Assembly (NCBI GenBank): GCA_001767525.1
Contig: MELF01000028.1
Location: forward strand, 1-38,437
Source of the DNA: Acidobacteria bacterium RIFCSPLOWO2_12_FULL_68_19
GTDB taxonomy: Bacteria; Acidobacteriota; Vicinamibacteria; Vicinamibacterales; UBA2999
DNA length: 38,437 bases
Direction of reading: 5' to 3'
Below, piece after piece: positions 1-38,437 of the stretch. The notes under the pieces were generated by a model, which searched no databases, had not been told where the DNA came from, and worked only from the letters and a program-made list of their open reading frames with translations. Positions within the stretch are counted from its first letter, which is position 1. The number at the start of each line of letters is the position of its first letter. The translations under genes and the position numbers were made by a program.

Positions 1-93
1 TGCCAAGAAGTCCCTCAGCAAGGCCTCTTGTACCACGCGGAGGCGTTTCTGTTTCTACCGAAATCGGCCCCTTCGTGAATTTTCCGGGTTAAG
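1..93. other. Unassigned left edge
   Basis: Short edge sequence before the first complete gene. All three forward frames are open for at least part of it: frame 1 stops at 76-78 and frame 3 at 90-92. Either could be the last 25 to 30 codons of an upstream gene, for example an efflux permease or adaptor that would suit the ABC ATPase that follows. Too little is present to identify a product. Confidence 0.3.
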
Positions 94-828
<735 letters not shown>

Positions 829-847
829 GGGTGCGCCCGGCGCGCCC
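829..847. terminator. Possible hairpin between convergent genes
   Basis: GGGTGCG (829-835) can pair with CGCGCCC (841-847), with one G-U pair, around a 5-base loop. It lies in the 24-base gap between the stop codons of two convergent ABC ATPase genes, where it could serve both strands. There is no clear T-tract on either side, so this is only a weak terminator candidate. Confidence 0.3.
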
Positions 848-852
848 CCATC

Positions 853-1770
853 TCAGACGGCCGCCCAGTGCGCCGGGTCCACCTGCCTGAGCGGCGCCGC
901 CGGATCGAACGACGCGGGGTCGAACCCGAGACGCCGCCGCGGCGCGTCCGGGTCGAGCACGGGCACGGCGCTGAGCAGCGCGCGCGTGTACGGATGCCGG
1001 GGATGGGCGAACAGGGCGTGCGTCTCACCCATCTCCACGATCCGCCCGAGATACATGACCGCGACGCGGTGGCAGATGTTCTCGACGAGACGGAGATCGT
1101 GCGCGATGAAGAGATACGTCAGCCGCAGCCGCTCCCGCAGTTCGAGCATCAGCCGGACGACCTGCGCCTGGATCGACACGTCGAGCGCCGACACCGGCTC
1201 GTCGGCGACGATGAGCGCCGGGTTGAGAGCGAGCGCACGGGCGATGCCGATTCGCTGGCGCTGCCCGCCGCTGAACTCGTGGGGATAGCGCGAGAGGTGG
1301 GCTGGATCGAGGCCGACCAGGCCAAACAGTTCTGCGACGCGCGCCCGCCGCTCCGCCTTCGAGCCGAGCCGGTGGATGATGAGCGGTTCCTCGACGATGG
1401 CGCCGGCGCGCATCCGCGGGTCGAGCGACGAATAGGGATCCTGAAAGACGATCTGCATGTCCCGGCGCGCCTGACGCATCCGGGCGCGCGGGAATTCGAG
1501 GACGTTCTCGCCGCGGAACAGCACCTCGCCCGCCGTCGGTTCGACGAGGCGCAGGATGCAGCGCCCGGTCGTGCTCTTGCCGCTGCCCGATTCCCCCACG
1601 AGGCCGAACATCTCGCCCTCGGCGATCGTGAAGCTCACATCGTCGACCGCCTTGACGACGGTGGGCGGCCGCCACAGGCCGCGCGTGCGGACGAAGTGCT
1701 TGACGAGGTGCCGGACTTCAAGCAGTGGGGTCAGACCCCCGTGACGAGTCGACTCAACCCCGGCAGTCAT
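853..1770 (-). CDS. Oligopeptide/dipeptide ABC transporter ATP-binding protein (OppF/DppF-like)
   Basis: A 305-aa peptide-importer ATPase. It has Walker [13 protein letters not shown], the Q-loop [14 protein letters not shown], signature [17 protein letters not shown], Walker [19 protein letters not shown] and switch region FIAHDL, all characteristic of the OppF/DppF branch. The ATG at 1770 is chosen because it opens directly into the ATPase fold; an upstream extension to 1818 would run through repeats and the preceding gene. It overlaps the end of the preceding OppD-like gene by 17 bases, so translation is probably coupled. A copy of the GGGGTC-A-GACCCC palindrome (1727-1739) is translated inside the N-terminus as part of GGLTPLL. 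The C-terminus ends [11 protein letters not shown] followed by a short [10 protein letters not shown]-type tail. No permease or binding protein is nearby. Confidence 0.88.
1727..1739. repeat. REP-like palindrome, copy 1
   Basis: A perfect 13-base palindrome, GGGGTC-A-GACCCC, inside the 5' end of the oppF-like reading frame. Its near-identical partner lies 40 bases away. Short GC palindromes of this form are scattered through many GC-rich genomes and resemble REP elements mobilised by REP-associated tyrosine transposases. No such transposase is present in the window. Confidence 0.6.
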
Positions 1771-2599
1771 TCTGTAACGGGGTCTGACCCCGGGTCTGAC
1801 CCTTGGGTCCGGCCGCACCGGGCACGGCCGCCAGCAGGCCGCGGGTGTACTCGTGGGCCGGCGAGCGGAGGATCTGCCGCACGGGCCCTTCCTCCACGAG
1901 CGCGCCGCGGTACATCACGGCGACGCGGTCGGCCATTTCGGCAATCACGCCGAAATCGTGGGTGATGAGCAGGAGCGCCAGATTGTAGCGGGCCCGGAGC
2001 TCGCGCAGCAGATCGAGCACCTGCGCCTGAATGGTCACGTCGAGCGCGGTGGTCGGCTCGTCGGCGATGACGAGCGCGGGACGACAGGCCAGCGCGATCG
2101 CAATCATCACACGCTGCCGCATCCCGCCCGACAGCTGATGGGGATAGTCCCGGACGCGCCGCCGCGCGTCTGGGATGTGGACCGCCTCGACGAGCTCCAC
2201 CGCCCGCGACCACGCCTCCGCGCGGGTGGTCTGGCCGTGGACCGTCAGCGCTTCGGCAATCTGGTCGCCGATGCGCATGACCGGATTGAGCGCGGTCATC
2301 GGCTCCTGGAAGATCAGCGAGATGCGCGCGCCGCGGATCTGCCGCATGTCGCCCTCCGGGAGCGCCAGCAGGTCGCGTCCCTCGAACAGCACCCGGCCGG
2401 CCGTGATGCGCCCCGGCGGCTGCACCAGTCGGAGGATGGAGAATGCCGTCACCGACTTACCGCTGCCGGACTCGCCGACCAGCCCCAGCGTCTCGCCGGC
2501 GGCGATCTGGAAGCCGATGTCGTTCACCGCGATCACGCTCGAAGGCGATCCGTCGAAAACAACGGACAGGTGCTGGACGTCGAGCAGCGGGGCGGTCAT
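1754..2599 (-). CDS. Oligopeptide/dipeptide ABC transporter ATP-binding protein (OppD/DppD-like), short C-terminus
   Basis: A 281-aa ATPase of the OppD/DppD branch: Walker [13 protein letters not shown], the motif [20 protein letters not shown], signature [17 protein letters not shown], Walker [18 protein letters not shown] and [21 protein letters not shown]. Family members are usually about 320-330 aa and continue after the LLAAVP segment into the Cys-containing oligo_HPY tail. Here the protein ends about 20 residues after LLAAVP, in a stretch (GQTRGQTPL) encoded by the REP-like repeats at 1779-1802, so the usual tail is missing. The ATG shares one base with the stop of the mutase gene upstream (TGATG). 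Nucleotide binding looks intact; the missing tail could alter assembly with the permeases. Confidence 0.87.
1779..1802. repeat. REP-like palindromes, copies 2 and 3
   Basis: Two head-to-tail palindromes, GGGGTC-T-GACCCC (1779-1791) and GGGTC-T-GACCC (1792-1802). They code for the last residues of the OppD-like protein. With copy 1 at 1727 they bracket the start codon of the next gene at 1770, so the mRNA around that start could fold into competing hairpins. Confidence 0.6.
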
Positions 2600-4170
2600 C
2601 AGCGGGTAGAGGTTTCCTGATATTCGCCGAAAACGCGCCGCAACGCGTCGGCAATCTCGCCGAGCGTCGCCCGCGCCTCACAGGCCGCGATGATCGGCGG
2701 CACGAGGTTGACGCCGTCGCGGGCGGTCCGTTCGACCTCGGCAAGGGCGCTGCGCCAGACCTGCTCGCTCCGGCCGGCCCGGACCGCACGGACGCGCTCG
2801 ATCTGGCCTCGCTCCACCGCGGGATCGAGCCGGAACAGCTCGCCGGCGACGCCGGCCGCCTCGCCCCGGTTCGCAAAGCGGTTCACTCCGACGACGACCG
2901 TCTCACCGCGGTCCACCGCCTGCTGGGCCCGGTAGGCGGCGTCCTGAATCTGCTGCTGGACCAGTCCCGACTCGATCGCCTGCAGCGCACCGCCGCGCGC
3001 CTCGATGGTGTCCATCAGCGCCACCGCCTCCCGGTCGAGGCGATCGGTGAGCGCTTCGACGGCGTACGCCCCGCCGACAGGATCGACCGTGTTCGCCACG
3101 CCGGTTTCGTGCAGGATGATTTGCTGCGTGCGCAGGGCGATCGCCGCGCTCTCTTCGGTCGGCAACGCCAGCGCTTCGTCGCGGCCGTTGCAGTGCAGCG
3201 ACTGTGTGCCTCCGAGCACCGCCGCCAGCGCCTGCAGCGCGACGCGAACGATGTTGTTGTCGGGCTGCTGCGCGGTGAGCGTGCTGCCGGCCGTCTGCGC
3301 GTGGAACCGCATCTGCTCGGCCCGGGGGCTCGTGGCGCCGAAGCGGTTGCGCATGAGGCGCGCCCAGAGCCGCCGGGCCGCGCGAAACTTGGCGATTTCC
3401 TCGAGGAAGTCGTTGTGCACGTTGAAGAAGAACGAGAGCCGCTCTCCGACCTCGTCGATATCGAGCCCGGCGTCGGCCGCCGCCTGGAGGTACGCGCAGG
3501 CGTGCGCCAGCGTGAAGGCCACCTCCTGCGCCGCCGTCGCGCCCGCCTCGCGGATGTGGTACCCGCTGACCGAGATAGTGTTCCACCGCGGCATCTCGCG
3601 CGCGCAGAACGCCATCACGTCGGTGACGAGGCGCAGCGACGGGCGCGGCGGAAAGATGTAGGTGCCGCGGGCCACGTACTCCTTCAGGATGTCGTTCTGG
3701 ACCGTGCCCGCGAGCGCCCCGAACGGCGTACCGTGGCGCCTGGCGACCGCCGCGTACAGCGCCAGCAGGATGATCGCCGTCGCGTTGATTGTCATCGACG
3801 TCGAGACGCGATCGACCGGGATGCCGTCGAGCAGCACCGCCATGTCCTCAATCGAGTCGATCGCCACGCCGACGCGCCCTACCTCGCCCGCCGCGAGTCG
3901 ATGATCCGAGTCGTAGCCGATCTGCGTCGGCAAATCGAAGGCGACGCTCAGGCCTGTGACCCCGCGCGCCAGCAGGTACTGGAATCGCCGGTTGGAGTCA
4001 GCCGCCGTGGCAAACCCGGCGTACTGGCGCATGGTCCAGGGGCGGCCCCGGTACATGTCGGGTTGGATGCCACGGGTGTAGGGAAACGCGCCGGGCGTGC
4101 CGACGTCCCGCTCGAGACGAGCGCCCGCAAGGTCGTCCGGAGTCAGGAACGGGCGTACGGAACCCGGCAT
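2599..4170 (-). CDS. Methylmalonyl-CoA mutase alpha subunit (catalytic barrel, no B12 domain)
   Basis: A 523-aa catalytic subunit of a coenzyme-B12-dependent acyl-CoA mutase, interconverting methylmalonyl-CoA and succinyl-CoA in propionate metabolism. The family core is clear: [17 protein letters not shown] near the N-terminus, [90 protein letters not shown] and VVVGVNRF. The Tyr and Arg in the first and third motifs fit a methylmalonyl- rather than isobutyryl-CoA mutase, though this is not decisive. The chain ends at [16 protein letters not shown], where one-piece enzymes continue into the DxHxxG cobalamin domain; a separate B12 subunit must be encoded elsewhere. The ATG at 4170 is preferred; a GGAGG lies 26 bases upstream, too far to be its ribosome site. 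It appears to lead the two Opp-type ATPase genes. Confidence 0.9.
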
Positions 4171-4194
4171 CCAGCCGGATCTTACGTCGGTTTG

Positions 4195-4223
4195 TTGACA
4201 CCTCCAGGGCGTGCCTCTACAAT
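4195..4223 (+). promoter_or_regulatory. Near-consensus sigma-70 promoter
   Basis: TTGACA (4195-4200), a 17-base spacer, then TACAAT (4218-4223): a perfect -35 hexamer, ideal spacing and a five-of-six -10. It points to a transcript starting near 4230 and running into the small gene at 4367. It lies just upstream of the divergent mutase start at 4170. Confidence 0.75.
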
Positions 4224-4271
4224 GCAATCAGTCGTCCCTTGAAGGCTAAATCCCTGCATATGAACACTTTT

Positions 4272-4326
4272 GGCGCCCAGTCCCTGCTGATCTCCCCGGT
4301 CGAGCGGGTTCGGATTGGGAGACGCC
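4272..4326 (+). ncRNA. Structured 5' leader element of the small gene
   Basis: In the roughly 137-base leader predicted from the 4195 promoter, GGCG (4272-4275) plus CCCAGTCC (4276-4283) can pair with GGATTGGG (4312-4319) plus CGCC (4323-4326). This gives 12 pairs, one of them G-U, interrupted by a 3-base AGA bulge. An inner CCCG/CGGG helix (4295-4298 with 4305-4308) closes a six-base loop. I do not recognise a known riboswitch class. It could be a cis-regulatory leader, a protein-binding site or only incidental structure. Confidence 0.35.
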
Positions 4327-4366
4327 CCGGATCCCGGCCCGGCGGCGGGTGAGGAGGAATGAGGGA

Positions 4367-4669
4367 ATGGATGACGTCGTGAACCGGTTCGCCAAAGAGC
4401 TGGCCGACGCGATCGCCGCTGCTGTCGCCGAAAGCCCCCACGTCGAAGCCTGCCGCGCGCGCACGCGGGAAGCGGGATTCGACATGCGCGTGACGCTCGA
4501 AGCGGTCGTCGGGTTCGTGAACCGGACCGACGGCGGCGCCGTCACGAAGATCACGACGCCGGCGCGCCTGCTGCCGGCGCGGCGGCTCTTCGACCTCACC
4601 GCCAACGACCGCCGGTTCCTCCGGTCGCTGCGCATTTCGGTGGACGAGGCGAAAGAGGCCGTCGAGTAA
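4367..4669 (+). CDS. Small hypothetical protein (100 aa)
   Basis: I do not recognise the family. The product begins MDDVVNRFAKELADAI and is a soluble, mixed-charge protein of 100 residues with a predicted N-terminal amphipathic helix, two cysteine-free halves apart from Cys near residue 36, and an Arg-rich C-terminal third (ARLLPARRLFDLT, RRFLRSLRI). No membrane segment or signal peptide is visible. The ATG at 4367 is favoured over an upstream GTG (4349) because GAGGAGG (4351-4357) sits nine bases before it. The gene has its own strong promoter (4195-4223), a long foldable leader and a terminator directly after it, so it is a single-gene transcription unit. That suggests high expression of something important, but no function can be assigned. 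Confidence 0.75.
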   Translation: MDDVVNRFAKELADAIAAAVAESPHVEACRARTREAGFDMRVTLEAVVGFVNRTDGGAVTKITTPARLLPARRLFDLTANDRRFLRSLRISVDEAKEAVE

Positions 4670-4710
4670 TCCGGTCGGGTGTTCCGGGTTCGGGTGTCCG
4701 TGTGAGAGTG

Positions 4711-4745
4711 GGGCCGGCGCATCGCGCCGGCCCTTCGTGTTCTTG
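4711..4745 (+). terminator. Rho-independent terminator
   Basis: GGGCCGGCGC (4711-4720) and GCGCCGGCCC (4724-4733) form a perfect 10-bp stem around ATC, followed by the T-rich run TTCGTGTTCTT. It ends the small-gene transcript and may also stop the convergent gpmA transcript arriving from the other side. Confidence 0.75.
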
Positions 4746-4771
4746 CGGGGACTGGCGTCCGTCCCGGGAGT

Positions 4772-5518
4772 TCAGCGCGCCTTCGCCTGATTGGCGACGG
4801 CGGCCATCGCCTGCTTCACCGCTTCGGGATCTCCGAGGTAGGACTTCCGCAACGGCTCGAGATCGTCATTGAGCGTGTAGACGAGCGGAACGCCCGTCGG
4901 AATGTTCAGCTCCACCACGTCCTCGTCCGACATTCGATCCAGGTGCTTGACGAGCGCCCGGAGGCTGTTGCCGTGCGCCGCAACCAGCACCCGCTTGCCC
5001 GCCCGGATGTCTGGCGCGATGGTGCCGTGCCAGTGGGGCAGGAATCGATCGACCGTGTCCTCGAGCGACTCGGTGAGCGGCAGCTCGCTCGACTTCAGTG
5101 ACCCGTAACGCCGGTCGTGCGACGGATGGCGGGGGTCCTCGATCGAGAGCGGCGGCGGCGGGATATCGTAGCTGCGGCGCCAGATCTTCACCTGCGCCTC
5201 TCCATACTGCGCGGCTGTTTCCGCCTTGTTCAGCCCCTGCAGCGCCCCGTAGTGGCGCTCGTTGAGGCGCCACGACCGGTGGACCGGAATCCACATCATG
5301 TCGAGCTCGTCGAGCGCGATCCAGAGCGTGCGGATCGCCCGTTTGAGGACCGACGTGTAGGCGATGTCGAACTCGTACCGTTCGGCGGCCATCAGGCGCC
5401 CCGCTTCGCGCGCCTCCAGGCGTCCGCGATCGCTGAGGTCGACGTCGGTCCACCCGGTGAACCGGTTCTCCCGGTTCCAGACGCTCTCGCCGTGCCGCAG
5501 CAGCACTAGTCTGTGCAT
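4772..5518 (-). CDS. gpmA: 2,3-bisphosphoglycerate-dependent phosphoglycerate mutase
   Basis: A 248-aa cytosolic enzyme that interconverts 3- and 2-phosphoglycerate in glycolysis and gluconeogenesis. It has the phosphohistidine motif RHGES (catalytic His9), [19 protein letters not shown], the acid/base region [18 protein letters not shown], and the second catalytic His in [17 protein letters not shown]. Length matches the dPGM family. The ATG at 5518 opens directly at the first strand ([12 protein letters not shown]), so the start is secure. It lies downstream of eno on the same strand, so consecutive glycolytic steps may share a transcript. The 62-base gap between them is occupied by a degenerate minisatellite. 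Confidence 0.95.
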
Positions 5519-5525
5519 ACGTCGT

Positions 5526-5558
5526 CAACACCCAACGTCCAACCCCCAACACCCAACG
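5526..5558. repeat. C-rich half of a degenerate minisatellite
   Basis: CAACACCCAACG occurs at 5526-5537 and again at 5547-5558, a 21-base period, separated by related CCAAC-rich sequence. It fills the gap between gpmA and eno. It is the approximate inverse of the G-rich repeat at 5588-5615. Confidence 0.6.
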
Positions 5559-5580
5559 CCCACGCTCCACATGAACACCT

Positions 5581-6927
<1,347 letters not shown>

Positions 6928-6967
6928 CTATTGTGTCTCAATCGCACGGAGACGGGCACCCGGCCGT

Positions 6968-8257
6968 TCAGGCGGGAGCGGGGCCGCTGCGGTCGGCTTC
7001 GGCCTCCAGGCGCAGCGCCTCTTCGCTGACCGGCCCGATGAGCGGCTCGTCGTCGGCCGTGACCACGACTACGCCGCCCTCGGTGACGGTGTGACGACGC
7101 CGGTCCTCCTCCGGGTTGAACCCGATCAGGGCCCCGCGCGGAATGAGCACGTCGCGGTCGATGATGGCGCGGCGGACCCGGGCGTGCCGGCCCACGCGCA
7201 CGCCCGGCATGAGGATCGATTGGTCGATCTCGCAGAAGCTGTGCACGCGCACGTTGGGGCAGAGGATGCTCCCGCGGACGGTGCTCCCGGAGATGATGCA
7301 GCCGCTCGAAATGACCGAGTCGACCGCCTGGCCGCAGCGTTTTCCCTGTTCGGCGAAGACGAACTTGGCCGGCGGCGCCTGCGGCTGGCAGGTCCGCAGC
7401 GGCCACTCCGGATCGTAGAGGTTGAACTCCGGCGTCACCCGGCACAGGTCCATGCTCGCTTCGTAGTACGCGTCGAGCGTCCCGATGTCGCGCCAGTACT
7501 TCGCGGCCTTCTTGTTCTCGTCGTAGAACCGGTAGCAGAACACCCGCATGGTCCGAATCAGCGCCGGCATGATGTTCTTGCCGAAGTCGTGCTCGCTCTC
7601 CGCCCGTCCGGCGTCGTCTTCGAGCGCGCGAACGAGCACGTCGGCGCGGAAGATGTAGACGCCCATCGACGCCAGCGCCGTATCGGGCGAGTCTGGAACC
7701 GGCGCCGGCGTCACCGGTTTCTCCTGGAAGTCGATGACGCGATCCTGCTCGTTGACGGTGACGATTCCGAACCGCCGTCCTTCGCAGGACGGGACCTCGA
7801 TTGCGGCGAGCGTGGCGTCGGCGCTCCGGTCGATGTGGAACCGGAGCATCTTCGAGTAGTCCATCTTGTAGACGTGGTCCCCCGACAGCACGATGACGTG
7901 GGTCGGCGCTTCGTTCACGATGGAGTAGAGGTTCTGGTAGACGGCGTCCGCCGTGCCGAGGTACCAGTGCTCGCCCACCCGCTTCTGCGGCGGCAGGATC
8001 TCGATGAACTCGCCGAGCTCCTCGGAGACGATGCTCCACCCCATCCGGATGTGGCGGTTGAGCGACAGCGACTTGTACTGCGTGGCGATGAAGATCCGCC
8101 TGAGCCCCGAGTTGATGCAGTTGCTGAGCGTGAAGTCGATGATGCGGTACGGCCCGCCGAAGTAGACTGCGGGCTTCGCGCGCTCTTTGGTGAGTGGAGA
8201 GAGCCGTTCGCCGGCGCCGCCGGCGAGGAGAATGACGAGGATGTCGTCGAGGTCCAT
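6968..8257 (-). CDS. glgC: Glucose-1-phosphate adenylyltransferase
   Basis: A 429-aa ADP-glucose pyrophosphorylase, which makes ADP-glucose from glucose-1-phosphate and ATP, the committed step of bacterial glycogen synthesis. The nucleotidyltransferase domain starts with ILLAGGAGERLSPLTKERAKPAV and continues with YRIIDFTLSNCINSG, the YLGTADAVYQN segment, VLSGDHVYKMDY and IDFQEKP. The C-terminal left-handed beta-helix is visible as hexapeptide-like repeats (GSILCPNVRVHSFCEI, RVRRAIIDRDVLIPRGALIG). The ATG at 8257 (MDLDDILVILLAGG) is chosen over an upstream extension because it starts at the fold and sits just downstream of a possible extended -10. It heads a run glgC-eno-gpmA. Regulation of the enzyme by glycolytic intermediates is known for the family but not shown here. 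Confidence 0.94.
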   Translation of the reverse strand: MDLDDILVILLAGGAGERLSPLTKERAKPAVYFGGPYRIIDFTLSNCINSGLRRIFIATQYKSLSLNRHIRMGWSIVSEELGEFIEILPPQKRVGEHWYLGTADAVYQNLYSIVNEAPTHVIVLSGDHVYKMDYSKMLRFHIDRSADATLAAIEVPSCEGRRFGIVTVNEQDRVIDFQEKPVTPAPVPDSPDTALASMGVYIFRADVLVRALEDDAGRAESEHDFGKNIMPALIRTMRVFCYRFYDENKKAAKYWRDIGTLDAYYEASMDLCRVTPEFNLYDPEWPLRTCQPQAPPAKFVFAEQGKRCGQAVDSVISSGCIISGSTVRGSILCPNVRVHSFCEIDQSILMPGVRVGRHARVRRAIIDRDVLIPRGALIGFNPEEDRRRHTVTEGGVVVVTADDEPLIGPVSEEALRLEAEADRSGPAPA

Positions 8258-8276
8258 GCCCGGGACTGGTTCGTGG

Positions 8277-8285
8277 ATGCTAGCA
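8277..8285 (-). promoter_or_regulatory. Possible extended -10 for glgC
   Basis: On the minus strand this reads TG-C-TAGCAT, an extended -10 pattern about 20 bases before the glgC ATG. No matching -35 is evident. A similar TG-C-TATGAT occurs upstream of the M16 peptidase gene. Confidence 0.35.
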
Positions 8286-8351
8286 CGCGGGTCCGGTGCG
8301 CGGAGGGCGCCGAATCGCGCTATCGCCAATGTTTGTGGGGCTTTGGGCTGA

Positions 8352-8381
8352 TTGACTTGCTTCAGGCTTCCTACCTATGAT
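8352..8381 (+). promoter_or_regulatory. Promoter for the secreted-protein gene
   Basis: TTGACT (8352-8357), an 18-base spacer and TATGAT (8376-8381). The -10 box contains the most upstream in-frame ATG (8377) of the following gene, which therefore cannot be its start if this promoter is used; transcription would begin near 8388. Confidence 0.6.
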
Positions 8382-8427
8382 CAGACGGTTCGGCTTAATT
8401 TTGACGCCCCGCGCCGGGGCCGTGTTC

Positions 8428-9504
8428 ATGAAGAGAGGCATGATGAACAGCCGCCGGGTTCTTACGGCGATCGTCGCGGTCGCTTCGCTCGTCGCCCTAT
8501 CCCCTTCCGTCGTTGCCCAGCAGAACAACCAGCAGAACCGCCGTGAGCAGGAGCGCCGCAGCCAGGCGGACCAGCGTGACATCCAGGCGCTCGTGCAGCT
8601 CGTCGATGCTGTCGCCGCCGGGAAGCAGCCGGCGCCGGCCGACATTCCGGTGGCGTGGGCGGGGAACCACTTCGTGAGGGGCGCCGAAGGCGCCACGTTC
8701 ATTCCGTTCACCCTGGCGATCGATGCCGGCAAGGTGGCCGCCTCCGGCACGGCGCTCTACGTGCGTGCCGTGAGCAAGTCCGCTGCCGCTCCGGCGCCGG
8801 AGCAGACCCAGCAGAACCGTCGCGGCAACCAGCCGCCGGCGCCGATGTATCCGTGGGACGACATTCAGTTCTTCAACCTGCCGTCGGACGGCGGCGTCTC
8901 GCGTGCGATGATGCTGAAGCCCGGCGAGTACGACGTCTTCATTGCGTTGAAGGAGCGCGGCCCGGCCGAGCCGCAGCGAAACCAGCCGCCCGCCAAGAGC
9001 GGTCTACTGCGCCAGACGCTCGCCGTTCCCGATTTCACCGGCCAGGAGCTGGGGATCAGCACGCCGATCATCGCGACCGCGGTCGAGCCGCTGACGACTC
9101 CGCTCTCGCCGGAGGATCAGCGGGCCAATCCCTACGTCTTCGGCGGCGCGCTCCGCGTCGTGCCGGCCCGCGACAGCAAGTTCAAGACGAGCGGCGAGTT
9201 CCTCATGGTGTTCTGGGTGTACGGCCAACCGGCATCCGGGAAGCCGGACGTCCAGATCGAGTACAGCTTTCATCAGAAGACGGCGGACGGCGAGAAGTAC
9301 TTCAACAAGGCACAGCCGCAGGCGTTCAACGCGTCGACGCTGCCGCCGAATTTCGATTTTGCCGCCGGCCACCAGTTGATGAGTATCTTCGGCGTGCCGC
9401 TGAAGTCGTTCCCGGCCGGCGACTACCGGGTCGAGTTCACGATTACCGACAAGCTGTCGGGCAAGAAGCTGACGCAGAACGCGACGTTCACCGTCGAGTC
9501 CTGA
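8428..9504 (+). CDS. Secreted hypothetical protein with C-terminal beta-sandwich-like region
   Basis: About 358 aa, exported, function unknown. The N-terminus has a basic segment, a hydrophobic run (VLTAIVAVASLVALSPSVVA) and a likely cleavage before QQNNQQN. Gln/Asn/Arg-rich spacers follow (about residues 32-50 and 130-143), then two beta-rich modules; the last, with FLMVFWVYGQP, VPLKSFPAGDYRVEFTITDKLSG and a final FTVES, looks like an Ig-like or GWxTD-associated domain. I do not assign a family. The start is 8428 or 8440/8443: AGAGG at 8434-8438 suits 8443, while the ATG at 8377 lies inside the -10 box. The next gene follows after 26 bases and is probably cotranscribed, so the product may act in the periplasm with that barrel. 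Confidence 0.72.
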   Translation: MKRGMMNSRRVLTAIVAVASLVALSPSVVAQQNNQQNRREQERRSQADQRDIQALVQLVDAVAAGKQPAPADIPVAWAGNHFVRGAEGATFIPFTLAIDAGKVAASGTALYVRAVSKSAAAPAPEQTQQNRRGNQPPAPMYPWDDIQFFNLPSDGGVSRAMMLKPGEYDVFIALKERGPAEPQRNQPPAKSGLLRQTLAVPDFTGQELGISTPIIATAVEPLTTPLSPEDQRANPYVFGGALRVVPARDSKFKTSGEFLMVFWVYGQPASGKPDVQIEYSFHQKTADGEKYFNKAQPQAFNASTLPPNFDFAAGHQLMSIFGVPLKSFPAGDYRVEFTITDKLSGKKLTQNATFTVES

Positions 9505-9530
9505 TCTCGGAAGGGAAGGCCGCCGTGCCG

Positions 9531-11411
9531 ATGAGCCAATACATCACCCGGTGCACGCTGGCTGCGGTGATGTGTGCGGCGGCGGCCGCTCCGGTTCCGG
9601 CCCAGACGAGGGCGCGCGTGCATCCGGCGGCGCTCGCCTCGGTTACCGCTGCGCCGCAGGCCGTCGTTCACGGCATCGTGCGCGACGACCGGGGCCGGCC
9701 GCTCGCCGGCGCGGTCGTCACGGCGCTCGGCGCCACGATGTCGGTCGCCGTTTCCGACGAGGAAGGGCGCTTTGCGTTTCAGAACCTGCCGTTCGGCCCC
9801 TACCTCGTGCGCGCGCATCTCCAGGGGTACCTGCCGCCGCGGGCGCGGCTCGTCCAGGTCAACCGCGCCTCCCTGACGGTCGCCTCCATCGCGCTCACGC
9901 GACAGGATGGGGGCGACAACGCCCCGTCCGTGCTCGAGGCGTCGGTCGGCGCGACCGAGGGGAGCGGAAGCGCGACGGCGGAGGGCGACGGCGATCGCCA
10001 CGACCATGGCGAGGTGGCGTGGCGGCTTCGTCACCTGAAGCGCAGCGTGCTGAGGAGTGCCGCGGGTCTCGTGAATTACGCGGGCGACTCGCTGGGGGGC
10101 GACTCGCTCGCCAGCTTGGGCCGGGCCGTGGCCACGCCGGCGCGGGTGGCCTCGATCCTCGCCGACGTCCCGTGGAACGGACACCTCGATCTGCTGACCA
10201 CCACTTCGTTCGACCGGCCGCAGGACCTGTTCTCCACAGAGGCATGGCTGCCCAGGGGCGTGGCGTTTCTCTCGCTCGAGGCGCCGACGCCCGGAGGACA
10301 GTGGGACATGCGCGGAGCGGTGACCCACGGCGACCTCGCCTCGTGGATTCTCGCCGGCTCGTATCGCCGCGCTCCGGCGCCACACCGCTACGAGGCGGGG
10401 TTCTCCTACGGCGTGCAGCAGTACCTCCGCGCCGCGCCCGACGCCCGCGCGGCGGTGTCCGAGGGGGGACGCACGGTGGGCGCGTTCCACGCGCACGACG
10501 AGTGGACGATGACGCCGCGGCTGGCGGTCGGCTACGGCGCGAAGTACGCGCGGTACGACTACCTCGCCGAGCGCGGGCTCTTCAGTCCGCGCGCCAGCGT
10601 ACGGATCGCCCCGACGGCGGACGAAGCGCTGACGATCCGCGCCGCCGTGTCGCGCCGCGCAATCGCACCAGGCGCCGAAGAGTTCATCCCGCCGGCGAGC
10701 GGTCCGTGGCTGCCGCCGGAGCGGACGTTTTCGTCGATCTCGCCGCGCCGCGGGTTCACGCCCGAACGCGTCGATCACGTCGAGCTGGCGGCGGAACGCA
10801 CCTGGGCCGGCGCGCTGGTGGTCGGCGTGCGCGCCTTCCGGCAGCGAGTCGACGAACAGCTCGTGACGCTGTTCGGCGCTTCGTCGCCGAGCGGCGCCGA
10901 GGTTGGCCTCGGCCACTACTACGTCGCGTCGGCGGGCGACGTCGATGCGCACGGGTGGGGCGTCAGCGTGAGCCGTACGACGGCGGAGCGGCTGCGCGCG
11001 TCGGTCGACTACTCGCAGGTTCGATCCACCCGGGTCGGCTCCGCGCCGGACGCGGCGTCGCTGGCGGTGCTCGCTCCGGCGGTCCTGCGGGACGACCGGC
11101 AACGCGTGCACGACATGACCGCCTCGGTCGACACGACGCTGCCGTTCACCTCGACCCGCGTGTTCGCGCTCTACAAGGTGAACTCGCACTTCGCCGGCGT
11201 CGAGACCGGCGAGCCGCGGTTCGGCGCGCGGTTCGACGTGCAGCTCACTCAGGCGCTGCCGTTCCTGAACGGTGCGGGCGGGCAGTGGGAGATGCTCGTC
11301 GCGGTGCGCAGCCTCTTTCGGGAGGACCTCGTCGACGCGTCCGTCTATGACGAGCTGCTCGTCGTGCGACCGCCCAAGCGGGTCGTGGGCGGCGTTACGG
11401 TGAAGTTCTAG
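9531..11411 (+). CDS. Outer-membrane beta-barrel protein with carboxypeptidase-regulatory-like N-terminal domain
   Basis: About 626 aa. A signal peptide (LAAVMCAAAAAPVPAQ) is followed by a carboxypeptidase-regulatory-like domain, about residues 40-125 (VVHGIVRDDRGRPLAGAVVTALG, DEEGRFAFQNLPFGPYLVRA), then a linker rich in Gly, Ser and His, then a long region of alternating aromatic/polar strands that ends in Phe (GGVTVKF), the usual barrel-targeting end. This resembles SusC/TonB-dependent receptors of acidobacteria, but I see no convincing plug domain or TonB box, so it may be a reduced relative. The ATG at 9531 is used; a GTG at 9525 lies closer to GGGAAGG (9513-9519) and is a fair alternative. 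Substrate unknown. Confidence 0.75.
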   Translation: MSQYITRCTLAAVMCAAAAAPVPAQTRARVHPAALASVTAAPQAVVHGIVRDDRGRPLAGAVVTALGATMSVAVSDEEGRFAFQNLPFGPYLVRAHLQGYLPPRARLVQVNRASLTVASIALTRQDGGDNAPSVLEASVGATEGSGSATAEGDGDRHDHGEVAWRLRHLKRSVLRSAAGLVNYAGDSLGGDSLASLGRAVATPARVASILADVPWNGHLDLLTTTSFDRPQDLFSTEAWLPRGVAFLSLEAPTPGGQWDMRGAVTHGDLASWILAGSYRRAPAPHRYEAGFSYGVQQYLRAAPDARAAVSEGGRTVGAFHAHDEWTMTPRLAVGYGAKYARYDYLAERGLFSPRASVRIAPTADEALTIRAAVSRRAIAPGAEEFIPPASGPWLPPERTFSSISPRRGFTPERVDHVELAAERTWAGALVVGVRAFRQRVDEQLVTLFGASSPSGAEVGLGHYYVASAGDVDAHGWGVSVSRTTAERLRASVDYSQVRSTRVGSAPDAASLAVLAPAVLRDDRQRVHDMTASVDTTLPFTSTRVFALYKVNSHFAGVETGEPRFGARFDVQLTQALPFLNGAGGQWEMLVAVRSLFREDLVDASVYDELLVVRPPKRVVGGVTVKF

Positions 11412-11560
11412 GCGTCTTCTCTTTTTTCTCTTTTTTGGCGTCCATTTCATTGAACGTGTCGTCCTTGTCGTTGGATTTTCGTGGCAAGAGAGCGGAGAAA
11501 TGAACGATAACTAATTGTGTATCAGTGACTTACAAGAAACCTGAGGTCGATCGTCGTGGT
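11412..11560. other. Intergenic region with T-rich tracts
   Basis: Two runs of six T (within 11420-11436), each preceded by a pyrimidine stretch, follow the barrel gene and may aid transcript ending, but no strong hairpin precedes them. The rest is less GC-rich than its surroundings and should hold the kinase promoter; I could not define convincing -35/-10 boxes. Confidence 0.35.
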
Positions 11561-14557
11561 ATGTCGTTTGCTCCGAACACCCGTTCCATGGACGCACGAG
11601 TAAATGGGCGCCCGTATCCGGTGCCGGGGACGTCATCGACCCGGTCGCTCGGTTCGTGGGCCCGCTGGGTGCAGGCGACGCTGCCCATTGTCGTCGTGGC
11701 GGGGCTGCTGTGGCTCGGTATCGCGAACATCCTGGCGCGGGCGACATTCGATGAGCTCGAGGACGGCGTCCTCTGGCAGGTCGGGCCGGACGGCGTCGTT
11801 GCGGCGGAGATCGCCCACGATGCGCCGGCGGCCCAGGTCGGCCTGCGGCGCGGGGACGTGCTCCTGGCGATCGACGACCGGCCGATCGAGGCGGTCGCCG
11901 ACGTTGTCACTGCGCTCCATGCGGCGGCCCCTGGCGCGACGCCGCAGTACACCATCCTCCGTCTCGGCGAGCGCGAAGTGATGGACATCCGCATCGCGCC
12001 GATTCCGACCGGCGCCCGCCCGTTCTACTTCCTGCTCGCCGGCATTGGCATCTTCACGCTGCTCGTCGGCGGCGCGGTGCGCTTGCGCCGTCCGCGCGAT
12101 CCGGCGACGCTGCACTTCTTCTGGCTCGCGGTGGCGTTCTTCGGTCTGTTCACGTTTTCGTTCAGCGGGCGGCTCGACCGCCTCGACTGGATCTTCTACT
12201 GGGGCGACGTGGTGGCGATCCTGGCGCTGCCGCCCCTCTTCCTCCACTTCACGCTGGTCTTTCCCGAGCGGCACCGCCGCGGGACGTCGGGGCGCCTCGG
12301 GCGCGTGCTCGTGCCGCTGCTGTACGCGCCGGCGCTCGTCCTCGGGTCGGCGCGCGTGGCGGCGCTCCTGCGGAGCGCGTCGAACACGCCCTTCTTCGTC
12401 GGCTTCGTCGAGGGGCTCGACCGGCTCGAATACGTGTACCTCGTCGGGTGCCTCGCCACCGGCTTCATGGCGCTCACGCGCGCGTTCGGTGAGGTCCGGT
12501 CGCTGACGGCGCGGCGGCAGCTGCGCTGGATTGCCTGGGGGACGGCGCTCGGCACCGCGCCGTTCGCCTTCGGCTACGCGATTCCCTGGACGATGGGAGT
12601 GGAGCCGTCGCTGCCGATGCAGCTCTCCGCGATTCCGCTGAGCCTGATTCCGCTCGCCTACGCTTCGGCGATCGTGCGCTACCGGCTCACGGATATCGAG
12701 GTGATCGTCAAGCGGGCGCTCGTGTACGTCGCCGCGCTGGCGGTGCTCGCCGCCATCTACGGCGTGCTGCTGCGCAGCTTCGCCGGCGCGGTCTCCACCG
12801 GCCACAACTGGATTCTCGCCGTCCTTGTCACCGTGATTGCGCTGCTGCTGGCGCCGCCGGTGAAACAGGCGATCCAGGAGGCGCTCGACCGCGCCTTCTA
12901 CCGGGATCGATACGACTACCGCCGCGCGCTGGTGGGGTTCGCACGCGACCTGAACAGCGATCTCGATCTCAACCGCCTCGCCGAGCGGCTTGTCTCGCGT
13001 GTGGTGGAGACGCTGCTCGTGGATCGCATGGCGCTGATGCTCGCGGACGAGCGGGCGCCCTGCTTCGCCTCCGTGTCCGCGTTCGGGTTCGACGGCGATG
13101 CTTCAGAGAAGACAGGTCCGTCACCGCTGCCGATGCAGTCGGATATCGGCGCCAGGCTCGGCGAGGGGGCCGTCGTGGTGCTGGACGACCCGATCGCCGC
13201 GGGCGACTTCGCCGCCGAAGAGGTGGAGTTCTGGCGCCGCGCGGGCCTCTCGTACTTCATTCCCTGCGCCTCCAAGGGAGGGACGATTGCCGTGCTCGCG
13301 CTCGGCCGAAAGGAGACGGGCGAGCCGCTCAGCAGCGAGGACACCGCGCTCATGTCGGCCGTGGCGGGGCAGATCGCGACGGCGTTGGAGAATGCGCGGC
13401 TCTACCATCAGCTCCACGTGAAGGCCGCCGAGCTCGACCGTCTGCGCGCCTTCAACGAGAACATCCTCGAGTCGCTCGACGACGGTCTGCTGGTCGCCGA
13501 TCTAAACGATCGCGTCGTCCGGTGGAACCGGGCGCTCGAGGAGCTGTACGGCGTCGGCCGCGAGGACGTGGTGGGGCGGCGGCTGGAGGACGTCTTCGAC
13601 GCGCCGGTGGTCGACGCCATCCGCGCGGCTCGGCGCGACACGCCCGCGGGCGCCACGCTGTCGCGCATTCGCCTCGCGGGGCGAGGCGCCGCAGCGGGCC
13701 GAACGATGATCGTCGACGCCGCCGTCGTGCCGCTGCGCGCCTCGGGCGATGTCGCGCTGGCAACCGCGGGCACGATCGTCATCCTCGCCGACATCACGCG
13801 CCGCGTCGAGCTCGAGGAGCAGCTGCAGATTTCCGAGAAGATGGCCTCGATTGGCCTGCTCGCGGCCGGCGTGGCGCACGAAGTGAACACGCCGCTGACG
13901 GGCATCTCGAGCTTCACGCAGATGCTGCTCGACGGCGCCGACCCGCAGGACCCGCGCACCGGTCTGCTGGAGAAGATCGAGCGGCAGACGTTCCGAGCCG
14001 CCAAGATCGTGAACGGCCTGCTCAACCTTGCGCGGCCGGCGGCTCCCGCCGGCGCCGACATGGCGCCGGTCGACCTCAACACGGTCGTCACCGACGTGCT
14101 GTCGCTGCTCGAGCACCAGCTCGAACTGCAGCACATCAAGGTCCGGCGCGAGCTATCCGGCGCGCCGGTCGTCGTCGTCGGCCTGGAGCACAAGCTGCAG
14201 CAGGTGTTCCTGAACCTGTTCCTCAACGCGAAGGACGCCATGCCGCGCGGCGGCTGGCTGGCGGTCTCGACGCGGCTGGAACGTGATCGGACCGTGGTCG
14301 AGGTCGCGGACACCGGCTCGGGCGTTCCAAGCGAGTATCTCGCGCGCATCTACGACCCGTTCTTCACGACGAAGACGACCGGCCACGGCACCGGCCTCGG
14401 TCTCTCGATCACCTACGGGATCGTGCGGGAGCATCAGGGTTCAATCGACTGCGAGAGCGTCGTCGGGCAGGGGACCCGATTCGTGCTCACGTTTCCCCCC
14501 GCCCCCGCCGGGGAGCGGGCCTACTCCACCTCCGCGCCCAGGGCGGCGCGGTCCTAG
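11561..14557 (+). CDS. Membrane sensor histidine kinase with PDZ, multi-TM, GAF and PAS regions
   Basis: About 998 aa, inner membrane. One TM helix (about residues 39-58) is followed by a PDZ domain (about 70-148; DAPAAQVGLRRGDVLLAIDDRPI), then about nine further TM helices (about 155-435), a GAF-like region (about 455-610), a PAS domain (about 630-750; ILESLDDGLLVADLNDRVVRWN) and a kinase core. The phosphoacceptor is His773 in AAGVAHEVNTPL. The ATPase boxes are NLFLNAKDAM (N), VADTGSGV (G1), IYDPFFTTK (F) and GTGLGLSITYG (G2), giving an NtrB-like core. Start uncertain: GTG 11525, ATG 11561 or ATG 11588, none with a clear ribosome site. The NtrC-type regulator starts eight bases after the stop, so they are almost certainly a pair. 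The PDZ domain would lie outside the membrane, where it might bind C-termini of envelope proteins. Confidence 0.9.
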   Translation: MSFAPNTRSMDARVNGRPYPVPGTSSTRSLGSWARWVQATLPIVVVAGLLWLGIANILARATFDELEDGVLWQVGPDGVVAAEIAHDAPAAQVGLRRGDVLLAIDDRPIEAVADVVTALHAAAPGATPQYTILRLGEREVMDIRIAPIPTGARPFYFLLAGIGIFTLLVGGAVRLRRPRDPATLHFFWLAVAFFGLFTFSFSGRLDRLDWIFYWGDVVAILALPPLFLHFTLVFPERHRRGTSGRLGRVLVPLLYAPALVLGSARVAALLRSASNTPFFVGFVEGLDRLEYVYLVGCLATGFMALTRAFGEVRSLTARRQLRWIAWGTALGTAPFAFGYAIPWTMGVEPSLPMQLSAIPLSLIPLAYASAIVRYRLTDIEVIVKRALVYVAALAVLAAIYGVLLRSFAGAVSTGHNWILAVLVTVIALLLAPPVKQAIQEALDRAFYRDRYDYRRALVGFARDLNSDLDLNRLAERLVSRVVETLLVDRMALMLADERAPCFASVSAFGFDGDASEKTGPSPLPMQSDIGARLGEGAVVVLDDPIAAGDFAAEEVEFWRRAGLSYFIPCASKGGTIAVLALGRKETGEPLSSEDTALMSAVAGQIATALENARLYHQLHVKAAELDRLRAFNENILESLDDGLLVADLNDRVVRWNRALEELYGVGREDVVGRRLEDVFDAPVVDAIRAARRDTPAGATLSRIRLAGRGAAAGRTMIVDAAVVPLRASGDVALATAGTIVILADITRRVELEEQLQISEKMASIGLLAAGVAHEVNTPLTGISSFTQMLLDGADPQDPRTGLLEKIERQTFRAAKIVNGLLNLARPAAPAGADMAPVDLNTVVTDVLSLLEHQLELQHIKVRRELSGAPVVVVGLEHKLQQVFLNLFLNAKDAMPRGGWLAVSTRLERDRTVVEVADTGSGVPSEYLARIYDPFFTTKTTGHGTGLGLSITYGIVREHQGSIDCESVVGQGTRFVLTFPPAPAGERAYSTSAPRAARS

Positions 14558-14565
14558 GCAGGTCA

Positions 14566-16053
14566 ATGCGGCGCAACGCGTCCATCCTGGTCATCGACGA
14601 CGAAGAGATCATGCGCGAGATCCTCGACGCGCTCCTCACGCGCGAGGGATATCAGGTGCGGCTGGCCGCCTCGGGCGCCGAAGGCCTCGAGGTGGCGAGG
14701 ACGGCGCCGTTCGACGTGGCCATCGTCGATCTGATGATGCCCGGGCTCGACGGCCTGGCCACGCTCGAGGAGCTGCGGAAGATCGACGACGACGTCCCGG
14801 TGCTCATGATCACCGCGTTCGCGTCGGTGGAGACGGCCATTTCCGCGATGAAGCGCGGCGCGTTCGACTACGTCACCAAGCCGTTCAAGAACGACGAAGT
14901 GCTGGTCATGGTGCGAAACGCCGTGGAGCGCCGGCAGCTCAAAGCGGAGAACACGGCGCTTCGGCAGACGATTCAGGCGCAGCAGCAGAACTTCGCCGGC
15001 ATCATCGGCCACAGCCCGCGGATGACGCAGGTATTCAACCTGATCATCCAGGCCGCGCCGAGCCGATCGACGATTCTGATCACGGGTGAGAGCGGCACGG
15101 GCAAGGAGCTGGTGGCGCGGGCGATTCACGCCCACTCCCCCCGAGCCGACCGCGCGTTCGTCACCGTCAACTCCGGGAATCTCCCGCCGGACCTGCTCGA
15201 ATCGACGCTCTTCGGCCACGTCAAGGGCGCATTCACCGGAGCGGTCTATCCGAAGAAGGGGCTATGCGATCTGGCCGACAAGGGGAGCATCTTCTTCGAC
15301 GAGATCGGCAACATTCCGCTCGAGACACAGGCGAAGCTGCTGCGCGTCATCCAGGAGCGCGAGTTCATGCGGCTCGGCGGAATGGAGACGATCAAGGTCG
15401 ACGTCCGCATCATCGCGGCGACCAACTGCGACCTGCGGGAGATGGTGAGCGAGGGGCGCTTCCGCGAGGACCTCTACTACCGCCTCCATGTGATCAGCAT
15501 CTATCTGCCGCCGCTCCGCGAGCGGAAGGACGACATTCCGACGCTGGCGCAGCACTTCCTCGACAAGTACAGCCGCGAGAACAACAAGTTCGGCCTGGAG
15601 CTGACCGCGGAGGCGGTCGATCTGCTGGCCGACTACGACTGGCCCGGCAACGTGCGCGAACTCGAAAACGTGATCGAGCGGGCGGTGGTGCTCACGTCGG
15701 GCCCGCGCATCGGAGCGGATCTGATCCCCGAACACGTGCGGTCCGCTCCCGCTTTCCACATCCCGCGGTTCGTCGTCCCGCCAGAGGGGATCTCGTTCAA
15801 GGACGTGATCACCAGCGTGGAGAAGCGGCTGATCGAGGAGACGCTCGAAGCGGCCGGCGGGGTCCAGAAACGCGCCGCCGAGCTCCTGCACATCAAGCCG
15901 ACGACGCTGAACGAGATGATCAAGCGGTACGAGATCGGGCCGCGGCGGAAGAAGAACGGGGCCAGCGAGCTCACTGACGAGCGGGACGGGAAGCCAGAGG
16001 GCTCATCCCGGTCGCGGCAGCCGTTCACCGGCTCGGGGCTGACGCGCGAGTAG
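14566..16053 (+). CDS. Sigma-54-dependent response regulator, NtrC family
   Basis: A 495-aa transcription activator. The receiver domain (1-120) has the acidic pair D11-D12, the phosphoacceptor Asp55 in VAIVDLMMPG, and the conserved Lys in DYVTKPF. The AAA+ domain has Walker A GESGTGKE, the sigma-54 contact loop GAFTGA, Walker B FFDEIGN and the DWPGNVRELENVIERA segment. A Fis-type helix-turn-helix (GGVQKRAAELLHIKPTTLNEMIKRY) follows, then a 35-residue polar tail of no known role. Phosphorylation by the upstream kinase should allow it to open sigma-54 promoters. No target is identifiable from this window. The ATG at 14566 has a weak AGG-type site at 14560 and is probably coupled to the kinase gene. 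Confidence 0.94.
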   Translation: MRRNASILVIDDEEIMREILDALLTREGYQVRLAASGAEGLEVARTAPFDVAIVDLMMPGLDGLATLEELRKIDDDVPVLMITAFASVETAISAMKRGAFDYVTKPFKNDEVLVMVRNAVERRQLKAENTALRQTIQAQQQNFAGIIGHSPRMTQVFNLIIQAAPSRSTILITGESGTGKELVARAIHAHSPRADRAFVTVNSGNLPPDLLESTLFGHVKGAFTGAVYPKKGLCDLADKGSIFFDEIGNIPLETQAKLLRVIQEREFMRLGGMETIKVDVRIIAATNCDLREMVSEGRFREDLYYRLHVISIYLPPLRERKDDIPTLAQHFLDKYSRENNKFGLELTAEAVDLLADYDWPGNVRELENVIERAVVLTSGPRIGADLIPEHVRSAPAFHIPRFVVPPEGISFKDVITSVEKRLIEETLEAAGGVQKRAAELLHIKPTTLNEMIKRYEIGPRRKKNGASELTDERDGKPEGSSRSRQPFTGSGLTRE

Positions 16054-16054
16054 A

Positions 16055-16101
16055 CGCGGCAGCCGCGACACGAAAGCTCCCCCCGTCGCCTCCTTCGAGG
16101 C
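16055..16101. terminator. Weak hairpins between convergent genes
   Basis: CGCGG/CCGCG (16055-16059 with 16063-16067) and GCCTC/GAGGC (16088-16092 with 16097-16101, loop CTTC) are two small stems in the 48-base convergent gap. Neither has a T-tract, so termination here is only a possibility. Confidence 0.25.
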
Positions 16102-17376
16102 CTACGATCGTTTGGCTTTGGCCACGAGGCGCTCGAACCGGCCCAGCACCGCCTCCCAACGGTAGTGCTGCCGCACGTACCGGCGTCCGTTCTCGCCGAG
16201 CCGAGCGCGCAGACGCGGATCGTGCATCAGAAGTCGCAGCGCTTCGATGAATTCCGCGCGGGTGGCGTAGTAGAGGCCCGCATGTGCCCGCCGGCAATGG
16301 TCGACGGCCGCGTGGTTGCGGGCGTTCACGAGCGCGGGGGTGCCGACGGCAAGACTCTCCAGCACCGTTGTGGCGAGCAGGTCGTCCGGTTCGGGCGCCA
16401 GCGTCACGTCGGCCGCCTCGTAGGCGACCATTCGCTCGCGATCCGGCAGCACCCCGGCCAGGCGCAGGTACGGCTGCTCCGGCACCTTCATCATCTTGAC
16501 GCCCATCAGCACGAGAGCGGTGTCGCCATCGGCTGCCGCGTAGCCGTCGAAGTACTCGAGCATTTCCTCGCAGCCGTTGTCCGGCTCGATCCGGCCGCCG
16601 TGCAGCACGAACGAACCGTACAGCCGATGCCGGCGCCGGAAGAGCACGCCACGCCCCGCCAGATACTCGGCCGGCGCCTTCTCCGCCGCCGTGTCGCTGT
16701 CCGCCTCGTCCTGGTCGTTCATCTCGTCGGCCGGGTCCTGCTGATGGCGCGGGTACGTCTGCTCTGTCGGCGTCTCGATTCCGACACCCACGACTTCCTC
16801 GTTCGGCGTCGCGACACGGAGGAACCCGAGGGCGAGTGCCCGCTCCGCCGCCGACAGGTACCCGATCCCCCGCACGGAGGCGAGCAGATCCGCCCAGATG
16901 CCGAATCGCAGCGGCGGATCGAGCCGCAAGTGCGGAAAGACGATGCTGCGATCGGGAGCGACCGCAATGCCGAGAACGGTCGTGGGATGGTAGAGCGAGA
17001 AGAAGACCAGCGCTTCGTACGTGCGATGCTGGCGCTTCAGGTGCTCAATCAGTGCCGGCGAGGAAGGACCGAGCCGCCGCACCCACTCCTGCTCGTCGGC
17101 GCGGCCGTGCGGGGTCGTCAGGATCCGCGAGGACAGTTGGCGGAACGCCGCAGGATCGTGCAGCTGGCCGACGGCGAAGCGGCGCACGAGCACGCCCCGC
17201 ACCCGGTCTGCGCCCTCGGCGTACTCGTTCTCCCACGTCGCCGGGTCGCGGGCGCACGTGGTCAGGACGTCGACCTCGTGCCGGTCGCTCAGGTGCTCGG
17301 CAAGCATGCGGCAGGCGTGCTCCGAGCCGCCTGGAACTTCTGCGCCGTAGCGGGGTGTGACGAACGCGAACTTCAT
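16102..17376 (-). CDS. Glycosyltransferase, GT4-like, with acidic linker insert
   Basis: A 424-aa GT-B fold enzyme, likely adding a sugar to a surface glycan or lipid-linked intermediate. The N-terminal domain starts MKFAFVTPRYGAEVPGGSE, the usual acceptor-side opening with the glycine-rich loop. The donor domain has GGRIEPDNGCEEMLEYF and the nucleotide-sugar site region LAPEPDDLLATTVLESLAVGTPALVN, with the EX7E-type glutamates partly kept. Between the domains (about residues 205-235) is a strongly acidic stretch, DPADEMNDQDEADSDTAAEK, absent from the paralogue upstream. The two proteins align along their length (FTTCARD/LTTCARD, NEYP/NEYA), so this is a tandem duplication. Its ATG overlaps the upstream stop by four bases (ATGA). 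Sugar and acceptor are unknown. Confidence 0.87.
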   Translation of the reverse strand: MKFAFVTPRYGAEVPGGSEHACRMLAEHLSDRHEVDVLTTCARDPATWENEYAEGADRVRGVLVRRFAVGQLHDPAAFRQLSSRILTTPHGRADEQEWVRRLGPSSPALIEHLKRQHRTYEALVFFSLYHPTTVLGIAVAPDRSIVFPHLRLDPPLRFGIWADLLASVRGIGYLSAAERALALGFLRVATPNEEVVGVGIETPTEQTYPRHQQDPADEMNDQDEADSDTAAEKAPAEYLAGRGVLFRRRHRLYGSFVLHGGRIEPDNGCEEMLEYFDGYAAADGDTALVLMGVKMMKVPEQPYLRLAGVLPDRERMVAYEAADVTLAPEPDDLLATTVLESLAVGTPALVNARNHAAVDHCRRAHAGLYYATRAEFIEALRLLMHDPRLRARLGENGRRYVRQHYRWEAVLGRFERLVAKAKRS

Positions 17377-18677
17377 AGTCCTACGACTGTCGAATCGTCA
17401 TGCATCACGGGGCCGGCCGGCACGCGCGCGAGGAGTTCCGCGGCGGCCGGGACCACCGGACGCCGCCGGGCGAACCACCCGGGCGGCGGTTCCATCCGCG
17501 GCGCCGCGGCCGTCTTCAGGCGATCGAACATCTCGAAATACTTGCGCTCGATCACGGACCAGCCGTACTGGCGCGTGACGTATTCGCGCCCGTTCCGGCC
17601 GAGCGCTTCCGTCATCGACGGCTCGGTGGCGAGCGAGTCGAGCACCGAGGCGAATTCCAGGGCATCGCCGTAGTACAGCCCGGCGTTGCTGCGCAGGCAC
17701 TGGCCGACCAGGACGTCGCATCGCTTGTTGGCGACAACCGGCCGCCCGAGCGCCCACGCCTCGAGCGCCACCATCGAGAGGCTCTCGAAGAACGACGGGA
17801 CGACGAGCGCCACGGCAGCCGCCAGGACGTCGAACTTGTCCTCGTCCGACACGAAGCCAAGATGCCGGATCCGGGGATGCGCCGGCACGTCCATGGCCGC
17901 CGAGCCGACGAGCACCAGATCCAGGGGCTCGGTCGAGCTGCTGCTGTACCGTATGAAGGAATCGAACAGTTCCGCGCATCCCTTGTTCGGGTCGATACGG
18001 CCGACGTAGAGGAGGAACGGGTGTGCCAGCCCGAACTTCTGTCGTGCCCGGGCCGGGGCGACCTCCGCCGGAATTCTCGATCCCACACCGACGACCACGC
18101 CGGGCACCTCCTCGTTCGCCGCCAGCGCCTGCAGCATGGCGCGCTCCTCCAGCGAGTTGTACATGATCCCGCGGACGCCCCGCAGCACCGGCTGAAAGAT
18201 GCCGAGCGCCACAGCCGCCTCGCGTTCGGCCGTTGGCACCAGGATGGCCCGTTCGGCAGCGGCCCGCGCGCCGTAGTAGGTCGGGAAGTAGCGAAGGCTG
18301 AACAGCAGGACGAAGTCGAACTGGCCGGCGACCCGCCGCAGCCGCGCGACGAGCGTGGGGCACACGGGCCCCTGACGCCAGAGCCACTCGATCTCCTCCT
18401 GTGCGGTGTGGACGCGGCCGAACACCCGGCGCGACGCGTGGCCGAACGCTTCGGCGTCGCGCTCGCGGGTCACCAGGAATCGCTCGACGGGCACGCCGTT
18501 CACCTCTCCGCTGCCAGGGGGGTACTCGTTGCGCCAGCTGAGATAGTCGCGCGCGCACGTGGTGAAGACGCGAACCGCCATGCGCGCCGCGAGCAGCTCT
18601 GCGATATAGCGCGCGTGCAGCTCGGCGCCTCCGCTGATCTCGGCTCCGTATCGCTGGACGACGATCGCGATCTTCAT
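17373..18677 (-). CDS. Glycosyltransferase, GT4-like
   Basis: A 434-aa GT-B glycosyltransferase and paralogue of the next gene. It opens MKIAIVVQRYGAEISGGAELHARYIAELLA and carries LLYVGRIDPNKGCAELFDSF at the start of the donor domain and VVPSFFESLSMVALEAWALGRPVVAN, the standard nucleotide-sugar-binding and glutamate region of the GT4 family. No membrane segments are seen, so it probably works at the cytoplasmic face. The ATG at 18677 is chosen because it starts the first beta strand; an upstream in-frame ATG at 18698 would add only seven residues. The gap to the preceding arginine-rich gene is 43 bases. Context suggests it acts with the UbiA-like enzyme on a polyprenyl-linked substrate, which is inference. 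Confidence 0.88.
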   Translation of the reverse strand: MKIAIVVQRYGAEISGGAELHARYIAELLAARMAVRVFTTCARDYLSWRNEYPPGSGEVNGVPVERFLVTRERDAEAFGHASRRVFGRVHTAQEEIEWLWRQGPVCPTLVARLRRVAGQFDFVLLFSLRYFPTYYGARAAAERAILVPTAEREAAVALGIFQPVLRGVRGIMYNSLEERAMLQALAANEEVPGVVVGVGSRIPAEVAPARARQKFGLAHPFLLYVGRIDPNKGCAELFDSFIRYSSSSTEPLDLVLVGSAAMDVPAHPRIRHLGFVSDEDKFDVLAAAVALVVPSFFESLSMVALEAWALGRPVVANKRCDVLVGQCLRSNAGLYYGDALEFASVLDSLATEPSMTEALGRNGREYVTRQYGWSVIERKYFEMFDRLKTAAAPRMEPPPGWFARRRPVVPAAAELLARVPAGPVMHDDSTVVGL

Positions 18678-18720
18678 GCGTCGATCTACGGTTGGCAAGG
18701 ACGCGACGATCGAAGCGGAA

Positions 18721-19803
18721 CTAGTCCAGCCGCTCGGAGTCCGGATGATCGGACGGGAGCGAGGGAACGGCCGCCTGTTCGTCGGCCGCCGCTGGTGCGG
18801 GCGCCGCCTCGGCCGCCGCGGCCGGCATCTCGTCTTCCGCTCGACCCGGCGGCGCTTGGTCGGCCGTCGCCGTCGCCTCGTCGAATTCTGCGGCAGCCGC
18901 GGTGCCCTCGTCGTGCGGCTCCTGTTCCGCCGCCAGGAGGGAGACGGCCGCGGGCTGCACCGCCTCGGCCATCGTTCCGCCTCCGCGGCGTCCCCGCCGG
19001 CGCCGCCGCCGGCGCCGGGCGCTGTCCGGCAGTGCAGGCTCGGCGCCGGTCTCGGCCGTGGCGCCCGCGTCCGGCCTCGGCTGGGGAGCCGTCTCGGCGG
19101 CGCGCGGCGAAGGCCGCAGTTCGTGCAGCGCCCCTTCGACGCCGCGGACGCGGCGATCAGCGAAATCGACGCGCCCGGCGAGCGACTCCACCCGCGTCGA
19201 GAGCGCCTGCACCTCGAGGCTGAGGCGCGACATCTCCGTCACGAGTCGCTGCACGATCGTGTAGTGCAGTGCGTTCCACTCCGCCTGCCGCCGGTCGCGC
19301 GCCCCGTCGCGCTCGGCCGCCTCGACGTTCAGCCGCGCCTGCAGGTGCAGCGCGCGAATGAGCGGGTTCGGGTTGAAGAGGAGCTTCAGCAGCGGGTTCA
19401 GCAGCTTCCGGATGAAACGGAGGATCGGGCGGTGCGAGTCGTAGAGCGTCGTGTCCTCGAAGGCGTAGACCGGCTCCGGGGGCAGCTTCTTCTCCTCTCC
19501 GGCGAGAACGTCGTCGACCCGCCGCCGCAGTGTGTCGAGGAACTCGGGCTTCATCGCGCGGGGATCGAGGATGTACTCGAGCCGCCGCGCGGCGAGTTCG
19601 TCGATCTGCTGGTGCGAGAGGTCCACACCCTGGCGCTCGGCGATGCGTGCGCGAATCTCGCGCATGATCTGCTCGACGTCGATCTGATCGTGACTCTGGG
19701 ACGCCTGCGCCTGCGACGGCGCGCGGCGGTCCGGACCACGCCGGTCGTGCCCGCGGCGGCCGCGATGGAAGTGTCCGCGCCGCCTGTCCTGGTCTGGTTC
19801 CAT
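18721..19803 (-). CDS. Arginine-rich/coiled-coil protein of unknown function
   Basis: About 360 aa, not recognised as a characterised family. Three parts are visible. Residues 1-35 are rich in Arg, His and Gly (RRRGHFHRGRRGHDRRG). Residues about 40-215 form a helical core with IMREIRARIAERQGVDLS, then DSHRPILRFIRKLLNPLLK and a heptad-like stretch (LVTEMSRLSLEVQALSTRV); its opening resembles a helical segment that precedes methyltransferase or glycosyltransferase domains in surface-polysaccharide loci. The rest is low complexity: a run of eight arginines near residue 260, then an Ala/Glu/Pro-rich acidic tail. No catalytic domain, signal peptide or TM helix is evident. The ATG at 19803 follows the DUF362 stop by two bases, so the genes are coupled. 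It could be a scaffold or a nucleic-acid- or membrane-binding protein. Confidence 0.7.
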   Translation of the reverse strand: MEPDQDRRRGHFHRGRRGHDRRGPDRRAPSQAQASQSHDQIDVEQIMREIRARIAERQGVDLSHQQIDELAARRLEYILDPRAMKPEFLDTLRRRVDDVLAGEEKKLPPEPVYAFEDTTLYDSHRPILRFIRKLLNPLLKLLFNPNPLIRALHLQARLNVEAAERDGARDRRQAEWNALHYTIVQRLVTEMSRLSLEVQALSTRVESLAGRVDFADRRVRGVEGALHELRPSPRAAETAPQPRPDAGATAETGAEPALPDSARRRRRRRRGRRGGGTMAEAVQPAAVSLLAAEQEPHDEGTAAAAEFDEATATADQAPPGRAEDEMPAAAAEAAPAPAAADEQAAVPSLPSDHPDSERLD

Positions 19804-19805
19804 TG

Positions 19806-20930
19806 TCAGTACTTTCTGAAGAGCTGGCCCCATTCGGTGCGCATGAAGGAGCGGATGCGCGACCGACCGATGGTCGGATACCAGAGCGCGTCGTGGTAGA
19901 CGTTGGACGCGAAGGGCGCCCAGACCATCAGCGGCGAATGGAGCAGCAGTTGCTCGAGCGGCCGGAGGAACCCTTTGCGGATCATCTGGTCGCCCCAGAT
20001 CACGAGCGATCGGCGCGTCTGGAAGCCGAAGTTCTCCTGAGACACGTCGTCACCCACCACTTCGATCTCCTTCGGATCGGCGATGCCGAGGCCGCGCTCG
20101 TGCGCCATGCGGAGGAACGGAATCGACAGCGGATCGAACCCCATGAGCCGCGAAGCGACGGCGTCAATCGCCACCGAGTCCACGGCGGCGAGAATGAGGC
20201 CCTTCACCCGCGGCACCATCGTCCGGGGGCCGGCGCCGTCGCCAGCGACCGTGCCGTCCATGACCGTGAAGACCGCCGGGTGCAGTTCGCGCTGCATGTA
20301 GAGCAGATCGACGAGGACCTCGTGCATGTACTTGTGCGCGTAATGCCTGACCTCGCGCAGCAGCCCGCCGAAGGAATTCTTGACTGCCCCGGTCATCACG
20401 GCGTGGCCGTGGGTCTTGACCGTCGGCAGGTGCAGGATCTGCCGCCCCGGATAGAGGGTCGGAATCTGGATGCCCTCGGGAAAGATCTCGTTCAGCTTCA
20501 GCAGCGGGCTCTTGAACCGGTAGACCTGCCACTCCACATCGGTGAGCGGCGTGAACGTCAGCCCGTGGCGCTCGAGCACCGGCTCCCAGCGGTTGTTCCG
20601 GCACCCTTTCCGAGGGTCGGTGACGACCGTCCGATTTTCGACCGGCAGGAGGCGCTCGCGCGTGAAGCCGTCGCGGAGCATTTTCGACACGACGCCGTCG
20701 ACCTGCCACGGCTGCGACGAGCAGGCCGGGAAGTACTTCGTCCACGACAGGTTCAGCTTCAGCAGCGTATCGCGATCGCGCGCCAGCACGTCCCGGTAGC
20801 CGGCCAGATCCATGACGCGCGCGTAGTCCTCGATGACCGTTTCGGGCCGTGTCCGGATGACGGCCACCCGCGCGGCGCGAGACCGCGACCGGGGTTCCGG
20901 CGTCGCTGGAGCGTCAATGACGACGGGCAT
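19806..20930 (-). CDS. DUF362 domain-containing protein
   Basis: A 374-aa member of the DUF362 family (PF04015), of unknown function and sometimes linked to iron-sulfur proteins. Family features are LLKLNLSWTKYFPACSSQP near the N-terminus, LHLPTVKTHGHAVMTGAVKNSFGGL in the centre, and ILAAVDSVAIDAVASRLMGFDP. Only isolated cysteines are present (ACSS, KGCRNN), so there is no CxxCxxC ferredoxin cluster. The C-terminal hundred residues are richer in aromatics (LMVWAPFASNVYHDALWYP) and may associate with the membrane. It starts three bases after the stop of the UbiA-like gene and ends two bases before the arginine-rich gene. The context suggests a role in processing a polyprenyl-linked product, but no reaction can be stated. 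Confidence 0.85.
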   Translation of the reverse strand: MPVVIDAPATPEPRSRSRAARVAVIRTRPETVIEDYARVMDLAGYRDVLARDRDTLLKLNLSWTKYFPACSSQPWQVDGVVSKMLRDGFTRERLLPVENRTVVTDPRKGCRNNRWEPVLERHGLTFTPLTDVEWQVYRFKSPLLKLNEIFPEGIQIPTLYPGRQILHLPTVKTHGHAVMTGAVKNSFGGLLREVRHYAHKYMHEVLVDLLYMQRELHPAVFTVMDGTVAGDGAGPRTMVPRVKGLILAAVDSVAIDAVASRLMGFDPLSIPFLRMAHERGLGIADPKEIEVVGDDVSQENFGFQTRRSLVIWGDQMIRKGFLRPLEQLLLHSPLMVWAPFASNVYHDALWYPTIGRSRIRSFMRTEWGQLFRKY

Positions 20931-20933
20931 GCG

Positions 20934-21851
20934 CTACTTTCCCAGGGGCGTATACATCAGAAGGACCACCGTGCCGGCCCAAAGGGCCACGCACGTCAGG
21001 AGGGGCCGGTCGTTCAACAGCATCGCCGACGGGCTGCCGCCCCCGCGCTTCTGGTGCACCAGATAGAGATATCGGAAGATCCCGTACAGCACAAACGGGA
21101 CCGTCAGGCCGAGGCGGGCGGTGCCCAGGCGCTCCGCCGTGTCGGCGCTGGTGGCAAAGACGGTGTACGCGATCACCGTCGAGGCGGTGACGACCGCGAT
21201 CATCTGATCCAGCAGATACGGGCTGTATTCCTCGAGGATCGGCCGGTGGCTCACCGCGCCCTCGCCGAGCAGGACGAGCTCGTGGCGGCGCTTGCTGAAC
21301 GCGAGGAACAGGGCGAGGAGCGTCGTGCAGACGAGGATCCAGGGTCGGATCGGCACCTGGACCGCGATTGCGCCCGCCACGGCGCGGAGCACGAACCCGG
21401 CGGCGATGACGAGCACGTCGACGATGACAACGTGTTTCAACGTGACGGAGTAGAGGAGCAGCAGCGTCACGTAGGCCGCCGCGACGGCGCCAAGCGCGGG
21501 CGCCACCACGTACGCCGCCGCCGCCGCGGCGGCCACGAGCGCGGTCGCAGCTGTCGCCGCGATCCGCACCGGCAGCGCGCCCGATGCGATCGGCCGCGCC
21601 TGCTTGAGCGGATGCTGCCGGTCGATCTCGCGGTCTCGAATGTCGTTGACGAGATACATGGCGCTCGAGAGCGCGCAGAAGATCACGAACGCCTCGAGCG
21701 CGAGCAAGACAGCCTCCGGCTCGAGCAGGCGTCCGCCGAACAGGAGCCCGGCGAAGAGCAGCAGGTTCTTCGACCACTGGTCGGGACGAAACGACACCGC
21801 GAGGAGCGAGAGCGCTGAGTGATCGGCCGCGCGGCGTGATTCGACGATCAC
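20934..21851 (-). CDS. UbiA-superfamily prenyltransferase, decaprenyl-phosphate phosphoribosyltransferase-like
   Basis: A 305-aa polytopic membrane enzyme with about eight or nine TM helices. The first catalytic motif is NDIRDREIDRQHPLKQARPIASG (N69, D70, D73, D77), and the second region is YSVTLKHVVIVDVLVIAAGFVLRAVAGA. The HPxKxxRPIASG and GFVLRAxAG signatures fit the branch that moves phosphoribose onto polyprenyl phosphate, the first step to polyprenyl-phospho-arabinose in actinobacteria, better than the quinone branch. Neither DprE1 nor DprE2 is nearby, so the product here may differ. The start is GTG at 21851, four bases after the STAS stop. It likely supplies the lipid-linked intermediate for the two glycosyltransferases downstream. 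Confidence 0.88.
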   Translation of the reverse strand: MIVESRRAADHSALSLLAVSFRPDQWSKNLLLFAGLLFGGRLLEPEAVLLALEAFVIFCALSSAMYLVNDIRDREIDRQHPLKQARPIASGALPVRIAATAATALVAAAAAAAYVVAPALGAVAAAYVTLLLLYSVTLKHVVIVDVLVIAAGFVLRAVAGAIAVQVPIRPWILVCTTLLALFLAFSKRRHELVLLGEGAVSHRPILEEYSPYLLDQMIAVVTASTVIAYTVFATSADTAERLGTARLGLTVPFVLYGIFRYLYLVHQKRGGGSPSAMLLNDRPLLTCVALWAGTVVLLMYTPLGK

Positions 21852-21855
21852 CCGA

Positions 21856-22206
21856 TCAGGCGCTGGCAGAGGAGAAACTGCGGACTGCGTCCGCCTCGTT
21901 GTCGTAGGTCTCGAACACCGTGAGCAGCTTCGTGATCGCCAGCAGATCTGTGATGCGTTTGGTCAGGTTGAGGAGCTTCAGGCGGCCGCCCTGACGGCTG
22001 ACGGTGGTGTAGGTTCGCACGATTTCCCCCAGCCCCGCGCTATCGATGTACGGCACGCCGGCGAGGTTGAGCACGAGCTTCTTGCGCCCCTGGAGGATGA
22101 GGCTGTTGATCTTGTCCTTGAGCGCCTCGTCGCCTTCGCCGAGCGTCATCTTTCCCTTGAGTTCCAGTATCGTGACGTCTCCGGCGGCACGTTCCTCGAT
22201 CTGCAT
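21856..22206 (-). CDS. STAS-domain protein (anti-sigma-factor antagonist-like)
   Basis: A 116-aa single STAS domain of the SpoIIAA/RsbV type. Residues 1-20 form the first strands (MQIEERAAGDVTILELKGKM). The phosphorylatable Ser56 is in YIDSAGLGEIV, followed by GGRLKLLNLTKRITDLLAITKL. In the known family a serine kinase/anti-sigma factor phosphorylates that serine, and the unphosphorylated form releases the sigma factor; no kinase or phosphatase is encoded here. The ATG at 22206 has a strong site, AGAGGAG, about six bases upstream. It appears to be the first gene of the run with the UbiA-like, DUF362, arginine-rich and glycosyltransferase genes. Whether it regulates them or a distant partner is unknown. 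Confidence 0.9.
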   Translation of the reverse strand: MQIEERAAGDVTILELKGKMTLGEGDEALKDKINSLILQGRKKLVLNLAGVPYIDSAGLGEIVRTYTTVSRQGGRLKLLNLTKRITDLLAITKLLTVFETYDNEADAVRSFSSASA

Positions 22207-22236
22207 CGACTCTCCTCTGAATGAACCTCTACCACA

Positions 22237-22271
22237 CGGAAAGACAAGGGCCAGACCTGCGGCCTGGCCCT
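22237..22271 (-). terminator. Rho-independent terminator after the zinc-ribbon gene
   Basis: Reading the minus strand, AGGGCCAG (22271-22264) pairs with CTGGCCCT (22254-22247) across a nine-base loop, followed by TGTCTTTCC. It separates the rpsU/zinc-ribbon transcript from the STAS gene run. Confidence 0.65.
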
Positions 22272-22311
22272 GCATGCGCTGTCGGCAGCGAACCGTGAGA
22301 GCGACGAATGG

Positions 22312-22620
22312 CTAGACGCCTCCAGCACCGGCGAACTTGCGCTGCTGGAAGCATTCCTTGCAGAAGACCGGACGCCCCTGTGTCGGCCTGAAAGGCACGG
22401 TGGTTTCCTTGCCGCAGGCCGAGCAGGTGGTTTGCGTCTCGACCCGCTCACGGGTGGTCGACCCGGCCGCGACCCGGTTTGCCCGCTTCGCCTTGCAGTT
22501 CTTGCAGCGCTTCGGCTCGTTCTTGAACTGCTTGTCGGCGAAGAACAGCTGCTCGCCGGCCGTCCAGATGAATTCCGCGCCACAGTCCACACACCTCAAG
22601 GTCTTGTCTTGGAACTCCAT
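22312..22620 (-). CDS. Double zinc-ribbon protein
   Basis: A 102-aa small protein with two treble-clef or zinc-ribbon units: Cys10/Cys13 with Cys39/Cys42, and Cys66/Cys69 with Cys87/Cys90. The first unit has the LRCVDCGAEFIWTAGEQLFFADKQF pattern of a family common in many bacterial phyla and annotated only as a probable zinc-binding domain. The second ends PVFCKECFQQRK. It is likely to bind nucleic acid or protein, but the role is unknown. The ATG at 22620 is preceded by GAGGTGG. It follows rpsU by 37 bases on the same strand and ends at the terminator at 22271, so the two genes probably share a transcript. That suggests a link with translation or growth state. Confidence 0.85.
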   Translation of the reverse strand: MEFQDKTLRCVDCGAEFIWTAGEQLFFADKQFKNEPKRCKNCKAKRANRVAAGSTTRERVETQTTCSACGKETTVPFRPTQGRPVFCKECFQQRKFAGAGGV

Positions 22621-22657
22621 CGGTCGCCACCTCGTGCTCGTCGTTCACGCCGGCGCG

Positions 22658-22855
22658 CTATTCCGATTCGCGTCGGAGCTTCTTCCGATTGCGCTTTCGC
22701 GCCAGTGCCTGCTTGGCCCTGCGCTTGTCACCCGGCTTCAGATAGAAGGAGTGTTTCTTGATGTCCTTGATGATGTCTTCCTGCTGCACCTTGCGCTTGA
22801 AACGACGGAGGGCGCTCTCGATCGACTCGCCTTCCTGTAGCTTGACCTCAGCCAC
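22658..22855 (-). CDS. rpsU: 30S ribosomal protein S21
   Basis: A 65-aa S21 protein of the small ribosomal subunit, needed in many bacteria for initiation on natural mRNAs. It has VKLQEGESIESALRRFKRKVQQEDIIKDIKKHSFYLKPG (seen as several pieces) and the highly basic tail RRAKQALARKRNRKKLRRE. The start is GTG at 22855, with GAAGGGGGT about eleven bases away. A good promoter, TTGACG-18-TAGAAT, lies at 22976-22947. It is cotranscribed with the zinc-ribbon gene. Confidence 0.95.
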   Translation of the reverse strand: MAEVKLQEGESIESALRRFKRKVQQEDIIKDIKKHSFYLKPGDKRRAKQALARKRNRKKLRRESE

Positions 22856-22946
22856 GCCTTGGAAACACCCCCTTCTCGGTCCATGTCCACACTGTGACGG
22901 CCACCAAAAAGTGCCGAATATGCTAGGCTATCACACGTAGGCGCGG

Positions 22947-22976
22947 ATTCTAGGCGCAACGCGCCGCCACCGTCAA
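22947..22976 (-). promoter_or_regulatory. Promoter for rpsU and the zinc-ribbon gene
   Basis: On the minus strand, TTGACG (22976-22971), an 18-base spacer and TAGAAT (22952-22947), placing the start near 22940 and leaving a leader of about 85 bases before rpsU. It lies in the divergent gap shared with purD. Confidence 0.6.
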
Positions 22977-23029
22977 CGAAATAGTCACTCCCGCCAACCT
23001 GTTGTCCGACAGGTAATTACGCGCTCCTC

Positions 23030-24301
23030 ATGAGAATCCTTGTCGTCGGCAACGGCGCCCGCGAGCACGCCATCGCGTGGAAGCTCGCAGGCGAACGCGT
23101 TGCCGATGTGCTGTGCGCGCCGGGCAACCCAGGCATCGCCGAGGTCGCCCGGTGCGTGCCGGCCGATCCAGCCCGGCCGTCGGCGCTCCTCGAGGTGGTG
23201 CGGCGCGAGCAGGTCGATCTGACGGTGGTCGGGCCCGAGCTGCCGCTGAGTCTCGGGATTGCCGACCTGTTTGCCGCAGAGGGACACCCGATTGTCGGTC
23301 CCACCAGAGCGGCGGCGGCTCTCGAGTGGAGCAAGGCATTCGCCAAGACGTTCATGGACCGCCACCGGGTGCCGACCTCGCGCTTCGAAGTGTGCGCGTC
23401 GGCGGATGCCGCGCAGACGGCCATCGCGAGCGGGAAATTCGGCTTTCCGCTCGTGCTCAAGGCCGACGGTCTTGCGGCGGGCAAAGGCGTGGTGATTGCC
23501 GACGATCAGGCCTCGGCCGTCGCGGCGGTGCGCAGTGCGATGACGGAGCGCCGCTTCGGTGCGGCGGGTGACCGCCTCGTACTCGAGGAGTTCCTTGTCG
23601 GCGAAGAAGCGTCCTATTTCGTCTTGGCCGATGGCACCGCGTTCCTTCCGCTGTCGTCGGCTCAGGACCACAAGCGCATCTTCGATGGCGATCGCGGCGC
23701 CAACACCGGCGGGATGGGTGCCTTCGCGCCGGCGCCGCGCCTGACACCGGAGGTCGAGCGGCGCGTGCTCGACGAGATCGTACGTCCGGTGCTCGATGGG
23801 ATGGCGCGCGAAGGAACGCCCTTCCGCGGGTTCCTCTACGTGGGCCTGATGCTCACCACGGACGGACCGAAGGTCGTCGAGTTCAACGTGCGCTTCGGCG
23901 ATCCGGAGGCCCAGGTCGTGCTGCCGCGGCTCGACGAGGATCTCTCATGGCTGCTCGGGGCGGCGGCCACCGGTGCGCTGCCGTCGCGGCCGGCGCGGTT
24001 TCGCGCGGAGCCGCACGTCGGCGTCGTGCTGGCGTCGGCGGGCTATCCGGAGGCGGCGGAGAAGGGACAGTTCATCAGCGGCACCCAGGAGGCCGCGCGG
24101 GTGCCCGGCGCCCTGGTGTTCCACGCCGGCACCCAACGGCAGGATGGGCGCCTGGTCACCGCCGGGGGGCGTGTGCTGACCGTCGTCGGCCGCGGCGCGA
24201 GCTACGCGGACGCCATCGACGTGGCCTATCGTGCGGCGGCGCACATCCGGTTCGACGGCATGCAGTTCCGGCGTGATATCGGACAGAAGGCGCTCGCATG
24301 A
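23030..24301 (+). CDS. purD: Phosphoribosylamine-glycine ligase (GAR synthetase)
   Basis: A 423-aa ATP-grasp enzyme for step two of de novo purine synthesis, joining phosphoribosylamine and glycine. It has the N-terminal MRILVVGNGAREHAIAWKL, VVGPELPLSLGIADLF, the ATP-grasp lid region KFGFPLVLKADGLAAGKGVV, SSAQDHKRIFDGDRGANTGGMGA and the metal-binding VVEFNVRFGDPEAQVVLPRL. Length is typical. The ATG at 23030 starts the first strand, but no ribosome site precedes it; a TAATTA at 23014-23019 would be a -10 for a very short or absent leader. It overlaps mtaB by four bases (ATGA), so the two are coupled. It is separated from the main pur run by mtaB and the oppositely directed rlmN. Confidence 0.95.
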   Translation: MRILVVGNGAREHAIAWKLAGERVADVLCAPGNPGIAEVARCVPADPARPSALLEVVRREQVDLTVVGPELPLSLGIADLFAAEGHPIVGPTRAAAALEWSKAFAKTFMDRHRVPTSRFEVCASADAAQTAIASGKFGFPLVLKADGLAAGKGVVIADDQASAVAAVRSAMTERRFGAAGDRLVLEEFLVGEEASYFVLADGTAFLPLSSAQDHKRIFDGDRGANTGGMGAFAPAPRLTPEVERRVLDEIVRPVLDGMAREGTPFRGFLYVGLMLTTDGPKVVEFNVRFGDPEAQVVLPRLDEDLSWLLGAAATGALPSRPARFRAEPHVGVVLASAGYPEAAEKGQFISGTQEAARVPGALVFHAGTQRQDGRLVTAGGRVLTVVGRGASYADAIDVAYRAAAHIRFDGMQFRRDIGQKALA

Positions 24302-25599
24302 AATACGCCGTCCTGACGTTCGGCTGCCGCGTCAATCAGGCCGACTCGCTCGAGATCGAAGACGATCTCCGGACGCGCGGCGGAACGGCGGTGCCGCCGG
24401 AGCAGGCGGAGCTCGTGGTCGTGAACACCTGTTCTGTGACCGCCAGCGCCGACCAGGCGGCGCGGCAGACGATCCGACGAGTCGCGCGCGTCAATCCCGC
24501 CGTGCGGGTCGTCGTCACCGGCTGCTATGCCACCCGGCAGCCGGACGACCTCGTGCGCCTCCCGAACGTCGTGCGCATCGTGTCGAACGCGGACAAGGAA
24601 AGGTTGGTCGACAAGATGGCCGCCGGAGGCGAGCTGCCGACCGCCGAGCGCTTCGGGGCTGGCGACGGGGCGTGCGGGAGCACGCTGGAACCGGGCGTCG
24701 CCGGACGAACAGCGCTCACCGTGCGCGTGCAGACCGGCTGCGAGGAGTGCTGCAGCTACTGCATCATCCCATCGACCCGTGGCGCCAGCCGTTCGCGCCC
24801 CATGGCGCAGGTGCTCGCCGACGTCGAGCGCGCCGTGGCGGCGGGGTACAAGGAAATCGCCATGACCGGCGTGCACCTGGGATCGTACGGGCGCGATCTG
24901 GGCGACCGATGTTCGCTGGCCGAGTTGCTGGCGGCGCTGGCTCGGGTCGATGCCGGCGTGCTGTTTCGCATCGGTTCGCTCGAGCCGATGGACTGCACGC
25001 CCGCCGTGGTCGATCTCATGGCCTCGTCGCCGCGGCTCGCGCCGCATTTTCACCTGCCGCTCCAGCACGGCGCCGACCAGATGCTAGGTGCGATGCGCAG
25101 GCCGTACACGGTTTCGTACTACCGCGGCCTGATCGATCGGATCAGGTCTGTGCTGCCGCACGCCGCGATCGGGTCGGACATCATCGTGGGGTTTCCTGGC
25201 GAGACGGCGGACCATTTCGATCGGATGCGCCGCGTGCTCGCAGATCTGCCGCTCACGCATCTCCACGTGTTCCCGTATTCCGATCGGCCCGGCACCGAGG
25301 CGGCGCGGCTCCACCCGAAGGTCGCCGGGCGTGCGATTCGCGAGCGCGCGCGCGAGGTCCGGGCGATCGGGGACCAGATGGCCCGGCGCTTCAAGCAGTC
25401 GCAGGTCGGCCGCACCCTGCAGGCTCTCACGGTCGATGACGGCTCGTCCGTGGTGACGGGGAACTATCTGAAGCTTCGTCTCGCCACGGCCCGGCAGCGA
25501 AATGAATGGATTTCCGTTCGGGTGACCGGAGATGCAACGGCTGTGCCGGTGCAACTTGCGTCCGATTGTCTTGACAACTCCGAAAGCGCAGTCACATGA
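24298..25599 (+). CDS. mtaB: tRNA (t6A37) methylthiotransferase
   Basis: A 433-aa radical-SAM methylthiotransferase that converts t6A37 to ms2t6A37 in ANN-decoding tRNAs. The N-terminal UPF0004 domain has the second-cluster cysteines in FGCRVNQAD, VNTCSVTA and VVTGCYATRQP. The radical-SAM CxxxCxxC is in TGCEECCSYCIIPSTRG, followed by EIAMTGVHLGSYG, LFRIGSLEPMDCTP, FHLPLQHGADQMLGAMRRPY and IGSDIIVGFPGET. A C-terminal TRAM-like stretch is present (LQALTVDDGSSVVTGNYLKLRL). GCRVNQAD and the overall sequence fit MtaB rather than MiaB or RimO. Translation is coupled to purD, an unusual partner. It is followed by a convergent small ORF and rlmN, so two RNA-modifying radical-SAM genes face each other. 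Confidence 0.9.
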   Translation: MKYAVLTFGCRVNQADSLEIEDDLRTRGGTAVPPEQAELVVVNTCSVTASADQAARQTIRRVARVNPAVRVVVTGCYATRQPDDLVRLPNVVRIVSNADKERLVDKMAAGGELPTAERFGAGDGACGSTLEPGVAGRTALTVRVQTGCEECCSYCIIPSTRGASRSRPMAQVLADVERAVAAGYKEIAMTGVHLGSYGRDLGDRCSLAELLAALARVDAGVLFRIGSLEPMDCTPAVVDLMASSPRLAPHFHLPLQHGADQMLGAMRRPYTVSYYRGLIDRIRSVLPHAAIGSDIIVGFPGETADHFDRMRRVLADLPLTHLHVFPYSDRPGTEAARLHPKVAGRAIRERAREVRAIGDQMARRFKQSQVGRTLQALTVDDGSSVVTGNYLKLRLATARQRNEWISVRVTGDATAVPVQLASDCLDNSESAVT

Positions 25600-25725
25600 G
25601 GCAGGCGGCGGATCGCGTACTTGCGGGTGCCATTTCCAGCCAACAGGCACTCCTTGCAATCGTGAGGAGGAGGCTCTCCGTGCGGAGGCTGGGGCACTGC
25701 GTGGGAACCATTTCGTTCACGGGCC

Positions 25726-25854
25726 TCAGCGCTTTCTGTTCCACATGACGTAGAAGAAGAACGCCAGGCAGATCACCACCAGGACCAGCTGCAGCATCGG
25801 CCGGGCATCCCACCAGGACATGCCGATCACCTGCGAGAATCGGGCACCGTGCAT
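25726..25854 (-). CDS. Small single-pass membrane protein ORF (42 codons)
   Basis: An ORF whose ATG directly abuts the rlmN stop (TGA-ATG, 25857-25852). The product has SWWDARPM, a hydrophobic segment (LQLVLVVICLAFFFYVMW) and a basic end, NRKR, typical of a single-pass protein with a cytoplasmic C-terminus. A second ATG at 25821 has AGGTG eight bases upstream and gives 31 residues; either start may be used. I do not recognise the family. The organised TM segment with a basic anchor, and the exact coupling to rlmN, argue that it is real rather than chance. It could be a subunit or regulator of a membrane complex. Confidence 0.5.
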   Translation of the reverse strand: MHGARFSQVIGMSWWDARPMLQLVLVVICLAFFFYVMWNRKR

Positions 25855-26946
<1,092 letters not shown>

Positions 26947-26965
26947 GCTATGTCTCGCGTTACCA

Positions 26966-26993
26966 TTGAGATGCGAGCAGTCGATTGTACAAT
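26966..26993 (+). promoter_or_regulatory. Promoter with palindromic -10 between rlmN and the peptidase gene
   Basis: TTGAGA (26966-26971), a 16-base spacer and TACAAT (26988-26993) point rightwards. The -10 is part of the palindrome ATTGTACAAT (26984-26993), so the minus strand also reads TACAAT at 26989-26984, suitably placed for rlmN, although no -35 is evident for that side. Confidence 0.5.
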
Positions 26994-26997
26994 CCGC

Positions 26998-27028
26998 CAC
27001 GGAACGGGCACCGCGCTCCTGTTCCGTG
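26998..27028 (+). promoter_or_regulatory. Leader hairpin ahead of the peptidase/pur run
   Basis: CACGGAAC (26998-27005) and GTTCCGTG (27021-27028) are perfect inverted repeats. GGG/CCT extends the stem to eleven pairs, one of them G-U, around a nine-base loop. It would sit at the very 5' end of a transcript from the 26966 promoter, or could be a protein-binding site on the DNA. Confidence 0.4.
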
Positions 27029-27035
27029 CTATGAT
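27027..27035 (+). promoter_or_regulatory. Possible extended -10 promoter
   Basis: TG-C-TATGAT, an extended -10 match overlapping the right arm of the hairpin above. It would start transcription near 27042, about 60 bases before the peptidase GTG. No matching -35 is apparent. Confidence 0.4.
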
Positions 27036-27101
27036 GGTGGAGTTCTTCTAATCCCCTGTCTGTCAACGGTTTGCAGCGAGCAAGCCCAATCCTGAACATC
27101 C

Positions 27102-28370
27102 GTGGCGGCAACCATTGTTCGCGACGCGCTTCCCAACCGACTCCGACTCGTCACCGAGCGGATGCCGCACGTGCGGTCGGTGAGCATCGGGGTGTGGCTG
27201 GCGCGCGGCTCCCGGCACGAGCCGGTCGAGCAGAGCGGCATCGCGCACTTCGTCGAGCACATGCTCTTCAAGGGGACCGCGACGCGCAGCGCCGAGGACA
27301 TCGCCCAGACGATCGATTCGATCGGCGGGCAGATGGACGCGTTCACCGCCAAGGAATACGCGAGTTATTACATCAAGGTGCTCGATGAGCACCTCCCGGT
27401 CGCCGTGGATGTGCTCTCGGACATCGTGATGCGGCCCGCGTTCGCCCCGGACGACATCGAACGCGAGAAGAAGGTGGTCCTCGAGGAGATCAAGATGGTC
27501 GAGGACACGCCGGACGATCTGGTGCACGAGCTGTTCACCGAGCGCTTCTGGCGGAATCACCCGCTCGGCCGTCCGATCCTCGGGTCCCCCGAGACGGTCG
27601 AGGCGCTGACGGTCGATCGGCTGCGCCGCTACTTCAGCGCGGCGTACGCCTCGCCGAACCTGATCGTCGTCGCTGTGGGGAACGTCGAGCACGCGCACGT
27701 CCGCGACCTCGTCGGACGCTACTTCGAAGCGCTCCCCTCGTCGACCCAGCCGGTCGTCGAGGAGCCGCCGCGGGTCGTGCCCGACGTGCTCATCCGCACC
27801 AAGGAACTCGAGCAGAGCCACGTCTGCCTCGGCACCCGCGGCTATCAGCAGGATCACGCCGAACGGTACGCCAGCTACGTGCTGAACACGGTGCTTGGCG
27901 GCTCGATGAGCTCACGGCTGTTCCAGAACGTCCGCGAGAAGCGCGGGCTCGCCTACGCGGTGTTCAGCGGCCTGAGCGCCTACCGCGACGCCGGCTCGGT
28001 GACCGTGTATGCCGGTTGCGCCAACCACGCGGTCGGTGAGCTCATCGACGTCGTGATCGCCGAGCTCCGGCGCCTGAAGGAGCAGTCGCTTCCCGACTCC
28101 GAGCTGCGGCGCGCCAAGGATCATCTCAAGGGCAGCCTGATGCTGAATCTCGAGAGCACCTCGAGCCGGATGTCGCACCTGGCGCGGCAGGAGATCTATT
28201 TCGACCGGCAGTTCGGGCTCGACGAGACACTCGAAGGCGTCGAGTGCGTCGGCGCGGACGACGTACAGCGGGTCGCGCGGGATCTGTTCGCCGACGGGGC
28301 GCTCGCGGCCACGGTGCTCGGCGCGGTGGACGGACTGACGCTTCCCCGCGAAAGGCTTTCACTGGGCTAG
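27102..28370 (+). CDS. M16-family zinc peptidase (PqqL/processing-peptidase-like)
   Basis: A 422-aa M16B metallopeptidase of the mitochondrial-processing-peptidase type. The inverted zinc motif HxxEH is His49-Phe-Val-Glu52-His53 in GIAHFVEHMLFKGT, and the downstream glutamates are in VVLEEIKMVEDTPDDLV. The C-terminal M16 half has GYQQDHAERYASYVLNTVLGGSMSSRLFQNVREKRGLAYAV (in parts), so one chain holds both lobes. No signal peptide is visible, so it is probably cytoplasmic. The likely start is GTG at 27102, without a clear ribosome site. Its stop TAG abuts the purB ATG (28368-28371), which places it at the head of the purine gene run although no link with purine synthesis is known for the family. 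Substrate unknown. Confidence 0.9.
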   Translation: MAATIVRDALPNRLRLVTERMPHVRSVSIGVWLARGSRHEPVEQSGIAHFVEHMLFKGTATRSAEDIAQTIDSIGGQMDAFTAKEYASYYIKVLDEHLPVAVDVLSDIVMRPAFAPDDIEREKKVVLEEIKMVEDTPDDLVHELFTERFWRNHPLGRPILGSPETVEALTVDRLRRYFSAAYASPNLIVVAVGNVEHAHVRDLVGRYFEALPSSTQPVVEEPPRVVPDVLIRTKELEQSHVCLGTRGYQQDHAERYASYVLNTVLGGSMSSRLFQNVREKRGLAYAVFSGLSAYRDAGSVTVYAGCANHAVGELIDVVIAELRRLKEQSLPDSELRRAKDHLKGSLMLNLESTSSRMSHLARQEIYFDRQFGLDETLEGVECVGADDVQRVARDLFADGALAATVLGAVDGLTLPRERLSLG

Positions 28371-29675
28371 ATGATCAGGCGTTACACCAGCGCGGAGATG
28401 GGTCGCATCTGGAGCGACCAGCGGAAGTACGAGACCTGGCTCCAGGTCGAGGTCGCCGCGGTCGACGCGATGGCTCGCGCCGGACTCGTGCCGGCCCAGG
28501 CCGCGCGCGATATCGGCGAGCGCGGCCGGTTCGACATGGCCCGCATCGAGGAAATCGAACAAGTCACCCAGCACGACGTCATCGCTTTCACCACGGCGGT
28601 GGCCGAACACGTCGGTCCCTCAGCCCGGTGGCTGCACTTCGGGCTCACGTCGTCAGACGTCATCGATACCGCCCAGGCGCTGCAGATGCGCGAGGCATGC
28701 GATCTGATCCTGCAGGGCCTCTCCGGCCTGATGCAGGCGCTCCGCGCGCGCGCCGAGGAGCACCGGACGACGGTGATGATTGGGCGGACGCACGGCGTGC
28801 ATGCGGAGCCGATGACGTTCGGCCTCAAGCTCGCGCTGTGGTACGCCGAGCTCGGGCGCGACGTGGACCGCGTCCGCCGCGCGCGCGGGACGGTGTCGGT
28901 GGGGAAGCTCTCGGGCGCCGTCGGCACGTTCGCGCACCTGCCGCCCGCGGTCGAAGCCGATCTCTGCCGGACGCTCGGACTGGCGCCCGCGCCGGTGGCG
29001 TCGCAGGTGATTCAGCGCGACCGGCACGCGGAACTGCTGGCGGCGCTGGCGATCACCGCCTCGACGCTCGAAAAGGGCGCCCTCGAGATTCGCGGGCTGC
29101 AGAAGACGGAGATTGGCGAGGTCGAGGAGCCGTTCGCCCAGGGGCAGAAAGGATCGTCCGCGATGCCCCACAAGCGCAACCCGGTCGGCTGCGAGCAGAT
29201 CGTCGGGCTCGCCCGGCTCGTGCGCGCCAATGCGGGCGCCGCCTTCGAGAACAACGCGCTCTGGCACGAGCGCGACATCTCGCACTCGTCGGTCGAGCGC
29301 GTGATCCTGCCCGACAGCTTCATCGCGCTCGATCACATGATCGGCCGGTTCACGCGAATCGTGGGCGGCATGGCTGTCCATCCCGACCGGATGCGCGAGA
29401 ACCTCGACCGCTCCCGCGGCGTGGTGTTCTCGGGCACCGTGCTCCTCGAGCTGGCGCGCCGCGGCGTGTCGCGGGAGCAGGCGTACGAATGGGTGCAGCG
29501 CAACGCGATGCGGTCCGTCAGCGAGCGTCGCGACTTCAAGACGCTGCTGCTCGACGACCCGGAGGTCACCGGGGTCCTGACGCCGGCCGAGATCGAGCGC
29601 GCGTTCGACCTCGCCGAGCAGCTCCGCCACGTCGACCACATCTTCGATCGAGTGTTTCAGGAGGTAGCCGTCTGA
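28371..29675 (+). CDS. purB: Adenylosuccinate lyase
   Basis: A 434-aa lyase of the fumarase/aspartase superfamily. It removes fumarate from SAICAR and from adenylosuccinate, so acts twice in purine synthesis. It opens MIRRYTSAEMGRIWSDQRKYETWLQVE; substrate motifs are TQHDVIAFTTAVAE, HFGLTSSDVIDTA and GRTHGVHAEPMTFG; and the flexible signature loop is GSSAMPHKRNPVGCEQI. Length is close to the Bacillus-type enzyme. The ATG follows the upstream stop with no gap, and its own stop shares one base with the purS ATG, so translation is coupled on both sides. Confidence 0.96.
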   Translation: MIRRYTSAEMGRIWSDQRKYETWLQVEVAAVDAMARAGLVPAQAARDIGERGRFDMARIEEIEQVTQHDVIAFTTAVAEHVGPSARWLHFGLTSSDVIDTAQALQMREACDLILQGLSGLMQALRARAEEHRTTVMIGRTHGVHAEPMTFGLKLALWYAELGRDVDRVRRARGTVSVGKLSGAVGTFAHLPPAVEADLCRTLGLAPAPVASQVIQRDRHAELLAALAITASTLEKGALEIRGLQKTEIGEVEEPFAQGQKGSSAMPHKRNPVGCEQIVGLARLVRANAGAAFENNALWHERDISHSSVERVILPDSFIALDHMIGRFTRIVGGMAVHPDRMRENLDRSRGVVFSGTVLLELARRGVSREQAYEWVQRNAMRSVSERRDFKTLLLDDPEVTGVLTPAEIERAFDLAEQLRHVDHIFDRVFQEVAV

Positions 29676-29953
29676 TGCGTGCGCGCGTGTTCGTGACGTT
29701 GAAGCCGTCCGTGTTCGACCCCCAGGGCACCACGGTCGCCGAGGCGCTCCACACCCTGGGGTACGCCACGGTGACCGACGTTCGGCAGGGAAAGTACTTC
29801 GAGTTGGAGATCGACGCGCGGACGCCCGAGGAGGCGCGCCGCGTCGCCGCTGAAGCGGCCGACAAGCTGCTGGCGAACCCGGTGATCGAGAGCTACCGGA
29901 TCGAGATCGACGCCGGCGCGGGAGCCGCGGCCTCCGCGGGAGTCGCCCGATGA
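29675..29953 (+). CDS. purS: FGAM synthase subunit PurS
   Basis: A 92-aa accessory subunit of formylglycinamidine ribonucleotide synthase, which links PurQ and small PurL and helps ammonia channelling. The body [18 protein letters not shown] and [20 protein letters not shown] is typical; the last dozen residues are Ala/Gly-rich and probably disordered. AGGAGGT (29659-29665) lies nine bases before the ATG, one of the strongest ribosome sites in the window. It overlaps purB by one base and purQ by four (ATGA). Confidence 0.93.
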
Positions 29954-30659
29954 AGTTTGCGGTCGTCGTCTTTCCCGGATCCAACTGCGATCACGACGCG
30001 TACCACGCCGTCAAGCACGTGCTGGGGCAGGACGCCGTGTTCGTCTGGCACAAGGAGACGAGCCTCTCGGGCGCCGATGTCGTCATCCTCCCGGGCGGCT
30101 TCGCCCACGGCGACTACCTCCGGACCGGGGCGATCGCGCGTTTCTCGCCGATCATGCAGGAGGTCCGGCGGTTCGCCGACGCCCGCGGCCCCGTGCTCGG
30201 CATCTGCAACGGGTTCCAGGTGCTGCTCGAGGCCGGGCTGCTGCCGGGCGCGATGCTGCGGAACCGGAGCGTCAGGTTCCAGTGCGAACACGTGTTCGTG
30301 AAAGTGGAGCAGACCGACACCCCGTTCACCCTGGGGTGCCGCCCCGGCCAGGTGCTGAAGATTCCGATCGCCCACGGGGAGGGGAACTACTACGCGGAAC
30401 CCGCCGTCGTGGAGCGCCTGGAGCGGAACCGTCAGGTCATCTTCCGCTACACGACCGCTGCCGGCGCGGTGACGGCAGAGGCGAATCCGAACGGCTCGGT
30501 CAACAACATTGCGGGCCTGTGCAGCGAGGCGCGCAATGTGGTGGGGCTGATGCCGCACCCCGAGCGGGCGTGCGAGCTCGCGATTGGCAGCGCCGACGGC
30601 CTCGTGGTGCTCGAATCGGCGGTTGCGTCGGTCACCCAGCGGGCCGTCGCGGCGGCGCG

Positions 30660-30663
<4 letters not shown>
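29950..30663 (+). CDS. purQ: FGAM synthase glutaminase subunit PurQ
   Basis: A 237-aa class-I glutamine amidotransferase that releases ammonia from glutamine for PurL. It has [14 protein letters not shown], the oxyanion region [20 protein letters not shown], the nucleophile Cys86 in [21 protein letters not shown], and the His/Glu pair in [11 protein letters not shown]. The overlap with purL is four bases (ATGA at 30660), as is that with purS, consistent with stoichiometric synthesis of the three subunits. Confidence 0.96.
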
Positions 30664-32900
<2,237 letters not shown>

Positions 32901-32912
32901 AAGCCGTACACT

Positions 32913-34418
32913 ATGAGCCTGTTCATGTTCGATAAGTTCCGCGAGGAGTGTGGCGTCTTCGGGATCTTCGGCCATGCCGAGGCCTCCAACCTCACCTACC
33001 TCGGGCTGTACGCGCTTCAGCATCGGGGCCAGGAGAGCGCCGGTATCGCCGCGTCCGACGGCGTCCAGGTGCGGCACCGGAAGGGGATGGGGTACGTCAA
33101 CGACGCCTTCGATGCCCAGGCGCTCTCCACCCTCCCGGGCCATCTGGCGATTGGGCACGTCCGCTACTCCACCGCCGGCGAGAGCAAACTCGCCAACGCC
33201 CAGCCGATCCTGGTCGACAGCGTGCACGGACAGTTCGCGATCGGCCACAACGGCAACCTCATCAACGCGGGCGACCTGCGCGAGGCGCTCGTCCGCGACG
33301 GCGCGATCTTTCAGACCAACAGCGATACCGAGGTCGTCGTCCACCTCTTCGCGCGGTCGCGGGAGGAGGGGAGCGAGAAGGCGATCGTCGATGCGCTGTC
33401 GCAGGTGCGCGGGGCCTTCTCGTTCGTGATGCTGACGCACGACCGCGTGTTCGGCGTCCGCGACCCGCACGGGTTCCGGCCGCTCGCGATCGGCCGGATC
33501 GGCGACGCGTGGGTACTGTGCTCCGAGACGTGCGCCCTCGACCTCATCGGCGCTGCCTACGTGCGCGAGGTCGAGCCGGGCGAGCTGGTCGTGCTGAGCG
33601 CGGCGGGCGTCAAGTCGGTCAAGCCGTTCGGACCCGCCCAGCACGCGCACTGCATCTTCGAGCACGTCTACTTCGCACGGCCCGACAGCTACGTATTCGG
33701 CGAGAGCGTCAACGAGGTGAGGACTGGTCTCGGCCGGCGCCTCGCCCGCGAGCAGCCGGTCGAGGCCGATGTCGTCGTGCCCATTCCAGACTCGGGCGTG
33801 TGCGCGGCGGTCGGCTTTGCCGAGGCGTCGGGGATCCCGATGCGGTTCGGCCTCATCCGGAACCACTACGTCGGGCGCACGTTCATCCAGCCGCAGCAGT
33901 CAATCCGTCATTTCGGCGTGCGCGTGAAGCTGAACCCGGTGCGAAGCATCATCGAGGGGCGGCGCGTCGTGCTGGTGGACGACTCGATTGTGCGCGGCAC
34001 GACGAGCCGGAAGATCGTGCGGATGGTGCGGGGCGCCGGCGCGCGCGAAGTGCACATGCGCATCAGCTGCCCGCCGACGATTTCACCCTGCTTCTACGGC
34101 GTCGACACGCCGCGTCGGTCGGAGCTGATCGCGGCGACCCATACCCTCGAGGAGATCCGCAAGTACCTCGACGCCGACAGCCTCGGCTATCTGAGCCTCG
34201 ACGGGCTGACCTCGGGCGTCCCTGGCGGCGGATCGAAGTACTGCACGTCGTGCTACACGGGGATCTATCCAGTCGCGTTCCCCCGCGACGAGGCGGCGTA
34301 CCTTCAGCTCGCCCTGAAGCTCAGCCCCGAACCGCTGCCCGCAGAGCCGGCCGAGGCCGTGCTGCCGCCCCTGGAGGATGTGTTGTCGCCGCTCGAGAAG
34401 GACCCGGTTACGAGCTGA
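32913..34418 (+). CDS. purF: Amidophosphoribosyltransferase
   Basis: A 501-aa enzyme for the first committed step, forming phosphoribosylamine from PRPP and glutamine. Residues 1-12 are a likely propeptide ending before Cys13 of [14 protein letters not shown], the N-terminal nucleophile. The glutaminase domain has [22 protein letters not shown], and HNGNLIN; the PRPP site is [14 protein letters not shown]. Cysteines in [17 protein letters not shown] and KYCTSCYTG fit the 4Fe-4S type, as in Bacillus. The ATG at 32913 has no ribosome site; ATG 32925 would shorten the propeptide to eight residues. It is followed by a 183-base gap before purM. Confidence 0.96.
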
Positions 34419-34423
34419 CGCCC

Positions 34424-34600
34424 GTGTCGCCACGTCTGCTGCCCGCCGTTGTGGCCGTGCTTGCAGCCGGGCGCGCATCGTTCCTGCAGCCGTCCGGAGA
34501 GCAGTCCGTTGCCCCCGCCCGGGGGGCCTCCTGGAAGGCGGCCGAGGGACCGACTGCGCGCGCCGTGGCGGCGACCCTCATCGATAGACTGGAAGTCTGA
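34424..34600 (+). CDS. Possible small ORF between purF and purM (58 codons)
   Basis: A GTG-started frame beginning five bases after the purF stop and ending one base before the purM GTG. The product begins with a short hydrophobic run (LLPAVVAVLAAG) and then is Ala/Arg-rich with no recognisable domain. Third positions are GC-rich but less so than in neighbouring genes. The exact fit between its neighbours is suggestive, yet it could equally be non-coding leader sequence. I give it low weight. Confidence 0.25.
   Translation: MSPRLLPAVVAVLAAGRASFLQPSGEQSVAPARGASWKAAEGPTARAVAATLIDRLEV
34511..34527 (+). promoter_or_regulatory. GC-rich hairpin in the purF-purM gap
   Basis: GCCCCC (34511-34516) can pair with GGGGGC (34522-34527) around a five-base loop. 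There is no T-tract. It could slow transcription or stabilise the upstream mRNA. Confidence 0.3.
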
Positions 34601-34601
34601 C

Positions 34602-35639
34602 GTGGACTACAAGGATGCCGGGGTCGACATCGACGCGGGGAACGAGACCGTGCGACGCATCCGCGCGCTCGCCCGGTCGACGTTCACCTCGGGTGTGCTC
34701 TCGGAGATTGGATCGTTCGGCGGGTTGTTTCAGCTCGAGACGGGCCGCTTCCGCGAGCCGGTCCTCGTGGCCACCGCCGACGGGGTCGGGACCAAGCTGA
34801 AGGTGGCGTTCCTCGCCGACAGGCACGACACCGTCGGCCTCGATCTCGTCAATCACTGCGTCAACGACATTCTGGTCCAGGGTGCGGAGCCGTTGTTCTT
34901 TCTCGACTATCTGGCGACCGGCCGGCTATCGCCGGAGGTGGCCGAACGGATCGTCGGGGGCATCGCCGGCGCCTGCCGTGACAACGGGTGCGCGCTGCTC
35001 GGCGGCGAGACGGCGGAGATGCCAGGCTTCTACGCGGATGGAGAGTACGACCTGGCCGGGTTCCTCGTCGGCGTCGTCGATCGCGAGCGGCTCGTCAGCG
35101 GGCGCGCGATTCTGGTCGGCGACGTGCTGGTGGGCGTTCCCTCGTCCGGGCTGCACACCAACGGCTTCTCGCTCGCACGCCGCATTGTCTTCGATCGCCA
35201 GGGGCTCACCGTCGACACGCACGTGGCGGAACTGGGGCGCACCATTGGCGAAGAGCTGCTCGAGCCCCACCGCTCCTACCTGCCGCTGGTGAAGCCGCTG
35301 CTCGCCGGCGGCCGGATCAAGGGGATGGCGCACATCACAGGCGGCGGTATCACCGACAACCTGCCGCGTGTGCTGCCCCACGGGACGACGGCGGTCGTCG
35401 ATCTGGCGGCGTGGGAGGTTCCAGCGGTCTTTCGCTGGCTGCAGCGGAGCGGCCAGGTGCCGATCGAGGAGATGCTGCGGACGTTCAACATGGGACTCGG
35501 ACTCATCATCGTGACGGCCCGAGACAAGGCGGAGCCGCTGATGGAGGAGCTGGCGGCGCGTGGTGGCCGCGACGCGCGGGTGATCGGCGAGGTGGTCGCC
35601 GGTGAGCCGCCGTCGGTGAGCTACGTCAACCTGTCGTGA
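34602..35639 (+). CDS. purM: AIR synthetase (phosphoribosylformylglycinamidine cyclo-ligase)
   Basis: A 345-aa enzyme that closes the imidazole ring of FGAM to give AIR. Diagnostic parts are DYKDAGVDIDAGNETVRRI, SEIGSFGGLFQL, VATADGVGTKLKVAFL, VNDILVQGAEPLFFLDYLATGRL, LLGGETAEMPGFYADGEYDLAGF, VGVPSSGLHTNGFSLAR and HITGGGITDNLPRVLP. The GTG at 34602 is supported by GGAAG (34591-34595) six bases upstream and by matching the family N-terminus. Its stop overlaps the purN GTG by four bases (GTGA). Confidence 0.96.
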   Translation: MDYKDAGVDIDAGNETVRRIRALARSTFTSGVLSEIGSFGGLFQLETGRFREPVLVATADGVGTKLKVAFLADRHDTVGLDLVNHCVNDILVQGAEPLFFLDYLATGRLSPEVAERIVGGIAGACRDNGCALLGGETAEMPGFYADGEYDLAGFLVGVVDRERLVSGRAILVGDVLVGVPSSGLHTNGFSLARRIVFDRQGLTVDTHVAELGRTIGEELLEPHRSYLPLVKPLLAGGRIKGMAHITGGGITDNLPRVLPHGTTAVVDLAAWEVPAVFRWLQRSGQVPIEEMLRTFNMGLGLIIVTARDKAEPLMEELAARGGRDARVIGEVVAGEPPSVSYVNLS

Positions 35640-36286
35640 ACCGCCGGCTCGGCGTCCTCATCTCCGGCCGGGGCAGCAACCTTCAGGCGCTCATCGAGGC
35701 AACTCGCGACAGACGCCTCGACGCCACGATCGCCGTCGTGATCTCCAATCGCGAAGATGCGCAGGGGCTCGCGCGCGCCCGGGCGGCCGGCGTCGAGACG
35801 CTGACCATCAGCCATCGCGGGTGGTCGTCCCGCGACGATCACGACCGAGTCATTGTCCGGGAACTGCGCGCCCGCGACGTTGGCTTGGTGTGTCTGGCCG
35901 GGTACATGCGTCTGGTGGGCCCCCCGCTGCTCGAGGCGTTTCCCAATGCCATTCTGAACGTCCATCCGTCGCTGCTGCCCGCGTTTCCCGGCGTCGATGC
36001 GCCGCGGCAGGCAATCGAGCATGGTGTTCGTGTGAGCGGCGTCACCGTCCACTTCGTGACCTCCGAGCTCGACAACGGACCGATCGTCCTGCAGCGGGCG
36101 GTGCCGGTCCTCGACGATGACACCGTGGAGACGCTCGCTGCCCGTATTCTGGTCGAGGAGCACAAGGCCTATCCGGAGGCGGTCGCCGTCGTGCTGGGCG
36201 GCGGGTGGAGGATCGAGGATCGGCGGTTCGTCAGATCTGCGACCTCCGCTTCATCGTCACTATCGCCACTTCGGGCGGACAGTTGA
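35636..36286 (+). CDS. purN: Phosphoribosylglycinamide formyltransferase
   Basis: A 216-aa 10-formyl-THF-dependent GAR transformylase. It has LGVLISGRGSNLQALIEA (phosphate loop), AGYMRLVGPPLLEAFPNAILNVHPSLLPAFPG with catalytic Asn108 and His110, and VTVHFVTSELDNGPI with Asp146. The GTG start overlaps the purM stop. The end is unusual: after the GGGWRIEDRRFV segment, where the fold should finish, a Ser-rich tail of about 18 residues is read from sequence antisense to the 3' end of the convergent metallophosphoesterase gene, an overlap of 56 bases (36231-36286). Confidence 0.95.
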   Translation: MNRRLGVLISGRGSNLQALIEATRDRRLDATIAVVISNREDAQGLARARAAGVETLTISHRGWSSRDDHDRVIVRELRARDVGLVCLAGYMRLVGPPLLEAFPNAILNVHPSLLPAFPGVDAPRQAIEHGVRVSGVTVHFVTSELDNGPIVLQRAVPVLDDDTVETLAARILVEEHKAYPEAVAVVLGGGWRIEDRRFVRSATSASSSLSPLRADS

Positions 36287-37055
36287 TCCGCACCGGCACG
36301 TAGACGGTGCCGACGCCGCGGCTGACGAAGATCGACGTGTTCTCGCGCGCCCCGAGGCCGGACAGGATCGGGAAGCGGCGTCGCGCCACCGCGCCGAGGC
36401 CGGGCAGTACCACCTGTCCGCCGTGCGTGTGCCCCGAGAGGACCGCGGGCACGTTCAGCACGGCCGCTTCGGCAAGACGCCGCGGATCGTGGGCCAGCAG
36501 GATCACGGTGTCCGTCGCGCCGCGCAGCAGGCGCGAGAGATCCTCGACGCGACGCGTCCAGAAGCGGACACCGGCGAGTTCCAGCCCTTCGCCCCGCACC
36601 TCGAGGCGCGTTCGGGCGTCCTTGAGCACCTCGATGTGGCGCGAGCTGAGCGCCATGGGCATGTCGCGGTCGTCGTCGTGATTGCCCAGGATGGCGAAGA
36701 CGCCGTGCGGCGCCGCAAGCGAGGCGAGCAGCTCGGCGGCGGGCTCGACGAACGCGCGATCGCCGAACGTCACGTAGTCGCCCCCGAGAACAATCAGGTC
36801 CGGCCGTTCGGCCAGCACGAGCTGCACCGCGCGTGTGACGTCGGAGGCGGGGACGGTGCCGCTGTGATGAATATCGGTGAGAAAGCCGATACGCAGGCCG
36901 TCGAGCGCCGGCGGGAGTCCGGAAATCGGCAGCGTCACGTCGGTGACGCCGATCTGGTGGCGCTCGTACCCGACGCCGTACACCGTCGCGCCGGTGACGG
37001 TGCCGACGCCCATCGCGAGCAGCCCTTTAATCGCCGCGCGGCGGCCGAGGAGCAT
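36231..37055 (-). CDS. Membrane-anchored or Tat-exported metallophosphoesterase (YkuE-like)
   Basis: A 274-aa calcineurin-like phosphoesterase. The metal-binding motifs appear in order: DIHHSG (Asp61, His63), LGGDYVTFGD, LGNHDDD and SGHTHGGQ. The N-terminus has GRRAAIKGLLAMGVGTVTGATVYG, a twin-arginine-like or membrane-anchor signal, so the enzyme probably acts on the outer face of the membrane. YkuE relatives bind metal and are Tat-exported; LpxG/LpxH-type activity is a less likely alternative. The substrate cannot be told. Its 3' end overlaps purN, and it is divergent from tyrS with a 23-base gap that must hold both promoters or parts of them. Confidence 0.88.
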   Translation of the reverse strand: MLLGRRAAIKGLLAMGVGTVTGATVYGVGYERHQIGVTDVTLPISGLPPALDGLRIGFLTDIHHSGTVPASDVTRAVQLVLAERPDLIVLGGDYVTFGDRAFVEPAAELLASLAAPHGVFAILGNHDDDRDMPMALSSRHIEVLKDARTRLEVRGEGLELAGVRFWTRRVEDLSRLLRGATDTVILLAHDPRRLAEAAVLNVPAVLSGHTHGGQVVLPGLGAVARRRFPILSGLGARENTSIFVSRGVGTVYVPVRINCPPEVAIVTMKRRSQI

Positions 37056-37064
37056 AGCCCGGTT

Positions 37065-37070
37065 TATAGT
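37065..37070 (+). promoter_or_regulatory. -10 box close to the tyrS start
   Basis: TATAGT ends nine bases before the tyrS ATG. A start at the normal distance would fall within a couple of bases of the ATG, giving a leaderless mRNA. No good -35 is seen at 16-18 bases upstream. Confidence 0.45.
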
Positions 37071-37078
37071 AGCGGCTG

Positions 37079-38362
37079 ATGGACCTCTATGGCGAACTTG
37101 CGTGGCGTGGCCTCGTCTACGACGCCACTGAAGGCGTCCGCGAACTGCTGGCCCGTGAGAAGGTCGCCGCGTACATCGGGTTCGATCCGACCGCTTCGAG
37201 CCTGCATGTCGGCTCGCTCCTGCCGATCCTGGCGCTCGCGCGGCTCCAGCAGTTCGGCCACGCGCCGATTGCCGTTGTCGGCGGCGGCACGGGGCTCATC
37301 GGGGACCCGAGCGGCAAGACGGCCGAGCGCCAGCTCCTGACCGCCGAGCGGGTGGAAGCGAACGTCGAGGGCATCCGGCGGCAGCTCGAGCGCTTTCTCG
37401 ATTTCGAGAGCACGACCGCCCCGGCGCGACTCGTCAACAACGCCGAGTGGCTCGCCAAACTGAGTGCGATCTCCTTCATGCGCGACGTTGGCAAGCACTT
37501 CTCGGTGAATGCGATGTTGGCCCGGGACTCGGTGAAGCGACGCATCGAGGGCGACGAGGGAATCTCGTACACCGAATTCAGCTACGCGTTGCTCCAAGCC
37601 TACGACTATCTGGTGCTCTACGACCGGTTCAAGTGCGTGCTGCAGATGGGCGGCAGCGATCAGTGGGGCAATATCACCGCCGGGATGGATCTGATTCGGC
37701 GCGTTCGGGGTGGCAGGGCCTATGGGCTCGTGCTGCCGCTCATCACAACCGCGTCGGGTGCGAAGTTCGGGAAGACGGAGGCGGGCGCCGTCTGGCTCGA
37801 CGCACAGCTGACCCGGCCGTACGAGTTCTACCAGTTCTGGATCAATGCCGATGATCGCGATGCGGCGACGTACCTCAGGTTCTTCACCTACCTTCCTCAG
37901 AATCGCATCGCGGAACTCGAGGCGGCGGCGGCCCGAGAACCGGAACGGCGCCACGCGCAGCGGGAGCTCGCCCGTGAGGTCACGCGCCTCGTTCACGGAG
38001 AGGCCGGGGTGCGCGAGGCCGAGGCGGCCACCGACGCGCTCTTTGGCGGCGACCTTTCGGGTATGTCGGTCAACGAGTTGCTCCGCGTCTTTCCGAACGT
38101 TCCCTCCTCAACCACTCCGTATACACCCGAGGGGTGGCCGGTGGTCGACCTGCTGGTCTCCGCCGGCGTGACCAGCTCGAAGAGCGAGGCGACACGCCTC
38201 ATCCGCAGTGGTGGGATCTACGTGAACAGTCGAAGAATTACGGATGAGAAGGAACGACTGCGCCCGGATGCCGCCGTTGAGGGGCAGCTGTTCGTCGTGC
38301 GCAAGGGCAAGCGTGACAACTACCTGATCCGGATCGTCCGAGGCGTGTCGAGCCATAAGTAA
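37079..38362 (+). CDS. tyrS: Tyrosyl-tRNA synthetase
   Basis: A 427-aa class-I synthetase charging tRNA-Tyr. The HIGH-type motif is HVGS (43-46) in YIGFDPTASSLHVGSLLPIL; GGGTGLIGDPSGKTAERQLL, the tyrosine/tRNA region YTEFSYALLQAYDYLVLY and QMGGSDQWGNITAGMDLIRR follow; the KMSKS equivalent is KFGKT (229-233). A C-terminal S4 domain is present (VDLLVSAGVTSSKSEATRLIRSGGIYVNSRRI). Length and KFGKT match the TyrS1 type. The ATG at 37079 is directly preceded by TATAGT and no ribosome site, so leaderless translation is possible. Confidence 0.96.
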   Translation: MDLYGELAWRGLVYDATEGVRELLAREKVAAYIGFDPTASSLHVGSLLPILALARLQQFGHAPIAVVGGGTGLIGDPSGKTAERQLLTAERVEANVEGIRRQLERFLDFESTTAPARLVNNAEWLAKLSAISFMRDVGKHFSVNAMLARDSVKRRIEGDEGISYTEFSYALLQAYDYLVLYDRFKCVLQMGGSDQWGNITAGMDLIRRVRGGRAYGLVLPLITTASGAKFGKTEAGAVWLDAQLTRPYEFYQFWINADDRDAATYLRFFTYLPQNRIAELEAAAAREPERRHAQRELAREVTRLVHGEAGVREAEAATDALFGGDLSGMSVNELLRVFPNVPSSTTPYTPEGWPVVDLLVSAGVTSSKSEATRLIRSGGIYVNSRRITDEKERLRPDAAVEGQLFVVRKGKRDNYLIRIVRGVSSHK

Positions 38363-38407
38363 GTGTTACCGAGCGGCGCATCGTCGCGCCATTAATGGTG
38401 TTACCGA
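38363..38407. repeat. Direct repeat and small hairpin after tyrS
   Basis: GTGTTACCGA occurs at 38363-38372 and 38398-38407, a 35-base spacing. Between the copies GGCGC/GCGCC (38375-38379, 38386-38390) can form a short stem without a T-tract. The window ends 30 bases later, so whether this is part of a longer array or a weak terminator cannot be told. Confidence 0.4.
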
Positions 38408-38437
38408 AGGTGCAGGGGTTTTGAGAGGCGGGGGCGC

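Follow-up and report, generated by a model that had tools for sequence, protein, structure and literature searches.

A DUF362 protein with a predicted LarA-type fold paired with a putative polyprenyl-phosphate phosphoribosyltransferase: a candidate nickel-pincer-nucleotide enzyme in an Acidobacteriota operon

What is made by an operon in which a UbiA-type enzyme stands directly beside a DUF362 protein? This question is raised by the window analysed here, which is the whole 38,437-nucleotide stretch of contig MELF01000028.1 from Acidobacteria bacterium RIFCSPLOWO2_12_FULL_68_19. Its minus strand carries all six ORFs of the operon (STAS, UbiA, DUF362, ARG, GT4a and GT4b) and a neighbouring gene:

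22312..22620, minus strand: double treble-clef zinc protein (PF13451 and PF23477), a frequent neighbour just upstream of STAS
21856..22275, minus strand: STAS protein, 139 aa (or from 22206); PF01740 at 62.7 bits, TIGR00377 above cut-off; order-specific companion
20934..21851, minus strand: UbiA protein resembling PPPRS/DPPR synthases, 305 aa
19806..20930, minus strand: DUF362 protein with a predicted LarA fold, proposed NPN-dependent isomerase, 374 aa
18721..19833, minus strand: ARG protein, 370 aa, conserved helical core and Arg-rich disordered ends
17373..18698, minus strand: GT4a, GT4-type glycosyltransferase, 441 aa; PF13692 at 57.6 bits
16102..17376, minus strand: GT4b, GT4-type glycosyltransferase, 424 aa; PF00534 at 36.5 bits

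The six-gene operon is real and conserved beyond chance. Remeasured ORF spacing bears out the preliminary description of six minus-strand genes with gaps of 43 bases or less: STAS and UbiA are 4 bases apart and UbiA and DUF362 3 bases apart, the DUF362 and ARG ORFs overlap by 28 bases (or leave a gap of 2 if ARG begins at its next Met), ARG and GT4a are separated by 22 bases (43 counted from an internal Met of GT4a), and the GT4a and GT4b ORFs overlap by 4 bases. The STAS gene itself also stands, while its earlier end at 22206 turned out to be an internal Met of an ORF reaching 22275. Gene order is kept across the order of the host, Vicinamibacterales, where a survey of 37 UbiA loci from 37 genomes recovered UbiA and ARG in all 37, STAS in 36, GT4a in 34, GT4b in 31 and DUF362 in 22, the latter being missing from the operon in the other 15; in the six loci devoid of GT4b, the sequence ends on that side. 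Extra GT4 genes lie between GT4a and GT4b in 22 of the 37 loci (GTc in 22, GTd in 21), so that the window holds a short version of the operon. The double treble-clef protein is kept in many relatives, albeit not in all.

By family, the UbiA protein is very probably a polyprenyl-phosphate phosphoribosyltransferase (PPPRS, or DPPR synthase). Beside a Pfam UbiA score of 70.9 bits, it passes the cut-offs of two curated DPPR-synthase models of NCBIfam (PRK12324; 281.1 bits for a cut-off of 234, and 231.6 for 207), a third model being matched below cut-off (158.9 for 474). It also aligns over its full length, residues 19-295 to 19-295, with PDB 8j8j (E 1e-38), the DPPR synthase Rv3806c of M. tuberculosis (also PDB 8j8k). 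Ten of the 13 ligand residues of Rv3806c named in PMC10994848 are identical and are conserved in 128-135 of 135 aligned rows; the remaining three are substituted (Q135 by Leu, Y157 by Phe, K208 by Pro). The alignment to 8j8j places the Mg/PRPP motif, of which N69, D73 and D77 are kept in 134-135 of the 135 rows, as follows:

21621..21647, minus strand: codons of the N-D-x-x-D-x-x-x-D motif, UbiA residues 69-77

The DPPR-synthase likeness noted at the outset is thus upheld. A place among quinone-pathway enzymes, which would have spoken against it, is ruled out by the family scores and by the grouping of the protein with 8j8j, apart from both the heme O synthase and the quinone-type UbiA of the same genome.

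In contrast to the Rv3806c system, the partner here is DUF362, and the genome has no gene for a DprE1-type protein: PF04030 gave no match at E 1, whereas the C. glutamicum control matched. The absence of DprE1 claimed in the preliminary description therefore holds; the novelty of the product drawn from it does not, because PPPRS systems devoid of DprE1/E2 have been published that, according to excerpts of PMC11127046, deliver ribofuranose. As described in the same excerpts, the three-component pentofuranose system of Citrobacter youngae likewise has a PPPRS without DprE1/E2, but it differs by a phosphatase domain, a MATE flippase and a GT-C enzyme, none of which Pfam detected here in the seven proteins encoded by the operon and its neighbouring gene, and by an SDR epimerase in the place taken by DUF362. 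Among UbiA-positive genomes of the Acidobacteriota, PF04030 was found in 4 of 54 with DUF362 versus 18 of 52 without, and 34 of the 106 have neither.

The DUF362 protein, which scores 80.6 bits with PF04015 (gathering threshold 24), is predicted to have the fold of the lactate racemase LarA, a likeness missed in the earlier reading. For the model predicted by AF2 (pLDDT 91.0), the top 12 rows of VIA-align all belong to the LarA family (Z 13.8-16.9; the 13th row has Z 5.6), as do all five Foldseek rows at E <= 0.001. Lower hits, near Z 5 (methyltransferases, eIF2B, ribose-1,5-bisphosphate isomerase), were attributed to background similarity among common folds. DUF362 and the LarA superfamily (PF09861/DUF2088; PDB 5huq, 6c1w, 9eia, 9q3j) share one Pfam clan, CL0471 (PMC11770544), yet they are only 8-10% identical in the VIA alignments and differ in their C-terminal helices. 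By sequence, PF09861, LarA proper, does not match the DUF362 protein, hhalign of DUF362 against LarA profiles is not significant (E 0.64 and 0.81), the PDB yielded no match to the single sequence, and the DUF362 profile retrieved no LarA and only two thiolase chains there (E 0.7). Nevertheless, the best local hhalign alignment sets His174, Gly181, Lys184 and Gly189 of DUF362 on His, Gly, Lys and Gly of LarA. A weak match of 42.5 bits to NF052623, the Npun_F2552 family, covers residues 165-290, far below the 500-bit cut-off.

The alignments further contain an invariant His-x9-Lys-x14-His pattern, all 105 rows having one His 10 residues before Lys184 and another 15 residues after it. This triad recurs in 12 of 12 distant DUF362 proteins with spacing shifts of at most one residue, and corresponds within one residue to the catalytic His, the lysine bearing the nickel-pincer nucleotide (NPN) and the nickel-ligand His of LarA (His173, Lys183 and His199 in the published enzyme of Isosphaera), which suggests the following candidate roles:

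20409..20411, minus strand: His174 codon, proposed catalytic acid/base from LarA spacing, invariant in 105/105 rows
20379..20381, minus strand: Lys184 codon, proposed NPN attachment lysine, invariant in 105/105 rows and following His174 at the 10-residue distance of LarA
20334..20336, minus strand: His199 codon, proposed nickel ligand, at Lys+15 in 105/105 rows (Lys+16 in LarA)

The first catalytic His of LarA (His108) has no evident counterpart in the DUF362 alignments; one catalytic His is also missing from some LarA relatives.

Is NPN likely to be available to such a protein? The genome encodes LarC and LarE, has no PF09861 match and contains a single PF04015 protein, the DUF362 of the operon. 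In 197 genomes of the phylum Acidobacteriota, 55 DUF362-positive and 142 DUF362-negative, LarC occurs in 54/55 versus 93/142 and, among the 96 LarA-negative genomes, in 28/29 with DUF362 versus 26/67 without, contrasts whose p-values are not probabilities of chance as the genomes share ancestry. LarC is not a clean marker, given the 26 LarA-negative genomes that have it without DUF362 and 8 LarA-positive genomes that lack it. The alternative that DUF362 keeps the LarA fold but is NPN-free, either relying on a different cofactor or serving the PPPRS pathway as a binding protein or as a phosphatase, for instance the missing 5'-phosphatase, draws on the lack of a phosphatase among the operon proteins, on the lack of a significant profile link to LarA, and on the control Bacteroides ihuae, which has PF04015 without LarC. 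We consider it unlikely in view of the triad, retained in near and distant DUF362 proteins alike, and of the company of LarC in all DUF362-positive genomes but one. According to excerpts of PMC11796402, about 15% of the genomes analysed there have larB, larE and larC without larA, the NPN user being unknown. In the open-licence literature we found no paper joining DUF362 to NPN or PPPRS beyond the use of DUF362 as an outgroup in PMC11770544.

The pairing of UbiA with DUF362 extends far outside the order. Of 80 loci of this DUF362 subfamily, assigned by label to many bacterial phyla and some archaeal ones, 52 have a UbiA gene no more than 200 bases away, and UbiA is present in 54/55 DUF362-positive versus 52/142 DUF362-negative genomes of the Acidobacteriota sample, 52 UbiA-positive genomes of the 197 thus lacking DUF362. 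Both genes may also occupy separate loci in one genome. No third constant partner emerged: presumed antisense shadow ORFs aside, no neighbour cluster occurs in more than 9 loci, and when 227 of the 273 ORFs predicted in the neighbourhoods were tallied by Pfam (the 46 left out being UbiA copies or short or overlapping ORFs), no family reached more than 4/106 or 4/121. The recurrence of the tandem across phylum labels while its neighbours change favours a shared substrate.

Altogether, we favour, with a probability of about 0.4, the reading that DUF362 is an NPN enzyme isomerising the lipid-linked pentose made by PPPRS, and that it may be one of the proteins using NPN where larA is missing. The core would be a two-enzyme module, in which PPPRS probably moves phosphoribose from PRPP onto polyprenyl phosphate. 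DUF362, holding NPN on Lys184 and nickel on His199 with His174 as acid/base, would then change the configuration at a hydroxyl-bearing carbon of the pentose on its lipid carrier through a hidden hydride transfer, such as from ribo to arabino or xylo, a single nickel enzyme thereby replacing DprE1/E2, or the SDR epimerase ORF13, of known systems. In the order of the host, the product may be used by GT4a and its paralogues in assembling an envelope glycan, the coiled-coil ARG protein possibly serving as membrane scaffold, while the 5'-phosphatase, flippase and GT-C enzyme would be located outside the operon. Its predicted attachment lysine makes DUF362 a tangible candidate for the NPN-using protein that larA-less genomes seem to lack. 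More tentatively still, PF04015 as a whole might be a second family of NPN enzymes, including the missing NPN clients of larB/C/E genomes without larA, its UbiA-linked branch being a nickel-dependent polyprenyl-phosphate-pentose epimerase and one-enzyme counterpart of DprE1/E2; action of this branch on lipid-linked pentoses would amount to a third chemistry for lipid-linked pentofuranose epimers, in phyla with little-known cell envelopes.

Several points count against the isomerase proposal. Lipid-linked pentoses do not belong to the 2-hydroxy acids on which all LarA reactions characterised in the literature examined act, the profiles of DUF362 and LarA show no significant link, His108 of LarA has no evident counterpart, many UbiA loci and UbiA-positive genomes lack DUF362, and no phosphatase, flippase or GT-C enzyme turned up in the operon. 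Given the substrate class of LarA, PPPRS might instead make lipid-linked ribofuranose as published while DUF362 uses NPN on another metabolite, such as a hydroxy acid decorating the same glycan. The separate loci that both genes can occupy agree with this view; we doubt it nonetheless, because the tandem persists amid changing neighbours. A new-type polyprenyl-linked glycan under STAS control, held at first to be new since DprE1/E2 are absent, is very improbable: although STAS heads the operon in nearly all order-level loci, it adjoins the UbiA-DUF362 pair only in loci L114-L119, we found no evidence that it controls the pathway, and DprE-free PPPRS systems are on record in the excerpts of PMC11127046.

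With regard to the remaining proteins, ARG matches no Pfam or NCBIfam model. Its order-wide conserved part spans approximately aa 48-240, and a low-confidence AF2 model has helices at 135-153 and 156-238. The label of arginine-rich protein suits the family of the window, whose six aligned members (one cut short) have Arg-rich ends, but not the rows of other families, which rules out Arg-richness as a conserved trait. For a possible relationship to the N-terminal domains of polysaccharide-cluster methyltransferases, there was no Pfam or NCBIfam family match and no plasmid match. As to the glycosyltransferases, both Glu residues of the E-x7-E motif are present in 35/35 rows for GT4a, whereas among 35 GT4b rows the first Glu is retained in 24, replaced by Asp in the window's own row and in those of nine relatives, and lost to a gap in 1. 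GT4a and GT4b, each matched by GT4-type Pfam models, align over 423 columns at 34% identity (E 3e-72), in keeping with the duplicated pair initially described.

Within the operon described here, the DUF362 protein likely represents a second family of enzymes using the nickel-pincer-nucleotide (NPN) cofactor of LarA, one tied to a lipid-linked pentose. The six minus-strand genes separated by gaps of 43 bases or less are present at the positions claimed by the preliminary description, and a Pfam search gives a name to five of their products. The operon and its surroundings comprise:

16102-17376, minus strand: glycosyltransferase GT4b
17373-18698, minus strand: glycosyltransferase GT4a
18721-19833, minus strand: arginine-rich protein (ARG)
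19806-20930, minus strand: DUF362 protein
20934-21851, minus strand: UbiA protein
21856-22275, minus strand: STAS protein
22312-22620, minus strand: double treble-clef zinc protein adjoining the operon, with up to 99% identity in the nearest relative
23030-24301: gene resembling PurD, judged by eye only
28371-36286, plus strand: purine-biosynthesis-like gene run near the operon

This operon is not a local accident. Among 37 loci from 37 genomes of the order, kept from 40 stretches around UbiA matches after exclusion of L050, L051 and L052 (a distant UbiA only, without the operon), UbiA and ARG occur in all 37, STAS in 36, GT4a in 34, GT4b in 31, DUF362 in 22, and two further GT4 genes, GTc and GTd, in 22 and 21, respectively. 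The order STAS-UbiA-ARG-GT4a-GTc-GTd-GT4b is found in 13 of these loci and the window's arrangement in 10, and the flanking genes on both sides are mostly conserved too. At 1e-20, UbiA is matched in 53 of 59 genomes of a first sample, the window's genome counted, and in 106 of the 197 genomes of a phylum-wide sample.

The UbiA protein had been described as DPPR-synthase-like, a view supported at the family level. It scores above the cut-offs of two NCBIfam decaprenyl-phosphate phosphoribosyltransferase models and below that of a third, same-named one, and in the PDB only 8j8j and 8j8k, both Rv3806c from M. tuberculosis, are related to it at 1e-5. Ten of the 13 Rv3806c ligand residues named in PMC10994848 are identical in the window's protein, which differs by Leu at Q135, Phe at Y157 and Pro at K208; Phe at the Y157 position occurs in some mycobacteria, according to the same paper. 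The ten shared residues are conserved in 128 to 135 of the 135 aligned UbiA rows, and the Q135 position is variable. In a tree rooted on the genome's two other UbiA proteins, which score as heme O synthase and quinone-type UbiA-like polyprenyltransferase and stand outside, a clade of 133 of the 137 rows (support 0.95) unites the window's protein with 8j8j. Family scores, kinship to 8j8j, ligand residues and tree placement thus make polyprenyl-phosphate phosphoribosyltransferase (PPPRS) activity likely.

A search profile aligned from 20 DUF362 proteins retrieved at least 80 loci. Among the 80 listed, UbiA is matched no more than 200 bases from DUF362 in 52 (same strand in 51, opposite strand in L178), and in 4 others the match is on that contig but at a greater distance. 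No UbiA match is found in 20 loci despite room for one, and in 4 the contig stops short. Six paired loci (L114-L119) were set apart as apparently the window's own family, and the 46 others bear submitters' own, fallible labels (L114 is labelled Acidimicrobiia) such as Aminicenantes, Rokubacteria, Zixibacteria, Krumholzibacteriota, Bacillota, KSB1, WOR-3, Gemmatimonadetes, Woesearchaeota and Micrarchaeota. The proposed control of the glycan system by STAS finds no support, neither STAS nor ARG lying beside the UbiA-DUF362 pair outside L114-L119 among the loci listed; strong GT4a/GTc relatives occur near it there only in L165. In the phylum sample, DUF362 was scored as present from 400 bits upward, giving 55 positive genomes and placing five lower-scoring ones among the negatives; UbiA (1e-20) is present in 54/55 DUF362-positive versus 52/142 DUF362-negative genomes. 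The pairing is not obligatory, because 15 of the 37 order-level loci have no DUF362, which stands at a separate locus in some genomes. Six records labelled archaeal (unnamed archaeon, Parvarchaeota, Micrarchaeota, Woesearchaeota) hold DUF362 with a UbiA relative, adjoining in L178, L184, L191 and L193 and more distant in L182 and L188. Loci L204-L208 and L212 carry a 45-48% type of the UbiA-linked DUF362 subfamily away from UbiA, several of their genomes having UbiA elsewhere.

The DUF362 structure predicted with AF2 (68 rows) reaches a mean pLDDT of 91.0 and a pTM of 0.90. Its top twelve VIA rows are all LarA-family (Z 13.8 to 16.9; 212 to 245 residues aligned at 8-10% identity), the thirteenth falling to Z 5.6, and all five Foldseek rows at E <= 0.001 are LarA-family (best 7.4e-5, TM about 0.4). 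The entry 4nar is GntE2, a LarA homologue (PMC7583248). Pfam clan CL0471 contains both DUF362 and DUF2088, according to PMC11770544, in which DUF362 serves as an outgroup. Isosphaera LarA has a catalytic His173, an NPN-bound Lys183 and a nickel-ligand His199, a spacing of 10 and 16 (PMC12611868). The His at Lys+16 recurs in 18/18 LarA ORFs of the phylum, picked by a pattern already requiring His/Asn ten before Lys/Arg, 8 of 26 stretches without such an ORF being dropped. For DUF362, His stands at -10 and +15 in 105/105 near rows, the Lys being located without requiring either His and some rows being one gene under two locus names. Among 12 distant DUF362 proteins (L248 and L249 read off the alignment), all have the Lys; the first His precedes it by 10 residues in 11 proteins and by 11 in one, and the second follows it by 15 residues in nine and by 14 in three. 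Kinship with LarA is argued from fold, clan and spacing, since a DUF362-LarA profile-profile comparison gave no significant similarity.

The window's genome encodes LarC (E 1.5e-138) and LarE (277 bits; cut-off 150), has no match to the LarA model PF09861, and holds one PF04015 protein, the operon's DUF362. In the phylum sample, LarC accompanies DUF362 in 54/55 genomes versus 93/142 others (Fisher p 1.4e-7), and, among the 96 LarA-less genomes, in 28/29 versus 26/67 (p 2.8e-8), both values uncorrected for ancestry; LarA itself is unlinked to DUF362 (26/55 versus 75/142). In family f10 of the order, G198 has both DUF362 and LarC, and G044, G054 and G175 lack both. Against this stand those 26 LarA-negative genomes with LarC and no UbiA-linked DUF362, and eight LarA-positive genomes without LarC. 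The control genomes give a mixed picture: LarA is absent but LarC and PF04015 are both found in Synechococcus and Haloferax, Bacteroides carries PF04015 but no LarC, and in C. glutamicum and M. jannaschii LarC is accompanied by neither PF04015 nor LarA. The larB/E/C genes occur without larA in about 15% of the genomes analysed in PMC11796402, many of them cyanobacterial, a gap that DUF362 fits.

The PF04030 (DprE1-type) model has no match in the window's genome and does match C. glutamicum. The lack of DprE had been read as a hint of a new product; taken alone it is no such hint, because the set of PPPRS, phosphatase domain, MATE flippase and GT-C enzyme described in PMC11127046 adds ribofuranose with no DprE1/E2 involved, and xylofuranose is reached there through an SDR epimerase. 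In the chemistry proposed here, PPPRS would yield a lipid-linked phosphoribose, conversion of ribose to arabinose or xylose would need inversion of one carbon, and the LarA-fold DUF362 would perform it on the lipid-linked pentose in place of DprE1. LarA inverts such a carbon via hydride transfer. If DUF362 substitutes for DprE1, mutual exclusion is expected among PPPRS genomes: PF04030, which takes in lactone oxidases as well, is found in 4/54 DUF362-bearing versus 18/52 DUF362-less UbiA-positive genomes of the phylum sample (p 6.5e-4), and 34 of these 106 have neither. In G121, which lacks the UbiA-linked DUF362 type, a weak PF04030 match (G121:C13:58881-60242, E 2e-6) directly precedes the UbiA match on the same strand, resembling DprE1 beside PPPRS.

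As for the remaining genes, both Glu of the E-x7-E motif are conserved in 35/35 GT4a rows; in GT4b of the window and nine relatives, Asp replaces the first Glu, and the activity of this variant may be changed or lost. GTc and GTd are missing from the Asp-type loci, the loss of two GT4 genes thus accompanying the altered GT4b. The low-confidence ARG model (mean pLDDT 59.8, six rows) has a short helix (135-153), an 83-residue helix and disordered ends, and ARG might act as a membrane scaffold. The purine-like run encodes adenylosuccinate lyase, GATase_5, two AIRS, amidophosphoribosyltransferase-like and formyl transferase domains; PRPP is a substrate common to PurF-type enzymes and PPPRS.
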